DNA from: Adlercreutzia hattorii
GTDB taxonomy: Bacteria > Actinomycetota > Coriobacteriia > Coriobacteriales > Eggerthellaceae
Assembly: GCF_011405655.1 (NCBI RefSeq)
Contig: NZ_AP022829.1
Coordinates: 1,907,001-1,971,000 of the forward strand
Direction: 5' to 3'
DNA: 64,000 nt
The position numbers and the translations under genes are program-made. Shown here in pieces: positions 1-64,000 of this stretch. The notes beneath the pieces were generated by a model, which was given only the letters and a program-made list of their open reading frames with translations, was not told the DNA's origin and made no database searches. Numbering within the stretch: position 1 is the first letter of the stretch; every line of letters begins with the position of its first letter.

Positions 1-168
1 GGAAAGGATGTACACGAGGTCGGTCACCTGAGACGAGGAGATCCACAGCTCGAACTCCCCCACCCGACCGCCAATCATCAGCAGCCGAGCCTTCTCGTAG
101 AACGGCTCGCGTTCATTCAGGTAGTCCACAACCACGTTGGTGTCGAGAAGTAGCTTGGCTTGGGCCAT
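1..168 (-). CDS. PIN-domain toxin (VapC-like), truncated by the window edge
   Basis: Reading the minus strand from ATG at 168 gives 56 codons open to base 1. The protein begins MAQAKLLLDTNVVVDYLNER, the PIN-domain start with the first conserved acidic residue in LLLDTN. PIN proteins are metal-dependent ribonucleases and usually act as toxins. The ATG follows the stop of the antitoxin gene by one base, the usual antitoxin-then-toxin layout with translational coupling. The C-terminal two thirds, with the other catalytic acids, lie outside the window, so integrity cannot be judged. Confidence 0.8.
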   Translation of the reverse strand, partial: MAQAKLLLDTNVVVDYLNEREPFYEKARLLMIGGRVGEFELWISSSQVTDLVYILS

Positions 169-169
169 G

Positions 170-466
170 TCACACCAGCCTCTTGGCGGCGAGACGGTCA
201 AGCTTGATCTCGGCCTTCGTCATATCGTCGAACCGTGTTGAGCGCTTGCGCGAGAGGCTGTCGACAAAGTGCGCCGCCGATGCCCACCGCTCGCCCGCAG
301 ACGTATCGCCATCTTGCAAAAGGAAGTCGGCGCTCCCCTCCTCGATCAGCCGGTCGAACAAGAGGTTCACCGCCTGGGAGGCGTTCATTCCATCTCGCTT
401 GAGCACACGAAGCCCCTGCTGCTTCTTCCGCTCCGGCATCCGCCCCGTCACCATCGCATCGGTCAC
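170..466 (-). CDS. RelB/DinJ-like antitoxin
   Basis: This is a 98-aa protein. GTG at 466 is chosen as start because a strong AAAGGAGG lies 5 bases upstream; an in-frame ATG further upstream has no such site. The first part (GRMPERKKQQG, then GMNASQAVNLLFDRLIEEG) looks like a ribbon-helix-helix DNA-binding antitoxin of the RelB/DinJ type. The charged C-terminal half would bind and neutralise the PIN toxin encoded one base downstream. Such antitoxins normally repress their own promoter. The pairing of RelB-type antitoxin with PIN toxin is inferred from adjacency. Confidence 0.7.
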   Translation of the reverse strand: MTDAMVTGRMPERKKQQGLRVLKRDGMNASQAVNLLFDRLIEEGSADFLLQDGDTSAGERWASAAHFVDSLSRKRSTRFDDMTKAEIKLDRLAAKRLV

Positions 467-565
467 AGTGACCTCCTTTCCGATGTACAACATTTTGAGT
501 ACAACCTTTGAGAAAGTCAAGACTACTGTTTATCACTTGTTCGGTCGACGAACTACCCCGAAATC

Positions 566-736
566 GCATGAAATCTCGAGTTGTTAGCGTCTCGGGGGTG
601 CGGACGAATGGCGAGCTTGGAGGTATCTCTTAGGAGCAAGATCCTGACCTGGTGTTTTGCGAGAGAGCGTTTGGCGCGTATCTTCCCGATCTTCTCGTGC
701 AGTGACCCTAGACGCTAACAACTCGAGATTTCATGC
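566..736. repeat. 171-bp segment bounded by perfect 27-bp inverted repeats
   Basis: Bases 566-592 are the exact reverse complement of 710-736, and a weaker match continues outward on both sides. The 117 bases between are not palindromic and hold no convincing gene. This fits a small non-autonomous mobile element, an invertible segment, or a structured RNA. It occupies most of the gene-free stretch between the antitoxin (466) and the ATP synthase terminator (875); nothing else stands out there. Confidence 0.75.
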
Positions 737-874
737 AAAAACGGGGGTGTTCGTTGACCGCGAGGAGTAGCCGTTGAGAAAGCCTCAAAAATCGCCGCTG
801 CTCTTTAGCAAGCGGCTCAGTTCCTCCTGAAACCTAAATAGGGGCGTTCCGAACGGAATGCTCCTTTAAACGAC

Positions 875-900
875 GAGAGGCGCCCGGGTGGGCGCCTCTC
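875..900 (-). terminator. Hairpin terminator after the ATP synthase operon
   Basis: A perfect 11-bp GC-rich stem (875-885 with 890-900) and a 4-base loop lie about 60 bases beyond the atpC stop. The thymine run on the minus strand is weak, so termination may be inefficient or factor-assisted. Confidence 0.5.
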
Positions 901-962
901 GAAACAGGCTCAAAATTTGGGGCTGCGCGTGTCGCGGCTCCCTTTCTTGGCTCGGCTGGGCC

Positions 963-1390
963 TTACGCGGCCTGGCCTACGTGCGCAAGCTGGGCCTCGC
1001 ACCACTCGAGCTTCTTCTGCCAGGTCATAAGCGTGGCCTGATCCTGGGGATCGTTCTTCTGCTCCAGCTCGGCGATGGCACTCTTGCACTCGTCGGCCTC
1101 GGCGCGCACGGCCTCGGCGTCGATATCCTCGACGGCCGTACCGAAACGGGCCAGCACCGTCACCTTGTCGTCGAGCACGGAGGTGGCACCGCCCATCACG
1201 AGGAACTCGCGCTTCTCGTTATCGTCGATGGTCAGCGTCACCAGGCCGCCCTCGCGGTTCAGCGACACCGTCAGCTCGTGCCCGGGCAGCACGCCGAAGT
1301 AGCCGTCGGTGCCCGGGATGTTGGCGTAGGTGATCTCGCCCTGGAACAGGGCCTTGTCGGGAAGAGCCACGATGCAGCCCATGGAGGCCA

Positions 1391-1391
<1 letters not shown>
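963..1391 (-). CDS. atpC: ATP synthase F1 epsilon subunit
   Basis: This 142-aa subunit forms part of the central stalk that couples ring rotation to the catalytic head and can inhibit ATP hydrolysis. The N-terminal beta-sandwich is recognisable (IPGTDGYFGVLPGHELTVSL), followed by the C-terminal helical hairpin. Its ATG shares one base with the atpD stop (TAATG) and has GGAAGG upstream, so it is translationally coupled. It is the last gene of the operon. Confidence 0.95.
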
Positions 1392-2836
<1,445 letters not shown>

Positions 2837-3766
2837 TTAATCCTCCAAAGCTGCGGCACCGCCGACGATCTCGGTGATCTCCGTGGTAATGGCGCCCTGG
2901 CGCACGGTGTTGTACACGCGCTCCAGGGTGGAGACCATCTCGTTCGCGTTGTCGGTAGCCGATTTCATCGCGTTGCGGCGGGCGCCTTGTTCGCCCGCTG
3001 CGGAATCGAGCATCGCGTAGTAGAACGCGTTGTTCAGGTAGGCGTTCATCATGTAGGACATGACCGACTCCGTGCTCGGCTCGAAGTCGATGTCGCCCGG
3101 GATGGCGGAATCGTCCCGTTCGCGGAAGGACTTGAAGATGTCCTCCTGCTTGGCCGTAAGGCCCAGAAGATCCGCGTAGGACTCCTCCTTGACCGGCAGC
3201 ACCTGCTGCTCCACCAAGGTCTGCTCGGCGGCGTTCTTCGCGTGGTTGTACACGATGAACACCTCGTCGAGCTTGCCCTCGGCGTAGGCAGACATCACGT
3301 AGCCGGACAACTCGGCGGCCTGGGAGAACTCCGGGTCGGCCGAGTATCCCGCGAAGGAGAACACCGGATCGATGCCGCGGTAGGTGAAGTACCCGATGGC
3401 CTTCTTGCCACAGGCGGCCACCTCGACCTCGGCGCCTTCCCGCTGCTTTTCCTTCGTGAGCTTCTCCACATAGCGAAGCACGTTGGTGTTGAAGCCGCCG
3501 GCAAGCCCGCGGTCGGAGGTGACGGCTACGACGAGCACCCGCTTCACCTCGTCGTGGACCTGCAGCAGCGGCTCGTTGTCCAGATGGGCGTACTTTGCCG
3601 TGCTGATGAGCATGTCTGAGATGGCGACCGCCCAAGGAAGCGCGCTCTCGACGCGCTCCGAAGCACGGCGAATCTTGGCAGCGGCGACCATTTCCATGGT
3701 GCGCGTGATCTGCTTCGTCGAGTTGACAGATTTGATTCGCCGTTCGATGTCATGTAGGTTGGGCAT
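2837..3766 (-). CDS. atpG: ATP synthase F1 gamma subunit
   Basis: This 309-aa central shaft begins with the family signature MPNLHDIERRIKSVNSTKQI and KMEMVAAAK-like residues. It ends with the conserved C-terminal helix that contacts the head (NEMVSTLERVYNTVRQ). It lies 12 bases after the atpA stop and directly before atpD. Nothing unusual is seen. Confidence 0.97.
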   Translation of the reverse strand: MPNLHDIERRIKSVNSTKQITRTMEMVAAAKIRRASERVESALPWAVAISDMLISTAKYAHLDNEPLLQVHDEVKRVLVVAVTSDRGLAGGFNTNVLRYVEKLTKEKQREGAEVEVAACGKKAIGYFTYRGIDPVFSFAGYSADPEFSQAAELSGYVMSAYAEGKLDEVFIVYNHAKNAAEQTLVEQQVLPVKEESYADLLGLTAKQEDIFKSFRERDDSAIPGDIDFEPSTESVMSYMMNAYLNNAFYYAMLDSAAGEQGARRNAMKSATDNANEMVSTLERVYNTVRQGAITTEITEIVGGAAALED

Positions 3767-3778
3767 GGTCTACCTACC

Positions 3779-5343
<1,565 letters not shown>

Positions 5344-5344
<1 letters not shown>

Positions 5345-5922
5345 TAGCATTCACCTCCATCTGTTGTGTCCTTGAGGACGTTGCGGGCGCGATTGAGCTG
5401 CGAGATCATGCTCGCGTCAATGTAGTTGCCGTCAACATCCATGATGATGCCGCCCAGGATGGACGCATCGATGCGCTCGCGCAGCACCGCGCGCCGTCCC
5501 AAATCGGCCTCGGCTTTTTCCGTAATGAGTTGGCGCAGTCCGTCGTCGAGCGGCACGGCGGTGGTCACGTCGACCACGCAAATGCCCAGCTTGTCGCCCA
5601 GCAGCTCGCGGTACGCGTCATAGACCCGCGGCAGCAGGTCCGCCTGGCCGCGCTCGGCCATGACCGCGAGCACCTCGCGCAGCGCCAGATGGCAGTCGGC
5701 GAAGACGCCTTCCACCAGCTCCTTGCGCTGGGCGGGGGTGAAGTCCGGGTTCGACAGGCTCTGAGTCAGCTCCAGATCGGCGCGCATGAGACGGATGATC
5801 TCGCCCATCTGCTCGCGCACCTCAAGCACTGCCTCCTGGCCGCCGGCGGTATGGGCGGCATCGAAGAGCACCGATGCGTAAACCGCGACTTCCTCTTTCA
5901 CGACGAGACGATTAGTTGCCAT
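5344..5922 (-). CDS. atpH: ATP synthase F1 delta subunit (OSCP)
   Basis: This peripheral-stalk subunit of about 192 aa joins the b subunits to the top of F1. An N-terminal helical domain starts [20 protein letters not shown] and the C-terminal domain holds [18 protein letters not shown]. The ATG at 5922 is chosen over one at 5973 because GAGGCGGG lies upstream at good spacing. It overlaps the end of atpF by 11 bases, implying coupled translation. Confidence 0.93.
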
Positions 5923-6529
5923 TGAAACTACCCGCCTCTTTGACGTAGCGCTCGATGATGGCGCGGTGCTCACCCTCGGTGAGATCCTCGCCGATCAGGC
6001 GCGCGGCCACATCGACCGAGGTGTCGGCCACGGTGGCCTGCAGCTCGGAGATGGCCTGCTTCTTCTCGGCCTCGATGGCGGCCTTGGCCTTCGCGATCAT
6101 GTCGGCGGCCTCGGTCTGGGCCTGGGCGGTGATGTCCGCCTTGACGGCCTCGCCCACCGAGCGGGCGTCGGCGATGATCTGCGCGGACTGGGCCTTGGCG
6201 TCGGCCAGCTGCTTGTTGTACTCAGCCAGCACGCGCTCGCTCTCGATCTGAGCTTCCTCAGACTTCTTCAGGGCCTCGCGGATGGTGTTCTCGCGCTTCT
6301 CCAGCATGCCGGCAAACATCGGCCAGCCGAACTTCGCGAGAATGATCCAGAGGATGATGAAGGCGATGAGCATGGGGATGAACTCCGCCATGTCCGGGAG
6401 GATGGCGGAGATGCCGCCCTCCTGTTCCGCCTCAGCAGCGAACGCGAGCGCCGGGAAAGCAGCGTTGAGCGCCAGGGCGCCGAAGGCGACCTTCGCAACT
6501 GCTTTGTTCGCTCTTGTCTTCACGTGCAT
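5912..6529 (-). CDS. atpF: ATP synthase F0 b subunit
   Basis: The 205-aa protein has a single membrane helix (FIPMLIAFIILWIILAKFGW) followed by a long charged coiled coil that forms the peripheral stalk. The first 30 or so residues end in ALNAAFPALAFAAEAE and resemble a cleavable signal peptide, which some actinobacterial b subunits have. It sits between atpE and atpH. Confidence 0.93.
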   Translation of the reverse strand: MHVKTRANKAVAKVAFGALALNAAFPALAFAAEAEQEGGISAILPDMAEFIPMLIAFIILWIILAKFGWPMFAGMLEKRENTIREALKKSEEAQIESERVLAEYNKQLADAKAQSAQIIADARSVGEAVKADITAQAQTEAADMIAKAKAAIEAEKKQAISELQATVADTSVDVAARLIGEDLTEGEHRAIIERYVKEAGSFNGN

Positions 6530-6578
6530 TCCTCCTTCCAGCCTTTTTACGGCTCTAACAACCGGTTAAAGACTAGAA

Positions 6579-6797
6579 CTAGAGGATGAAGGCGAGAACG
6601 AAGCCGATGAGGGCCAGGGCCTCGGCCAGAGCGGCACCGATGATGAAGTTCGTGAACAGACGGCCACCCACCTCGGGCTGGCGGGCGGTGCCCACGCAGC
6701 AGCCGTAGCAGGCGATGCCGATGCCGAGGCCGGGGCCGATGGTGGCCAGGCCATAGCCGACGAGCTTCAGCGCAGCAATGACGAATACAGTTTCCAC
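6579..6797 (-). CDS. atpE: ATP synthase F0 c subunit (proton ring)
   Basis: GTG at 6797 with AAAGGAGG upstream gives a 72-aa two-helix hairpin, the normal size; a longer ATG start at 6842 would add unrelated residues. Glu59 in GAALAEALALIG is the ion-binding carboxylate. The Gln and Glu-Ser pattern of sodium-binding rings is absent, so protons are the likely coupling ion. Cysteines at 30, 33 and 34 (ACYGCCVG) near the end of the first helix are unusual. Confidence 0.95.
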   Translation of the reverse strand: METVFVIAALKLVGYGLATIGPGLGIGIACYGCCVGTARQPEVGGRLFTNFIIGAALAEALALIGFVLAFIL

Positions 6798-6859
6798 AGT
6801 TTCCTCCTTTAGGTCGTTTTTGAGCCTGTTTCCCAAAAACACTTACGGATTATGGTTTC

Positions 6860-6878
6860 CGGCTTTGGAGGAGCCGGC
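6860..6878. other. Small hairpin between atpB and atpE
   Basis: A 6-bp inverted repeat (CCGGCT with AGCCGG) lies in the 155-base gap between the atpB stop and the atpE start. In other bacteria, structures here help set the high output of the c subunit; that role is only inferred. Confidence 0.3.
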
Positions 6879-6952
6879 TTAACCCAGATGGGGGGGTGGG
6901 GCCTTGGCGGCCCGGGTGCGCGGGCGCGGGGCGCGGCGCGTGGGATCGGTTC

Positions 6953-7726
6953 CTAGTGGGCGCTCGTGGCGATCTGGACGTAGACCGCGGAGAGCACCGT
7001 GAACACGTAGGCCTGAAGGAACGCCACCAGCGTCTCCAGGGCGTACATGGCGATGAGCAGCAGGAACCAGGGCAGCGACAGTACGCCGCTGATGGGATCG
7101 AGCGCCTGGATGCCGCAGGTGAGGAACACGCTGGAGGCCAGGGCGAAGATGCCCAGCACCATGTGGCCGGCGAACATGTTGCCGTAAAGTCGGACGGCGA
7201 GCGTGAGCCAGCGGATGCAGGTGGAGATGAGCTCCAAGAACCAGATGATCGGCACCATGACCTTCGGCAGGCCCGCCGGAGCGAAGGACTTCAGGTAGCC
7301 CAGGCCGCCCTTGGCCTTGATGCCCCAGACGTTGAAGTAGATAAACGAGATGGTGGCGAGCGCCCAGGTCACCGAGATGGTGCCCGTCGGCGTCTTGCAG
7401 CCGGGGATGAGACCCACGAAGTTCGAGATGAGGATGAAGAAGAACAGCGTGGCGAGGAAGGGCACGTGCTTCTTGAAGCCGTGGCCGATGATGCCCTCGC
7501 CCATGTCGTTGCGCACGAACTGGTAGCCGTACTCAACGGTGTTGACGAACTTGTTCGTCGGGATGAGCGTGAGCTTGCGGCCCACGACGAGGATCAGCAC
7601 CAGCGTGATGATCCAGCAGATGACCATCCACAAAATGTACTGAGTGACTCCGCCGAAAACCACGGTGGGATCGAAGGATGCCTGAAGATGAGGTACCTCT
7701 TCAGAGAGCGTTGAAAGAGCGTCCAC
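6953..7726 (-). CDS. atpB: ATP synthase F0 a subunit
   Basis: This 257-aa polytopic membrane protein forms the proton half-channels beside the c ring. The essential arginine is in LAVRLYGNMFAGH, in the penultimate conserved helix, and the C-terminal helix carries the family pattern FLQAYVFTVLSAVYV. It is the first F0 gene after the small AtpI-like protein and has normal length. Confidence 0.97.
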   Translation of the reverse strand: MDALSTLSEEVPHLQASFDPTVVFGGVTQYILWMVICWIITLVLILVVGRKLTLIPTNKFVNTVEYGYQFVRNDMGEGIIGHGFKKHVPFLATLFFFILISNFVGLIPGCKTPTGTISVTWALATISFIYFNVWGIKAKGGLGYLKSFAPAGLPKVMVPIIWFLELISTCIRWLTLAVRLYGNMFAGHMVLGIFALASSVFLTCGIQALDPISGVLSLPWFLLLIAMYALETLVAFLQAYVFTVLSAVYVQIATSAH

Positions 7727-7739
7727 GTATCAACCTTTC

Positions 7740-8024
7740 CTAGCTTTTCCGTGCCAGTTTCGTCACGCCGAACACAATGGCGGTGACGGAGAGAGCCCCG
7801 GCTTCCGACAGGACAAAGGGCAGCGCGGCATCCCGGTTGACGTTGATGCAGAGGATGGCGAAAGCGAACATGAGGACAAACGAGAGGAGCAGGCACAGCA
7901 TGAGCACGCCCATGTGCCCCAGATTGCCCGCGTCCGTCATGTGCTTCACCCGATGCAAACCGAACACGAGGGGTGCAAACCCCACGATTCCCGCTGCCGC
8001 ACCGAGTGCTATTGCCAGTACCAT
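7740..8024 (-). CDS. Small membrane protein at the head of the atp operon (AtpI-like)
   Basis: The 94-aa protein has about three hydrophobic helices. It sits 13 bases upstream of atpB, where many operons carry atpI or a similar F0 assembly factor. GGAAGCAGG precedes the ATG. Sequence similarity to AtpI is not evident by eye, so the name rests on position and topology. Confidence 0.6.
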   Translation of the reverse strand: MVLAIALGAAAGIVGFAPLVFGLHRVKHMTDAGNLGHMGVLMLCLLLSFVLMFAFAILCINVNRDAALPFVLSEAGALSVTAIVFGVTKLARKS

Positions 8025-8250
8025 AACCTGCTTCCGTCGGGGCGCTTGCGCGCGCTTGTATACCCAATGTAAACCGCCGTATATGATAATGGCTCATCTA
8101 CAAAAGCTGAGCGATTTGGCCGATTTCTGGGTGAGCGGTGAAAAGAGCGCGGCGGCGGCTCTCCCTTCTGAGCAGGGAAAATTTGTGCAAGTGCACTAAA
8201 ACAGAGGCCTTCGGCGCGCCCTTCGCCGTGCGTACCGACTTTTGCCTGAT
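8025..8250. other. Intergenic region holding the atp operon leader
   Basis: This 226-base gap separates the dCMP deaminase stop from the first atp gene. An AT-rich patch near 8058-8095 probably contains the atp promoter, but I could not fix a -35/-10 pair with good spacing. No other feature is clear. Confidence 0.3.
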
Positions 8251-8709
8251 CTACTCCCCCGTGTACTCCCGGACGAGGATGCCGGACTCGGCCAAAAGCT
8301 CCTGGGACAGCTCGTCGGGGTACGGGTTCTGGTAGACGATCTCGGTGATGCCGGCGTTGATGAGCATCTTGGCGCACACGACGCAGGGCTGCGTGTTCAC
8401 GTAGATGGTGGCGCCGGCGATGTTGATGCCGTAGCGGGCCGCTTGGATGATGGCGTTCTGCTCGGCGTGCAAACCGCGGCAGATCTCGTGACGCTGGCCG
8501 CTCGGCACGCCCAGCTGCTCACGCAGACATCCGGTCTCGCTGCAGTGGGTAAGGCCGGTGGGCACGCCGTTGTAGCCCGTAGCCAGGATGCGGCGATCCT
8601 TCACGATGACGGCGCCGACGCCGCGGCGCAGGCAGGTGGTGCGGGTGGCCACGTCGTTGGCCATCTTCATGAAGTACTCGTCCCAGCTGGGACGGTTATC
8701 TGCTGCCAT
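8251..8709 (-). CDS. dCMP deaminase (ComEB-type)
   Basis: This 152-aa zinc-dependent deaminase converts dCMP to dUMP for thymidylate synthesis. The zinc motif is HAEQNAI with PCVVCAKM downstream, the Glu of HAE being the proton shuttle. The insert with CSETGCLR is typical of dCMP deaminases rather than cytidine deaminases. The start is the ATG preceded by AAAGGAA. The gene follows upp, fitting a pyrimidine-salvage group, but a large palindrome (8727-8846) separates them. Confidence 0.85.
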
Positions 8710-8726
8710 GGTTGTTCCTTTCGTCC

Positions 8727-8846
8727 GGCACGGGGGATGGCGGGGGCCTCCGTGCTCAAGCAATGGCTCGCTCGGCGGAACAGCCCACTGGGCTGTTCCG
8801 TTCGCTGCGCAACCTGCGCGCGGAGACCCCCGCCATCCCCCGTGCC
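8727..8846. repeat. Nested intergenic palindrome, copy 1
   Basis: A 26-bp outer stem (8727-8752 with 8821-8846) has one non-Watson-Crick position, 8747 with 8826, which would be G-U in a minus-strand RNA. It encloses an 11-bp hairpin at 8777-8799. It sits between the upp stop and the dCMP deaminase ribosome-binding site. The segments flanking the inner hairpin are nearly identical to copy 2, while the outer arms are different sequences. Confidence 0.9.
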
Positions 8847-8879
8847 TGCTCAGCCTTTGCCGAAATCAATCCGGTCAGA

Positions 8880-9521
8880 TTACTCGGTTCCGAAGATGCG
8901 GTCGCCGGCGTCGCCGAGGCCGGGGACGATGTAGGCGTTCTCGTTGAGGCCGTCGTCGATGGCGCAGGTGTAGATGATGAGATCATCGTCGGCGGCGAGC
9001 AGACGCTCGATGCCCTCCGGGGCCGAGACGAGGCACAAAAAGCGGATGGTGCCCGACACGCCCGCCTCGCGCAGGTACTTGACGGCCGCCTCGGCGGAGC
9101 CGCCGGTGGCGAGCATGGGATCGAGCACGTAGACGCGGCGGCTCGCGATGTCGCGGGGCAGCTTGTCATAATAGCTCTCGGGCTCGTGGGTCTCCTCGTT
9201 GCGCTGCATGCCCAGATGCCCCACACGGGCCCGGGGGATTACTTCCAGCGCCCCGTCCACCATGCCGAGGCCGGCGCGCAAAATGGGCACGAAGGCCACC
9301 TTGCGCCCCGTGATCTGCTTGGCATCGAAAGGCGCGATGGGCGTTTGGATGAACACGTTGGTCAGCGGCAAGTCGCGGGTGGCCTCGTAGGTCTCGAACA
9401 GCGAGAGCTCGCGCACGACATCGCGGAACTCGTTGGAAGGGGTGTGCTTGTCGCGCAGGATGGCCAGCTTATGCTGCACGATGGGATGATCGAGGACGAC
9501 AACGCGGTCGTTCCATTCCAT
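8880..9521 (-). CDS. upp: Uracil phosphoribosyltransferase
   Basis: This 213-aa enzyme makes UMP from uracil and PRPP. The PRPP loop is VLDPMLATGGSAEAAV, and the C-terminal uracil-binding segment YIVPGLGDAGDRIFGTE is intact. GAAAGGAAC precedes the ATG. It lies in a run of single-carbon and nucleotide genes (glyA, upp, dCMP deaminase), each gap carrying one of the palindromes described here. Confidence 0.97.
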   Translation of the reverse strand: MEWNDRVVVLDHPIVQHKLAILRDKHTPSNEFRDVVRELSLFETYEATRDLPLTNVFIQTPIAPFDAKQITGRKVAFVPILRAGLGMVDGALEVIPRARVGHLGMQRNEETHEPESYYDKLPRDIASRRVYVLDPMLATGGSAEAAVKYLREAGVSGTIRFLCLVSAPEGIERLLAADDDLIIYTCAIDDGLNENAYIVPGLGDAGDRIFGTE

Positions 9522-9540
9522 AGTTTAGTTCCTTTCGTCC

Positions 9541-9658
9541 GGTGCGGGGGCGGACGGGGCCTCCGTGCTCAAGCAATGGCTCGCTTTGTGGAACAGTCCA
9601 CTGGACTGTTCCAGTCGCTGCGCAACCTGCGCGCGGAGGCCCCGTCCGCCCCCGCACC
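9541..9658. repeat. Nested intergenic palindrome, copy 2
   Basis: A perfect 25-bp outer stem (9541-9565 with 9634-9658) encloses an 11-bp hairpin at 9590-9612. The inner hairpin differs from copy 1 by a paired change, C-G to T-A, that keeps the stem. It fills the gap between the glyA stop and the upp ribosome-binding site. Confidence 0.92.
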
Positions 9659-9677
9659 TGCACAACCTCTGCTGCTT

Positions 9678-10934
9678 TTAGTACTCCAAGCCCGGGTACA
9701 GGGGATGGGCTTCCAGCAGGGCGTCTACGCGGCGACGCACGTCGGCGAGCTTGGCGTCGTCGGTGGCGTTGAACACCGTGGTCGCGATGAGCTGGCCGAT
9801 CTCGTAGAAGTCCTCGGCGGTGAAGCCACGGGTGGTGGCGGCCGCGGAGCCCACGCGGATGCCGCTCGTCACGAAGGGAGAGCGCTGCTCGTTGGGGATG
9901 GAGTTCTTGTTCACCGTAAGGCCCACGGACTCCAAAAGCTTCTCGGCGTCCTTGCCGGTGATGTCGGAGGCCGTGAGATCCACGAGACACAGGTGATTGT
10001 CGGTGCCCCCGGAGACGAGGCGCAGGCCGCCGTCGGTCATGCCCTCGCCGAGGGTGCGGCAATTCTCCACCACGTGCTCCATATAAACACGGTAATCGGG
10101 GCGCAGCGCCTCGCCGAAGGCCACGGCCTTGCCGGCGATGACGTGCATGAGCGGGCCGCCCTGAGCGCCGGGGAAGATGGCCTTGTTGATCTTAGGTCCC
10201 AGCTCGTCCGAGTTCGTGAGGATGAAGCCACCGCGCGGACCGCGCAGGGTCTTGTGGCTCGTGGAGGTGACGATGTCGGCGTGGGGCACCGGGCTCGGGT
10301 GCAGCCCGGCGGCCACGAGGCCCGCGATGTGGGCCATGTCCACCATGAGGTAGGCGCCCACCTCATGGGCGATGTTTGCCATGCGCTCGAAGTCGATGAA
10401 GCGCGGGTAGGCCGAGGCGCCTCCGACGATGACCTTCGGGCGGCACTCCTTGGCGATGCGCTCGAGCTCGTCGTAGTCGATGGTTTCGGTCTCGGGATTC
10501 ACGCCGTAGGAGACGATGTTATACAGAAGACCCGAGAAGTTCACGGGGCTGCCGTGGGTGAGATGTCCACCGTGGTCGAGGCTCATGCCGAGCACCGTGT
10601 CGCCGGGCTCGATGATGGAAAGATATGCGCCGAAGTTCGCGCTGGCACCGGAATGGGGCTGGACGTTGGCGTACTTCGCGCCGTACAGCTCGCAGGCGCG
10701 GTCGCGGGCGAGGTCTTCCACCATGTCGACCTTCTCGCAGCCACCGTAGTAGCGCTTGCCGGGATAGCCCTCGGCGTACTTGTTGGTGAGCACGCTGCCC
10801 ACGGCCTCCATGACGGCGCGGGAGGTGAAGTTCTCCGACGCGATCAGCTCGACGCTGCCCCGCTGGCGGGCGAGCTCAGCGCGCAGGCAGTCGGTCACCT
10901 GCGGGTCTTCGGCGGCAAGGAATTCCAAAGCCAT
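9678..10934 (-). CDS. glyA: Serine hydroxymethyltransferase
   Basis: This 418-aa PLP enzyme interconverts serine and glycine with tetrahydrofolate. The PLP lysine is in [14 protein letters not shown] near residue 227, and the N-terminal [19 protein letters not shown] segment is conserved. AAAGGAG precedes the ATG. It follows rpiB by 15 bases, so the two are probably cotranscribed. Confidence 0.97.
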
Positions 10935-10949
10935 CTATCGTCTCCTTTA

Positions 10950-11384
10950 CTAATCCAACTGCATTATCTTCTGAACGCGGCCGGCGTGGCGGCCGCCGGC
11001 GAAATCGGTGGCGAAGAAGGTGTCGAGAATGCGCTCGTTCTCCGCGAGCGACACGAAGCGGCCGGAAAGGGTGATGACGTTCGCGTCGTTGTGCTCGCGG
11101 CACAGGGCGGCGAACTCGGGGTTGATGATGTTGGCGGCACGCACGCCGGGCACCTTGTCGGCGGCCATGGCCATGCCGATGCCCGTTCCGCATACGAGCA
11201 CGCCGCGGTCGGCAGTGCCGTCGGCCACGTCGTGGGCCACGGGGGATGCATAGTCGGGATAATCCACGCGATCGTCGCTGTCGGGGCCGCGGTCGATGAC
11301 GTCGTACCCCTTCCCCACCAGGTAATCTACCAGGGCCTGCTTCTGCTCGAAGCCGGCGTGGTCGCTTCCGATGCTCACGCGCAT
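10950..11384 (-). CDS. rpiB: Ribose-5-phosphate isomerase B
   Basis: This 144-aa enzyme interconverts ribose-5- and ribulose-5-phosphate. It starts MRVSIGSDHAGFEQK and carries the CGTGIGMAMAADKVPG active-site loop with the catalytic Cys. A DRGPDSDDRVDYPDYA segment also fits RpiB/LacAB. AAGGAAG precedes the ATG. Confidence 0.93.
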   Translation of the reverse strand: MRVSIGSDHAGFEQKQALVDYLVGKGYDVIDRGPDSDDRVDYPDYASPVAHDVADGTADRGVLVCGTGIGMAMAADKVPGVRAANIINPEFAALCREHNDANVITLSGRFVSLAENERILDTFFATDFAGGRHAGRVQKIMQLD

Positions 11385-11497
11385 GGGCCACTTCCTTTCC
11401 GTCGCGAATGCCTTAGGCCGTATTGTAGGCGCTCGACCGCCGCCGTGCCCCCTCGCTCACGCTTTCCGCACCAAATCGGGAGAGACGGGCGAAGCCG

Positions 11498-12988
11498 CTA
11501 GCTGCGAACGCGGGAGACGGCTTGGCGCCAGGCGGCGAGGCGGGCGGCGCGCATCGGCTCGTCGAAGGTAGGGAGGAAGCGATCCTCCCCCTCGCGCAGG
11601 GCCGCCAGCTCCTCGGTGCTCTTCCAGAAGCCCGTGGAAAGGCCGGCCAGGTAGGCGGCACCGAGCGCGGTGGTCTCGGCGTTGTCGGGGCGGCGCAGGG
11701 GCGCGCCGAGCATGTCGGCTTGGAACTGCATGAGGAAGTCGTTGGCCGCCGCTCCCCCATCGACGTTCAGCACCGAAAGCGGCATGCGCGCGTCCTCGGC
11801 CATGGCGCGGGCCAAGTCGCACACCTGGTAGGCGATCGACTCCAGAGCCGCCCGCACGATGTGGGCACGCCCGGCGCCGCGGGTGAGACCCAAAATGGCA
11901 CCGCGGGCGTCGGCATCCCACCAGGGGGCGCCCAGGCCCGTGAACGCGGGCACGACGAAGACGCCGTCGGTCGTGGCCACACTGCGAGCGATGGCGTCGG
12001 TTTCGGCGACGCTGTCGATGATGCCGAGCTCGTCGCGGAGCCACTGGATGAGGGCGCCGGCCATGAACACACTGCCCTCGAGCGCGTACTCGGTGTCCCC
12101 CGCGTTGGGGGCCGAGGCCGCCACCGTGGTCACGAGCCCGTGCTCGCTCGCGCAGGCCTCGTGCCCGGTGTGCATGAGCAGAAAGCAGCCGGTGCCGTAG
12201 GTGTTCTTCGCCTGGCCCGCATGGAAGCAGCACTGGCCGAAGAGCGCCGCCTGCTGGTCGCCCGCCACGCCGCAGATGGGGATGCCCTGGACGAGCCCCG
12301 GGTTCGCCGTTATGCCGAAGCTGCCGGAAGAGGGGCGCACCTCGGGAAGAATGGCCTCGGGAATGCCGAAGAGCTTAAGCAGGAAGGGATCCCAGCGCCT
12401 CTCGTGGATGTTGTAGAGCATGGTCCGGCTCGCATTGGTCACGTCCGTGGCGTGCACGGCCCCGTCGGTGAGCTTCCAAATGAGCCAGCTGTCCACGGTG
12501 CCGAAGCAGAGCTCCCCCGCCTCGGCGCGGGCACGGGCGCCGGGCACCTCACCCAAGATCCAGGCGAGCTTGCTGGCGGAGAAGTAGGCGTCGGGCACGA
12601 GGCCCGTGCGCGCGGTGATCTCGGCCGCGGTCGCCGGGTCGCTCGCGATGGCCTCCACCATGGGCGCCGTGCGGCGGCACTGCCAGACGATGGCGTTCAT
12701 GATGGGCTCGCCGGTGGCGCGGTCCCACACGATGGTGGTCTCGCGCTGGTTGGTGATGCCGATGGAATCGATCTCGGCGGTGTCCACATTCGAGGACATG
12801 ATGAGCTCGGTGAGCGCGCCCAGCTGCGAGGAGAGAATGTCTTGCGGGTCGTGCTCGACCCAGCCGGGCTGCGGGTATATCTGCGGGAACGGGCGCTGAA
12901 CCGAGGCGACGGGGCGGCCGGCGCGGTCGATGAGCATGGCGCGGGAAGAGGTGGTGCCCGCATCGAGCGCTATGACGTATTTTTTCAT
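11498..12988 (-). CDS. glpK: Glycerol kinase
   Basis: This 496-aa FGGY-family kinase phosphorylates glycerol to glycerol-3-phosphate. It begins with the phosphate-binding loop ALDAGTTSSRAMLIDRAG and has GITNQRETT, GVAGDQQAALFGQ and the C-terminal LNVDGGAAANDF signature. AGAGGAG precedes the ATG. No glpF or glpD is adjacent; a nested palindrome lies upstream of its start. Confidence 0.96.
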   Translation of the reverse strand: MKKYVIALDAGTTSSRAMLIDRAGRPVASVQRPFPQIYPQPGWVEHDPQDILSSQLGALTELIMSSNVDTAEIDSIGITNQRETTIVWDRATGEPIMNAIVWQCRRTAPMVEAIASDPATAAEITARTGLVPDAYFSASKLAWILGEVPGARARAEAGELCFGTVDSWLIWKLTDGAVHATDVTNASRTMLYNIHERRWDPFLLKLFGIPEAILPEVRPSSGSFGITANPGLVQGIPICGVAGDQQAALFGQCCFHAGQAKNTYGTGCFLLMHTGHEACASEHGLVTTVAASAPNAGDTEYALEGSVFMAGALIQWLRDELGIIDSVAETDAIARSVATTDGVFVVPAFTGLGAPWWDADARGAILGLTRGAGRAHIVRAALESIAYQVCDLARAMAEDARMPLSVLNVDGGAAANDFLMQFQADMLGAPLRRPDNAETTALGAAYLAGLSTGFWKSTEELAALREGEDRFLPTFDEPMRAARLAAWRQAVSRVRS

Positions 12989-13038
12989 GTTCGTTTCTCC
13001 TCTTCTCGCTTTCTTGCTGTGGCTCTTCGGGGGCGGGC

Positions 13039-13164
13039 TGCGGGGTACCGCTCAGTCGCTCAGACAGTCCTCGTTGGTATCGAAGGCACCAAGGATTACT
13101 CCTCCCCGTATCATTGCGCCTTCGATACCACCTGCGGAACTCGCTTGGTGAGCGGCACCCCGCA
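13039..13164. repeat. Nested intergenic palindrome, copy 5
   Basis: The outer stem is 16 bp (13039-13054 with 13149-13164) with one position that would be G-U on the minus strand. A perfect 12-bp inner stem pairs 13076-13087 with 13118-13129. It lies in the 320-base gap between the divergent glpK and mcrB. Its right shoulder (13133-13150) is the reverse complement of the left shoulder of the copy at 52978. Confidence 0.85.
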
Positions 13165-13308
13165 TCCCGCTTCGCTCAACTTTAGCCGAAGCACCCCGTT
13201 CCAGCAACGAGGTGCGAAGGGTATGGACTGACCAGTGCGTCCAACAGCCCTTCTGGCGCACGGTATGATACGATAACGGAAAAAGAGATCGGCTAGAGAG
13301 GCGATTAC

Positions 13309-15489
13309 ATGGCGGAAGAACTCTACACATGGGTTCCTTTTTACACCGAGCTGGCAAACAAGCTATTGCCTTACAAGAACGACCGCGCTGCCTTGATCGA
13401 CAAGCTGCAAGCGATGTACGAGAGCATCGACACGAAGCTTCCTAAGCTTGATGACGGCGGCGTCCCTAACGATATTGACCCCTTTACGATATTCGGACTC
13501 TTCAACAAAGGTATCTCAAGTCAGAACAGACGAAAGATCGTTGCCGCTCTCGCAGACGTATTCTGCATCACCGCTGAACTACCAAACGATTTCGCTGGAA
13601 CCCCCTTGCTCAACAACTTGAATGCCACCTTCTACGCTTTCATTGGGGACAGCAGGCGCGGCGAATCCGATATCGACAATCTCTGGGATTTGTTCGAAGC
13701 GGAACTTGCTCTAGCTGACGCAGACAACCCCGAAAATCGCAATGCCTTTGCGGCCGCCTTCGATAAAACAGTTGGGCAGTTCGGCCTGGGCTGGAAACTC
13801 ACTATGGGGCTTTATTGGGCCAGACCGCTCGCGTTCATCAATCTAGACTCGCGCAATAGGTGGTTCATGGGCGATACCGCAAAGGCCGGTGTCCCTATAG
13901 CAAGCATCATGCCAAAAGAAAAAGACGCGCCTATTCACGATGGCAAACATTATCTTGCCATCTGTGACACTATCCGAGCAGAGCTTAACAGCGCCGACTG
14001 CCCATACAATGGCTTTCCTTCACTCTCTAATGCGGCATTTATCGAATCGGAACGAGTCAATAGAGAGAGAAAGGCAGCAGCCAAGGCCGCTGAACAAGAA
14101 GCAGAGGAGAACGCACTTGGCGACGCGGGGGTGGAAGTCGTCCATTATTGGCTCTATGCACCCGGCGAAGGCGCAAGCATGTGGGAGGACTTCTACACCC
14201 GTGGCGTCATGGGCCTCGGTTGGCACGAACTCGGCGACCTGCGCGAGTATTCGACCAAAGAAGACATGAGGCTCGCTCTTCAGCAGATACGTGGTAATGA
14301 AACCTCGCAGAAAAACTCGGCACACGCAGTGTGGCAGTTTACCCACGACATCAAACCTGGCGATATCGTCTTTGTTAAGCGGGGGCGTACGGAAATCCTT
14401 GGTCGCGGAGTGGTTGTAGGGGGCTACGCATACGATGCGGATGCTGGCCACTACCCCAACCTACGCGAAGTAAAGTGGACCCACAAGGGTCACTGGACCC
14501 ATGACGACCAGTTCGCGATGAAGACCCTCACTGACGTCACCGACTATACCGACTTCGTGGAGAAGGTAAACGGCTATTTCGAGGAGGATGCCGAGGAAAC
14601 CCTCGGGGGGACGCTCCCCGCAGACCTCCCTTACGACCGCGAGCAATTCCTCTCCGAGGCATACATGGACGAGGAAACTTACGACACGCTCGTCGGTGTG
14701 CTTCGTTCAAAAAAGAACATCATCTTGCAAGGCGCTCCCGGCGTGGGAAAAACTTTCGTTGCAAAGCGCTTGGCCTATTCGATGATGGGCGCAAAAGATC
14801 GCGATCGCGTGATGATGGTGCAGTTCCATCAAAGTTATAGCTACGAGGATTTCATCGAAGGCTTTCGTCCTTCCGCATCGGGCTTCGACCTCATCAAGGG
14901 AAGCTTCTACACGTTCTGCAAGAAGGCGCAAGACGATACCGACAATGATTACTTCTTCATCGTCGACGAGATCAACCGAGGCAACTTATCGAAGATCTTC
15001 GGCGAGCTCTTCATGCTCATCGAGAACGACAAGCGAGGGCCCAATAACAAGTTGCAGCTACTCTATTCACGCGAACGCTTCTACGTGCCAAGCAATGTGT
15101 ATCTCATCGGCATGATGAATACCGCTGACCGCTCGCTCGCAATGCTCGATTATGCGCTACGTCGACGGTTCGCATTTTTCGACCTGCGTCCTGGATTCGA
15201 TTCCAAGGGGTTCATTGCCTACCGCGATAGCCTGGGCAACCCGAAGCTTAACAACCTTCTCGCATGCACAGTAAAGCTGAACGCCGCCATCTCCGACGAT
15301 GACACTTTGGGCGATGGCTTTTGCATCGGGCATAGCTATTTCTGCGGCATGAAAGCTGCCGACGTAACAGACGCAAAACTCTCGGCCATCGTGGAATACG
15401 AACTTGCACCAATGCTGCGCGAGTACTGGTTCGACGAGCCATCGAAGGTTCGCGAGTGGACCGACGCTCTGCGCAAGTCCATCAAATGA
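13309..15489 (+). CDS. mcrB: McrB-like 5-methylcytosine restriction NTPase
   Basis: This 726-aa motor subunit belongs to a modification-dependent restriction system. The C-terminal AAA+ domain has Walker A GAPGVGKT near residue 474, Walker B FIVDEINRGN near 550 and the McrB signature MNTADRSLA near 603. Residues of about 277-430 resemble an EVE/PUA-like modified-base reader; the N-terminal 270 residues are not recognised. GAGAGG precedes the ATG. It overlaps the mcrC start by 4 bases (ATGA). Lower GC than its neighbours suggests horizontal acquisition. Confidence 0.9.
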   Translation: MAEELYTWVPFYTELANKLLPYKNDRAALIDKLQAMYESIDTKLPKLDDGGVPNDIDPFTIFGLFNKGISSQNRRKIVAALADVFCITAELPNDFAGTPLLNNLNATFYAFIGDSRRGESDIDNLWDLFEAELALADADNPENRNAFAAAFDKTVGQFGLGWKLTMGLYWARPLAFINLDSRNRWFMGDTAKAGVPIASIMPKEKDAPIHDGKHYLAICDTIRAELNSADCPYNGFPSLSNAAFIESERVNRERKAAAKAAEQEAEENALGDAGVEVVHYWLYAPGEGASMWEDFYTRGVMGLGWHELGDLREYSTKEDMRLALQQIRGNETSQKNSAHAVWQFTHDIKPGDIVFVKRGRTEILGRGVVVGGYAYDADAGHYPNLREVKWTHKGHWTHDDQFAMKTLTDVTDYTDFVEKVNGYFEEDAEETLGGTLPADLPYDREQFLSEAYMDEETYDTLVGVLRSKKNIILQGAPGVGKTFVAKRLAYSMMGAKDRDRVMMVQFHQSYSYEDFIEGFRPSASGFDLIKGSFYTFCKKAQDDTDNDYFFIVDEINRGNLSKIFGELFMLIENDKRGPNNKLQLLYSRERFYVPSNVYLIGMMNTADRSLAMLDYALRRRFAFFDLRPGFDSKGFIAYRDSLGNPKLNNLLACTVKLNAAISDDDTLGDGFCIGHSYFCGMKAADVTDAKLSAIVEYELAPMLREYWFDEPSKVREWTDALRKSIK

Positions 15490-15729
15490 TCCGCATCCAG
15501 AACATCTATCATATGCTCGCCTACGCCTTCCAGGTGCTGTGCGAGCAAGGGTATCGCGAGATGGCTACCGAAGAGTTCGACAACGCGGCGGAGCTCTGCG
15601 CTGCTATTTTGATACGCGGCACAAACTCTCAAGTCAAACGCGGCCTCGGACGGGAGTACATAGACCATACCGATGCACTCTCGACTTTACGAGGAAAATT
15701 CGAGATAATCCTCCTTTGCAGATTGTGGG

Positions 15730-16788
15730 CTAGGAGGAGGACTCCTCATCGTCTGAACTGGGCGACCTCGCGTAGAAGTCCCTGTATCGGAGCGTTTTCG
15801 GGTTGCGCATTGCCCGATCCAACACGAACGCCGCCTTTTCCATCTTGTCGCGGGGAGGGTTCATCATCACCCAGAAGAGGTCGAGGTAGCCGCCGAGCCT
15901 GGTGCGGTCGAACCCCGTGTGGGAGTCGAGGAACAGGCGCAGCAGATAGCAGAGCCGGTTGACCGCGGCGAGCGGGTTCTCCGGGTCGGGCAGGCGCTTG
16001 ATGAGCTTGGAGTTGTGCCGCTCGCTGCGCAGGCCCAGCTCGCGGACCAGGCGGTTGTGGCCGTTCTCCATGTCGTGGACCAGCGTCGAGCCGCGCGCCA
16101 CATGGCCCCCGAAGGCGGCGAGGGTGCGCGCGCCGCTGGTCTTGCCGAGCCCCTCGTCGGCGAACACCGACGCCCCGCTCCCGTCGCAGCCGATGCCGAT
16201 GCAGTGCTTCCCCTTGGAGAAGCCGCCCGGGACCTTGGAGCCGTCGGGCATCCTCGGCTGGTCCGCCAGCGGCAGCGGGTACATCATCTCGTCGATCTCC
16301 ACCCGGCCGGCCAGGGCGGCGCCCTCCTGCACCCCCTCCAGCACCGCGAGCAGCTTGGCGAGCCAGTACGGCGGCGTGGTGGCCGACCTGCGGCCCGACC
16401 GGGCCGCGCCCGCCAGGCTGCCGTAGGAGAAGACCTCGAGGAGGAACTCCGTCCAGTCGGCGACGGGCAGCTTGCGGCCGTCGAAGACGGTGCCGGTGGC
16501 CGGGTTGAACGCGCGGCCGCAGGACAGGCAGCGCCACCGGCGCACGCCGTTGGCGTCGCGCCCGTTGCCCTCGATCGCCGGCGAGCCGCAGCGCGGGCAC
16601 GCGTCGCGGTCGTAGCCGTTGAAGAAATCGGCCTCGCCGACCAGGCCGGCGCCCGCGTGGCGGTAGCGGTACATGTCGCGGTGGCAGTCCCTGACGATCC
16701 TCTCGGCCGGGGACAGCTCGCCGTCGCCGGCGCCGTCCCACGGCGTGGCCGACGGCGCCGGGCGCCGCCGCTTCTCTTCTCCGCTCAT
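15730..16788 (-). CDS. IS1595-family transposase
   Basis: This protein of about 352 aa has an N-terminal zinc ribbon (CPRCGSPA, then CLSCGRAF) and an ISXO2-like DDE transposase domain with VEIDEMMY and VHDMENGHN. ATG at 16788 is preferred; another in frame lies at 16860. Its ribosome-binding site is inside a 13-bp hairpin that abuts the start, which should block translation of read-through transcripts. The C-terminus is intact. Confidence 0.88.
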   Translation of the reverse strand: MSGEEKRRRPAPSATPWDGAGDGELSPAERIVRDCHRDMYRYRHAGAGLVGEADFFNGYDRDACPRCGSPAIEGNGRDANGVRRWRCLSCGRAFNPATGTVFDGRKLPVADWTEFLLEVFSYGSLAGAARSGRRSATTPPYWLAKLLAVLEGVQEGAALAGRVEIDEMMYPLPLADQPRMPDGSKVPGGFSKGKHCIGIGCDGSGASVFADEGLGKTSGARTLAAFGGHVARGSTLVHDMENGHNRLVRELGLRSERHNSKLIKRLPDPENPLAAVNRLCYLLRLFLDSHTGFDRTRLGGYLDLFWVMMNPPRDKMEKAAFVLDRAMRNPKTLRYRDFYARSPSSDDEESSS

Positions 16789-16789
16789 G

Positions 16790-16837
16790 GTGGAAGTCCT
16801 CGCTGCCCGGAGGGACGGCGACGCCGAGGACTTCCAC
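16790..16837 (-). promoter_or_regulatory. Hairpin hiding the transposase ribosome-binding site
   Basis: A perfect 13-bp inverted repeat (16790-16802 with 16825-16837) has a 22-base loop. The arm next to the start codon contains GAGG. Similar inhibitors in other IS elements form only when transcription enters from outside. Confidence 0.6.
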
Positions 16838-17779
16838 ATCGCAAGAGCATCGCCGTCCATCCGGGCGGTCTCGCGGATGGATGTTCTGTTGCCTGCGATT
16901 ATAGGGCAACGCGCGCGGCGGCGGATGCGCTACCCACATTCTGCAAAGGAGGATTTATTCGAGATTACCGATTCGGTGAAAACAAGATCCGTACTGCGAC
17001 GACAAATGGTGTGCAGCTACGACGAGTTCTCAATCGACACACCCATGAATCGCATCCTCAAGGCAACGATGATGCTGCTGGTACGCTCGAACCTAAGCAA
17101 AGAGCGCAAGCGGGAGATCAAGCGACTGCTCGCATACTTCGACGACGTGAGCGACATCGATCTGGCAACCGCGAACTGGCAGATGCGCTTCAATCGAAAT
17201 AACCAGACCTACCGCATGCTGATAAATGTGTGCTGGCTCATTGCCAAAGGGCTGCTGCAGACCCAAGAAGACGGATCAACCAAACTCATGGACTTTCTAG
17301 ACGAACAGCGCATGAGCCGATTGTATGAACGGTTCATCCTAGAATACTTCAAGCGCGAGCATCCCAAGCTACATGTTGGCGCTCCTCACATCAGCTGGAC
17401 GCTTGACGACGACTTCGACGATATGCTGCCTGTCATGAAGAGCGACGTTGTGCTCTCACTCGGCCACACGACGCTCATCATCGACGCGAAATATTACTCG
17501 CATGCTACGCAGCATCAGTACAACACGCATAGCGTCCATTCGCACAATCTATACCAGATTTTCACCTATGTGAAAAATAAGGAGGCGGAACTCGCACGCG
17601 CCGACGTGCCCCACGAGGTGTCGGGGATGTTGCTGTACGCGCAAACCGACGAGGAAATACAGCCAGATGGCGTTTACAGAATGAGCGGGAACCAGATTAG
17701 CGTGAAGACGCTTGATCTCGATACGCCCTTCGAGGACATCAAAGTGCAGCTCGACGAGATTGTCGAGTTGCACTTTGGC

Positions 17780-18787
17780 CTATTCGTGTAGGTTTATCCA
17801 GTTCAGGATGAAATCGTAGACTTCTTCTTTGCCGAATTCGTTGAGAATTTCATGGCGCATGCCGGGAAACAGGCGCAAGGTGAGGTCCTCGGCGCCGGCG
17901 GCCTCCATGGACTCGGCGGCGGCAGCGACAGCGCGGCCGCATTTGCCGACGGGGTCGGCGTCGCCGGCCACGTAGAGCAGGGGCAAGTCGTGGGGCGTGG
18001 CGGCCAAGGTCGCCGGCGCGGCGGCGCGCCAGGCCAGCTCGGTTAGGGTGGCGTAGGCGCCGGCACCGAACATGAAGCCGCAAGCCTCATCGGCCATAAA
18101 CGCGTCGGGCACGGCCGGGTCGCGGGAAAGCCAGTCGAAGGGGGTGCGGGCGTCCTTGATGGCGCGGCTGTAGGCGCCGTCGGCGAGCGCGTGCAGAAGG
18201 CCGCTGCGGTAGCCGTCGCCTCGCACGGCCGCGATAGCCCGGGCAGCCAGGTTGCCGGCGCGGGAGACGGCGGTGGCCTCGTTGGCCGTGCCGCAGATGA
18301 CAGCGCCGGCAAGGCCCTGCCCGTAGCGCGGCAGATAGCTGCGCAGCACGAGCGAGCCCATGGAATGCCCGAAGATGAAGTACGGCGTGCCAGGCGCCAC
18401 CTGCTGGGAGACGAGCAGGCGCAGCTGTTCCACGTCGTCGATCATGGCGTCGGCACCGCCCTCGGCACCGATCACGCCGCGGCATTCGGGCGCGGCGGCC
18501 GTGTCCCCGTGGCCGATATGGTCGTGACCGGCCACAAGGTAGCCTGCGTCGGCGAGGAAACGGGCGAAATCATCGTAACGGTCGATATGCTCGGCCATGC
18601 CGTGGACGAGCTGCACGACGCCGCGCGGCTTGAAGCAGCCAAGCGACGGCTCGCCGGCAGCCGCATCGGCCCGCTCCATGGCCAGGGGCACCCAGAGCAC
18701 GGCGCGGACTTGGCTTTTTCCGTCGGCGGAATCGAAGGAGAATTCGGTGCGGCCAGTGGTCGCGAAGGCATCGTTTGCGGCGCTCAT
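17780..18787 (-). CDS. Alpha/beta hydrolase (monoacylglycerol lipase/lysophospholipase-like)
   Basis: This 335-aa serine hydrolase has the nucleophile elbow GHSMGSL, an Asp in VAGDADPVG and the His in FPGMRHEI, completing the triad. The oxyanion region is VQLVHGMAEHIDRY. ATG at 18787 overlaps the tsaC stop as ATGA and has GAAAGGA upstream. The 3' end overlaps the mcrC end by 12 bases tail to tail. Substrate is unknown. Confidence 0.85.
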   Translation of the reverse strand: MSAANDAFATTGRTEFSFDSADGKSQVRAVLWVPLAMERADAAAGEPSLGCFKPRGVVQLVHGMAEHIDRYDDFARFLADAGYLVAGHDHIGHGDTAAAPECRGVIGAEGGADAMIDDVEQLRLLVSQQVAPGTPYFIFGHSMGSLVLRSYLPRYGQGLAGAVICGTANEATAVSRAGNLAARAIAAVRGDGYRSGLLHALADGAYSRAIKDARTPFDWLSRDPAVPDAFMADEACGFMFGAGAYATLTELAWRAAAPATLAATPHDLPLLYVAGDADPVGKCGRAVAAAAESMEAAGAEDLTLRLFPGMRHEILNEFGKEEVYDFILNWINLHE

Positions 18788-19569
18788 GAGAGGCATCCTT
18801 TCATATCTTCCAAGGTGAGGGCGCCCGCGCGCAGGACACGGGGGACGTCGCCAGTGCAGTCGAGCACGGTGGAGGCGATGCCCGCAGAAGGGGCATCAGA
18901 ATCGCCGGCGGTTCCTGCCGCGACGTCGGCGCGGACGCGAGCGCTCGACGACATGAGCGCGGCGGCGCCCTCGGCTGCTTCGGCTGCTTCGCCAGCTTCG
19001 ACAGCTTCAGCTGCTTCGGCGACGCCGGACGCGATCGAGTACGGCGGGAGATCATCGGGAAGGTACACACCGGCGGTGCGCGCCATGAGAGCCCCATCGA
19101 GATCTTCGATCCGGGCCGTATCGGGCGCTCCCGAGAGGTTGGCCGAGGTGACGGCCAAGGGACAGCCGACGGCACGGATGAGGGCGAGAGCCGCCTCGCT
19201 GTCGGGCATGCGCAGCCCGATAGTACCCGCGGGCGACCGGAAGGCAGCGGGAACGGCCGCCGACGCGCGCACCACCAAGGTGAGGGCACCGGGCCAGAAG
19301 GTCTCGGCGAGGCGCCGGGCGTAGGCGGGAACATCCCTGCCGTAAACGTCCAGCGTCTCGGGGCCTTCCACGAGCCACGCCACGGGTTTGCCAGCGTCAC
19401 GGTGCTTCAGGTCGTAGAGGAGACGGGGGCCTGCGGCCGCCTTCACGGAGACACCCAAGCCGAAAACGGTGTCCGTCGGAAAGACGACAGCCTCGCCGGC
19501 GGCCAGGGCACAGGCGGCCTCGCCGAGCGAGAGCGGACAGCAGGCGCCATCGAAGGGGCAGTTGCTCAT
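18784..19569 (-). CDS. tsaC: L-threonylcarbamoyladenylate synthase (TsaC/Sua5-YrdC)
   Basis: The 261-aa protein makes the threonylcarbamoyl-AMP used for t6A in ANN-decoding tRNAs. YrdC motifs are clear: VVFPTDTVFGLG, LKHRDAGKP, FWPGALTLVV, TSANLSG and the ending STVLDCTGDVPRVLRAGAL. Residues of about 180-231 are an Ala/Glu/Ser-rich insert absent from ordinary TsaC. AAGGAGG precedes the ATG, which overlaps the upstream flavoprotein stop. Confidence 0.9.
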   Translation of the reverse strand: MSNCPFDGACCPLSLGEAACALAAGEAVVFPTDTVFGLGVSVKAAAGPRLLYDLKHRDAGKPVAWLVEGPETLDVYGRDVPAYARRLAETFWPGALTLVVRASAAVPAAFRSPAGTIGLRMPDSEAALALIRAVGCPLAVTSANLSGAPDTARIEDLDGALMARTAGVYLPDDLPPYSIASGVAEAAEAVEAGEAAEAAEGAAALMSSSARVRADVAAGTAGDSDAPSAGIASTVLDCTGDVPRVLRAGALTLEDMKGCLS

Positions 19570-21389
19570 CGGCCCTCCTTCTCGCAGAAAGCAGTTTCGC
19601 CAGATACTGGTTGCGCCGACGCGATCCCCTCGCAGATCACGGGCGCTGCGGTTTCTGAAAGCCGTTCGGTCACGATGGCCTCGGCGACGCGCAGGCCGTC
19701 CACGGCGGCGCTCGTGATGCCGCCGGCGTAGCCCGCGCCCTCGCCGCAAGGGTACAGACCGCCGATATTCGACTGAAAGCGGTCGTCGCGGACGATGCGC
19801 ACGGGGCTCGAGCTGCGGGCCTCTACGGCAGTCATGACAGCACCGGCATCGGAGAAGCCATGCAGCTTGCGGTTCAGGGTCGGCAGCGCCTCGGCGAGGG
19901 CGTCGGCCACAAACGGTGGCAGGCAATCGCGTAGGTCGCGCCAGGCCACGCCACGCGGGTAGGTGGGCGCCACCGTGGCACTCGGAACGTCCGCGGCTTT
20001 CGCGAGGAAGCCGCCGACGGTCTGGGCTGGGGCGGTATACGGCGGGCAAAGTGCGCCGACAGATTCCGAAGAAGCGTCGGCACCTTCCGCGTCGTCAGCC
20101 ATCAACCCGCGCCCGAGAAGGTAGGCATCCCGTTCCAGCTGACGCTGGAAGGCGACCCCTTCCAGGGGGTCGTCGCCGGGCAAATCGTCGGGGCGCACCT
20201 CCACGAGCAGCGCCGCGTTAGCATTGGTCCCGGCGCGGGCGTGGCGGCTCATGCCGTTCACGCAGAGCAGCCCCTCCTCGCTGGCGGCCGCCACCACCTC
20301 CCCGCCCGGACACATGCAGAAACTGTAGACGCCCCGGCCGTCGTCGGTCTTCACCGCCAGCTTGTAGTCGGCCGCCCCGAGGGCCGCATGACCAGCGGCT
20401 GGCCCGTACTGGGCCTCGTTCACGAGAGCCTGGGGATGTTCAATGCGCACGCCCACGGCGAAGGGCTTGCGGGCCATGTCCGCCCCGGCCTCGCAAACCA
20501 TTTGGAAGGTGTCACGCGCGGAGTGCCCGCAGGCCAGCACGACGCAATCGGTGGCGAAGACTTCCGCCGCTCCCGTGCGCTCATCGACGAGGCGAACGGC
20601 AGTGACGCGCGCTTCGCCATCTTCGCCGCCAACCTCATCCACAGCATCAGCGACGCCCGGACGATCAGCAGCTCCGCCCTCAAGCACAAGGCCGTCGAGG
20701 CGCGTAAGGAACCGTACCTCTCCCCCCGCCTCCTCGATGGCCCGACGCAGGTTGCGCACGACGCCGACGAGCAGGTCGGTGCCAATGTGCGGCTTGGCGT
20801 CCACGAGAATGTCCTCCGGGGCGCCGGCTTCCACGAAGGCCTCCAGCACATGGCGGATATGGGGCGACTTGATACCGGTGTTCAGCTTGCCGTCGGAAAA
20901 CGTGCCCGCACCGCCCTCGCCGAACTGGATGTTCGTGCGCGTATCGAGCGGCGCGCCGGCGTTGAAGGCCTCGACGATTTCCACACGCTCGTCCACCGAC
21001 GCCCCGCGCTCTACCACGAGCGGCCGCAACCCGGCACGGGCCAGATACAGCGCGCAGAACAGCCCCGCCGGCCCCGCCCCGACTACGACGGGCCGCAAGC
21101 CAATCGGCTCTACGCGCGGTATCGAAAGAGGCTCAGGGGACTCGTAGGCCCTAACCGTCACACCCTTCGCCGGCTGAGGTGCAGCGCCCTCCGCCAGTTC
21201 AACCGCCGCCGTCACAACCCCGTGCACGTTCGACTTCTTCCGCGCATCGATCGACCGCTTCAGCAGCTTCACCTCGGTGACAGCGCCCACCTTCACCCCA
21301 AGCGCCCGCGCGATTTCCCGGCGGAAGAGCGATTCGTTTTCTGGCAGGAGAGCATCAAGAGAAACCGGAACATTGGAAGCCTGAATCAT
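19566..21389 (-). CDS. FAD-dependent oxidoreductase, COG2509 type
   Basis: This flavoprotein of about 607 aa has a dinucleotide fold VVVGAGPAGLFCALYLARAG near residue 100 and an N-terminal domain that precedes it in this family. Other family segments are TNIQFGEGGAGTFSDGKLNTG, FCMCPGG and the FAD-closing GLYPCGEGAGYAGGI. The reaction is unknown. ATG at 21389 overlaps the preceding stop (ATGA), and the gene's own stop overlaps tsaC the same way. Confidence 0.88.
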   Translation of the reverse strand: MIQASNVPVSLDALLPENESLFRREIARALGVKVGAVTEVKLLKRSIDARKKSNVHGVVTAAVELAEGAAPQPAKGVTVRAYESPEPLSIPRVEPIGLRPVVVGAGPAGLFCALYLARAGLRPLVVERGASVDERVEIVEAFNAGAPLDTRTNIQFGEGGAGTFSDGKLNTGIKSPHIRHVLEAFVEAGAPEDILVDAKPHIGTDLLVGVVRNLRRAIEEAGGEVRFLTRLDGLVLEGGAADRPGVADAVDEVGGEDGEARVTAVRLVDERTGAAEVFATDCVVLACGHSARDTFQMVCEAGADMARKPFAVGVRIEHPQALVNEAQYGPAAGHAALGAADYKLAVKTDDGRGVYSFCMCPGGEVVAAASEEGLLCVNGMSRHARAGTNANAALLVEVRPDDLPGDDPLEGVAFQRQLERDAYLLGRGLMADDAEGADASSESVGALCPPYTAPAQTVGGFLAKAADVPSATVAPTYPRGVAWRDLRDCLPPFVADALAEALPTLNRKLHGFSDAGAVMTAVEARSSSPVRIVRDDRFQSNIGGLYPCGEGAGYAGGITSAAVDGLRVAEAIVTERLSETAAPVICEGIASAQPVSGETAFCEKEGR

Positions 21390-22738
21390 GCACGTAACCT
21401 TCCAGCCGCCGACCAGCCGGCGAGCAGCCCCGAGGCCCAAGCCCAATGCAGGTTGAAGCCACCGCACGCCGCATCCACGTCCAGCGCCTCGCCGACAACG
21501 TAGAGCCCCGGCACGCGGCGCACCTCGCAGGTGCGGTCGTCCACCGCCCGGACGCTCACGCCCCCGCGGTGCACCTGGCACTGCCGCACGTCGCCGAGCC
21601 CCGTCACGGGCAGGCGCAGACCCTTCAGCACCGGCGCCATGACGGTCGTCTCCCCCTTCGCCACGGGGCGCGCCCCGTCCAGCGCCGCCGCTTCCAACAG
21701 CACATCGGCCACCGGCGCGAGCACCATGCCGCGCAGCATATCGTCCCACGTCACATCGTGCCCGAGCGAAGCGCGCAGCATCTTGCGGCGCCGGTTGAGG
21801 AACGCCTCCATGTCGCACAGGCGCACCCAGGGCACGAAATCCACGGCGAGCACGTCGCCGGGTTCAGCCAGGCGGCTCAGGTTGAAGGCGGCGATGCCCG
21901 AGACGCCGTACTTGCGGAACATCACCTCGCCCACCTCGCGGGACGCCAAGCGCTCGCCCTCGTGGGTGTCCATCGGAAGGCCGTGGCGGCCGCGCTCCTC
22001 GGGCGGCGTCTCCTCGCCGGGGCGCCACAGTTCCAGCGCCCCGCGCACGCGGATGTTGTCGAGGCGCCGCGGCCAGCGCGGCTCGGTAGCCAGCGGGCCC
22101 AACGTCGGCTCCGGCTCACGGAAGGGAACACCCTTGGGCAGAAGCCCGCGCGCGACTGAACCGCCCACGGCCACGATGACCGCGTCGGCCCGCTCGAAGC
22201 GCCCGTCGGCCAGGCGCAGCGTGAACGGCGAGCCCTCGGCGCGCGGCGGCTCCACGGCCGCGACCTCGCATTCCACGCGCTCTTCCACCCCTGCTGCAGT
22301 GCAGGCCGCTCGCAGGCAATCGAGCACGGACGCGGCCTTGTTCGCCAAGGGGTACAGCCGCCCCTCCCCTTCCTCGCGCCACATGAGCCCGTGATCGGAG
22401 AAGAACCCCAGCACGCCGTTCGGATAGGCGGTGCTCGTCTTGGCCTGGGACGGCACGTGCCCGTGCGCCTGACCCTCGAATTCCAAAAGCACACGCCTCA
22501 CGAATGCGGCGTTGCGGTAGTCTCCCTCGCCGGGTCGGGCATTCGAGAAGTTGCACCGCCCGTTGCCCGTCGCCAGAATGGAGCGCCCCACCCGGTCGAA
22601 CGCCTCGTACACGACGACCCGCGCCGCGCCCTCCGCATCTCGCACGGCCTCGCCAGCCGCCACGGCTGCCGCCAGCCCGGAGGCCCCGCCGCCTATGATC
22701 GCAATCGTTTTCGCTTCGCCCACGCCGCTTCCGTTCAC
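21386..22738 (-). CDS. HI0933/BaiN-like flavoprotein
   Basis: This flavoprotein of about 450 aa has the FAD fold IAIIGGGASGLAAAVAAG and the family signature GNGRCNFSN. The end is GGFNLHWAWASGLLAGWSAAG, as in HI0933-like proteins. BaiN, a relative in bile-acid-transforming clostridia, has been proposed to act on bile acids; nothing here shows that activity. The start is uncertain: GTG at 22738 or 22723. It heads a four-gene chain of ATGA overlaps. Confidence 0.85.
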   Translation of the reverse strand: MNGSGVGEAKTIAIIGGGASGLAAAVAAGEAVRDAEGAARVVVYEAFDRVGRSILATGNGRCNFSNARPGEGDYRNAAFVRRVLLEFEGQAHGHVPSQAKTSTAYPNGVLGFFSDHGLMWREEGEGRLYPLANKAASVLDCLRAACTAAGVEERVECEVAAVEPPRAEGSPFTLRLADGRFERADAVIVAVGGSVARGLLPKGVPFREPEPTLGPLATEPRWPRRLDNIRVRGALELWRPGEETPPEERGRHGLPMDTHEGERLASREVGEVMFRKYGVSGIAAFNLSRLAEPGDVLAVDFVPWVRLCDMEAFLNRRRKMLRASLGHDVTWDDMLRGMVLAPVADVLLEAAALDGARPVAKGETTVMAPVLKGLRLPVTGLGDVRQCQVHRGGVSVRAVDDRTCEVRRVPGLYVVGEALDVDAACGGFNLHWAWASGLLAGWSAAGRLRA

Positions 22739-22814
22739 TCGCTTCCCGCTGTGATCTATGCTAGAATACGACCAACGGACCAGCCTGAGGTAGAGTGCAG
22801 GCGGCACCGTCGTT

Positions 22815-22850
22815 TAGTCGGGACCGCTAGTTGGCGCTAGCGGTCCTTCC
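22815..22850 (-). terminator. Hairpin after the 37-aa peptide gene
   Basis: A 10-bp stem (GGACCGCTAG and its complement around 22821-22846) overlaps the last codons of the small gene at 22837. No long thymine run follows. Confidence 0.45.
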
Positions 22851-22950
22851 TATGTCGGCCCCTCCTGAGCGTCTCGGAGAACGCAACCGCCTCCCTCAGC
22901 AACCCAACGACTGCAGTCGCCAGGCGCACGACGAAAACGAAGACGTCCAA
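22837..22950 (-). CDS. 37-aa hydrophobic peptide with basic tail (putative)
   Basis: A strong AAAGGAGGTGA lies 5 bases before a TTG start. The peptide begins MDVFVFVVRLATAVVGLL, a likely membrane helix, and ends in a basic tail (LRRGRHRKDR). The stop falls within a hairpin. Size, topology and tight hairpin recall type I toxin peptides, but no antisense RNA could be identified. The surrounding gap (22739-23084) holds no other gene. Confidence 0.5.
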   Translation of the reverse strand: MDVFVFVVRLATAVVGLLREAVAFSETLRRGRHRKDR

Positions 22951-23084
22951 GCGATTCACCTCCTTTCGTAAAAGAAGGCACCGCCTGGCGCTCAGGACTT
23001 ACGGCCCGTCGGCCATCTGGCCATTCTAGCACGAGCGCCCCGCATGGCAGGGCGCTCGCTCATGACACACTATGTCGCTAAAAC

Positions 23085-24515
23085 CTACTTGCTGTCAAGC
23101 TGCGGGATGGGGGTCTCGTCGCGCTCGTCGAGATTGTGCTCGTAGACGTAGTGCTTCGTCTCCTTCGCGATGAGCCCGGAGAGCAGCAACACCATGATGA
23201 TATTCGGGATGGCCATAAGGGCGTTGGTGATGTCGGAGACGGTCCAGACCACCTCGCCCACGCCGATGGCCCCGAGAAACGCCACCGCCACATAGAGCAC
23301 CTGGTAGGGGCGGATGGCGCGCTTGCCGAACAGGTAGGTGACGCAGCGGTTGCCATAGTAGGACCAGCCCAGGATAGTGGAGTAGGCGAACAGAATCATA
23401 CCGAAGATGAGGATGGGCGTGCCGATGTAGGGGATGCTCGCGAAGGCCGCGCTGGACAGCTGAGCGCCGGCGCTGATGTCGCCGGCCATGACCGCGGCGT
23501 TCAGATCGGCGTTGCCGAGCATGGTGGACACGAGCACGAGACCGGTGAGCAGGCAGATGATGACGGTGTCCCAGAAGGTGCCGGTCATGGACACGAGCGC
23601 CTGGCGCGCCGGATTGCGCGTGGAGGCCGCCGAGGCCACGATGGGCGCCGAGCCCAGGCCCGACTCGTTGGAGAACAGGCCACGCGCGCAGCCGAACTGC
23701 AGCGCCAGCATAAGGCCGCTGCCGAGCGCGCCGCCGAAGGCCGCCTTGGCCGTGAAGGCGCTCTCCACGATAAGGCAGAGGGCCGGCCAGACGAACTCCC
23801 AGTTCATGCCGAGGATGACAACGCAGCCCCAGATGTAGGCGATGGCCATGAAGGGCACGAGCTTCTCGCACACATTCGAGATGACCTTCACGCCGCCGAA
23901 GATGACGACCGACACCATGATGACGATGGCAAGCCCGATGCCCCAGGCGGGCACGCCGGGCAGGTTCGTGGAGATGACCTCAGTCATGGCCGAGGACTGC
24001 ACGGCCGAGCCGATGCCGAAGGACGCGATGGCCGCGAACAGGGCGAAGGCCCCGGCGCCGAGCAGCGCCCACCACGGCGTCTTGCCGTCCTTGTCGGTGA
24101 AGCCGCGCTTCCACGCGTACATGGCACCGCCGAGCATGTCGCCGTTGTGGTCCTTCACGCGGTACTTCACGGCGGCGAAGGTCTCGGAGTACTTCGTGGC
24201 AATGCCGAACACGCCGGTGATCCACATCCAGAACACCGCGCCCGGGCCGCCCGCGATGATGGCTGTGCCCACGCCGACGATGTTGCCGGTGCCGATGGTG
24301 GCCGACAGCGCCGTGCACAAGGCGCCGAACTGGCTGATGTCGCCGGGAGCGTCGGGGTCCTTCGTAACCGACAGCTTGATGGCCGTGGGCAGCTTGCGCT
24401 GGATGAAGCCGGTGCGGAAGGTCAGAAAGATGTGCGACCCCAGCAGCAGCACGAGCATCGGCGGCCCCCAAACGAAGGCGTCGATGCTGTTGATGACGTC
24501 AACGATCATGTCCAT
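23085..24515 (-). CDS. Sodium:alanine/glycine symporter (AGCS family), copy 1
   Basis: This 476-aa protein has about 11 membrane helices and imports alanine or glycine with sodium. Family features are the amphipathic start FRTGFIQRKLP, the ion-site stretch ALSATIGTGNIVGVGTAI, and GLFSNESGLGSAPI. GAGGAG precedes the ATG. It has its own promoter and a palindromic operator candidate upstream (24616-24645). It has the same length as the next gene upstream, a tandem paralogue. Confidence 0.93.
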   Translation of the reverse strand: MDMIVDVINSIDAFVWGPPMLVLLLGSHIFLTFRTGFIQRKLPTAIKLSVTKDPDAPGDISQFGALCTALSATIGTGNIVGVGTAIIAGGPGAVFWMWITGVFGIATKYSETFAAVKYRVKDHNGDMLGGAMYAWKRGFTDKDGKTPWWALLGAGAFALFAAIASFGIGSAVQSSAMTEVISTNLPGVPAWGIGLAIVIMVSVVIFGGVKVISNVCEKLVPFMAIAYIWGCVVILGMNWEFVWPALCLIVESAFTAKAAFGGALGSGLMLALQFGCARGLFSNESGLGSAPIVASAASTRNPARQALVSMTGTFWDTVIICLLTGLVLVSTMLGNADLNAAVMAGDISAGAQLSSAAFASIPYIGTPILIFGMILFAYSTILGWSYYGNRCVTYLFGKRAIRPYQVLYVAVAFLGAIGVGEVVWTVSDITNALMAIPNIIMVLLLSGLIAKETKHYVYEHNLDERDETPIPQLDSK

Positions 24516-24615
24516 GTGGCGGTTCTCCTCTCAGTGAGCCATGTGGCGGGACTTTAAAGCCAGCGGCTCGGCGCGGCGGTCCCGGCGAGGCGAGACGCGC
24601 TCATCGGGCCTTCGC

Positions 24616-24645
24616 ACTTTAACGTGCTAAAGTAGCCGCATTATA
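24616..24645 (-). promoter_or_regulatory. Promoter -10 and palindromic operator candidate for AGCS copy 1
   Basis: On the minus strand TATAAT (24640-24645) is followed at the expected start point by an 18-base imperfect palindrome, ACTTTAGCACGTTAAAGT (24616-24633). A good -35 is lacking. A repressor bound here would block initiation. Confidence 0.5.
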
Positions 24646-24782
24646 GAGGGAGAAGTTAAGCGCTTTTGTTAACAATGGAAGAATTCCCCGCAAGCGGTAC
24701 GTCGCAGGCGACACGCCTCAGGCAGCATCCTGAGCACTTTCGGTCTTTCTGGACAAAAAGAGGAAAAGTGATCTCACATTCC

Positions 24783-26213
24783 TTAAAGCTGCGAGCCCTT
24801 TACGCGAGGCACGGGCTCGCCGTACTCCTCGTCGAGGTTGCCATCGTAGACGTAGTGCCTGGTCTCCCGGGCGATCATACCCGACAACAGCAGGATGACG
24901 ATAATGTTGGGAATGGCCATCAGCGCGTTGCCGATGTCCGAGATGGTCCACACCACGTCCCCCACCCCGATGGCGCCGAAGAAGGCCACGGCCACGTAGA
25001 TCACCTGGTACGGCTTGATGCCGCGGGGCCCGAACAGATAGGCCACGCAGCGGTTGCCGTAATAGGACCAGCCGAGGATGGTGGAATAGGCGAAGGCGCA
25101 CATGCCGAGCACGAGCACCGGCGTCCCGAACACGGGGATCTCGGCGAAGGCGGCGCTCGCGAGGGCGGCCCCGGTGAAGATGGAGGGGTTGGCCAAGATG
25201 TCCTCGCCGATCTCGGGGTGCACGATCATGGTGGACACGAGCACGAGCCCCGTGAGCAGGCAGATGACGCCCGTGGACCAAAACGCGCCGGTCATGGAGA
25301 TGAGCGCCTGGTCGGCGGGGTTCTTCGTCTTGGCCGCAGCCGCCACGATGGGGGCGGTGCCCAGGCCGGACTCGTTGGAGAAGAGCCCTCGCGCGCAACC
25401 GAACTGCAGGGCCATAATCAGGCCCGAGCCCACGGCGCCCCCAAAGGCCGCCTTCGGCGTGAAGGCGCACTCCAGGATGAGCCCCACCGCCTCTCCCAGC
25501 ACCGGCGCGTTCATGCCCATGATAACGAGGCAGCCGAGCGCATAAGCGCCGGCCATGATAGGCACGAGCCACTCGCACACCCGTGCGATGGAGTTCACGC
25601 CGCCGAAGATGACCGCCGCCACGGCCACGACGATCACAACGCCCACGGCCACGGCCGGAATGGCGGGCACCGACGAGGTGACGATGCCGGAGATGGCCGC
25701 CGCCTGCACCGCCGAGCCCGTTCCGATGGTGGCGATGACGGCGAAGGCAGCAAAGGACACGGCACCCAGCGTCGCCCACCACGGCACGCTACCGTCCGGC
25801 CGCGCGAAGGCGCGCTTCCACACGAACATGGCGCCGCCCAGCATGGCGCCGGACTTATCGCGCACGCGGTACTTCACGGCGGCGTAGGTCTCGACGTACT
25901 TGGTGGCGATGCCGAAGAGGCCCGCGATCCACATCCAGAAGATGGCGCCGGGGCCGCCGGCGAGCAGCGCCGTCGCCACGCCGACGATGGAGCCGGTGCC
26001 GATGGTGGCGGCGAGCGCCGTGGCCAGGGCCCCGAAGCTGGAGATGTCCCCCTTGCCCGACGGGTCGCGGCGCACCGACATGCGGATGGCCTGCGGCAGC
26101 TTGCGCTGGATGAACCCCGTGCGGAACGTCAGGTAGATGTGCGTGCCGAGCAACAGCGCGATCATCGCCGGGCCCCACACGACAGAGTCGATGGTTGTAA
26201 GAAGTTCAGTCAT
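24783..26213 (-). CDS. Sodium:alanine/glycine symporter (AGCS family), copy 2
   Basis: This 476-aa paralogue of the next gene shares FRTGFIQRKLPQAIRMS, ALAATIGTGSIVGVATAL and GLFSNESGLGTAPI, but is clearly diverged. There is no ribosome-binding site; a TACAAT hexamer ends 7 bases before the ATG, so the mRNA may be leaderless. Two copies with separate control suggest different substrates or growth conditions. Confidence 0.93.
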   Translation of the reverse strand: MTELLTTIDSVVWGPAMIALLLGTHIYLTFRTGFIQRKLPQAIRMSVRRDPSGKGDISSFGALATALAATIGTGSIVGVATALLAGGPGAIFWMWIAGLFGIATKYVETYAAVKYRVRDKSGAMLGGAMFVWKRAFARPDGSVPWWATLGAVSFAAFAVIATIGTGSAVQAAAISGIVTSSVPAIPAVAVGVVIVVAVAAVIFGGVNSIARVCEWLVPIMAGAYALGCLVIMGMNAPVLGEAVGLILECAFTPKAAFGGAVGSGLIMALQFGCARGLFSNESGLGTAPIVAAAAKTKNPADQALISMTGAFWSTGVICLLTGLVLVSTMIVHPEIGEDILANPSIFTGAALASAAFAEIPVFGTPVLVLGMCAFAYSTILGWSYYGNRCVAYLFGPRGIKPYQVIYVAVAFFGAIGVGDVVWTISDIGNALMAIPNIIVILLLSGMIARETRHYVYDGNLDEEYGEPVPRVKGSQL

Positions 26214-26220
26214 AGGTGCG

Positions 26221-26226
26221 ATTGTA
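26221..26226 (-). promoter_or_regulatory. -10 element placed for a leaderless mRNA
   Basis: TACAAT on the minus strand is 7 bases from the ATG of the AGCS copy 2 gene, so transcription would begin at or next to the start codon. No convincing -35 is seen. Confidence 0.4.
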
Positions 26227-26420
26227 CTGCATCGAGGGGCCTTCCGCGCGCAATGCGCCGAATGTCAACAAAGTGAGGGACAGCGCAAGCTCTTTGCCAG
26301 GTAATGAAAGACTCCGACGCAAAGCGCCGAAAGCGGCACAGCCTTGGGGAGGGAGTCCGGTCGCGCCGCTCTCGGCAATCCGCTGGCGCAAGAACGCCAG
26401 GGCTCGTAAGTTGCTACCGC

Positions 26421-28247
26421 CTAAATATCGCCGCAGATGGCCCGTGCGGCTTGGTAGGCCGTACCGCAAGCCATGGCCACGCCGCCGCCGGGGTTGCGGC
26501 AATCGCCATAGGTGCTGTCGCCGCCCAGTCCGCCAATGGTGCATCCAGCAGCATAAAGACCCGCAATGGGCCGCGCCTTCTCATCAAGAACCCGCATATT
26601 GGTGTCAACGGTCAAACCGCACATGGTGGACAGCACCGTACCACCCACCTTCATGCCGTAGAACGGGGGGTCTTGCACCTTGTTGAGCCATTCGGGTGCG
26701 TAGCTGTACACCTCATCGACACCCGCTTCGCACAGCTCGTTCCAGTTCTTCACCGCCGTGGAGAAGATGTCGGCGTCGAAGCCCAACGCCTCACCAAGTT
26801 CCTCGATCGTGTCAGCCTCGAATATGTAGCCCGCTTCGATTCCCTCGCGCATGCCGATGGTGTAGTCCTCATCGACCATGTCGCCCATGCGCTCGACGTT
26901 AGCCCCCGCGGCTTCCCAATGCTCGCGCGTGATGGGATTGCGGCAAATGAGCTGCTGCTTGCCTTCCGCCTCCCATCCCTTGATGACCTCATCGTAATGG
27001 GAGTCGCAAACCACGTAGCTCACGCAGCCGGGATTGTGCATATGGACACCGGCCTGTTTGGTAAAGCCGAGCGTAGTGACCGGGTAATAGGGGACGCGAT
27101 CACCCTTGATGTTGATGAGCATCCACGGCTGACGGGCGAACTGGACGTCGCCTTTGTATAGATAGCGGCCCCATGCGCCGCAGTCGACGCCTCCATCAAA
27201 AATAAAGGCGGAGTCATAACCCGAAATCGTGCCGCCGACGCCGAGGCCCATGCGAATGCCGTCGCCCTCGTCGGTGGAGGCGGCCGTGGAGTTCAGGCAG
27301 CGGCGAGCAACGTGCGGGACGTACTCCTCCAGCATATCCATATTGAAGGTCATGCCCCCTGTGGCCAACACCACGCCATCGTTGGCCTTCACGAACGACA
27401 CGTCGCCTGTGGCCTGAACGCCGACAACCCTGCCGTCCTCGACGACGAGCGCCGTGGCCGGCGTGAGAAAATGGAATACAGCACCCTGATCGAGGCAGAA
27501 ATTGTACAGGATTTCGAACACCGTGTAGTTCGCGCGGGCGATAAGGCTCCCCTGCTCCGAGCCCTCGGGGCATACGCCGGAAACGAAACCAGCGCTGCCG
27601 AACTCGGTCACCGGGCCCCAGGAGACGCCCACGGCTCCCATGTAGTCAATGGCATCCGGAATGCAGGCGGTCAGCGTCTCGAGCATGGGCTGAATGGGAG
27701 CGCAAGCACGCGGCCCCTCCTCGCCGTTGGGTAGCTCGCCCACATCGCCGCCGTTGGGCTTCACGTAGAACTTTTCCTTCCATTGGGCGCGCATGACCAT
27801 GGGATCGAGCGCCCCCATCTGCTCGAACTGCGCCGCCGCTTCGTCCTGACCGGCGGCCTTCATCTGGGCGGCAAGACCTTGATAGATGGCCTGCTGGGTC
27901 TTGGTTCCCATGACGCTGAAGTTGTCCGTCTCCTTCGAGCTGCCGCCCCAGGTGCTCGCCTTCTCCAAGACGACCACCTTCTTGCCGGCTTGCGCGGCAT
28001 AGGCTGCAGCGACCAAGCCGCCGCCCGTGCCCACCACGACTACATCGGCTTCCTCATCCCAGGACGCCGGCGCGGAGACGGCCTCGATGGGGCCGGCGGC
28101 GCTTCCCTTCGTGCTCGCAAGGCTCCCGCCCGAAGACGAGGCGGGCTGCGCACAGCCGTACAGCCCGGCTGCCGCCGTAATTGTGGCGGCCGCGCCCGTC
28201 AATCCCAGAAAGCTCCGCCGACTTATGCTCTTTTCGCTGCTCGTCAT
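26421..28247 (-). CDS. Tat-exported FAD-dependent reductase/dehydrogenase (fumarate reductase-like)
   Basis: This 608-aa protein begins MTSSEKSISRRSFLGLTG, a Tat signal with Arg10-Arg11, and may be a lipoprotein (LYGCAQ). A Rossmann FAD site VVVVGTGGGLVAAAYAAQAG follows, and the flavin-closing end is GLYAAGCTIGGLGGDSTYGDCRNPGGG. There is no heme motif, so electrons must come from a separate cytochrome; the triheme protein of this cluster is a candidate. Related proteins reduce fumarate-like or steroid-like acceptors. AAAGGAGG precedes the ATG. Substrate is unknown. Confidence 0.85.
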   Translation of the reverse strand: MTSSEKSISRRSFLGLTGAAATITAAAGLYGCAQPASSSGGSLASTKGSAAGPIEAVSAPASWDEEADVVVVGTGGGLVAAAYAAQAGKKVVVLEKASTWGGSSKETDNFSVMGTKTQQAIYQGLAAQMKAAGQDEAAAQFEQMGALDPMVMRAQWKEKFYVKPNGGDVGELPNGEEGPRACAPIQPMLETLTACIPDAIDYMGAVGVSWGPVTEFGSAGFVSGVCPEGSEQGSLIARANYTVFEILYNFCLDQGAVFHFLTPATALVVEDGRVVGVQATGDVSFVKANDGVVLATGGMTFNMDMLEEYVPHVARRCLNSTAASTDEGDGIRMGLGVGGTISGYDSAFIFDGGVDCGAWGRYLYKGDVQFARQPWMLINIKGDRVPYYPVTTLGFTKQAGVHMHNPGCVSYVVCDSHYDEVIKGWEAEGKQQLICRNPITREHWEAAGANVERMGDMVDEDYTIGMREGIEAGYIFEADTIEELGEALGFDADIFSTAVKNWNELCEAGVDEVYSYAPEWLNKVQDPPFYGMKVGGTVLSTMCGLTVDTNMRVLDEKARPIAGLYAAGCTIGGLGGDSTYGDCRNPGGGVAMACGTAYQAARAICGDI

Positions 28248-28434
28248 GAGCCAGCCCTCCTTTCGGTCGACCGCAGCCGACCTCTTGTCCTCTCGCGACC
28301 GCCTCATGCGGCCGCGAACCAGTCAAGCACCTTAAAAGAGGTCGAGCCATACACCGTTAGTGGGATTTGCGGCCTCCTCCCAACATCCCCCGAAAAGGTG
28401 AGCCGCGCATTCCCCGCAAAACACTCGGAACGGA

Positions 28435-29901
28435 TCACTCATCCTGGGGAGAATCGCCGTAGCGGCGACCTGTCTCGACAAGGAGCACCATCTCGCGCAA
28501 GCTGTGAACCTCGAGCTTTTCATAAATGTGCTTGGCGTGGGTCTTGACGGTCTGCTCCGACACGGTCAGGGCCTCGGCGACCCGGGGGCGGCTCAGGCCT
28601 TGGACAAGCAGGAACATCACTTCCCTCTCGCGATCCGTCAACCCTTCCTTGCGCGCAACCTCATCGCAGCGGAGACGCAAATGCTCGATGGGATCGTCGG
28701 TCTTCAGATGTTCCCGAATGCCCAAGGCGCGAGCATCGAAGGAACCGGCGGGCATGAGCAGAGCCGAGCACACGAGGCAGAAACACGCCAAAGCCGTAAT
28801 CACCGAAAGCCCCAAGCTGCTGCCGTTCGATGAGCCAACAACGATCCCGGCAACAACGGAGGAGAGGACGACTCCGACCCCCACCGGAAAGCTTCCCGAT
28901 GCGATGACGCTGAGAACGCTCACGGGGAGCTGATCAAGCATCTGCATGGGCACGATAATTAGTATGAGGATTTGGGCGGCCCACGCAACGGACATGAGAA
29001 AAACTGCGGCACGAGGAGATACCGGCAAAAGAAGGGGAAGGACGAGGAACGCGAAGGACGTAACCAGCGTCACCCCGCGCAAGGCGGCCCCCAGGGACGA
29101 CTCGGATCCAACGGGACGCTTTCGTGCCGCCACGAGCAGGAAGACATCAAGAACGAGAAACCCCAAACAGGAGCAGAGCGGCAAGCTCTCCCCGGGCATT
29201 GAGTAGAGCACCGCCCAGGTGCAGCCTTGAGCCACACCGAAAGATCCGAGGATGACGCACGTGGAAAGCGGCATATCGATCTTCGCGGGCGATTTCCGCG
29301 GCGCCCGCTCTTCAACGTCTCCAGGATCAGGGCGACGGGGAAAGAGGGCAAGCGACGCGATGGGGAGAACCGTCATGGCGATAATCGTCGGCCATGGCCC
29401 GAAGAGAAACGACAGCGCCCACATGCCCAACGTCGCCACAGCCGACACGACGAGCGCCAAAGGCAACAGGGCGTCGAAATGCCTCTCGCGGGAAGAAGCC
29501 TGCGCAAGCTCGCAGACGTAGAGCACCTGGAAGACCGCCACTCCGACACCGCGAAGGGCCGAGCTTACCGTGAGAAGGACGCTGGCAAGGTCGTGAGCAG
29601 CCCCCGCCTCAGCCAAAGCCGTCAGCCCCATACCCGTCTCGATAGCCACCATGGCCGCACAGAGAAGCGCCGCGCGGTGAGACACATTAAACCCCTTTGA
29701 CGAGCAACGCGCGATCGCCGCGATAGTTCCGATGAAGCATGCAGCGAAAACGGTCTGATCGGCCCATCCGACAACCCTGGCCGAGAGCACCATGGAAGAG
29801 ACGACCGTCTCCACCGCAGACGATAGCGGCGAGATGGCCAGCAGCAATCCGAACCCCAGACAGAGCCTGACCATCGACAAGGTAGTCTGCTCTTTTTCCA
29901 T
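28435..29901 (-). CDS. LuxR-type regulator with multi-spanning membrane domain
   Basis: This 488-aa protein has about 12 hydrophobic helices over residues 10-390. A C-terminal LuxR helix-turn-helix follows (LTDREREVMFLLVQGLSRPRVAEAL, then VSEQTVKTHAKHIYEKL). This fusion is common in Eggerthellaceae beside exported redox enzymes and probably senses a small molecule or membrane state. It lies between the small exported protein and the Tat flavoprotein, its likely targets. GGGGAGGG precedes the ATG. Confidence 0.88.
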   Translation of the reverse strand: MEKEQTTLSMVRLCLGFGLLLAISPLSSAVETVVSSMVLSARVVGWADQTVFAACFIGTIAAIARCSSKGFNVSHRAALLCAAMVAIETGMGLTALAEAGAAHDLASVLLTVSSALRGVGVAVFQVLYVCELAQASSRERHFDALLPLALVVSAVATLGMWALSFLFGPWPTIIAMTVLPIASLALFPRRPDPGDVEERAPRKSPAKIDMPLSTCVILGSFGVAQGCTWAVLYSMPGESLPLCSCLGFLVLDVFLLVAARKRPVGSESSLGAALRGVTLVTSFAFLVLPLLLPVSPRAAVFLMSVAWAAQILILIIVPMQMLDQLPVSVLSVIASGSFPVGVGVVLSSVVAGIVVGSSNGSSLGLSVITALACFCLVCSALLMPAGSFDARALGIREHLKTDDPIEHLRLRCDEVARKEGLTDREREVMFLLVQGLSRPRVAEALTVSEQTVKTHAKHIYEKLEVHSLREMVLLVETGRRYGDSPQDE

Positions 29902-29944
29902 ATCCCTCCCCTAGCAACCGACGACGCATCCCCGGCAAACGGCG

Positions 29945-29964
29945 AAAAGCGACCCTTCGGTCGC
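29945..29964 (-). terminator. Hairpin terminator after the small exported protein gene
   Basis: On the minus strand a 6-bp GCGACC/GGTCGC stem with a GAAG loop is followed by TTTT, 28 bases past the stop at 29992. It would separate or attenuate transcription of the LuxR and flavoprotein genes downstream. Confidence 0.55.
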
Positions 29965-29991
29965 CTTCCGCCACAGCGTTTCCGGATCCTA

Positions 29992-30474
29992 CTAGATGCC
30001 CGCGCGCGCCACAATAGACGCGAAAGGGACACCCTGCACATCCGCATTGACGATCGCGCCGCCTCCGGGTGCATTGGTCGCGCACGCGCAGCCGATGATG
30101 TAGCTTTGTGCGCCTTCCTCATCGGACAGCTCGTCGACCGTCGCAGTGAACGAGGTGTTGGGAGATTTCACGCACACCGGCCGTCCTTGCGCGTCCATGG
30201 CGTATTGGGGCATGGCCGAGCAAAGCGTCGCGGCTGCCTTGTTGAACACCTCCACGATGGAAGCGGTGGCAACGGTCGTGGTCTGATCGAAGGCAAAAGC
30301 GCCTCGCACTTCCTTAATGGACTCAGTCACTGCCGAGGTCGTCTCAAGGGAGGCCTCCTCCAATCCGTAGTCCTCATTCGAAACGAACGGCATCGGCGCT
30401 GCGGCCATCATTGCGGCACCCAGCAACGTCGCTGACCCCACCGTCGCACCAATAGTCTTTGCCGCCTTATTCAT
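29992..30474 (-). CDS. Small exported protein of unknown function
   Basis: The 160-aa protein starts with a Sec-type signal (MNKAAKTIGATVGSATLLGA...). It has Cys pairs in ATLCSAM, RPVCVKS and GCACATNAPGGGAIVNADVQG. I do not recognise the family. It lies 9 bases after the triheme molybdoprotein gene with GGGGGAAC upstream of the ATG, so it is probably a partner or assembly subunit of that enzyme. Confidence 0.6.
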   Translation of the reverse strand: MNKAAKTIGATVGSATLLGAAMMAAAPMPFVSNEDYGLEEASLETTSAVTESIKEVRGAFAFDQTTTVATASIVEVFNKAAATLCSAMPQYAMDAQGRPVCVKSPNTSFTATVDELSDEEGAQSYIIGCACATNAPGGGAIVNADVQGVPFASIVARAGI

Positions 30475-30483
30475 AAGTTCCCC

Positions 30484-32016
30484 CTATTCCTCTACGACAA
30501 CGAACAGGCCCGATGGCTGCTCTTGCTCGAAACCGTCGGCATTGGTGGCTTTCACCCAGGCCATGTAGGTGCCCGGAGCTTGCGGCGTCCACGTTGCCGT
30601 GAAGGTGGACCACTGGTAGGGATCGGCTCCCTCGGGAATCGGCACATCGTGCCACGTCGCACCGTAATCGAAGCTGAAGCTGATCGTCGCAAGCGGCGCG
30701 ATAAGATCGGTGCCGCTCCATGCGAAGCCGTAGCCCGCAAGCTCGAGCGGCTCGCCGGCCTTCGCCGTCACGCCGTCGCTCTGGAACCAAGCGGAGTTCG
30801 CCTTGTGGCTCGTAACGCCATCAGAGCGAAGGGCATAGGAGTTGACGAGAGCTTCGGCCGGCTGCTCCAGCCCGCTGAGCGCGACAATGTGCTTGACCCA
30901 GGGCGCACCGGGCATCCCGGGAATGACGAGCGTTGCCGGGTAGCCTTGATCGGCCGTCAGCGGATGGCCGAAGTACTCCAGGGCGATCATCGCGTTATTC
31001 TGCACCATGAAATCGATGATATAGGCCGTTGCCCAGCCGTCGGCGCCGGCGAGAGCGAAGGTGTTCGTGCCTCCGGCCAGGCCACCGCACGCCTCAATGA
31101 CGTCGGAGAGGAGCACGCCCTTCATTGGAATGTTCGCCGCAAAGGGCGAATTGATCGCGGAGGTGTAGCAGACCTGGGTCACCGTCATCTCCGTCTGCGG
31201 CAGGGCCTGCAGATCCTGCAGCGTGAGCGTCTTCTCCTCATTCACGCCGGTCACGTTCAGCCCCCATTGGGTGACATCGACTTCCAGGGTGCCGTAGTTG
31301 TTCAGGACAAAGACGTCCTCTTCGTCCAGCACATCCTGGGACAGGCTCACATCGAGCTGCGGCTCGGCATCGAGCGACATGTTGGCCATAGATCCCGTGG
31401 CGCTGCTTCCACGCTGCTGAAGCCATCCCTTCACGCGATCATCAAAGTAATCTTCGGGAAAGCCGCCGAGAGATGCCGTGTACTTGTACTCGTCCCACAG
31501 CTCCCATTGGTACTCCCCCACTTCACCCGAGGAATCCTGCGCATGGCAACTCCAGCAGTTGCCATCGAAGGAATCGCTGCTGTAATGTCGTTCGTGAAGC
31601 ATATCTCCATAATAGGGGCCTGCTCCGACCCAATGCTGGCGGTGACAGGGCAGGCAATCGGCGATGGTGACCTGCTTGCCGTACTCCCCCTCGATCTTGA
31701 TGTGGTTAAGCCCCGAGTTCTCCATCAGCAGACCCAAATCGCCATGACAGGAACCGCATCCGCGGCTGCCGGCGTTCACGAAGGCCTCGTTATAGGTATT
31801 TGCGGGCAGCAACCCGGCATCTACCTCCTCGGGGGACGTGACCGCCAAAGTCGTTGCGCTATCGTCCGTTCCAGTCTCTGACGACCCATCGCTCGCAACA
31901 GGCGTCTGGGGTGCGCATCCAACCGCAAGCGCAAGCACGAGGCTGACAGCGGCTACCGCGAGCGCAGCACGCCTCGGCGATGGCCTTCTCGTTGTTACCA
32001 GAGTGTTCAATGGCAT
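30484..32016 (-). CDS. Triheme cytochrome c fused to a sulfite-oxidase-like molybdopterin domain
   Basis: The 510-aa product has a lipobox with Cys34. Three heme c motifs follow: CGSCH at 87, CLPCH at 121 and CWSCH at 154. A SUOX-type molybdopterin domain spans about 225-400, with the Mo-ligand Cys283 in VTQVCYTS, and an Ig-like dimerisation domain forms the C-terminus. Heme attachment requires unfolded Sec export, while Mo-cofactor proteins usually use Tat; the signal lacks a clear twin-arginine motif. ATG at 32016 has AAGGAGG upstream. It probably works on the outer face of the membrane in respiration; direction and substrate are unknown. Confidence 0.85.
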   Translation of the reverse strand: MPLNTLVTTRRPSPRRAALAVAAVSLVLALAVGCAPQTPVASDGSSETGTDDSATTLAVTSPEEVDAGLLPANTYNEAFVNAGSRGCGSCHGDLGLLMENSGLNHIKIEGEYGKQVTIADCLPCHRQHWVGAGPYYGDMLHERHYSSDSFDGNCWSCHAQDSSGEVGEYQWELWDEYKYTASLGGFPEDYFDDRVKGWLQQRGSSATGSMANMSLDAEPQLDVSLSQDVLDEEDVFVLNNYGTLEVDVTQWGLNVTGVNEEKTLTLQDLQALPQTEMTVTQVCYTSAINSPFAANIPMKGVLLSDVIEACGGLAGGTNTFALAGADGWATAYIIDFMVQNNAMIALEYFGHPLTADQGYPATLVIPGMPGAPWVKHIVALSGLEQPAEALVNSYALRSDGVTSHKANSAWFQSDGVTAKAGEPLELAGYGFAWSGTDLIAPLATISFSFDYGATWHDVPIPEGADPYQWSTFTATWTPQAPGTYMAWVKATNADGFEQEQPSGLFVVVEE

Positions 32017-32174
32017 AGCCAACCCTCCTTATCCTCTCAATTCATTCTTCTCTCGATAGGGAACGCGCCCGTCGCCGCAACGGCGATTTCCTCCTCCTTA
32101 CCCGACCCGGGCACGTCATTCATGATGGCTCAACCCCCAGGCCAAAGTCCATACCGAAAGAGGGGGATATTGGT

Positions 32175-32215
32175 CTGATCGCGTATTTTGCGATCCATAG
32201 CCCCCTCGGCAGCAT
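32175..32215 (-). terminator. Possible terminator hairpin after fixX
   Basis: GATCGC and GCGATC pair around a 7-base AT-rich loop at about 32177-32195, shortly after the fixX stop at 32228. The 205-base gap to the next gene holds only this and a second small GC hairpin near 32067-32085. Confidence 0.35.
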
Positions 32216-32227
32216 CGCCGTCGGCCC

Positions 32228-32524
32228 TTAGCCGAACCGGTACTCCACGCCCATGGTCGGGCCCGGGTTCTCCCACTTCTTGATGATGGTGTCGCCGCAG
32301 ATGATGCGGCAGGTGCCGCACTCCAGGCAGCCGGCGTAGTCGAAGGAGACGTTGCCGTCCTCGTCGCGCTTGTACAACGCCGCCGGGCATACCATGATGA
32401 GCTTGTCGAACTCCGCGGGGTCCTGGTCCTCCGCAAGCTCGATGTGCGCGCTCTCCTCGTCGACCTCGTACTTGTTCAAGGCGAGGTACTCGTCGACGTT
32501 GACGGTGTAATCCAACCTGCTCAT
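32228..32524 (-). CDS. fixX: Ferredoxin-like protein FixX
   Basis: This 98-aa iron-sulfur protein has MVCPAALY and CLECGTCRIICGDTII, the cysteine layout of FixX. It passes electrons between the ETF (FixAB) and the FixC quinone oxidoreductase. Its ATG overlaps the fixC stop (ATGA). It is last in the fixABCX operon. Confidence 0.93.
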   Translation of the reverse strand: MSRLDYTVNVDEYLALNKYEVDEESAHIELAEDQDPAEFDKLIMVCPAALYKRDEDGNVSFDYAGCLECGTCRIICGDTIIKKWENPGPTMGVEYRFG

Positions 32525-33816
32525 AGGGCCTTCATCACTCCTCTCGCGTCCTTGACGAGGTTCATCACACCCACGCTCTTCAGCGCGCCTGTCACCTGCT
32601 TCTTCATTGGAGGCATCGGCTCGCCGTCCACGACGAACATGCCGTTCATGAGGTCGCGCACCGTCTGCGGGTAGCCGTCGAACATGCGGGTGAAGCCCTC
32701 CATGAAGGCGGGCACCTTCCGATACTGGCGCAGGTCGCGCAGCACGAAGCTCGCCTCCAGGGCGGCCACGTAGCTGCTGAGGCCCTCGGCGCTCGTATCG
32801 CCGGCGTCGATGGCGCGGGCTGCCTCGCGTCCGGCGTGCATGCCGGCCGCCACGGCGTAGTCCATGCCGCGCACCTGGTAGCCCAAATTGATGCACATCA
32901 TGGCCGACTCGCCGGCGAGCAGGACGCCGTCGCCCACAAGCGGCGGCATGATGTTGATGCCGCCCTCGGGCACCATGTGCCCGGAGTGCTCCACCACCTT
33001 GCCGCCCTGGATGAGGGGCGCGACGGCGTCGTGGCTCTTCAGATCCTCCAGCATCTGGTAGACCGGCGCGCGGCCATGCGTCGCCGTGGCCTCGATGCCG
33101 GCCACCACGCCGAGAGAGATGGACTCCCTGTTGGTGTACATGAAGCCGCCGCCGAAGGTGCCCTTGGTGGAGTCGCCGGCGATGAGCCACGCCGCGCCCT
33201 CGTCGTCGGAAGCCGCCAGCACCCGGTCGGTGATGACCGAGGCGGGAAGCTCGATGACCTCCTTGATGCCCACGGCGATGGCACTCGCCGGCGGGCGCTT
33301 GGCTCCCACGGCCTCAGCGGTGAGCAGCGAGTTCACGCCGTCGCACAAAAGCACGACCTCGGCAGTGATCTCGTCCTCGCCGGCGCGCACGCCGCAGATC
33401 TTGCCGGCGTCGTCCTTCACGAGGCTCTCCACGGCAATGCCGTAGATGAACTCGGCGCCGGCCTCCTCGGCCTTGCCGGCAAGCCACTGGTCGAAGGGGC
33501 CGCGCAGCACGGAGTAGGAGTCGCGTCCCTCCTGCTTCATGGCCTTAGACGAGAAGTCGATGGTGAAGTTGGCATCGTCGCTCATAAGCGAGATGCGCTC
33601 GTGGGTGATACGGCGCTCCAGCGGTGCCTCCTCCTCGAAGTTGGGGAACACCAGCTTGAGCGCATGGGAGTAGATGCGGCCGCCGGTCATGTTCTTGGCC
33701 CCGGCGAAGTTGCCGCGCTCCACCACGAGCACGCTCTTGCCGGCGCTCGCCAGCTCATAGGCGGCCACCGACCCGGCGCAGCCCGCGCCCACGACGATGG
33801 CGTCGAAATCTGCCAT
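32521..33816 (-). CDS. fixC: ETF-quinone oxidoreductase-like flavoprotein FixC
   Basis: This flavoprotein of about 431 aa has the N-terminal FAD site AIVVGAGCAGSVAAYELASAG and a GVLLAGESAMMCINLGYQVRG-like FAD-closing region. With FixABX it moves electrons between NADH/quinol-level donors and an acyl-CoA dehydrogenase. ATG at 33816 is taken as start; a GTG at 33825 is possible. It is translationally coupled to fixX. Confidence 0.93.
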   Translation of the reverse strand: MADFDAIVVGAGCAGSVAAYELASAGKSVLVVERGNFAGAKNMTGGRIYSHALKLVFPNFEEEAPLERRITHERISLMSDDANFTIDFSSKAMKQEGRDSYSVLRGPFDQWLAGKAEEAGAEFIYGIAVESLVKDDAGKICGVRAGEDEITAEVVLLCDGVNSLLTAEAVGAKRPPASAIAVGIKEVIELPASVITDRVLAASDDEGAAWLIAGDSTKGTFGGGFMYTNRESISLGVVAGIEATATHGRAPVYQMLEDLKSHDAVAPLIQGGKVVEHSGHMVPEGGINIMPPLVGDGVLLAGESAMMCINLGYQVRGMDYAVAAGMHAGREAARAIDAGDTSAEGLSSYVAALEASFVLRDLRQYRKVPAFMEGFTRMFDGYPQTVRDLMNGMFVVDGEPMPPMKKQVTGALKSVGVMNLVKDARGVMKAL

Positions 33817-33828
33817 GGGGACCACCGC

Positions 33829-34713
33829 CTACAGCGCCGCCGAAAGGGCGGGCAGCACGGTGTTCAAGTCGCCCACCAGGCCGTAGTCGCACTGCTTGAA
33901 AATGGGGGCGTTCTTGTCCTTGTTTACGGCGAAGATCGCACCGGCACGGTTGACGCCTACCATGTGCTGCATCTGGCCGGAGGTGCCGATGCCCACGTAC
34001 ACCTTGGGCGAGAGCATCTGGCCGGACACGCCGATGTAGGACTCCGTGGGCATCCAGCCCGAGCCCTCGGCGAGCGGGCGGGTGCAGGCCATCTCGGCGC
34101 CGATCTTGGCGGCGAGATCGCGGGCAAGGCCCAGCTGATCCTCCTCGGCGAAGCCGCGGCCCGCGCCCACCACGACATCGGCGGCGGCAAGGTTCACGTC
34201 GGACTTCTCCAGAGGCTCGGCGGCCACGCGCACCACGGGGTTCGCAGGATCGACGAAGGCCACCTCCTCCACCGCATCGGTGCCAGAGGTGCCCGCGCCG
34301 TCGAAGACGCCGCGGCTCACTGTGCACAGGGCTACGTCACCGACCGGCGCCACCGTGCGCTCGCCCGCGCCGCCGAAGTAGAGCGACGTGGCGCCGTCGG
34401 GGCCGAGCGCGAGGACGTCGGTGATGACGGCGGCTCCCATATGGGCCGCCAGTCGCCCAGCCACGCCAGACAAGCGCGTTGTGGGCTCGACGAGCACGCG
34501 GGCGGGCTGCTCGGCGTCCGCGATGGCGCAGACGGTCGCCCAGGCGTCCTCCACGATGCGGTCGTCCGGCACGGAGACCTTCAGGCTCTTGTCGGCAACG
34601 CCCGCAAGGTCGGTGCCGATCCCTAAGGCCACCACCTCGTCGGCGAATCCACGGGCTGCGGCGCCCATCTCTGCGGCGGCGTCCTGGTTCTCGGCAATGA
34701 TCAGAGCTTTCAT
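33829..34713 (-). CDS. fixB: Electron transfer flavoprotein alpha subunit FixB
   Basis: The 294-aa subunit carries the C-terminal FAD-binding domain: VSGQMLSPKVYVGIGTSGQ, then HMVGVNRAGAIFAVNKDKNAP. It pairs with FixA, encoded 15 bases upstream. Together they pass electrons to the CaiA-like dehydrogenase in the neighbouring operon. Confidence 0.94.
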   Translation of the reverse strand: MKALIIAENQDAAAEMGAAARGFADEVVALGIGTDLAGVADKSLKVSVPDDRIVEDAWATVCAIADAEQPARVLVEPTTRLSGVAGRLAAHMGAAVITDVLALGPDGATSLYFGGAGERTVAPVGDVALCTVSRGVFDGAGTSGTDAVEEVAFVDPANPVVRVAAEPLEKSDVNLAAADVVVGAGRGFAEEDQLGLARDLAAKIGAEMACTRPLAEGSGWMPTESYIGVSGQMLSPKVYVGIGTSGQMQHMVGVNRAGAIFAVNKDKNAPIFKQCDYGLVGDLNTVLPALSAAL

Positions 34714-34728
34714 ACTGGCGTTCCTTCC

Positions 34729-35484
34729 CTACAGCGCCGCTTTGAGGGCGGCGGCGAACTTCTCCACGGCGCCGTCGTCGGTGGCGTCGTACACTTCCAT
34801 GGCACGCTCGGCCTGAACCGGGGCCTTGCAGGACACGACCTCAAGGGCGGCCGCGGGGGCCTCGGCCAGGGCAACGGCCTCCATGGGTTTCTTGCCCGCG
34901 GCCAGGATGTCCTTCATGCCGGGGATGCGAGGCGCGGCCGCCTCGGGCAGCACCGACACCACGGCGGGCAGCGGCACGGAGAGCACCTCCACCTCGTCCT
35001 CGGTCTTGCGGCGCACCTTGAGTGAGCCGCCGTCCTCCTCCAGCGCGATGGCGCCGGCGACGTAGGGGACGTTCAGGCGCGCGGCCAGCTGGGCGCCGGT
35101 CTGCTTGGCGTACAGGTCGGCCGAGCCGTCGCCCACAAGGACGACGTCCCACCCGTCCAGGTCCTCCACCATGGGGGCGAGCACCTGGGCGGTGGCGTAG
35201 GCGTCCATGTCGGCGCAGGCGTCGTCGGCCGTCAGGTACAGGGCCTCCATGCCGCGGGCGAGGACGTTCTTCTTGGTCTTGGAATCGTCGATGGAGGCGG
35301 CCCCCGCCGTCACGGCGATGGCGGAGCCTCCCGTGGCGGCGGCCAGCTGGACCGCGGCCTCCAGGGCGTTCAGGTCGTACTCGGAGACGACCGGCCGGGC
35401 TTTCGAGAAGTCCAGCGACCGGTCGGCGGCCACCTGGATGTCCTGGTCGTCGGGGACGATTTTGATTGCGGCGACTACTTGCAT
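34729..35484 (-). CDS. fixA: Electron transfer flavoprotein beta subunit FixA
   Basis: The 251-aa first gene of fixABCX starts MQVVAAIKIVPDDQDIQ, with the beta-subunit core SEYDLNALEAAVQLA and GDGSADLYAKQTGAQLA. AAAGGAA precedes the ATG. A promoter (35602-35630) and an adjacent palindromic operator lie upstream. Confidence 0.93.
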   Translation of the reverse strand: MQVVAAIKIVPDDQDIQVAADRSLDFSKARPVVSEYDLNALEAAVQLAAATGGSAIAVTAGAASIDDSKTKKNVLARGMEALYLTADDACADMDAYATAQVLAPMVEDLDGWDVVLVGDGSADLYAKQTGAQLAARLNVPYVAGAIALEEDGGSLKVRRKTEDEVEVLSVPLPAVVSVLPEAAAPRIPGMKDILAAGKKPMEAVALAEAPAAALEVVSCKAPVQAERAMEVYDATDDGAVEKFAAALKAAL

Positions 35485-35601
35485 AGAGCATTTCCTTTCT
35501 CGCGGAGTGCATCGGTCCCCGCACTGCCCGCACGCTCACCGAGCGCTTCCGCTTGCGCCATCCGTGACTTTGGGCAGGAACCGACTCTATCCTCGAGTGC
35601 C

Positions 35602-35630
35602 ATTCTATTAAGCTGAAAACACACCTTGAA
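35602..35630 (-). promoter_or_regulatory. fixA promoter
   Basis: On the minus strand TTCAAG (35625-35630) and TAGAAT (35602-35607) are separated by 17 bases. The -35 touches the palindrome at 35631. Confidence 0.55.
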
Positions 35631-35653
35631 GGGACACTTGGCAAAAGTGTCCC
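35631..35653. promoter_or_regulatory. Palindromic operator between fixA and the TetR gene
   Basis: Perfect 9-bp arms GGGACACTT and AAGTGTCCC are separated by 5 bases. The site sits between two divergent promoters beside a TetR gene, the usual place for its operator. A related half-site, GACACTT, recurs at the acyl-CoA dehydrogenase promoter (41606-41618). Confidence 0.65.
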
Positions 35654-35693
35654 AATAGAGACAGGAGCTTGTCAGCAACGAGTCCGAAAAAGC

Positions 35694-35722
35694 TTGCGTA
35701 ACAACTCACAGAGCCACATAAT
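35694..35722 (+). promoter_or_regulatory. TetR gene promoter
   Basis: TTGCGT (35694-35699) and CATAAT (35717-35722) have 17-base spacing, giving a leader of about 110 bases before the ATG at 35839. Confidence 0.5.
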
Positions 35723-35838
35723 TGCTATACCGACTCAGATAGATGGCATATTCCGGTTTTCTCCCAGAATCGCAAATTGGGAGTATTCAGCAGCTCTTTC
35801 TTTCGTCACACTGTGCCCAAGGTCGCGAAAGGGGCGTT

Positions 35839-36576
35839 ATGAGCAAATCCGATGACACCAAGGAGCGCATTGCCCGCACTTTCCTCGAGTGCATGGAGAC
35901 GACTCCTTACGGCAAAATCAATGTGAGCCAGCTATGCGAACGGGCCCATATCTCGCGAAAGACGTTCTACTACCACTTCGAGGACAAAGAACGGCTCGTC
36001 CGCTGGATCTGCATCCAGGATCTCATCGAGTGGGCGCACTCCGATACCAGTGATGGCCCGAGCAGCTACGTCAGCCTCATAAGCTTCTTCATCGAGAAGA
36101 ACCGTATTTTGTACGGGCACGCCCTGCTGGATATGACCCCCGGATCGTTCGGGCAGCTCTTCAGCGATGTGCTCTATTACCTCATCGACGGCCGGTTGGG
36201 GCGTTTTTACGAGGAGAGTATGGCCGATGAGGAACTGGCGCACCTGTCCCTCGCGTTCGCGGTGGATCGCGGCCGCATGATGGCCAGCTATTGGCTCCTC
36301 AGCGATCGCGAGCCCGATGCCGAGGAGCTGGAACACTACCTCTATCAGGAGGAAGTCGTCAACAACCAGATCATCGGCCGTTGGCTCAACAAGCCAAAGA
36401 CGGCGAAAGAGCCTCTGCGGCCCCCCGAGTCGCTGACCGCTCTCGACCTTGAGCAGAAAATGGTGCACACCTTCTCGACCAAGGAGCTTCTGCTCAAGGC
36501 CCTCGAGAACCACGAATCGGGCTCCATCGCCCCGGAGCGGGTCAGCATCGAGCGCCAGTTCCGACGTCTCAGATAG
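35839..36576 (+). CDS. TetR-family regulator
   Basis: The 245-aa protein has an N-terminal TetR helix-turn-helix (INVSQLCERAHISRKTFYYHF) and a helical C-terminal domain for ligand binding. AAAGGGG precedes the chosen ATG; an upstream in-frame ATG at 35743 lacks a site. It is the only plus-strand gene between fixABCX and the acyl-CoA operon and probably controls both; an acyl-CoA is a plausible ligand. Confidence 0.85.
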   Translation: MSKSDDTKERIARTFLECMETTPYGKINVSQLCERAHISRKTFYYHFEDKERLVRWICIQDLIEWAHSDTSDGPSSYVSLISFFIEKNRILYGHALLDMTPGSFGQLFSDVLYYLIDGRLGRFYEESMADEELAHLSLAFAVDRGRMMASYWLLSDREPDAEELEHYLYQEEVVNNQIIGRWLNKPKTAKEPLRPPESLTALDLEQKMVHTFSTKELLLKALENHESGSIAPERVSIERQFRRLR

Positions 36577-36602
36577 CCGTCACTGAGCCCATCGAACAAC
36601 AA

Positions 36603-36628
36603 CGGAGGACCCGCAAGCGGGTCCTCCG
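36603..36628. terminator. Bidirectional hairpin between convergent genes
   Basis: A 12-bp perfect stem (CGGAGGACCCGC and its complement) with a 2-base centre lies between the TetR stop (36576) and the CaiB-like stop (36664). No thymine tract flanks it. Confidence 0.55.
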
Positions 36629-36663
36629 AATACCTTAACGTCTCGTCTTGCGCAGAGCCGATT

Positions 36664-37920
36664 CTAGCGATGGGTGAGCTGCGGGCAGCTGTCCTCGCGA
36701 TAGCCGATGACGCCGTCGGCTCGCAGAGCTTCGATCTGGCTCTCGTCGAAACCGAAATCGCGCAGAATATCCTCGTTGTCGAATCCCGAATCCACCCCGG
36801 AGCGCCAAACTAGACCCGGCTCATTCTTGAGAACCGGCTGCACGTTGGGCGCAATGACGTCAGTCTCGTAGCGCGCGCTCGGATAGGTGGTGAACGTCTC
36901 GCGTGCCTGGAAGTGGGGATTGTCCTTCATATCGGTGTAGGAGTACACCAAGCTCGCCGGTACCTTCGCCCCGCTGAAGATGCGCTCCACTTCCGAAGCC
37001 GGACGCTCGGCGCAGAATTTGGCCATGGCCTCGTCAATCATCTTCCCGCCTGGCGTATTGTGATACAAACGCGCCGAGCCGGCGGGAATCTCGTCGGTCC
37101 CGTAAGGCAGCCCGAGCACCTCCATGACGCTCTTGAACACGGCCGGACCGAGCGTCATCACCACGCAGTGCTTGCCATCGGAGCACTCGTAGGCCCCGTA
37201 GCCCGCCACCAACTCGGCGTTGGGGAACGGCGTATGGGAAATGGGGTTGCCCGTATTGAGCTCTGCCATCATGTTCTGGCCCTGACTGCGGAGAACGGCC
37301 TCGTACTGGGCGATATCGACGCTTTCCCCCCGCCCTGTTTCGCGCACGCGGTACAGGGCGGCCAGCGCGCCAACCGCTCCCAAATAGCCCGAGTAGACGT
37401 CGCCCACATCTTGGGAGGAAGGGAATGGCGCCATACCAGGAAGGGAATTGACGTACATCAACCCTCCGAACGCCTGGGCGATAGGATCGTAGGACGCCCG
37501 GGACACGTAGGAGTCTTCGCCCGCCTGGCCAAAGCCGGAGATGTGCACGATGACGAGAGCCGGATTCGCTCGCCACAGCTCCTCGTCGGACAGGCCCCAG
37601 CGATCGTATTGGCCGCCTTTCGAGGCCTCGATAAAGATATCCGTGGCGGCGAGCATCTTCAGAAAAACTTCGCGGCCCTTTTCCGAGGGGATATCGAGCG
37701 CCATAGAGCGCATATTGCGGCGGCTGAGCTCGACCGACCAGCCCTGATGGAAGCCGCCGCCTCGCGCGATGTCGGGCGCTTTCGGGTTCTCGATCCAGAT
37801 GACGTCGGCGCCCATGTCGGCCATGAGCTGCGCGCAAAAGGGACCAGCGATCGAAATGGACGAATGCACCACCTTCACGCCCTGGAGCGGGCCGAATTGG
37901 GGAATATCAGTTCTTCTCAT
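36664..37920 (-). CDS. CaiB/BaiF-type CoA transferase
   Basis: The 418-aa class III CoA transferase moves CoA between carboxylic acids. Similarity to carnitine CoA transferase CaiB is visible along its length: FGPLQGVKVVHSSISIAGPF, VIWIEN, LSRRN, TDIFIEASKGG and VRETGRGESVDIAQYE. The catalytic Asp should lie in the SSQDVGDVYSG region. It is last in a four-gene operon with an acyl-CoA ligase, crotonase and dehydrogenase. Confidence 0.85.
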   Translation of the reverse strand: MRRTDIPQFGPLQGVKVVHSSISIAGPFCAQLMADMGADVIWIENPKAPDIARGGGFHQGWSVELSRRNMRSMALDIPSEKGREVFLKMLAATDIFIEASKGGQYDRWGLSDEELWRANPALVIVHISGFGQAGEDSYVSRASYDPIAQAFGGLMYVNSLPGMAPFPSSQDVGDVYSGYLGAVGALAALYRVRETGRGESVDIAQYEAVLRSQGQNMMAELNTGNPISHTPFPNAELVAGYGAYECSDGKHCVVMTLGPAVFKSVMEVLGLPYGTDEIPAGSARLYHNTPGGKMIDEAMAKFCAERPASEVERIFSGAKVPASLVYSYTDMKDNPHFQARETFTTYPSARYETDVIAPNVQPVLKNEPGLVWRSGVDSGFDNEDILRDFGFDESQIEALRADGVIGYREDSCPQLTHR

Positions 37921-37954
37921 AACTCTTTCTCCTTACGGTTGTTCTTACATTTTT

Positions 37955-39499
37955 TCAAGCAGCGCCTTCAACGACCCCGCGCGTGTTCTGGACGCAGAGC
38001 GCCGCCAAGGCGGGCTTGTCAACCTTCCCTACGCTTGTGCGCGGAAGCTCGGTCATGACCATGATCGCTCGGGGCTTCTTGTAGCTCGCCGCCCTTGTTT
38101 TAAAGTACTCCACGAGTTCGACCGGATCGACGGACGCGCCCTCGGCGGGAACGACAGCCGCGGCCACTGCCTCCCCCAGATCTTCATCATCGATCCCGAA
38201 CACTGCCGCCTCTCGCACGCCGGGGTGTCCCTCGAGCACGCCTTCCACCTCGAGGGCGTACACGTTCTCGCCGCCCGTCTTCACCATATCGTTTCTACGG
38301 CCGACAAAGCGATAGGAGCCGTCAGCCGTCTTTACCGCCAAATCCCCGGTCGGATACCATCCGTTCACGCACGGATCGAGCGCGTTGAGATAGCCGTCGA
38401 ACATGGCGGGCGACCATCCCCACAGCTCCCCCACCTCCCCTTCGGGTACCGCCAGCCCCTTTTCGTCTATGAGGCAAACCGTGCAGAAAGGATCGGGGTA
38501 GCCGATGGAAAGGGCGGCATCGGGATCGCCCTCGAACTGCTCCTTGCTCAGGTAGCGGGAGAGGCAGACGGCGTTCTCGGTCTGCCCGTACCCGACGCGG
38601 GCGAAAGCGCGGGGAAACAACGAGAACACCTCCCCCATGGTTTCCAGCCGGTTCTTCCCGCCCGTCAGCGTTATGCATCGAACATCAGGGAACGCCACGT
38701 CGCAGCCAAATGCGGCATCGCGGATCCGCGCCACCAGGGAAGGCGGCAGCAAGAGCATTTGCGTAATGCGCTCGCGGCGAAGCATCTCCACCACGTAGGA
38801 ACCGCGGAGAGATTTCTGTAGAACCACCTTGGCTCCACAGAGAAGGGCAAAGGCGAGAAACGAGAAGCCACCCTGGTGAAACAAAGGGCTGAAGAGCAGC
38901 AGCGCGTCGTCGCTTCGGTAGGCGTGATCACCGTTCTTGAAAGCGAGTATCTTCGCCACGAGAGCTTGATCGCTGTAGGCCACCGCTTTGGCGGTGCCCG
39001 TCGAACCGCCCGTGAACAGTACGAGAGCGCACTCATTTTCCGGCGACTCGTCAATGCGCGGAGCATCGCCGAGTCGCAAGACCGCAGCGTCGTCCCCGAG
39101 CACACCGCCCTCAGGAAGGAGGACCACCGGCCACGACAGCTCGCCGAGGGCATCGCGGGCCAGGGCTGCGTAATCGTCGGAGGCGATCAGCGCCGAGCAG
39201 CAGGCGGCTACCAGCTGCTCGGCCACTTCTCCAGCCGTCAAGCGCCAATTCAGCGGGACGGGGACCGCGCGAAGGCGCATGAGGGCGAAGAGCTCCACGA
39301 CGAAACGGGCGCTGTTGGGGAAGAGCAGCGCGACATGATCGCCACGGCGCACCCCGATGTGTCTGAGACGGGCCGCCTCCGATTCGACGCCCTCGAAAAG
39401 CTGCGCGTAGGTGATGCGCTCCTCGCCGTCGACCAACGCCGTTCCATCGGCGAACACCGTGCACGATTCGCAGAACATCCTATAGAACGTGTGTCGCAC
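37955..39499 (-). CDS. Acyl-CoA synthetase (CaiC-like AMP-forming ligase)
   Basis: The protein of about 514 aa activates a carboxylic acid to its CoA thioester. The AMP-binding motif is ALVLFTGGSTGTAKAVAYS, followed by VGYGQTENAVCLSR, WYPTGDLA and the catalytic Lys near the end (RTSVGKVDKPAL). GTG at 39499 is chosen because AAGGAGG lies upstream. With the CoA transferase it would prime and sustain a CoA cycle. Confidence 0.85.
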   Translation of the reverse strand: MRHTFYRMFCESCTVFADGTALVDGEERITYAQLFEGVESEAARLRHIGVRRGDHVALLFPNSARFVVELFALMRLRAVPVPLNWRLTAGEVAEQLVAACCSALIASDDYAALARDALGELSWPVVLLPEGGVLGDDAAVLRLGDAPRIDESPENECALVLFTGGSTGTAKAVAYSDQALVAKILAFKNGDHAYRSDDALLLFSPLFHQGGFSFLAFALLCGAKVVLQKSLRGSYVVEMLRRERITQMLLLPPSLVARIRDAAFGCDVAFPDVRCITLTGGKNRLETMGEVFSLFPRAFARVGYGQTENAVCLSRYLSKEQFEGDPDAALSIGYPDPFCTVCLIDEKGLAVPEGEVGELWGWSPAMFDGYLNALDPCVNGWYPTGDLAVKTADGSYRFVGRRNDMVKTGGENVYALEVEGVLEGHPGVREAAVFGIDDEDLGEAVAAAVVPAEGASVDPVELVEYFKTRAASYKKPRAIMVMTELPRTSVGKVDKPALAALCVQNTRGVVEGAA

Positions 39500-39545
39500 G
39501 ACGGCCCTCCTTACCCGCAAATCCACGATTGTCCTTCTACAGCGT

Positions 39546-40316
39546 CTACTTCTTCTTCATGAAGTTCTCGGCCAGATAGGCCAGACCTTCCTCGGACAAA
39601 AAGCACAGCGGGGAATCTTGGGCGTCGGCCGCGAGCACGGCGGGAACCTCGCTGAGGACATGCGTGTTCACGATGCGCTTCATGATGCGAAGAGGCGTGC
39701 GCGGGAGCGTCGCTATCTTCTCGGCGCTCTCCATGGCCTTTTCCATCAGCTCGGCCGCCGGCGCGTGAACGCTCACGAACCCCAGATCGAATCCTTCCAA
39801 TCCCGTGACGCGACGCCCGCTGTACCACAGCTCCTTCGCCTTGTAGACGCCGCAGGCCTGGGAGAGAAACACCATGGCGCCCATCTCGGGGGCAAGGGCT
39901 ACGTGGAGGAAGTTGGAGGAGAAGATCGCCTCATCGGCGGCATAGACCATATCGCACGCCAGAGCGAGGCTGAAGCCACCGCCCATGGCGTACCCCTCGA
40001 CCGCCGCGACGAAGGGCTTCTCGCAATTCTGGATATAAGAGACGGCGCGTCCGAACACGGAGATGCTGTCGCGGCTCTCCTCCACGCTTTTGCGGCCACC
40101 GGAGGCCACGCCGGACAGATCGCCCCCCGAGCAGAAGCAGCCGCCCTCGCCGCGCAGCACGATCGCGCGCACCTCGTCGTCGTCCTGCACTTCGAGCACG
40201 GCCGCGCACAGCTCCCTCATCATGGGCGCTCCCATGGCGTTCTTGCGGGCCGGGTTGTTCAGCACGATCTCCGCAACGCCCGTGTCGTGCTTCTCGATGT
40301 AAACAAGCTCGTTCAT
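39546..40316 (-). CDS. Crotonase-fold protein, enoyl-CoA isomerase-like
   Basis: The 256-aa crotonase has the oxyanion segment FCSGGDLSG and GGGFSLALACD. Both hydratase glutamates are replaced: Ser116 in GGGFS and Phe136 in SSNF. Glu144 in LAPEMGAM matches the catalytic Glu of delta3-delta2 enoyl-CoA isomerases. The position suggests CaiD, but carnitine dehydration or hydration by the usual two-Glu mechanism is unlikely. It lies 10 bases after the dehydrogenase gene. Confidence 0.8.
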   Translation of the reverse strand: MNELVYIEKHDTGVAEIVLNNPARKNAMGAPMMRELCAAVLEVQDDDEVRAIVLRGEGGCFCSGGDLSGVASGGRKSVEESRDSISVFGRAVSYIQNCEKPFVAAVEGYAMGGGFSLALACDMVYAADEAIFSSNFLHVALAPEMGAMVFLSQACGVYKAKELWYSGRRVTGLEGFDLGFVSVHAPAAELMEKAMESAEKIATLPRTPLRIMKRIVNTHVLSEVPAVLAADAQDSPLCFLSEEGLAYLAENFMKKK

Positions 40317-40326
40317 CAGTTGCCCC

Positions 40327-41487
40327 CTAGCGTCGATTCAAGCGCTTCGCTTCGGCTTTCGCCAGCTCCTTGCCCACCGACTTGATGATGATCTCGTCGG
40401 TGCCCCCGCCGATGCGGTTCATGCGCGCATCGAGCCACACGCGCCCGACGGGGCTTTCCTCGGTGTAGCCCAGACCGCCGAGGATCTGTATGGCCATATC
40501 GCACACCTCGAAGGCCTCCCGCGCGTTGTACAACTTGGCGAGACCCGATTCCACCTGCGTCGATTTCCCGTTGTCCTTCATCCAGGCAGCCTGCAGCACC
40601 TGGAAGCGCATGTTGTCGATCTTCACGCGCATCTCAGCGAGCTTGTCCTGGATGAGCTGGAACGAGGAGATGGGCTTACCAAACTGCTCGCGAGTGACGG
40701 CGTACTCGAGCGCCGTGAGGTAGCAGTACTCGGCTTGCCCGAGGGACTGATTGGCAATGGAGATGCGCTCAAGCTCGAAGTTCTTCACGAGCTGCATGAA
40801 GCCGTTGTTCTCTTTGCCGAAGATATCCGACTCCTCCACTTCGACGTTGTCGAAGTACACCTCGCAGATCGGAGCCGACTTGTTGCCGATTTTCTGCATG
40901 GGGCTCATCGTGATGCCCGGCGCGCTGGCGTCAACGAACCACATGGTCATGCCTGCGTAGGGGTTCGGGTTGTCGAGATCGCGTGTCACAAACAGGATGT
41001 AGGGGCAATAGGCGGCATTAGTGATGAACGTCTTGGTGCCGTTCAGGTACACCTTGCCGTCGCGCCGCGTTGCGGTCGAGGCGATGCACGTGCTGTCGGA
41101 GCCAGCGCCAGGCTCCGATATGCCGAGGGAGAATGCCATGGCTTTCGTCTTCAATGCCTCGGTCACCTTGCGCAGCTGCTCCTCCGAGCCGAACTCTTGC
41201 GCATCCTTAATCTGCAGCACGGGGGTGTTGAAGGGGAAGTTGCGGCGGAAGAAGCGCTCCTGCACGAGCATCATTGTCACTTGGTCGACGGGCACGCCGC
41301 CGAACTGCTCGGGAAGGCCGAGCGTTCCGAACGGGGACTCCTTCAGGGCAGCGTAATACTCCTCGGGAACGCGATGCTCGTCGTAGCATCGCTTGAAGTA
41401 CTCCTCGTCGAATCCGCAGGAATCCATGAACTGATCCGCTGCTTCCATGAGCAGTTCTTGCTCATCGGTCGGAGAAAACTCATACAT
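40327..41487 (-). CDS. Acyl-CoA dehydrogenase (CaiA-like enoyl-CoA reductase)
   Basis: The 386-aa flavoenzyme resembles crotonobetainyl-CoA reductase CaiA: FSLGISEPGAGSDST, LNGTKTFITNAAY, WFVDASAPGI and the C-terminal ILGGLGYTEESPVGRVWLDAR. With the FixAB electron-transfer flavoprotein it would reduce a double bond as electron sink. It is first in its operon; a promoter and operator candidate lie upstream at 41595-41624. Confidence 0.85.
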   Translation of the reverse strand: MYEFSPTDEQELLMEAADQFMDSCGFDEEYFKRCYDEHRVPEEYYAALKESPFGTLGLPEQFGGVPVDQVTMMLVQERFFRRNFPFNTPVLQIKDAQEFGSEEQLRKVTEALKTKAMAFSLGISEPGAGSDSTCIASTATRRDGKVYLNGTKTFITNAAYCPYILFVTRDLDNPNPYAGMTMWFVDASAPGITMSPMQKIGNKSAPICEVYFDNVEVEESDIFGKENNGFMQLVKNFELERISIANQSLGQAEYCYLTALEYAVTREQFGKPISSFQLIQDKLAEMRVKIDNMRFQVLQAAWMKDNGKSTQVESGLAKLYNAREAFEVCDMAIQILGGLGYTEESPVGRVWLDARMNRIGGGTDEIIIKSVGKELAKAEAKRLNRR

Positions 41488-41489
41488 AG

Positions 41490-41535
41490 GCCGATCTCCT
41501 TTCGCGTACCGGGCTCTCTATGGCCCGCTACGCGA
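41490..41535 (-). other. Hairpin at the start of the acyl-CoA dehydrogenase leader
   Basis: A roughly 15-bp imperfect stem (TTTCGCGTA-CCGGGC with GCCCG-CTACGCGAAA) lies within 45 bases of the ATG and covers the AAAGGAG ribosome-binding region. It could lower translation. Confidence 0.4.
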
Positions 41536-41594
41536 AAGTCTGATCGGATGTTCTCTCTTACTGAACTCACAGATTTCTCAAGTGGGAAAGAACA

Positions 41595-41624
41595 GTATCA
41601 TAGGGTGACACTTTGTCATTGTGA
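41595..41624 (-). promoter_or_regulatory. Promoter and operator candidate for the acyl-CoA operon
   Basis: On the minus strand TATGAT (about 41598-41603) follows a short palindrome, TGACA-CTT-TGTCA (41606-41618), where the -35 should be. Its GACACTT half matches the fix operator, so the same TetR protein may bind both. Confidence 0.4.
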
Positions 41625-41724
41625 GCGCATTTGATTGCCTGGATCTTGAAAAGATCACCTATCGAGTCGCAGGCGGAACGCGAAGTCGCGATTCGCCAAG
41701 GCAGAAACCCTGGCCTAAAATGCT

Positions 41725-42150
41725 TTACAGCTCGATGGGGTTCCAGGAGCCGTCGATGTCGCAGAGCCAGGCCTCGGCGTCGTCGATGGTGAAGAAGGTG
41801 AGGCGCGGGTCAGCCGGATCGTCCCAGTCCTCGCCGAGGGCGACCATGTGTTTGAAGCCCTCCTCGCGCACGGTCGCGTTGGCGCGGTCTTCCAGGTTCG
41901 CGCGGCCCCGCAGGATGATCCAGCCGCGGCCGGGCTTCCAGGCGGTCAGCTCCACGCGGGGGATGGCCTGCATTTCGCGGTAGCAGTCCTTGGTGGTGGC
42001 GGTGCAGAACTGGATCTCGCCGTCCTGCAGCGCGGCGAAGCTGAAGGGGCGCACGTGGGGCTGGGCGCCCTCCGGGGTATCCTCCACCGTGGCGAGGTAC
42101 CAGGCGGGGACGCTCGTGAGGTAGTCGACGATAAGCTCGTTTCCGGTCAT
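41725..42150 (-). CDS. Pyridoxamine 5'-phosphate oxidase-like flavin protein
   Basis: The 141-aa split-barrel protein of the PNPOx-like group starts MTGNELIVDYLTSVPAWYLA and has PHVRPFSFAAL and GWIILRGRANLED, the FMN/F420-binding layout. The true substrate of this group is often unknown. ATG at 42150 has GAAAGGAAC upstream. A nested palindrome fills its upstream gap. Confidence 0.75.
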   Translation of the reverse strand: MTGNELIVDYLTSVPAWYLATVEDTPEGAQPHVRPFSFAALQDGEIQFCTATTKDCYREMQAIPRVELTAWKPGRGWIILRGRANLEDRANATVREEGFKHMVALGEDWDDPADPRLTFFTIDDAEAWLCDIDGSWNPIEL

Positions 42151-42183
42151 TTCGGGTTCCTTTCTTGAAATTCTGGCTTGTCC

Positions 42184-42310
42184 GCGGGAGGTCGGAGGCG
42201 GAAGTGCCGTGCTCAAACAGCATTCAATGGCAGGGCTCGATGAGGGCCGCATCGTTCTACCCATGCCATTGAATGAACTGCGCGCGGCGCCACCGCCTCC
42301 GACCTCCCGC
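42184..42310. repeat. Nested intergenic palindrome, copy 3
   Basis: A perfect 18-bp outer stem (42184-42201 with 42293-42310) encloses a perfect 12-bp stem (42221-42232 with 42264-42275). It keeps the GTGCTCAA and CTGCGCGCGG shoulders of copies 1 and 2, but both stems are unrelated in sequence. It lies between the ecfT stop and the PNPOx-like gene. Confidence 0.9.
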
Positions 42311-42321
42311 TGCTCAACTCT

Positions 42322-43131
42322 TTATGACAAGGGAACATAGTTGGTGGCGACGACGGCGGCGATCATGAGGACGAGGGCACCGGTGCCGACGGCGTCGCGC
42401 CAGGTGAGGCGCAACGGGTCGAGACGCGTGGTGCCGACGCCACCGTGGTAGCAGCGGGCCTCCATGGCGGCGCTCAGGGTCTCGGCGTGGCGGAAGGCGC
42501 TCGTGAACAGCGGGATGAGCAGAGCCGTAAGCGACTGGATGCCGCCACGGAAGGGATTCGCGTTGAAGTGGGCGCCGCGACTTTTCTGGGCGCAGTAGAT
42601 GATGCCGAGCTCGGTCATGAACTGCGGCAAAAAGCGCAGCGCGATGCCGAGAATCATGCCCAGCTCGTGGGCGGGAACGCCGATGCGCGAAAGCGGTGCC
42701 ATCAGACGCTCGAAGGCCGCCGTGATGTCGAGGGTCGCGGTCGTCAGGGTGAGCAGGCTCATCCCCATGAGCAGAAGCAGCAGGCGACAGCCGATGAAGA
42801 CGGCCGACTGCAGGCCCTTCTCGCTGATGCAGATGATGCCGAACTCGAAGTAGACGTGGCCGCCCTGAACGAAGAGCACGTTCAGGAGCGCCGTCAGCAC
42901 TACGAGCACGAGCAAGGGGCCGATGGCCCGGATGGCCTGGAGCAGCGGGATGCGGCTCGCGGCGTAGAAGCCCACGACGAACAGGGCCGCCACCGCCAGC
43001 GACAAGGGCGTCGCCGCGCAGAACACCGCCGCCATGAGCACGAAGGACAGGATGAACTTCACCCGGGGATCCATGGCGTGAACGAGCGAGTCCTCGGGCC
43101 AGTACTGGCCGATGATGGCGCGATCAGGCAT
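42322..43131 (-). CDS. ecfT: ECF transporter transmembrane protein EcfT
   Basis: The 269-aa membrane protein has about six helices and the coupling motifs of EcfT near ARKSRGAHFNANPF and ARCYHGG. It links the ATPases to the substrate-binding S component. ATG at 43131 overlaps the end of the second ATPase gene. Confidence 0.88.
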   Translation of the reverse strand: MPDRAIIGQYWPEDSLVHAMDPRVKFILSFVLMAAVFCAATPLSLAVAALFVVGFYAASRIPLLQAIRAIGPLLVLVVLTALLNVLFVQGGHVYFEFGIICISEKGLQSAVFIGCRLLLLLMGMSLLTLTTATLDITAAFERLMAPLSRIGVPAHELGMILGIALRFLPQFMTELGIIYCAQKSRGAHFNANPFRGGIQSLTALLIPLFTSAFRHAETLSAAMEARCYHGGVGTTRLDPLRLTWRDAVGTGALVLMIAAVVATNYVPLS

Positions 43132-44122
43132 CGTCGCCACCACCCTCGATGACGGCGTCGGCAGCCCGCAACGCCGCGAAGCCGACCGCCGCATCGGGCG
43201 CGGCGGCCACCGGGGTGCCCGCAAGTTGGGCGGCGATATCGGCGGCCAGGGTGCGCTCGTCGTAGAGGTCGCGCCCCAGCTCGAAACCGGCCTCGCGCAG
43301 GGAAGCGGCGAAGGCCTCCGGCGCCGGAGCCCCCAGGCCCACGGCCTTCAGCGCCGCCGCGTCGGCGAACACCTCGGCCGGCGTCCCCAGGCGGAACACG
43401 CGCCCCTCGGACAGCACGAGGATGCGGTCGCTTAGCGCCGCCAAGTCCTCCATGGAATGGGACACCATGACGATGGTGCGGCCGCCGGCATGCAGCTCGC
43501 GGATGAGCCCCAGGAACTCCTCGCGGGAAAGCGGATCCAGACCGGCCACCGGCTCGTCGAGCACGAGCACCTCCGGCTCCATGGCGAGCACGCCGGCGAA
43601 GGCCACGCGGCGCTGCTGGCCACCGGACAGATCGAAGGGGCTGCGCTCGGCAAGCTCGTCGAAAGACAGCCCCACCAGGGCCAGGCCCTCCCGCACGCGG
43701 CGGTCGACCTCCTCGGCGCCAAGCCCCATGTTGCGCGGCCCGAAGGCTACGTCGTCGTAGACGGTGTTGGCGAACAGCTGGTTCTCGGGATACTGGAACA
43801 CGAGTCCCACCTGGCGGCGCACTTCGGTGGCGACGCCCTTCTCCGCCAAGTCGCGCCCATCGGCCAGAACACGGCCGCACGTGGGATGCACGAGCCCGTT
43901 CATATGCTGGATGAGCGTGGATTTTCCGCTGCCGGTGTGCCCCGCGACGCCGAAGAACTCCCCCGGCTCCACCGTGAAGGTCACATCGCGCAGGGCCCAC
44001 ACGGCATCGGGCGCGTTGCCCCAATCGGCCTGGCGGGCGGCGTCCTTCTTGCGGCGGCCGCGCCTCTTCTTCGCCTCGCCGCCCTCGTAGGAGTAGCTCA
44101 CATCTTCGAACGCAAGGCGCAT
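43124..44122 (-). CDS. ecfA2: ECF transporter ATPase EcfA (second)
   Basis: The 332-aa ABC ATPase has Walker A GHTGSGKST, Q-loop FQYPENQLFA, signature LSGGQQRR and Walker B VLVLDEPVAGLD. The N-terminus carries a basic insert (KKRRGRRKKD) and the C-terminus is about 60 residues longer than usual. ATG at 44122 with AAGGAGG overlaps the previous ATPase gene by 25 bases. Confidence 0.9.
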   Translation of the reverse strand: MRLAFEDVSYSYEGGEAKKRRGRRKKDAARQADWGNAPDAVWALRDVTFTVEPGEFFGVAGHTGSGKSTLIQHMNGLVHPTCGRVLADGRDLAEKGVATEVRRQVGLVFQYPENQLFANTVYDDVAFGPRNMGLGAEEVDRRVREGLALVGLSFDELAERSPFDLSGGQQRRVAFAGVLAMEPEVLVLDEPVAGLDPLSREEFLGLIRELHAGGRTIVMVSHSMEDLAALSDRILVLSEGRVFRLGTPAEVFADAAALKAVGLGAPAPEAFAASLREAGFELGRDLYDERTLAADIAAQLAGTPVAAAPDAAVGFAALRAADAVIEGGGDDA

Positions 44123-44934
44123 AGCTCCTCCTTCAGGGTGTCGTCGGTGATGCAGGTGGAAACGGGAACGCCCGCGGCCTGCAGCTCGAGCGAAAGGCGG
44201 CAGGCGAAGGGCACCTCCAGGGAAAGCGAGCGCAGCTCGTCGGCGCGCACGAGCACCTCTTCCGGGGCGCCGTCCATGCGAACCTCGCCGCCGTCGAGCA
44301 CCACCACGCGATCGGCTGCGGCCGCCTCCTCCATGAAGTGGGTGATCATCACGACGGTCATGCCGCGCTCGTGCAGCTCGCGCACAACGCGCATGAGCCC
44401 GGCGCGCCCGCGCGGGTCGAGCATGGCCGTGGCCTCGTCCAGGATGAGGATGGCCGGGTCCATAGCGAGCACCCCGGCGATGGCCACGCGCTGTTTCTGG
44501 CCGCCGGAAAGCGCATTGGTCTCGTGGGCCTCGAAGCCCTGCAGGCCCACCTCGGCGAGCGCTCGGGTCACCCGCTCGCGCAGCTCGGGGTTCGGGATAC
44601 CGAGGTTCTCCGGGCCGAAGGCGACGTCGTTCTCGATGAGGCTCGCCACCAGCTGGTCGTCGGGGTTCTGGAAGACGAGCCCGGCGTTGGAGCGGATGAA
44701 GTAGGTCTGCTCTGCGTCGCGGGTGTCGCAGCCGAACACGACCACCTCGCCCTCGTCGGGCAGAAGCAGCGCGTTGATGTGCTTGGCCAGGGTGGACTTC
44801 CCCGAGCCGTTGCCACCGAGCAGGCACAGAAACTGCCCCTGAGGCACCGTCAGGTTCAAGTGGCGGAAGACGAAGGCCTCGCCGTCGTAGGTGAAGGCGG
44901 CATCGCGGAAGTCGACGAAGACATCGGTGCTCAT
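44098..44934 (-). CDS. ecfA1: ECF transporter ATPase EcfA (first)
   Basis: The 278-aa ABC ATPase has Walker A GGNGSGKST, FQNPDDQLVA, signature LSGGQKQR and Walker B ILILDEATAMLD. It forms a heterodimer with the second EcfA. Its ATG meets the stop of the riboflavin S component gene. Confidence 0.92.
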   Translation of the reverse strand: MSTDVFVDFRDAAFTYDGEAFVFRHLNLTVPQGQFLCLLGGNGSGKSTLAKHINALLLPDEGEVVVFGCDTRDAEQTYFIRSNAGLVFQNPDDQLVASLIENDVAFGPENLGIPNPELRERVTRALAEVGLQGFEAHETNALSGGQKQRVAIAGVLAMDPAILILDEATAMLDPRGRAGLMRVVRELHERGMTVVMITHFMEEAAAADRVVVLDGGEVRMDGAPEEVLVRADELRSLSLEVPFACRLSLELQAAGVPVSTCITDDTLKEELCALRSKM

Positions 44935-45575
44935 TAGCGGCCCTTAACCTGGTCTTTCTTCGGGGTGATGAGGTTCGAGATGGCCTTGTAGACGATAAGC
45001 GTCAGGATGGCGTTCAAAAGGCCCTTCAACAGGTTGAACGGGATGAGGATGGGCACGATCATGGCCACGACGGCATCGAGCGGCACGCCGAGCCATGCCG
45101 GGGTGACCACGAGGTTGCCAAGCACGGCCATGATGACGGCGAACACGATGCCGAGCACCAGACCGATGATGGCGCCCTTCAGGGTGTGAATCTTCTTGTA
45201 CACGAGCGCCGAGGGCAGGATGAAGCCGATGACCACGAGCAGGTTCATGAGGGCGCCGGTGAAGTCGGCGAAGAGGATGCCGTGGGCCACCACCGAGATG
45301 ATGCCGCAGGCGAGACCCGCCGCCGGGCCAAAGGCGAAGCCGCAGACCGCCGCGGGCATGATGGAGGCGTCGTAGGACAGCCATGCCACGCCGGGCAGCA
45401 GCGGGAACTCGACGAAGGACAGGAGCACCGAGATGGCGCACAGGAGCGCGATGGTCACGAGCACGCGGGTGGACCAGCGGTTCGTGTTCGCCATGGTCTT
45501 CTGGGCCGTGGGCGCCTTGGCCGGGCGCACCGTGGAGGAGCCGACAGCGGGGTGGGTCGTGGGTTTGTTGGCCAT
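44934..45575 (-). CDS. ribU: Riboflavin ECF transporter S component RibU
   Basis: The 213-aa membrane protein has about six helices (LLCAISVLLSFVEFPLLPGVAWLSYDAS, GFAFGPAAGLACGII). The SYDAS-type segment and FMN riboswitch upstream mark it as riboflavin-specific. ATG at 45575 has AGAAGG upstream. A dedicated ECF module in the same operon suggests riboflavin uptake is important to this flavoprotein-rich organism. Confidence 0.9.
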   Translation of the reverse strand: MANKPTTHPAVGSSTVRPAKAPTAQKTMANTNRWSTRVLVTIALLCAISVLLSFVEFPLLPGVAWLSYDASIMPAAVCGFAFGPAAGLACGIISVVAHGILFADFTGALMNLLVVIGFILPSALVYKKIHTLKGAIIGLVLGIVFAVIMAVLGNLVVTPAWLGVPLDAVVAMIVPILIPFNLLKGLLNAILTLIVYKAISNLITPKKDQVKGR

Positions 45576-45629
45576 GATGGACCTTCTTTCTCTTCGCGAG
45601 GCGTATCTTCCGGAGCCGCTTCCCCTCGC

Positions 45630-45671
45630 AAAAAAGAAAACGAGCCCGTATGAATTCCTTTCATACAGGCT
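45630..45671 (-). terminator. Riboswitch-controlled terminator
   Basis: On the minus strand an 11-bp stem (GCCTGTATGAA with TTCATACGGGC) is followed by TCGTTTTCTTTTTT. It lies between the FMN aptamer and ribU, as expected for transcription attenuation. Confidence 0.85.
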
Positions 45672-45736
45672 TCCATGATGTCGCGTTTCCGTTTGCATCG
45701 GCCCTGTCGGTCGGGGCGCCAGAAACGCGAACGTCT

Positions 45737-45880
45737 GCCTCTTCCATCCGGACTGTAACCGTTGGCCCCGGACTTTCACCGGGTCAGCCTGCGCTCTCGC
45801 ACAGGGTCGCGGGCTTGCCGAGCGCCTAAGGCGCCGCCGTGCTTACCGCCAGTGAGGATTTCCACCTCGCCCTGAAACAG
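45737..45880 (-). ncRNA. FMN riboswitch (RFN element)
   Basis: The minus strand carries the conserved blocks in order: AGGGCGAGGTGGAAATCC, CTGGCGGTAAGC, AAGCCCGCGA, TGACCCGGTGAAAGTCCGG, GGGCCAACGGTTACAGTCC and GGATGGAAGAGG. FMN binding should favour the downstream terminator and stop expression of the riboflavin transporter. Confidence 0.95.
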
Positions 45881-45894
45881 AATTCACGGGGCAC

Positions 45895-45923
45895 ATTGTA
45901 GGCGACGGCCGCCGCGCGCGCAA
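45895..45923 (-). promoter_or_regulatory. Promoter of the ribU riboswitch transcript
   Basis: TTGCGC (45918-45923) and TACAAT (45895-45900) on the minus strand are 17 bases apart, putting the start about 8 bases before the riboswitch. Confidence 0.65.
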
Positions 45924-45964
45924 CCCCTGGGGCCATTGGATGCGCGCGGCGGTCGATAGACGCC

Positions 45965-46052
45965 GCCGATGCCTCGGGACCTCCGGGCCTCGGGATCTCG
46001 GGGCCTCGGGACCTCCGGGCCTCGGGCCTCGAGGCCCCGGGGCCTCGCGCCG
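45965..46052. repeat. GC-rich degenerate tandem repeat
   Basis: About 85 bases consist of variants of CCTCGGG(A) and GGGCCTCGG in tandem, just past the ABC ATPase stop at 46057. No coding role is seen. Confidence 0.6.
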
Positions 46053-46056
46053 CCCG

Positions 46057-46953
46057 TCAGCGGCGACGGGGGTACAGCACGTAGCCGCGCTCGGTTTCGG
46101 CGCGCCCTTCGAAATCCTCGCCGCGTTCTGCAAAACGCGGGCGGTCGTGGGGGCAGATGTCCATGGAGAAGGCGTCGCCGACGGCGCCCGAGGCGAGCAC
46201 CTCGTCGGTGGGGCCCGCATCGACGACCCTCCCCTTCTGCATCACCACGAGGTAATCGGAGTAGCGCAGGGCGAGATCCAGATCGTGGATGACCATGGCG
46301 ACGGTCTTGCCCTCGCGGCGGTTCAGGTCGCGCACGAGGGCCATGAGGTCGTGGCAGGCGCTGATATCCAGATAGGTGGTGGGCTCGTCCAGCACGATGA
46401 GGTCGGTGTCCTGGGCGAGCGTGCGGGCCACATGGGCCCGCTGGCGCTCGCCGCCGGAGAGCTGGCGCAGGTCGTGGCTGCGAAAGCGCGCGACGCCGGC
46501 CCGTTCCATAGCGGCCTCCACGGCCGCGCGATCGTCGGGGCCGAGGCGTCCTCCCCAGGCCAGGTGGGGATGGCGGCCGCAGGCCACCAGGGCCTCCACG
46601 GTCATGGGAGGCACGCGCGAGCTCTGGGCCAGCACGGCCATCAGATGCGCCCGCTCGCGCGAGGCCAGCTCACCCGTGTCGTGGCCGGCCACTTCCACCC
46701 GCCCCGCCACAGGGCGCAAAAGGCCGGCGGCCAACTTCACCAGCGTCGATTTCCCGCAGCCGTTGGGACCGACGATGCTCGTCACCGCGCCGGCGGGGAT
46801 GGCGGCGGAAAGCCCTTCCATGAAGGGGACACCCGGCTTGTAGGAGAACGAGACGCCCTCGTAGCGGATGGCGCACTCCGGCGAGCGCGCCCCAACGTCG
46901 GCGGGACGCGCACACGACGGCGTTCTCTCGCCCCGGATAACGCATTCAGTCAA
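46057..46953 (-). CDS. ABC transporter ATPase, iron/heme/cobalamin type
   Basis: The 298-aa FecE/BtuD-like ATPase has Walker A GPNGCGKST, signature LSGGERQR and Walker B LIVLDEPTTYLDI. A 30-residue N-terminal extension of low conservation precedes the core. It overlaps the permease gene by 8 bases. The substrate cannot be read from the ATPase. Confidence 0.9.
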   Translation of the reverse strand: MTECVIRGERTPSCARPADVGARSPECAIRYEGVSFSYKPGVPFMEGLSAAIPAGAVTSIVGPNGCGKSTLVKLAAGLLRPVAGRVEVAGHDTGELASRERAHLMAVLAQSSRVPPMTVEALVACGRHPHLAWGGRLGPDDRAAVEAAMERAGVARFRSHDLRQLSGGERQRAHVARTLAQDTDLIVLDEPTTYLDISACHDLMALVRDLNRREGKTVAMVIHDLDLALRYSDYLVVMQKGRVVDAGPTDEVLASGAVGDAFSMDICPHDRPRFAERGEDFEGRAETERGYVLYPRRR

Positions 46954-47944
46954 GGCCGCCTCCTTTGTTCTTCAGGATGAGGTAGATGAAGAAGGGGCCG
47001 CCGATGAAGGCCAGAAGGATGCCCACGGGCAGCTCGTAGGGGGCGAACAGCACCCGGGCCAGAAGGTCGCAGCCCACAACGAAGGCCGCCCCGGCCAAGG
47101 CCGAGGCCGGCACCACCCAGCGGTTGTCGTGGCCGACGAAGAAGCGCATCAGGTGCGGCACCACAAGCCCCACGAACCCGATAAGCCCCGCGAAGCTCAC
47201 GGCCGCACCGGCAAGCACCGCGGCCACGGCGAGCATCCCCAGACGCACGGCGCGCACGTTCACGCCCAGGCTGTGGGCGGCCTCGTCGCCGAGCGAGAGG
47301 ATGTTCAGCTTCGCCGCCCCCGCCAGCGCCGCCACCAGGCCCACAGCGATGTAGGCAGCGGGCCACGCCAGATCGCGCATGAGCACCCCGGACAGGCCGC
47401 CCACAAGGAAGGTGGACGAGCCGATGTAGGCGTCCGGATCCACGATGAGGATGGTGTTCATGCCCGCGCCGAACACCGTGGTGATGGCGATGCCGGCGAG
47501 CACCACGGTCAGGCGGCTTAAGCCCGTGCCCAGCGACAGCGCAAAGATGATGAGCGCCGTCGCCAGCGCCCCGATAAAGGCCGCCAGCGGCGTGAGCCAC
47601 AGCGCCCCGGGAACGAGCGAGGCGGCCAGCAGCACGGCGAGACCAGCGCCGGAATTCACGCCGATGACGTTGGGGCTCGCCAGCGGATTGTCCAGGCACG
47701 CCTGGATCAGCGCGCCGGAGGTGGCCAGGGCCGCGCCGGCCAGAAGCGCCGCCAGCACCCGCGGCACGCGGACGTTCTCCAAGATGTTGCGGGCCATATC
47801 GGAGACATCGCCGCCGACAAGCCACGCCGCCAACTCCGGCAGGCTCACCGAGGAGGCGCCGAGCGTGAGCGCCGCCGCCGTGGCCGCCGCGAGAAAGATG
47901 GCGGTCGCGGCCACGACGATGATGTTGCGGGAGACAGAACCCAT
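46946..47944 (-). CDS. ABC transporter permease, FecCD/BtuC type
   Basis: The permease of about 332 aa has nine or ten helices with family motifs GASLATSGALIQ-like (AALATSGALIQACLDNPLASP), GVNSGAGLAV, and GFVGLVVPHLMRFFVGHDNRWVVPASAL. ATG at 47944 is preferred over 47956, which abuts the ribosome-binding site. Confidence 0.9.
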   Translation of the reverse strand: MGSVSRNIIVVAATAIFLAAATAAALTLGASSVSLPELAAWLVGGDVSDMARNILENVRVPRVLAALLAGAALATSGALIQACLDNPLASPNVIGVNSGAGLAVLLAASLVPGALWLTPLAAFIGALATALIIFALSLGTGLSRLTVVLAGIAITTVFGAGMNTILIVDPDAYIGSSTFLVGGLSGVLMRDLAWPAAYIAVGLVAALAGAAKLNILSLGDEAAHSLGVNVRAVRLGMLAVAAVLAGAAVSFAGLIGFVGLVVPHLMRFFVGHDNRWVVPASALAGAAFVVGCDLLARVLFAPYELPVGILLAFIGGPFFIYLILKNKGGGLD

Positions 47945-47965
47945 GGCGCAAGGCATCTTCCGCCG

Positions 47966-48982
47966 CTAGTTCTGCCCGTAAAGGTTATCGAAGAGCCCCT
48001 GGTAGGCCGCATCCCACTGGGCGTTGGGCTTTGCGAGGTACAGCGTCGGGTCCAGGGTGATGTAGCGGCCGTTCTGCACGGCGGACAGGCTCGACCACGC
48101 CGGATTGGCCGCCGTGGCCTCCTCGAGGTTGCGCATGGCCGCCTCGGTGTCGTTGCCCATGGGGATGACGAAGATGAAGTCGGGATCCATCTCGATGACC
48201 GCTTCCAGGCTGAAATCTTTCAGAAGGCTGCGATTCTCGTCGGCGAGGTTGTTCACGCCGAGATCGGCCAACATGGCCCCGGTCTGCGTACCGGAGTTCT
48301 GCACACGGGTGCCGCCGGAGAACGTGGTAAGCACGAGCGCCGTCGGCGGGTTCTCGGCCGGCGCCGCGCCCACGATGGCGTCGATAGCCTCGGCCACCTT
48401 CGCCACGTTCTGATCGTAGAGGTCCGCGCGCCCGGTGATGTCGGTGAAGGTGCGCATCAAGCGCTCGTAGTCGTCGAAGGTGGTCACCTCGAAGTAGGCC
48501 ACGGGGATGCCCGCGCCCACAAGCGCGTCGCGCAGGTCGGCCTGGCTGGAATCGCCGCCGCGGCCGCCGGTGCCGCTCGTCATGATGACGAAGTCGGGAT
48601 CAAGCGCCATGACAGCCTCGAGGTTCACTGCCGTGAAGTCCCCCACCGTGGCCACATCAGGACTTTGGATGGTCCAACCGGCCGCCTGGAGCGCATCATC
48701 GGAGACGCCCACGAGCGTGCCCCCAGCCAGCTCCCAGGCGTTCGCGAAGCTGCCCATGCAGGCCACGACCCGCTGCGGGTTGTCCACGGTGACCTCGTTT
48801 CCCGCATCGTCGGTGAAGGTGACCGGACCGGGCACCGCCTCGGTGCCGGACCCGGACACGGCGTCCGATTGCTCCTGGGCCAGCCCATTGTCGACAGCCG
48901 GGGCCTCGGCTCCCTGTTGCCCGCAACCGACCAACGCCAGAGCAAGCGCCGCGGTGGCAGCGCACAGTACAAACTTCTTCAA
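47966..48982 (-). CDS. ABC transporter substrate-binding lipoprotein
   Basis: The 338-aa protein has a TTG start with AAAGGAT upstream and a lipobox (ALALVGCGQQ). The BtuF/FecB fold is indicated by TFTDDAGNEVTVDNPQRVVAC and the two-lobe pattern with a long linking helix. Iron-siderophore, heme or cobalamin are all possible; adjacency to heme-synthesis genes makes iron or heme attractive. A palindrome separates it from the radical SAM gene. Confidence 0.88.
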   Translation of the reverse strand: MKKFVLCAATAALALALVGCGQQGAEAPAVDNGLAQEQSDAVSGSGTEAVPGPVTFTDDAGNEVTVDNPQRVVACMGSFANAWELAGGTLVGVSDDALQAAGWTIQSPDVATVGDFTAVNLEAVMALDPDFVIMTSGTGGRGGDSSQADLRDALVGAGIPVAYFEVTTFDDYERLMRTFTDITGRADLYDQNVAKVAEAIDAIVGAAPAENPPTALVLTTFSGGTRVQNSGTQTGAMLADLGVNNLADENRSLLKDFSLEAVIEMDPDFIFVIPMGNDTEAAMRNLEEATAANPAWSSLSAVQNGRYITLDPTLYLAKPNAQWDAAYQGLFDNLYGQN

Positions 48983-49035
48983 AACAAAATCCTTTCTATA
49001 CAAAAACTCACAGGTTCGCCCAAGGAAGTCAGCGA

Positions 49036-49136
49036 GGTTGCGACAGGTGCCTGATATGGCCCCGCCTTTGGGCCAAGCGGCCTTCGTGCCGCGCCGAGCC
49101 CAAAACAAGGGGCCAGATCAGGTGCCTGTCGGAACC
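49036..49136. repeat. Nested intergenic palindrome, copy 7
   Basis: A 28-bp imperfect outer stem (49036-49063 with 49109-49136, about four mismatches) encloses TTTGGGC/GCCCAAA (49067-49073 with 49098-49104) and a small GCGGC hairpin. It lies between the radical SAM stop and the substrate-binding protein's ribosome-binding site. Confidence 0.82.
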
Positions 49137-49146
49137 GCAGCGTCAG

Positions 49147-49178
49147 GACGTTCATTCGGCAATAGCCGAATGAACGTC
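49147..49178 (-). terminator. Hairpin spanning the radical SAM stop codon
   Basis: A perfect 14-bp stem (49147-49160 with 49165-49178) with a 4-base loop covers the last eight codons and the stop at 49152. There is no thymine run. Confidence 0.5.
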
Positions 49179-50165
49179 GAGTTGTTGGCCGTGGGCGCAG
49201 TAGTCGTCTTGGGCGAGGATGTCGCCGTCGTGGTAGTAGGCGGCCCGGGCGCGGCAGCCGCCGCAGCCGTCCTTGTAGTCGCAAGTGCCGCAGGCGCCGG
49301 AGTAGGCCTGGGTACGCAGGCGCTCGAACACCGGGCTCGTCTTCCAAATCTCGTCGAAGGGCTGCGTCCGCACGTCGCCGGCCTCCTCGGTCATGTAGGC
49401 GCAGGGGCGCACGATACCCTCGCTGCCCACGACGCAGTAGGTGAGGCCGGCCAGGCAGCCGCGGGTGAAGCGCGTGTCAACGCCCAGCTGCTTGGCCACG
49501 CGGGTGAACTGTGGCGCGCAGGTGGGCTTCACGTCAATGGACACTTCCGCCGACTTCTCCATGATCTCGCGCAAAAGCGCCTCGTTTTCCAGCACCTCCA
49601 GGCTCGTCTCCTGGATGTACTCGCCACGGCCGACGGGGATCAGGAAGAAGATGTAATGGGCGACAGCGCCAATCTCCTCGGCGAAGTCGGTGATGGCGCA
49701 CACCTCATCGCGGTTCCAATCGACCACGGTGGTGTGCAGCTGGAAGGGCAGGCCGGCGCGCTTGCAGGCCTCGATGCCGGCCATGGTGAGGGCGTGGGCA
49801 TTGGGAAGGCCGCGGAACTTGTCGTGCTTGGCGGCATCCAGGCTGTCCACGGAGATGCCCATGGCGGCTGCGCCGGCCTCCTTCAGGCGCCGGGCCACCT
49901 CGTCGGTGATGAGCGTGCCGTTGCTGCCGAACACCGGGCGCAGGCCGCGGGAGGCTGCGTGGGCCACCAGCTCGTAGATGTCGGGGCGCAGAAGCGGCTC
50001 GCCGCCGGAGAAGATCATGATCTTGAAGCCCGCCCGGGCAATTTCGTCGATCATCTTCTTCGCCTCGTCGGTGGTAAGCTCGCGCTCGGTGGCCTCCTCG
50101 GCGTCCTGGTAGCAGTGGACGCACTTCAGGTTGCATTGGTTCGTGGTCATCCACGATACGATCAT
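49152..50165 (-). CDS. Radical SAM/SPASM protein, AhbC/AhbD/NirJ-like
   Basis: The 337-aa protein has the radical SAM cluster motif CNLKCVHC (Cys11, 15, 18) and a C-terminal SPASM-like set (CGTCDYKDGCGGCRARAAYYH). This matches proteins of the siroheme-based heme pathway or heme d1 synthesis. HemX- and HemA-like genes upstream support a heme role. AhbC and AhbD cannot be separated by eye. ATG at 50165 has GAGGAG upstream. Confidence 0.8.
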   Translation of the reverse strand: MIVSWMTTNQCNLKCVHCYQDAEEATERELTTDEAKKMIDEIARAGFKIMIFSGGEPLLRPDIYELVAHAASRGLRPVFGSNGTLITDEVARRLKEAGAAAMGISVDSLDAAKHDKFRGLPNAHALTMAGIEACKRAGLPFQLHTTVVDWNRDEVCAITDFAEEIGAVAHYIFFLIPVGRGEYIQETSLEVLENEALLREIMEKSAEVSIDVKPTCAPQFTRVAKQLGVDTRFTRGCLAGLTYCVVGSEGIVRPCAYMTEEAGDVRTQPFDEIWKTSPVFERLRTQAYSGACGTCDYKDGCGGCRARAAYYHDGDILAQDDYCAHGQQLDVHSAIAE

Positions 50166-50351
50166 GTCGGGGTCTCCTCTCCCACGCATGGACGCGGCCT
50201 CAGGCTGACGGCTCACGTGCCGCAGGCTCGACGGCAGGTTTGCCGCGCGTTCGGCCGCAAGGTGGTTTCAAGGATACCCAGAGCGCTTTCCGCAGGAATC
50301 GCCCGAACGGGCTAGGTTGGAAGGACGCCGCGGGAGATGAGGACGCGCACC

Positions 50352-51452
50352 TTAACCCATCTGCAGGGCGAGAGTGCGAACCGCATCGGCAAAAAGGCGC
50401 TCGCGGGCGTCGTCGGTGCCCAGGCGCGCCCAAGGGGCGTCGCGGGTGATGGCGGCCAGATCGGCGACGGCGTAGAGGAAGACGCCATCGAGGGAGGCGA
50501 CGCGATGATCGATAAGCGAGCCATCCGCGCTGGCGTCGACGAGCAGCATCGGCCGGCCCCGTCGCAGGCGGACGACGCCCTTCATGAGGCGACGATCGAG
50601 CGAGGCGCCTTCCACAGCGCTTTCCGCCAAGACGATATCGGCATCGACGAGCAGCGCCGAGAGCAGCTGGGGATCGGCCACGGGCGCGCCGAGCACGCGG
50701 GCGGCCTCCTCGCAGTTCCCATCGCCGAGCACCTGGAAGCGCTCTACGCCGGCGCCGAGGAACGCGCCGGCGAGGGCCAGCGAGAAATCGCCCGCGCCGG
50801 CAGCAAGCACGCACCGGCGCTCGAGATGGCCGAACACGCGCCGGGCCAGCTCCACGGCCGTCTCGGCCAGCGCCGCCGTCGAGGCGGACGCATCCGCCGC
50901 GGACAAGGCGCTGGACAGACCGGAGGCCGCCGCAGCGAGCCGGGTCAGGGCATCGCCCAGCGTGGCCGCCTTCCGCGCCTCCGACAGGGCGCGCGCCCAA
51001 CAGGCGGCCAGAGCGTCCGGCAAGCCCGGCGCGCCGAGAGCCCCGCGGCCTCCCGGCTGCGACAGCTCTCCCGCAGCGGCGAGCCCGTCGCATTCCCCGG
51101 GAAGCGACGCGCCTTCCCGGGGTCCCCGAGCGAACTCGTCCAGGCCGCACAAGGCGGCGAACAGGTGAGAGGCCGCATCGATCCCCTCGGCGAAATAGAG
51201 CGCGCCGGCCACCTCCCCCTCGGCCACAGCGCCGAAAAGTCCGGCGGCGATATCGTAGGCGTCGCAGCCCTCGTCGGCCACAGCGTACAGCTCCAGCCGG
51301 CCGTCCGCGGCCACGAAAAGCCCCTCGCTCAGGCTCCGGTGCCCCGAGACGGCGCCGAGCAGCGCGCGGCGGGCGGCGGCGTCGGCCAAATGCTGGCTCG
51401 CCGATGGGAACACCGGGCGGCGCGGGTTCACGCCCGCAACGAACAGACCCAT
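50352..51452 (-). CDS. Glutamyl-tRNA reductase-like protein lacking the catalytic Cys
   Basis: The 366-aa protein keeps the outline of HemA: MGLFVAGVN start, SHLFAALCGLDEF, AETAVELARRVFG, VLAAGAG and DGVFLYAVADLAAI. The active-site STCNRxE reads VAADGRLELY with Asp50 where Cys is expected, and the GLDSxVxGExQI loop is degenerate. It is probably not a working reductase; a scaffold or regulatory role beside HemX is possible. It starts 3 bases after the hemX-like stop. Confidence 0.75.
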   Translation of the reverse strand: MGLFVAGVNPRRPVFPSASQHLADAAARRALLGAVSGHRSLSEGLFVAADGRLELYAVADEGCDAYDIAAGLFGAVAEGEVAGALYFAEGIDAASHLFAALCGLDEFARGPREGASLPGECDGLAAAGELSQPGGRGALGAPGLPDALAACWARALSEARKAATLGDALTRLAAAASGLSSALSAADASASTAALAETAVELARRVFGHLERRCVLAAGAGDFSLALAGAFLGAGVERFQVLGDGNCEEAARVLGAPVADPQLLSALLVDADIVLAESAVEGASLDRRLMKGVVRLRRGRPMLLVDASADGSLIDHRVASLDGVFLYAVADLAAITRDAPWARLGTDDARERLFADAVRTLALQMG

Positions 51453-51455
51453 GGC

Positions 51456-52289
51456 TTACCCCGCCGACACCGCGATGAGCAGCACTGCCGCCGCAAGGCC
51501 GGCAATGGCCAAAGCGTCGCGGGTTCTCGCCGACGCGGCCCAGGGCGCCAGAAACGACAGGGCGCAGAACGCCGACCACACGGCCGTCGTCACCAGGGAG
51601 AGCGCCACGCGCGGCACCAGATAGCCCAAGTTGCCCTCGGTGCCGATCTGTGCCATGGCCGCATAGAGCGCCACCAGGTGCGTGAACCCGATGAGCATGG
51701 CGGCGATGAGCACGGCCACGCCCACCAGCCCCGCCGAGCGCGAGATGAGGGCGAGCGTGTCCAGCGCCGGCGTGTTCAGCTCGAGCACCTTGGCGCTGCG
51801 GGCCGCCATGAGGCGTCGCTGGTACCAGTCGAGCGCGGCGGATACGGCCGAGGTGGCGAAGCAGGCCAGGGCGACGAACACGAGCACGATATGGGGCACG
51901 AGCAGCGGCCAGTGGTAGAAGGCCATGTTGTCGGCGCCCGCGGGGTCGAGGATGCGCAGCCACTGGGACACGAGGATCAGAAGCGCCACCACCGGCGCGG
52001 CGACGGTGGAGAAGGCCAGCCCACGGCGGGTGACGAGCAGCCCCACCGCCGTCACCACGGCAAGCACCCACGAGGCCAGCATGACGATGTTGGGGCCCGA
52101 AAGCAGCGTGCCTGCGGTGCTTACCGATTCCATGCCGATGACTGCGGAATGCGCTGCCACGGCGGTCAGATAAACGCCCTTGGCCGCCCGCGCGGCCCGA
52201 CGGTGACCGCGCCTGAGGCCGAACGCCCCCAAGGCGCTCGCCGCGCCGTAGAACAAGATGCAGAGTATTTCGAAGACGAACAGGGTCAT
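51456..52289 (-). CDS. HemX/CcsA-like membrane protein
   Basis: The 277-aa protein has about eight hydrophobic helices and histidines in FYHWPLLVPHI and GFTHLVAL that could bind heme. It resembles HemX or the CcsA cytochrome c assembly family. HemX next to HemA is a known pairing in Gram-positive bacteria. ATG at 52289 has GGGAGG upstream. Confidence 0.75.
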   Translation of the reverse strand: MTLFVFEILCILFYGAASALGAFGLRRGHRRAARAAKGVYLTAVAAHSAVIGMESVSTAGTLLSGPNIVMLASWVLAVVTAVGLLVTRRGLAFSTVAAPVVALLILVSQWLRILDPAGADNMAFYHWPLLVPHIVLVFVALACFATSAVSAALDWYQRRLMAARSAKVLELNTPALDTLALISRSAGLVGVAVLIAAMLIGFTHLVALYAAMAQIGTEGNLGYLVPRVALSLVTTAVWSAFCALSFLAPWAASARTRDALAIAGLAAAVLLIAVSAG

Positions 52290-52365
52290 GAGCGCGCTAT
52301 CCTCCCAGCCTGAGGGTTCAAGTCTATCCGAGGGCGCCTTTCCCGCCATCCCCCGTTCGGGCTAA

Positions 52366-52590
52366 TCAGCGGCGGCGCAGCAGGCCGGTCTCGAAGCCGT
52401 AGGCCACCAGCGCCGCGCGGTTCGCGCGACCGCACTTCGTGGTCATGTGGGACAGGTGCGCCTTCACCGTCTGCTCGGAGAGGGTAAGGCGCCCGGCGAT
52501 CTCCTTGTTCGAGAGACCGCCGGCGATGTAGTAGAGAATCTGCTGCTCGCGCAGGGTGAATACAGAATCGGGGTCGGCGACGAAGATCAT
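52366..52590 (-). CDS. Small LuxR-type DNA-binding protein
   Basis: The 74-aa protein is essentially a LuxR helix-turn-helix alone (LREQQILYYIAGGLSNKEIAGRL, then LSEQTVKAHLSHM). It lacks a receiver or sensor domain, so it would act as a GerE-like free-standing regulator. It precedes the heme gene group and follows the DUF1292 gene by 23 bases. Confidence 0.85.
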   Translation of the reverse strand: MIFVADPDSVFTLREQQILYYIAGGLSNKEIAGRLTLSEQTVKAHLSHMTTKCGRANRAALVAYGFETGLLRRR

Positions 52591-52613
52591 CGGATGTCCT
52601 TGACGGGGCGCCC

Positions 52614-52937
52614 TTAGGCGAAGTCGTACAGATCCTTGGCGGCTTCCTGGAAGTCCGCATAGGCCTCGGCGGCGATGACCTCGTCATCCACCAACTCGAA
52701 GGAGCAGGGCTGGCCGTCGGCGTCCACCTCGGTCACTTCCAAGACTACCACTTCACCAGAGGAGGTAGCCGGATGCTCGTCATCCACCGGGAAGAAGAAC
52801 CCGAACGAGCTCTCCCCCTTCAGCACGAGCCCCAGGAACTCTAGTTCCACCTGTTCGCCCTTCTCATCGACGAGCGTGATGGTGATGCCCTCTTCGGTAG
52901 GCGGGCAAAAGTTAGGAGCCGAACCTTCACGAACCAT
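52614..52937 (-). CDS. DUF1292-like acidic protein
   Basis: The 107-aa acidic soluble protein has ITITLVDEKGEQVELEFLGLV and FFFPVDDEH..GEVVVLEV, the DUF1292 pattern seen near ruvX/yrzB genes in Firmicutes. Function is unknown. A nested palindrome occupies the gap to secDF upstream. Confidence 0.7.
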   Translation of the reverse strand: MVREGSAPNFCPPTEEGITITLVDEKGEQVELEFLGLVLKGESSFGFFFPVDDEHPATSSGEVVVLEVTEVDADGQPCSFELVDDEVIAAEAYADFQEAAKDLYDFA

Positions 52938-52977
52938 GTTCGCGCCTTTCTCTCAAGCGTGGAAGAGCGTAGAGGGA

Positions 52978-53079
52978 CACGGGGTGCTGCTCACCAAGCG
53001 AGTTCCGCAGCGAACGAAACAGCCCAGTGGGCTGTTTCGCCGAGCGAGGACAGTACGCGCGACTGAGCAGTACCCCGTG
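52978..53079. repeat. Nested intergenic palindrome, copy 4
   Basis: A 16-bp outer stem (52978-52993 with 53064-53079, one wobble) encloses an 11-bp hairpin at 53015-53039. The inner core ACAGCCCAGTGGGCTGT is nearly that of copy 1, and the left shoulder matches the reverse complement of copy 5. It lies between the secDF stop and the DUF1292 gene. Confidence 0.9.
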
Positions 53080-53099
53080 GCCCGATCCCGGGAGAGCTG

Positions 53100-55796
53100 C
53101 TATTGCGCCCTTCCGTGGCGGTGCTTCTTTTTCTTGTTGTTCACCGGTTTGGGCTTGGCGGCCGCCGCCACCGCCGCGGCGTCGGGCGCCTCACCGGTCG
53201 CCTCGGTCTGCTCGGCCACGTAGGCCTCGGCGCGGGCGTTGGCCTCAAGACGCGCCAGAGGCACCTGGGCGATGCCGGTGGAGGCAGAGTGGTCGAACTC
53301 GAACAGGCCCACTTCCGTGCCGTACTTCTTCTGCAGCTTCGCGAACTTCGGCTCGCGGGTCTTCCACATACAGTAGAGCGGGCAGGCGATGGCGATGGAC
53401 GAGTAGGAGCCGGCGATGAGGCCGATGGCCATGGCGAACGCGAAGTCCTTCAGCGTCTCGCCGCCGAACAGAAGCATCGCGAACACCGGGATGAACGAGG
53501 TGAGCGTCGTGTTGATGGTGCGGATGAACACCTGGTTCATGGAGTGGTTGGCCATGGTCATGAAGGTGCAGCGGATGTCCTCGCCCTTCATGTTGTCGTT
53601 GATGCGGTGGAACACGACCACGGTGTCGTAAAGCGAGTAGCCGAGAATCGTGAGCAGGGCGGCGATGGTGTTCGGGTTCACTTCCCGACCCACCAGTGCG
53701 TAGATGCCCACCACCAAGATGAGATCGTGGAACAGCGCGACGATGGCCATGACGCCCATCTTGTACTCGAAGCGGATGGCGATGTAGACGATGATGAGCA
53801 GGATGGACACGAGGAAGGCGATGAGCGAGCTTTGGATGACGCTCGCGCCCCAGTCGGGACCGATGGTGGTGACTTCGAAGTCGCTGGCGGTCATGCCGAG
53901 GGCCTCGGCCACCTGGTTGGCGCGGGCCGTGGCGTCCTCGGCCGAGGTGGTCGTGGTGCGCACGAGGAAGCCGGGCTCGCCGTTGGTCTCGGTGGTCTGG
54001 ATGACGGCGTCGGGCTCGCCGGCGTCGTTCATGGCCTCGCGCATCTGCTCGGTGGTGATATCGCCGGTGCCGTGGAAGGCCACCGACGTGCCGCCGACGA
54101 ACTCGATGCCGAAGTTCAGGCCGCGGAAGCCGACGATAGCGAGGCAAGCCACCATGGCTACGGCGGCCACCGTGAGGAACACGCGGCGGTAGCCGAGGAA
54201 GTTGATGTCGTGCTTGATGAAGCGGCCGCGGATCTTGCGCACGGTAGTGACGGCGACCGAGCCCGGCTCGCCCTCGCCCTCGGCGACGACGCGGGTCTCG
54301 GCGGCGTTCATCTGGGCCGCCGTCTCGGCCTCGGCCTCGGGCACGCCCTCGGCGGCGGCCAGCTCGGCGTAACCCTTCGACGCCTCGATGGAGTCCTTAA
54401 TGCCCCAGAAGCCGGGGTGCTTCGCAATGACCTTCGGCGCGAGCAGGCGGATGAGCGGCGCCTTGAAGATGAGCATCATGGCGATGTCGCAGATGATGCC
54501 CAAGGCCAGCGTCATACCGAAGCCCTTGACGGAGGCGGCGGCGAGGAAGAACAGGCACAGCGCCGAGACCATGGTCACGAGGTCGGCGTCGATGGAGGTG
54601 AAGATGGCGTGCTTCACGCCGGTGATGGAGGCCGCCTTCACGGATCGGCCCATGCGGATCTCCTCGCGGAAGCGCTCCACGGTAAGGATGGAGGAGTCGG
54701 CAGCCATACCGATGGTCAGCACGATGCCGGCGATGCCCGCCAGCGACAGACTGAACAGGTGGAAGGCGGAAAGGGCCGCCAGGATGCCGAGGTAGAGCAC
54801 GGCGAACACGGCCATGGCCGCGGCGGTGATGATACCGAGGCCCTTGTAGAAGAACAGCAGGTACAGCATGACGACCGCAAGGCCGATCAGCGCCACCACG
54901 ACGCCGGAGACGAGCGCGTCCTGGCCAAGGGTGGGGCCGACGACCTGGGACTGGGCGTACTCGAAGGACACCGGCAGCGAGCCGGACTCCAGGATGGTCT
55001 GCAGCGCCTTGGCGTCTTCCAAGGAGTACTGGCCGGTGATGGACACCTCGCCGTTGGGGATTTCGGACTGCACGGCCGGGGCGGACTGCACCTCGCCGTC
55101 CAAGATGATGACAATCTTGCCGTGGTCGGCCACCAAATCGCGCGAGGCGTCGGCGAAGGCCTTGGCGCCCTGGGAGTTCAACGTGATGTTCACGCTGTAG
55201 TAGGTGCTGCCCTCGCTCTCGCGGCCGATGGTGACGTTGGTGATGTCGGCGCCGGTGACGATGGGCGTGTAGGTGCCGGCCTCCACGGCCATGTGCTCAA
55301 CCTGGCCCGAGGGGAAGGCGTTGCCGAACTCGTCGGTCACCGTGCCCTCACCGGAAGTCTGGCCGGAGTCGATGGCGTTCTTCACGTCCTCATCGGTGAA
55401 CGAATCCAGGCGGGCGAACTCCAGCGAGCCGGTGCGCCCGATGGTGGCGAGCGCCTCTTCCGTGTCGGCCAGGCCGGGGATCTGCACGAGAATCTGGTCG
55501 TTCCCCTGTTCCTGCACCGTGGCCTCCGAGGCGCCCAGCGCGTTCACGCGGCTCTCGATGATGGCGCGGGACTTCTCCATGTCCTCGGGGGTGACCGGCG
55601 CACCGTCCGTGGACTTCGCCGTGAGCACCACCGACAGACCGCCCTGGATGTCCAGGCCCTGGTTGATCTTCTCGTTGGGCGGGGTGAACAGCACCACCGA
55701 CACAACGATGAGCAGAGTGGTGAGGATGAGAAGCCACACGTTGCGGCGATCCGCCGTACGGGCCGGCTTCTTCTTGACGTTGCGTTCCAATGCCAT
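53100..55796 (-). CDS. secDF: Fused protein-export membrane protein SecDF
   Basis: The 898-aa fusion joins SecD (QGLDIQGGLSVVLTAKS near residue 47, GIVLTIGMAADSSILTVERF) to SecF (LNFGIEFVGGTSVAF, ILGYSLYDTVVVFHRINDN) with twelve predicted membrane helices. It uses the proton gradient to aid Sec export. An acidic linker joins the halves and a basic KKKKHRHGRAQ tail ends the protein. GAAGG precedes the ATG. Confidence 0.95.
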   Translation of the reverse strand: MALERNVKKKPARTADRRNVWLLILTTLLIVVSVVLFTPPNEKINQGLDIQGGLSVVLTAKSTDGAPVTPEDMEKSRAIIESRVNALGASEATVQEQGNDQILVQIPGLADTEEALATIGRTGSLEFARLDSFTDEDVKNAIDSGQTSGEGTVTDEFGNAFPSGQVEHMAVEAGTYTPIVTGADITNVTIGRESEGSTYYSVNITLNSQGAKAFADASRDLVADHGKIVIILDGEVQSAPAVQSEIPNGEVSITGQYSLEDAKALQTILESGSLPVSFEYAQSQVVGPTLGQDALVSGVVVALIGLAVVMLYLLFFYKGLGIITAAAMAVFAVLYLGILAALSAFHLFSLSLAGIAGIVLTIGMAADSSILTVERFREEIRMGRSVKAASITGVKHAIFTSIDADLVTMVSALCLFFLAAASVKGFGMTLALGIICDIAMMLIFKAPLIRLLAPKVIAKHPGFWGIKDSIEASKGYAELAAAEGVPEAEAETAAQMNAAETRVVAEGEGEPGSVAVTTVRKIRGRFIKHDINFLGYRRVFLTVAAVAMVACLAIVGFRGLNFGIEFVGGTSVAFHGTGDITTEQMREAMNDAGEPDAVIQTTETNGEPGFLVRTTTTSAEDATARANQVAEALGMTASDFEVTTIGPDWGASVIQSSLIAFLVSILLIIVYIAIRFEYKMGVMAIVALFHDLILVVGIYALVGREVNPNTIAALLTILGYSLYDTVVVFHRINDNMKGEDIRCTFMTMANHSMNQVFIRTINTTLTSFIPVFAMLLFGGETLKDFAFAMAIGLIAGSYSSIAIACPLYCMWKTREPKFAKLQKKYGTEVGLFEFDHSASTGIAQVPLARLEANARAEAYVAEQTEATGEAPDAAAVAAAAKPKPVNNKKKKHRHGRAQ

Positions 55797-56169
55797 GGGA
55801 TGCGACCTTCTTCTTTCGCGTTCCGTTCTCCTGCGCGTTCTTTATACCGCGCGTTCCTTCTCTCTTGCGCGAAGAGCGCCCAAGCCTCCCCCGAAGCGGC
55901 GCTTTCACTTCAACTTGCCTATTGTGCCACAAATGAACCGAAGGTCAACGCCTGATTCTGACATCACGACAACTAATGCGGCATAATCGGGAGCGCCTCG
56001 GGAGCCTCAGGGGCGCGCCCCAACGTGACAACGCTCCTCCGCTCGGCGGCGAACCCGTGAAACGAGCGTGCTCCAACGCCAGAAGACCCCTCCACCCGGC
56101 GACGAGCGCGCCAAACGAATACACCCGCCTTCGCCTCAAGGCCGCAAGCTATCAATCTGGCTTGGAAAT
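55797..56169. other. Upstream region of secDF
   Basis: About 370 bases hold the secDF leader, with an AT-rich patch near 55840-55990 that may be the promoter. Beyond that, a partial repeat unit at 56156-56169 begins the repeat cluster. No gene is seen. Confidence 0.4.
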
Positions 56170-56433
56170 TGGCTTGGAAATCACGAAACATCGGAATACA
56201 GAGGGAAACGAACCCTACGATCGTCCAAAATGGCTTGGAAATCACGAAACATCGGCGATTGGCGCCTCTCGGCAGGCTATTTCCTTCATTTTTCTGAAGT
56301 TTCCCCAGGTGACGTATTACAACGAAACGCCTTTTTCGCTTTTAGCGCCGATGTTTCGTGATTTCCAAGCCATTTGAAGGCTGAGCACATGCGCTTTTGC
56401 CCCTAAACCCGATGTTTCGTGATTTCCAAGCCA
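56170..56433. repeat. Repeat cluster A: 25-bp sites, two direct and two inverted
   Basis: Two copies of TGGCTTGGAAATCACGAAAC plus ATCGG (56170-56194, 56231-56255) face two inverted copies (56347-56372, 56410-56433). A diverged cluster at 61239-61441 has the same 61-base and 142-base spacings and shares the block AGGTGACGTATTACAACGAA. It sits between the LuxR gene stop and secDF. No coding evidence. Confidence 0.9.
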
Positions 56434-56468
56434 TCCGAGGGCCGGCAGGTTGCGGCGATGACGCCCTA

Positions 56469-57893
56469 TCACGCACCCAACAGCGCCACGAGCTCGCGGC
56501 GGTTCGCGACGCCGCACTTCTCGTAGATGTGGCTCATGTGGGCCTTGAAGGTGCCCTCGGCGATGAACAGCTCCTGCATGATGGCCGGGCCGTTCTTGCC
56601 CTGGGCCACCAGCGCCAGAATCTCGGTTTCCCGCGGAGTGAGACGGGCGTGCTCGGCCAGCTCGGCCGCCCGCTCGTCGCGCCGCAGCTCTTCCGGGGTC
56701 TTCTCCACGAGGCCGCCCGCGTCCAGGATGCGCACGCCCCAGCGGCTCGCCAGCTCCTTCTCGGACAGCAGGATGAGCGTGGCCGCCAACATCATGGCCA
56801 CCACCACAACCGCGATGACCGCGTCCTGGGCGCCGGCGTTCATGCCCGCGGCGGCCATGACCTCGGCGACCCCCTTGCCCCAGATGACGAACACCTGCTC
56901 GGCACCTTTGATGGCGGCGAAGATGACGACCGTGACCCCGAGGCGCTTGACGATGTCGTACAGAAGCAGCGCCACGATGATGCCCACGAGCGAGTAGCTC
57001 ATGGAGATGAGGTAGCTGGACACCGCCGTGCCGAAGACGCCCTCGACGGGCACGAGCAGAAAGCCGCACACGATGAGCACGAGCGGCGAGCGGTACAGCG
57101 TGCCGATGTTGAAGCGGTTCGAGAAGAAGTAGGCGCTCGCGAACAGCACCGCCATGACGATGGCCGTCGAGACCGATGAGTGCATGCCGGCGCCGGCCGC
57201 CAGCTGGTGCTGGCGCAGCCCGTAGGCGAAGGAGTACAGGGCCAGAAGCACGAAGATCTTCCACGGGTAGGTGAACTTCGGAATGACCGGCGAGGGGCGA
57301 TCGGCGACGGGCAGCGCCGAGAAGGCACGGCGCAGGCAGAGCAGCGCCACCGGCGGCAGGATCACCAAAGCGCAGGCCACGCGCAAATCGTCCAGGCCGT
57401 CGCAGAAGAACACGCAGACGACGGCCACCAGCTGGGAGGCCGTCGTGTACAGGAAAATGCGGATGAGCGAGATGCAACTTAAGACCTCGGCCCACAGAAG
57501 CAGGAAGAGGCCGAAGCCCGCGCCTCCCGCCGCCGCGCCCGCGGCCACCAGCGCAATGGCCGCCGGCCCTGCGACCAGGCCGGTGCCGACCGCGATGAGG
57601 CACAGCGACGCCGCGACCATCAGCGCCGCCGACGCCGCGCGCATCCGCCCCGTGGCGTTCAGGGGCAGAAGGCGGCGCGCGGCAAGCGCCGCCGCGATGG
57701 AGACCAGGCAGAAGGCGTAGTCGAAGACGTCGTGCAGATCGAAGGCGGCCGGCAGCGCGAGGGCCGGCGCCGCCACGGCCAGCGTCACCCAAGCGCGGGC
57801 GCAGCCGAGCGCGAACAGGTAGGGCAGAATGCCCCGCAGGTACAGGGAGCGGTCTTCCCTCCCCTTCCGTATGTCCTTCAACAGGTTCCCCAT
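56469..57893 (-). CDS. LuxR-type regulator with multi-spanning membrane domain
   Basis: The 474-aa protein has 10-12 hydrophobic helices and a C-terminal LuxR helix-turn-helix (LTPRETEILALVAQGKNGPAIMQEL, then AEGTFKAHMSHIYEKCG). It has the same architecture as the regulator at 28435 and again lies beside a Tat flavoprotein gene, its probable target. It starts MGNLLKDIRKG; TATAAT ends 7 bases before the ATG and no ribosome-binding site is present, suggesting a leaderless mRNA. Confidence 0.87.
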   Translation of the reverse strand: MGNLLKDIRKGREDRSLYLRGILPYLFALGCARAWVTLAVAAPALALPAAFDLHDVFDYAFCLVSIAAALAARRLLPLNATGRMRAASAALMVAASLCLIAVGTGLVAGPAAIALVAAGAAAGGAGFGLFLLLWAEVLSCISLIRIFLYTTASQLVAVVCVFFCDGLDDLRVACALVILPPVALLCLRRAFSALPVADRPSPVIPKFTYPWKIFVLLALYSFAYGLRQHQLAAGAGMHSSVSTAIVMAVLFASAYFFSNRFNIGTLYRSPLVLIVCGFLLVPVEGVFGTAVSSYLISMSYSLVGIIVALLLYDIVKRLGVTVVIFAAIKGAEQVFVIWGKGVAEVMAAAGMNAGAQDAVIAVVVVAMMLAATLILLSEKELASRWGVRILDAGGLVEKTPEELRRDERAAELAEHARLTPRETEILALVAQGKNGPAIMQELFIAEGTFKAHMSHIYEKCGVANRRELVALLGA

Positions 57894-57900
57894 GGCGGCC

Positions 57901-57909
57901 ATTATAGCA
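57901..57909 (-). promoter_or_regulatory. Extended -10 placed for a leaderless mRNA
   Basis: TGCTATAAT on the minus strand is an extended -10, with its hexamer 7 bases from the ATG at 57893. The spacing is the same as at 26221. Confidence 0.5.
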
Positions 57910-57966
57910 GGTGACAGGGCCGGCCGGCGGCCGGGTCGGCGCTTTCCCGAGGCCTTTGCGGCATCG

Positions 57967-58015
57967 GGGCCGCTAGGGCCGCAAGGGGCCGCAAGAGCCG
58001 CCAAGGGCCGCACGC
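57967..58015. repeat. Short GC tandem repeat
   Basis: Four to five variants of GGCCGCAAG run in tandem in the gap between the flavoprotein stop and the LuxR regulator. Probably slippage-prone. Confidence 0.55.
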
Positions 58016-58078
58016 AGAAGGCCCAGCCGACGGGGAGGGAGCGCCGGCCGGGCACGGGAGGGCGAAACGGCAGGTGGC

Positions 58079-59719
58079 CTACAGGCTCGCCACCAAGCGA
58101 CCGGTGTAGTAGCCCGAGGTGATGGCGCGGCCGATGGAGAGCCCCTCGATGTCCATGGGGTAGTCCACGCCGCCGAAGAACTGGCCCGAGGCGTTGCCCA
58201 CGGCGTACAGGCCGCTGATGGGCTCGAACTCCCCGTTCAGGCACTGGTGGTTGCTATCGACCACGAGGCCGCCCAGGATGGCCGGCAGCTTGTTGGAGCC
58301 GCGGGGGATGGCGTAGTAGGGGCCGCCCTCGATGGGCACGAGGTACTTGGCGGCCTTGCCGAAGTCCTCGTCGCGGCCGGCGGCGCACAGCTCGTTGTAG
58401 CGGGCCACGGTGTCGGCCAGCGCGGCGGCGTCGATGTTCGTGAGCTTCCAATCGTTCTCGGCGGCGTAGGCGTTCATGGCCTCGGCCAAACCCTCGATGG
58501 TGTCTGCGGTGATCCACTTCTCGGGGTTCACCTTGTTGTCGCCGTTGTACTGGGAGATGTCGTAGGGGCTGGCGGCCTTCCACTCCTCGTAGAAACTCTC
58601 CCAGTTCGCGGGCACCAGACTGAAGAACTTCGCCGCCGTGGAGTCGGTGAAGCCGGCCTTCGCCAGGTACGGGCGGACGAAGTTGTTCATGTAGCCCATG
58701 CGGCAGCAGGTCTCGTCCATGAAGCGGTTGCCCTCCTGGTCGACGAAGAGGAAGGGCATCTCCAGGCGCACGGCCGCCGGCTCGCCGTGGATCATCTTGG
58801 TGTGGGTGTGCGGCGTCATGATGGCCCCGGCGTTCATGCCGGCCACCAGAGCGCTGCCGTCGCGGAAATCGGTGAACAGCGAGAAGCCCTTAGTGTCCGG
58901 CGCGTAGTAGTCGAGCATCTCCTGGTTGGAGGAGTAGTCGCCGCAGGCCAGAATAACGCCCTTGGTCGCCGTGAACAGGTGGTGCGCCCCGTCGGCATCC
59001 TCGCAGATGGCGCCCGTGACCGCGCCGGACTCGTCAGTGGCCAGCTGCTTGCAGGGCATGTTGTAGAAGAACTCGGCGCCGGCGGCGGCCAGGTTCTCGG
59101 CGATCACCGTGGCGGCGGCGTTGTGGTTGCCCTCCACGTGGAAGTAGGTGTTGGCGTGCAGGTGGATGTCGTAGCCGTTGTAGGAGAGCACCGCGTCGTG
59201 GGGCTTGCTTTCCACGCCGCCCTTCGCCGCCTCCTCGGCCCACCAGGCCAGCGCCTCCTGGGAATTGTGGGCCCAGATGTTCACGAGGTCGCGGTTGGAG
59301 CGGTAGTCGCTCTTCCAGTTGATGAAGCTCACGCAGGCCTGGACGGCGGCCTCGTCGGTCTGGGTGAGGTCGATGGAGGCGGCCATGTTGCCGGTGGTCT
59401 GGGCGGCGTTGATGTTCTGCACGCAGGCCACGCGCGCCCCGGCCTCGAGCGCGGTATGCACGGCGGACAGGCCCGACTCGCCGGCGCCGACCACGACGAC
59501 GTCGTACTCGTGGGTCTCGGCGAAATCGGTGATGGGCTCCTGGGGCGCGAGGAACGCGGGGCCGGCAGCGGCGCCCGTGTCGGCCAGGCCCTTCTCGGCG
59601 GCGGCCTCGGCGACGGTCTTGGGCTGGCCGCAGCCGGCGAGCGTGCTGGCGCCGGCCACGCCGAGCGCGGCCAGGCCGCCGAACTTGAACAGATCGCGAC
59701 GAGTAACGGTGGTGGTCAT
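58079..59719 (-). CDS. Tat-exported FAD-dependent reductase (fumarate/urocanate reductase-like)
   Basis: The 546-aa protein starts MTTTVTRRDLFKFGGLAALG, a Tat signal with Arg7-Arg8, then LAGCGQ, a possible lipobox. The FAD fold is YDVVVVGAGESGLSAVHTAL and the closing segment GLYAVGNASGQFFGGVDYPMDIEGLSIGRA. No heme or FMN attachment motif is present. Family members reduce fumarate-like acids or other acceptors with electrons from a cytochrome. GAGGGAG precedes the ATG. The acceptor is unknown. Confidence 0.85.
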   Translation of the reverse strand: MTTTVTRRDLFKFGGLAALGVAGASTLAGCGQPKTVAEAAAEKGLADTGAAAGPAFLAPQEPITDFAETHEYDVVVVGAGESGLSAVHTALEAGARVACVQNINAAQTTGNMAASIDLTQTDEAAVQACVSFINWKSDYRSNRDLVNIWAHNSQEALAWWAEEAAKGGVESKPHDAVLSYNGYDIHLHANTYFHVEGNHNAAATVIAENLAAAGAEFFYNMPCKQLATDESGAVTGAICEDADGAHHLFTATKGVILACGDYSSNQEMLDYYAPDTKGFSLFTDFRDGSALVAGMNAGAIMTPHTHTKMIHGEPAAVRLEMPFLFVDQEGNRFMDETCCRMGYMNNFVRPYLAKAGFTDSTAAKFFSLVPANWESFYEEWKAASPYDISQYNGDNKVNPEKWITADTIEGLAEAMNAYAAENDWKLTNIDAAALADTVARYNELCAAGRDEDFGKAAKYLVPIEGGPYYAIPRGSNKLPAILGGLVVDSNHQCLNGEFEPISGLYAVGNASGQFFGGVDYPMDIEGLSIGRAITSGYYTGRLVASL

Positions 59720-60092
59720 GGTGAACTCCCTCTCTTTCCGTTGCGCGGGACGCCTCTCATGCGCCCTCGTGCCTCTCCTTGCGCCGGGCGCTCCTTCGCG
59801 CCCTGCGCTTTGTCGGGCGCCGCGCGCCCTCCTTGACAGATGCCGCCCGGGGAACCACGACCGCGGCCTTCACCGCCGCTCTCGCACTCGGGCAGCCTTC
59901 CAGCTGCCGCCCGAGTACGGCACCCCGCGACAACCTTCAACTGGTGTGCGGGCTCGGCGCCCCGTGACGATCCCCACTATGGACGCCGCCGCGCCATCGC
60001 GCATCGGAAAGCGAGCGAGAAAAAGATTATTCTCGTAATCTTTTCCCTAATCCTTTACTCTGAACTGGGAAAACTATTTTCTTGAAAAGCAC
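59720..60092. other. Gap upstream of the Tat flavoprotein
   Basis: The gap holds a GC hairpin at about 59886-59918 (CTCGGGCAG with CTGCCGCCCGAG) and a strongly AT-rich patch at 60019-60085 containing the palindrome annotated separately. Open frames here have no ribosome-binding site and were not accepted. Confidence 0.5.
60021..60044. promoter_or_regulatory. AT-rich perfect palindrome
   Basis: AAAAGATTA and TAATCTTTT pair around 6 bases. It could be an operator for the downstream Tat flavoprotein or a terminator for the gene ending at 60093. It contrasts with the GC-rich surroundings. Confidence 0.5.
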
Positions 60093-61154
60093 CTAGCGAG
60101 GCTGCTCTTTGAGACAGTAATCCTCCAACGACCAACCCATGCGGAACAGGAGAGCTTGCTGATTCGCGAATTCCTTGCTTTGGGGGCGAAATCTTTTGCC
60201 CCGCCGGCGATAGCACTGCTCGGCGATGCGCCGCATCTCGCCCGAGCTGCCAATCTGCCCCGCCGTCACGGTGACGACCTTGTAGCCGTCCGTCTCAAGC
60301 GCCAGGCGCTTCTGGGCGTCTCTCGTCAGCTGCGAAGAGCTGGTGTGCTCGGCCGTTGAGTCGTACTCGATCGCAAGGCGAGCATCAGCAAAGAGGATAT
60401 CAGGGACGAGCGTGGTGCGGCGTGCTATCTGCTGAGCCTTGTGGCTCGGCCGCAACCGCCGGTTTACCGCAAGGTCTGAGAGCTGAAAGCCGCCATAGCG
60501 GTAAGGCAGCCCGAACACCATAGCGAGAAACGCCTCTGGAGGAGAGGCCGCACCTTCCGTAACCCACGGGAGCGCCCGGCGAGCCTCCTTCACGCCTTTA
60601 ATTCCAGGGTTGGCGCGGATAAAGGCCTCGATGCGCCTCTTCGAGGTAAGAGGCTCGCGTCGCCCAAGCTCGCCACCCTTCCCAGCGTCGAGGTAGAAGC
60701 GCCCGCAAAGCACATTGCCCGCGCGAACGAGCTCGTGAAAAGGAAGCGACTGCGCAAGCTGCACGAAGCAGAGCTCGGGACAGGAGACGAACACGCCGCT
60801 TTCCACGCGGCAGAAATCCTTTCCCTTCGGCATGCGAACCACAAGATGGCAGATCGCTTCCGACAATGGCCTTTTAGCATGAGACGTCGTAGAGACATGA
60901 TACGGCCGGGGCAAAAACGGAAAGAGCCTCCCCAAATGACGCAGCGCCTCAAGAACAGGCTCGCAATTCTTCAGGATCTTCGCCGACACCTTGCACGAGG
61001 CGTCAGGCGCCGACGGCGCGCAAAGCCAGTAGGAGAAAGCCGATATGCCAAAGAGGATCAACCGCATTCGCGGCATTCTAAGACCTCTGCTCGCCACGTG
61101 TTCTCGGAATAACGCGATACATGAAATATCCTCTGCTGAAAGTAAATGCATCAT
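60093..61154 (-). CDS. DUF559/AbiEi-like protein with endonuclease-like C-terminus
   Basis: The protein of about 353 aa ends in PDILFADARLAIEYDSTAEH and a following VVTVTAGQI segment, which resembles Vsr/PD-(D/E)XK-like DUF559 domains. The N-terminal half resembles AbiEi-type proteins only weakly. The start is uncertain: ATG at 61154 or further upstream; no clear ribosome-binding site. Role unknown; defence or TA-linked functions are guesses from the fold. Confidence 0.55.
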   Translation of the reverse strand: MMHLLSAEDISCIALFREHVASRGLRMPRMRLILFGISAFSYWLCAPSAPDASCKVSAKILKNCEPVLEALRHLGRLFPFLPRPYHVSTTSHAKRPLSEAICHLVVRMPKGKDFCRVESGVFVSCPELCFVQLAQSLPFHELVRAGNVLCGRFYLDAGKGGELGRREPLTSKRRIEAFIRANPGIKGVKEARRALPWVTEGAASPPEAFLAMVFGLPYRYGGFQLSDLAVNRRLRPSHKAQQIARRTTLVPDILFADARLAIEYDSTAEHTSSSQLTRDAQKRLALETDGYKVVTVTAGQIGSSGEMRRIAEQCYRRRGKRFRPQSKEFANQQALLFRMGWSLEDYCLKEQPR

Positions 61155-61238
61155 CTTTTGCCGAGCAGAGCGTCCTACTGCCGGCACAGAGCCCCCGCGT
61201 CGCCCATACGCCACCTTCTCCGCGCAAAGCTGGCATGA

Positions 61239-61441
61239 TGGCTTGAAAATGACGAAAGATCGGAATGCAGAAGAAAATCAGCGCTTCAATCGCCTGAAAT
61301 GGCTTGAAAAACACGAAAGATCGGCAGTTGGCGCCCCAAAAAGAACGGTGATGTCTCGATTCGCAGAGTTTTCCCAGGTGGCGTATTACAACGAAACGCG
61401 TTTTTCGCCTCCGACGCCGATGTTTCGTGATTTTCAAGCCA
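61239..61441. repeat. Repeat cluster B, homologue of the cluster at 56170
   Basis: Two direct sites (61239-61263, 61300-61325) and one inverted site (61416-61441) match cluster A at the same spacings, with about 20 percent base differences. The block ATTACAACGAAACGC is conserved. It lies in the 509-base gap between queA and the DUF559-like gene; the rest of that gap (61442-61663) shows nothing recognisable. Confidence 0.88.
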
Positions 61442-61663
61442 TTTCAGCAAGCAGCGCCCGCAGTTTTGCGCGCCAACGCAAGCAAGAGGTCGAGATGCCC
61501 CGCGTGGTGGGGGAAGGGACCCGCGGGTTTGCACACAACGCGACATCGCCGAAGGAGGGCGGTCGCCTCGCCGAAGGACGGCCGTCTCTAAAACCGCATT
61601 TTGCAAGCCAGACAGAGGGAAACAGGGAACCGCTCGACATGAATAGGCGAGCTGCAAACGCGT

Positions 61664-62761
61664 TTAATGCAAGAACATGGCGTCGCCGAAGGAGAGGAGG
61701 CGGTAGCGCTCGTCGATGGCGTGCTGGTAGGCGGCTAGGATGTTCTCGCGGGTGCTGAAGGCGGAGACGAGCATCATGAGCGTGGAACGCGGCACATGGA
61801 AGTTGGTGATGAGGGCATCGACCACGTGGAACTCATAGCCCGGCAAGATATAGAGGCTCGTGGCCTCGCGATCGCGGGCGACAAGAGCGCCCCGGCCGTC
61901 GTCGGCCTCGGGATCCCAGGCGCTTTCCAAGCTGCGGACGCTCGTGGTGCCCACGGCGATAACGCGGCCGCCTGCGGCATGGGTCGCGTTCACGGCGTCC
62001 ACGGTGGCCTGGGTCACCGTGTAGAACTCGGTGTGGATGTGGTGCTTCTCCGGGTCGTCCTCGTCCACCACGCGGAAGGTGTCCAGACCCACTTCCAGCT
62101 CCACTGTGGCCCAACCGATGCCGCGCGCGCGCAAACGCTCGATGAGCTCGGGCGTGAAGTGCAGCCCGGCCGTGGGAGCGGCCGCCGAGCTTTCCCGGCG
62201 CGAGTACACCGTCTGGTACAGCTCCTCGTCGCCGGCGTAGTCGCGGATGTAGGGCGGCAGCGGCGTATGCCCCACGGCATGCAGGGCCTCGTCCAGCGAC
62301 GGCAGGGGCGTGGAAAGCCGCGCCACGCGCTCGCCGCGCTGGCCGTCGCGGGCCCAGTCGATGATCTCGGCGGAAAGCACCACCTCGCCTGCAGCGTTCG
62401 AGAAATCCACCACGGCCCCGGCACCCGGCTTCAGGCGCTTACCCGGCCGCACGAGCACCTCCCAGAAGGCCACGCGGTTCGTGCGCGGCTCCGAGCCGCC
62501 GCATTCGCGCAGCAAAAATACCTCGGCCGCCCCGCCCGTGCCCCGCTTGGCGCCGAGCAGGCGCGCCGGCATGACCCGCGTCTCGTTGGCCACGAGCAGG
62601 TCGCCCGGCCGCAGGTACTCGATGATGTCCTTAAAGATGCGATCTTCCACTTCCCCGCTTTCGCGATCCATCACGAGCAGTCGGCACTCGTCGCGCACGG
62701 CCGCCGGCTCCTGAGCGATAAGCTCTTCGGGCAAGTTGTAGTCGAAATCATCGGTTCTCAT
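61664..62761 (-). CDS. queA: S-adenosylmethionine:tRNA ribosyltransferase-isomerase
   Basis: The 365-aa enzyme builds epoxyqueuosine in tRNA using the ribosyl part of SAM. It starts MRTDDFDYNLPEELIAQEPA and has AAPTAGLHFTPEL, VELEVGLDTFRVV, and NFHVPRSTLMMLVSAF. AAAGGAG precedes the ATG. It diverges from tgt, the preceding step of the same pathway. Confidence 0.97.
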   Translation of the reverse strand: MRTDDFDYNLPEELIAQEPAAVRDECRLLVMDRESGEVEDRIFKDIIEYLRPGDLLVANETRVMPARLLGAKRGTGGAAEVFLLRECGGSEPRTNRVAFWEVLVRPGKRLKPGAGAVVDFSNAAGEVVLSAEIIDWARDGQRGERVARLSTPLPSLDEALHAVGHTPLPPYIRDYAGDEELYQTVYSRRESSAAAPTAGLHFTPELIERLRARGIGWATVELEVGLDTFRVVDEDDPEKHHIHTEFYTVTQATVDAVNATHAAGGRVIAVGTTSVRSLESAWDPEADDGRGALVARDREATSLYILPGYEFHVVDALITNFHVPRSTLMMLVSAFSTRENILAAYQHAIDERYRLLSFGDAMFLH

Positions 62762-62824
62762 GAAAAGCGCTCCTTTGAATGTATGCAGGCGCTATACTAC
62801 CATGACCCAACTCAACTCGCGGGG

Positions 62825-63020
62825 GCCGGAGGCCGAGGGGGTGCTCGCAGCCCGCTGATCGCTTTATCCCCCTCCGAACGTGATAAAAGAATCAGCGAAG
62901 ATGACGCACATAGGCGGGTACCATCCCGGCATCGCTGCTGCTGAAGTGGAAGCTGATTCTTGACGATCGCGTTCTCCGGGGGGCGATCAGAGGTCTGTGA
63001 GCACCCCCTCGGCCTCCGGC
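62825..63020. repeat. Nested intergenic palindrome, copy 6
   Basis: A perfect 22-bp outer stem (62825-62846 with 62999-63020) encloses two further stems: CTGATCGC/GCGATCAG (62855-62862 with 62983-62990) and AAGAATCAGC/GCTGATTCTT (62887-62896 with 62952-62961). It is the largest copy and lies between the divergent queA and tgt starts. Confidence 0.92.
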
Positions 63021-63053
63021 TCTACCGGTATTTCACGGATAGAAGGAACGATT

Positions 63054-64000
63054 TTGGCACTATTCGATTGCACATGCGACGCTACCAGCGGGCACGCCCG
63101 CGCGCTCACCTACACCACTGCCCACGGCGACTTCCACACGCCCATGTTCATGCCCGTGGGCACCTCCGCCACGGTGAAGGGGATCACCACCGACCAGCTG
63201 CGCGAGCTCGGCAGCCAGGTGGTGCTCGCGAACACCTACCACTTGGCCATGCGCCCCGGCGCGGAGCTGGTGGCCGAGGCCGGGGGCATCCACCGCTTCA
63301 TGAACTACGACGGCCCCATGCTCACCGACTCCGGCGGCTTCCAAGTGTTCAGCCTCGCCGACACCGTGAAGCTCTCCGACGACGGGGTCACGTTCCAGTC
63401 CATCTACGACGGCAGCAAGATCCACTGGACGCCCGAGGAGAACATGCGCATCCAGGAGCTCATCGGCGCCGACATCGCCATGCAGCTGGACCAGTGCGCC
63501 CCTTACCCCGCCACCCGCGAGTTCGTGGCGCGCGCCGTGGACTACTCCAGCGCCTGGGCGCGTCGCTGCCTGGCGGCGCATACGCGCTCCGACCAGACGC
63601 TCTTCGGCATCGTGCAGGGCGGCATGCACCTGGATTTGCGCTTGGAAAGCGTGCGGCGGCTGCGCGAGATCGAAGAGGAGTCGCTCGCCGGGGGCGGCCG
63701 GCGCTTCGGCGGCTACGGCATCGGCGGCTATTCCGTGGGCGAGGATCACGAGGTCATGTTCGAGACGCTCGGCGAAGTGGCCCGGGCCTGTCCGGACGAC
63801 CGGCCGCGCTACCTTATGGGCGTGGGCAACCCCACCACGCTCGTGCGCGCGGTGCGCGAGGGCGTCGACATGTTCGACTGCGTGCTGCCCACCCGCACGG
63901 CCCGCATGGGCACCGCGTTTTCCAGCGCCGGCCGCATGAATATGCGCAACGCCAAGTACGCCCGCGACTTCGCGCCGCTCGATCCGGCCTGCGACTGCCC
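63054..64000 (+). CDS. tgt: tRNA-guanine (queuine) transglycosylase, 3' end outside the window
   Basis: A TTG at 63054 with AGAAGGAAC upstream starts LALFDCTCDATSGHARAL. The frame stays open to the window end (315 codons). Tgt motifs are MLTDSGGFQVFSL with the catalytic Asp, LDQCAPYPA, GGYGIGGYSVGE, MGVGNP and FDCVLPTRTARMGT with the nucleophile Asp. It swaps guanine-34 for preQ1 in tRNA. Confidence 0.95.
   Translation, partial: MALFDCTCDATSGHARALTYTTAHGDFHTPMFMPVGTSATVKGITTDQLRELGSQVVLANTYHLAMRPGAELVAEAGGIHRFMNYDGPMLTDSGGFQVFSLADTVKLSDDGVTFQSIYDGSKIHWTPEENMRIQELIGADIAMQLDQCAPYPATREFVARAVDYSSAWARRCLAAHTRSDQTLFGIVQGGMHLDLRLESVRRLREIEEESLAGGGRRFGGYGIGGYSVGEDHEVMFETLGEVARACPDDRPRYLMGVGNPTTLVRAVREGVDMFDCVLPTRTARMGTAFSSAGRMNMRNAKYARDFAPLDPACDC

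What the first reader, a model, noticed from the sequence alone, without database searches (positions are those of the whole stretch)
56170..61441. Two diverged non-coding repeat clusters with identical internal spacing
Clusters at 56170-56433 and 61239-61441 carry 25-bp sites in direct then inverted order. First-to-second site spacing is 61 bases in both, and second-to-inverted span 142 in both, with no length change despite about 20 percent substitutions. A central block with ATTACAACGAAACGC is also kept. Conserved length with drifting sequence suggests a functional DNA or RNA element, or a non-autonomous mobile element. Substitutions show no codon-position bias.
Basis: seen in the sequence. 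Interest (0 to 1): 0.75.

Follow-up and report, generated by a model that had tools for sequence, protein, structure and literature searches.

The report
Nuclease genes with matching palindromic repeats
The two repeat clusters belong to a family of non-coding DNA elements that goes with a neighbouring gene for a DNA-cutting-type enzyme, one case of a gene-and-repeat partnership seen across a bacterial order and, as far as we could search, not described before.

Summary
Observation confirmed and extended. The clusters are two of eight loci of one dispersed family in this genome: 26 sites, none for the reversed pattern. Between copies arms are 89% alike, spacers 32-42%. Spans of 27 copies in the genus fall only at 142-143, 153-154 and 162 bp, about one-helical-turn steps. 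Inner arms do not covary within an element, so DNA rather than an RNA hairpin.

Beside the second cluster lies a probable PD-(D/E)XK gene (60093-61067, minus; weak DUF559/MTES_1575 matches). Homologs occur in 334 of 395 genomes of the order. Inverted arm pairs lie near 31 of 36 sampled homologs in other genera and 33 of 45 in this genus; 65 kb of controls hold one pair. Arms are locus-specific; a central CCWGG is enriched, mainly in this genus. At two syntenic positions elements carry different arms in different species. Three genes lie between near-duplicate elements.

Best reading: a REPIN/RAYT-like partnership built on an unrelated nuclease. The association is shown; recognition of arms by the nuclease and any copying are inferred, and some dispersed copies lack a sampled cognate gene.

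The parts
56170..56194 (+). arm site R2 of element 1
   Evidence: TGGCTTGGAAATCACGAAACATCGG, 0 mismatches to the family pattern
56231..56255 (+). arm site R1 of element 1, 61 bp from R2
56300..56322 (+). conserved centre of element 1, contains CCAGG (CCWGG)
   Evidence: 2 mismatches to TTTTCCCAGGTNGNGTATTACAA; at up to 3 mismatches the pattern has 7 matches in the genome, all inside these elements
56348..56372 (-). arm site R1' of element 1
   Evidence: 30-nt perfect inverted match with R1 (56228-56257 / 56346-56375)
56409..56433 (-). arm site R2' of element 1
61239..61263 (+). arm site R2 of element 2
61300..61324 (+). arm site R1 of element 2
61369..61391 (+). conserved centre of element 2, contains CCAGG
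   Evidence: 0 mismatches
61417..61441 (-). arm site R1' of element 2
60093..61067 (-). probable PD-(D/E)XK nuclease gene (324 aa from the MR-start shared by homologs; the open frame extends to 61214), presumed cognate gene; element 2 lies on its 5' side, no element was found on its 3' side
   Evidence: weak MTES_1575/DUF559 matches, below the Pfam cut-offs where scores were shown
542..760 (.). solo element of another arm family, matching the elements around a second nuclease paralog of this genome (G000:C1:1015432-1016247)
   Evidence: 55-nt arms, CCTGG near the centre; arms match L143/L151 flanks, best E 1.2e-12

Best explanation
The clusters are copies of a small non-coding DNA element: two (up to four) arms of about 25-55 bp in inverted order, at helically phased distances, around a centre that often holds CCWGG. 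Arm families go with individual paralogs of a probable PD-(D/E)XK (Vsr/DUF559/MTES_1575-like) nuclease, whose gene carries one or two elements at its flanks. Shown: the element family, its preferred spans, the gene association, locus-specific arms, and different arms in different species at syntenic elements. Inferred: the nuclease binds the arm pair from one face of the DNA, looping the centre, and nicks or cuts at or near the centre; repair or recombination then copies or duplicates elements, and arms and nuclease co-evolve. Dispersed solo elements would be non-autonomous companions maintained by the nuclease, as REPINs are proposed to be by RAYTs, but with an unrelated enzyme. Rough odds: association real 0.95; nuclease recognises the arms 0.75; elements mobilised or copied by it 0.5.
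For: 26 sites in 8 loci, reversed control 0. Six oriented elements: arms 0.89 mean pairwise identity, the two 25-nt spacers 0.32 and 0.42 (0.30 and 0.40 without the closest pair). Inverted spans of 27 elements in 7 of 9 genus genomes: 142/143 (18), 153/154 (7), 162 (2), none at the other values of the allowed 132-162; phase coherence at 10.5 bp 0.936, reached by 0 of 20000 uniform draws (copies share descent, so not independent). Homologs in 334 of 395 genomes. Inverted pairs near the gene in 31 of 36 other-genus and 33 of 45 genus loci; 39 of 41 and 48 of 54 pairs within 500 bp; controls 1 pair in about 65 kb. Matching elements on both sides in 25 of 50 genus loci (23 of 45 without 5 repeats) and 10 of 36 others, 0 of 23 control-gene loci, which are orthologs of three genes. 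Arms on the two sides of one gene score median 23.5 (12 of 14 at 20 or more); arms of different loci median 6 to 8.5 unless the proteins are very similar. CCWGG within 24 bp of the centre in 33 of 73 elements, shuffles mean 6, max 14. All six own solo-only loci match the arms beside gene 60093-61067 (23-25), other sampled own paralogs 7 or less, other genomes 16 or less. At the own 2739 and 994 loci syntenic elements in other species have different arms, in G001 and G005 both arms alike within each species. Near-duplicate elements either side of the gene: 164/168, 121/140 and 154/159; in the two printed, homology ends within about 10 bases of the arm ends.
Against: Nothing shows binding, cutting or movement. 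The nuclease assignment rests on weak Pfam matches, a non-significant PDB hit to a mobile-intron nuclease (3r3p, E 0.48) and invariant PD and ExD residues; the single-sequence model failed (pLDDT 38). The window's own gene has an element on one side only. 5 of 36 and 12 of 45 nuclease loci have no pair. By the looser rule, 9 of 23 control-gene loci also show some inverted pair, part of them elements of this family. 40 of 73 elements lack a central CCWGG; outside the genus it is in 8 of 30 (shuffles mean 2.2, max 7), and one own element (994) lacks the usual centre. Dispersed arms match a nuclease locus of their own genome poorly in G005 and G006 (8 or less), partly in G003 (15-16) and unevenly in G001, G002 and G004 (25 in 3 of 13 loci, 11-19 in 10); several match a G008 locus better. 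The arm-protein correlation holds over all 50 loci (4 of 2000 permutations) but not in the 23 outside the genus (333 of 2000). No clear target duplications.
Confidence: 0.5

Rival explanations
1. Autoregulation: the protein is a DNA-binding regulator (in the manner of AbiEi antitoxins, which bind inverted repeats in their own promoter), the elements are operators, and the solo elements are a small regulon.
For: Arm pairs lie close to the gene (median distance 83 bp outside the genus), upstream only in 16 of 36 and on both sides in 8. Phased inverted sites suit DNA looping. AbiEi and Rv2827c bind 23-bp inverted repeats in their promoters (PMC7319586, abstract and passages).
Against: Downstream-only pairs in 7 of 36 and 7 of 45 loci. 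Near-identical whole-element duplicates and presence or absence between species look like moving units. No AbiEi family among the Pfam matches of 16 homologs. Own solo elements sit beside unrelated genes (RelA/SpoT, MFS, HipA, sodium:solute symporter, HIT).
Confidence: 0.2
2. Homing-type selfish gene: the solo element is the nuclease's target; a cut at the centre is repaired from a gene-bearing copy, giving element-gene-element. Solo elements are targets or remnants.
For: Genes between direct near-duplicates of the element; gene present or absent at one locus (SecDF-QueA interval: a nuclease homolog in G001, G002 and G004, about 200 and 465 bp without room for it in G003 and G005); nuclease genes in phages are proposed to spread by homing (PMC10448857, passages).
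Against: Homing normally removes the target, whereas here two intact elements remain around many genes. 26 of 27 dispersed loci examined have no nuclease homolog in the stretch fetched, about 2-5 kb each side, and many gene loci have an element on one side only. No phage or viral relatives found.
Confidence: 0.15
3. Chromosome-organising or partition sites bound by some other host protein, with the nuclease gene merely a frequent neighbour.
For: Strong preference for helical-turn spans and arms conserved in place in two ortholog trios.
Against: Different nuclease paralogs have different arm families, which a single host protein would not explain; the eight own positions are scattered.
Confidence: 0.08
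4. Classical MITE of a transposon not recognised here, with no role of the nuclease.
For: Dispersed, terminal inverted repeats starting TG and ending CA, absent in seven relatives at the HIT locus.
Against: Spacers near random while length and arms are kept; arm families go with nuclease loci; no target duplication seen; arms differ by species at syntenic sites.
Confidence: 0.05

Closest known systems
REPIN / RAYT (TnpA-REP, REPtron) systems
   Same: Inverted doublets in intergenic DNA, each class tied to one enzyme gene with elements at its flanks; distinct paralogs with distinct classes; solo doublets elsewhere; co-evolution proposed (PMC3116915, passages; PMC8266576, abstract and outline).
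Homing endonucleases, in particular the Vsr-like family of I-Bth0305I
   Same: Nuclease fold class possibly the same (weak, non-significant hit to 3r3p; that 3r3p is I-Bth0305I is recalled); gene linked to its presumed recognition DNA.
   Different: Two elements kept around many genes, dispersed gene-less copies, locus-specific arms, bacterial chromosomes rather than phage introns.
AbiEi / Rv2827c autoregulatory antitoxins
   Same: Protein gene with inverted repeats beside it (PMC7319586, abstract and passages).
   Different: Arms here lie far apart around a conserved centre, occur on either or both sides of genes and as solo copies; no AbiEi family match.
Bacterial MITEs
   Same: Small, non-coding, inverted ends, intergenic.
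   Different: No target duplication or parent transposase found; arms conserved while the interior is nearly randomised.

Membership tests
REPIN/RAYT | Cognate gene is a Y1 (HUH) tyrosine transposase of IS200/IS605 ancestry | tested here: not met
   Pfam scans of the linked genes give weak MTES_1575/DUF559 matches, no Y1 transposase
REPIN/RAYT | Each REP is itself a palindrome, in large classes with a GTAG or CGTC tag | tested here: not met
   one own arm tested folds at only -1.8 kcal/mol; no GTAG in the 26 own arms, CGTC only where a variable base gives it; tags as in the title of PMC3733652 (listing)
REPIN/RAYT | Inverted doublets, class-specific to the neighbouring gene, also dispersed without it | tested here: met
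   class specificity of dispersed copies is clear in the own genome, uneven in relatives
Homing endonuclease gene | Gene interrupts its own target, leaving no intact target | tested here: not met
   whole elements on both sides of the gene in 25 of 50 and 10 of 36 loci
Homing endonuclease gene | Sequence-specific cutting and copying into empty targets | not testable with these tools
   needs biochemistry and transfer assays
MITE | Target-site duplication | tested here: inconclusive
   flanks of 8 copies read by eye show none clearly; copies look old
MITE | Same ends on an autonomous transposon | tested here: inconclusive
   own-genome pattern search finds the arms only in the 8 loci; not every neighbouring frame was identified
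AbiEi-type antitoxin | AbiEi domain in the protein | tested here: not met
   no AbiEi family among the matches of 16 homologs
AbiEi-type antitoxin | AbiEii toxin partner gene | not tested
   partner genes were not searched for
Structured RNA | Base pairing preserved by compensatory change | tested here: not met
   inner arms of one element differ at 2.5 of 25 positions, arms of different elements at 2.46; 3194 of 5000 permutations as good; no Rfam family there

The most novel reading that the evidence does not exclude
An order-wide class of nuclease-repeat pairs: diversified Vsr/DUF559-like nucleases each recognise, cut at a central CCWGG and propagate their own phased palindromic element, an independently evolved counterpart of RAYT/REPIN with a double-strand-acting PD-(D/E)XK enzyme and naturally re-targeted long recognition arms.
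Probability: 0.4. Interest if true: 0.9.

Novelty: categorically new. Interest (0 to 1): 0.8.

Why it matters
If right, a large, unnamed protein family of this bacterial order (Coriobacteriia-like by inference; the one plasmid-collection relative is a Collinsella record) gets a specific DNA partner and a testable role, and a second, unrelated enzyme class joins RAYTs in maintaining short palindromic repeats in bacterial genomes. Many genes come with their own long candidate recognition sequence, so dozens of natural nuclease-site pairs could be assayed directly. Syntenic elements whose arms differ by species are a natural experiment on how a DNA-binding protein and its scattered sites change together.

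Tried and rejected
RNA element: Rfam scan and a pairing permutation test speak against it. Coding sequence: every frame has a stop in at least one of six elements. Wider spread of the exact site: none in IMG/VR; no similarity of the window copy in phage or plasmid records; three single hits in unrelated GTDB genomes. A DNA search with the window copy found nothing in 59 relatives, because arms are species-specific; it first suggested wrongly that the family is confined to this genome. The relatives' intergenic sequence and a search with the G005 copy corrected that. The A1 search of viral contigs found no relative.

Literature: eight searches of the PMC open library. None of the titles and abstract starts listed describes this pairing; several searches hold more papers than were listed; (Coriobacteriia + mobile element + inverted repeats) returned 0. 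PMC3116915, PMC10448857 and PMC7319586 were read in passages, PMC8266576 in abstract and outline; all others only as search listings. Subscription papers and preprints are mostly not covered.

Rows dropped or repeated: one search counts 50 genus loci of which 5 are repeats (L150, L151, L152, L156, L157); two of these are bracketed, so 23 of 45 without them. Its 23 controls are orthologs of three genes (QueA, HIT, SecDF). The out-of-genus sample is the first listed place per genus with start at or above 1500, chosen before looking at the flanks; five genera whose listed places all started below 1500 were left out (g11, g20, g112, g114, g122), and genera beyond the truncated list were not sampled. 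One search kept one best pair per flank (73 elements); one search used 64 of them (E at or below 1e-3). In that set the likeness of the two arms of one element is by construction; only the comparison across the gene is independent. Orthologous loci L116-L118 were counted separately. One search scored about 5 candidates per genome, so member numbers are lower bounds. The conservation figures use six of eight elements (the other two have 143-nt spans). Its 22-element span set was thinned by hand. Control stretches are few (7 HIT loci, 3 unrelated loci, 9 other places, about 65 kb; the one pair is in a HIT locus); QueA and SecDF loci were not among them.
Full report
Observation. The seven sites and their spacings are as described, plus a fourth site in the first cluster. 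The window is bases 1907001-1971000 of a single-contig 2.9 Mb genome. In it the site pattern has 26 matches at up to 3 mismatches, all in eight loci (near 562.7, 647.3, 994.8, 1239.7, 1730.7, 1963.3, 1968.3 and 2739.7 kb), and none when read backwards. Start-to-start distances are 61 (51 twice in the 994 locus) between neighbouring direct sites and 117-118 between the inner inverted ones. The central motif TTTTCCCAGGTNGNGTATTACAA has seven matches at up to 3 mismatches, all in seven of these loci; the 994 locus lacks it. Neighbouring gene names used here come from Pfam: SecDF, LuxR-type regulator, FAD-binding reductase, QueA and HIT, RelA/SpoT, MFS, HipA, DUF2344 and sodium:solute symporter.

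Anatomy. Oriented by the centre, the six elements of 142 nt align without a gap. Mean pairwise identity is 0.89 in arms, 0.69 in the centre and 0.32 and 0.42 in the two spacers, so length and arms are kept while spacers are near random. Over the eight elements the inner arms of one element differ at 2.5 of 25 positions, arms of different elements at 2.46; 3194 of 5000 permutations do as well. Pairing is therefore not what is kept, and the arms behave as separate DNA sites.

Presence and absence. At the 1730 (HIT gene) locus, five relatives have 20-59 bp between the flanking matches where this genome has 259-292; two others (G007, G008) have about 105 bp without the element. Between the SecDF and LuxR-type genes G001 has 25 bp against 500 here. 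Elements come and go.

Relatives. A search with the window copy found nothing in 59 relatives, and the arm pattern gave only one or two chance-like hits in 25 of 137 other genomes of the family. But the SecDF-QueA interval of G005 held a diverged copy, and a search with it found more. A looser pattern, TGGCTTGNAA(112-142)TTNCAAGCCA, then gave 27 elements in 7 of 9 genus genomes and none in 386 others, reversed control 0. Arms share TGGCTTG but the second half differs between species and loci. Spans are 142/143, 153/154 or 162 only. Coherence at 10.5 bp is 0.936, against 0 of 20000 uniform draws; a hand-thinned set of 22 gives 0.93. The copies share descent, so these are not independent draws; still, such steps are expected if proteins must face each other across DNA.

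The gene. In G001, G002 and G004 arm pairs lie on both sides of a homolog of the window gene 60093-61067. In the window itself an element lies on the 5' side only. The protein matches MTES_1575 and DUF559 restriction-nuclease models weakly (14 and 11 of 16 homologs, best E 1.9e-5 and 0.001; below the cut-offs where scores were shown), with invariant PD and ExD residues. A PDB profile search gave only a non-significant hit to the mobile-intron protein 3r3p (E 0.48). There are 4-9 matches in each genus genome, and matches in 334 of 395 genomes, 97 of 123 genera.

Each gene has its own arms. Repeats in the flanks of homologs showed unrelated arm families arranged alike: inverted pair, gene, inverted pair. 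By a fixed rule 25 of 50 genus loci (23 of 45 without repeats) and 10 of 36 loci in other genera are bracketed, and 0 of 23 control-gene loci. Under the same rule some inverted pair, without bracketing, is listed in 29 of 36 other-genus loci and in 9 of 23 control loci, part of which hold elements of this family. A stricter count finds an inverted pair in 31 of 36 other-genus loci, 39 of 41 pairs within 500 bp of the gene, and in 33 of 45 genus loci, 48 of 54 within 500 bp; other control stretches of about 65 kb hold one pair. Outside the genus pairs are upstream only in 16, downstream only in 7, on both sides in 8 and absent in 5; in the genus 12, 7, 14 and 12. Arms on the two sides of one gene score median 23.5 (12 of 14 at 20 or more), arms of different loci median 6 to 8.5 except for the four most similar protein pairs. 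Similar proteins have similar arms over all 50 loci (4 of 2000 permutations), but not detectably in the 23 loci outside the genus (333 of 2000).

Shared centre. In 33 of 73 elements CCWGG lies within 24 bp of the midpoint (shuffles mean 6, maximum 14): 25 of 43 in the genus (mean 3.7, max 9) and 8 of 30 outside (mean 2.2, max 7). ACCTGG, either strand, occurs centrally in 23 elements and elsewhere in 1. That Vsr enzymes act at CCWGG-related sites is recalled, not tested; it makes the centre a candidate cutting site.

Solo elements and co-change. 26 of 27 dispersed loci examined have no nuclease homolog in the stretch fetched; the exception is the window locus (the gene-linked loci of G001, G002 and G004 were not in this set). 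The six own solo-only loci match the arms beside 60093-61067 (23-25), other sampled own paralogs 7 or less. In relatives the match is uneven: in G001, G002 and G004 25 in 3 of 13 loci and 11-19 in the rest, in G003 15-16, in G005 and G006 8 or less, and several match a G008 locus better. Two of the own solo loci are syntenic with fetched element loci of relatives: 2739 with G001 and G005, 994 with G002; the others matched none of the 20 loci fetched. In G001 and G005 the element starts within one base of the same offset from a conserved upstream sequence (about 110 bp further in this genome), and within each species both arms carry the same second half, different between species. Re-insertion at a hotspot could also give this. 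In two ortholog trios arms differ at 0-1 of 27 positions, spacers at 0-6 of 24-25, flanks by 1-17%. In L130 and L164 and L194 the two elements around the gene are direct near-duplicates (164/168, 121/140, 154/159); in L130 and L164 the printed homology stops within about 10 bases of the arm ends.

Reading. The simplest account is an enzyme-repeat partnership: each nuclease recognises its own arm pair, and arms change when recognition changes. Whether it cuts at the centre and thereby copies elements, as RAYTs are proposed to do for REPINs (PMC3116915, passages), or only regulates, is open. It is not a RAYT/REPIN system by its enzyme or its repeat, nor a standard homing gene, because intact elements remain around the gene. 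No paper describing it was seen in the listings.

Noticed in passing
window 542-760: Inverted repeat with 55-nt arms and CCTGG near the centre: a solo element of the arm family around another own nuclease paralog.
   Followed up: yes
window 8727-8846, 9541-9658, 42184-42310: Three GC-rich inverted repeats (span 118-127) with similar arm ends (CCGTGCTCA / TGCGCGCGG); no CCWGG centre; perhaps another repeat family or attenuators.
   Followed up: no
window 8767-8813 and 53002-53048: 47-nt inverted copies, 94% complementary, containing AACAGCCCA(C/G)TGGGCTGTT-like palindromes, 44 kb apart.
   Followed up: no
window 45732-45883: FMN riboswitch on the minus strand, 100.5 bits.
   Followed up: no
window 62825-63020: 38-nt inverted repeat, 92% complementary, upstream of the QueA gene.
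   Followed up: no
L071 (G007:C112), SecDF-LuxR interval: In G007 the corresponding interval holds what look like several imperfect direct repeats at roughly 60-bp steps with TTTGGTTCC-like motifs, possibly another arm family (read by eye).
   Followed up: no
SecDF-QueA interval (window 55.8-61.66 kb): Hotspot: about 200 and 465 bp in G003 and G005, but LuxR-type, FAD-reductase and nuclease genes in this genome and G001, G002, G004.
   Followed up: partly
window 56153-56181 and L015 near 562660: Truncated repeats of the arm start directly outside the outer arm (CTGGCTTGGAAAT before TGGCTTGGAAAT), hinting at slippage or partial duplication at element ends.
   Followed up: no
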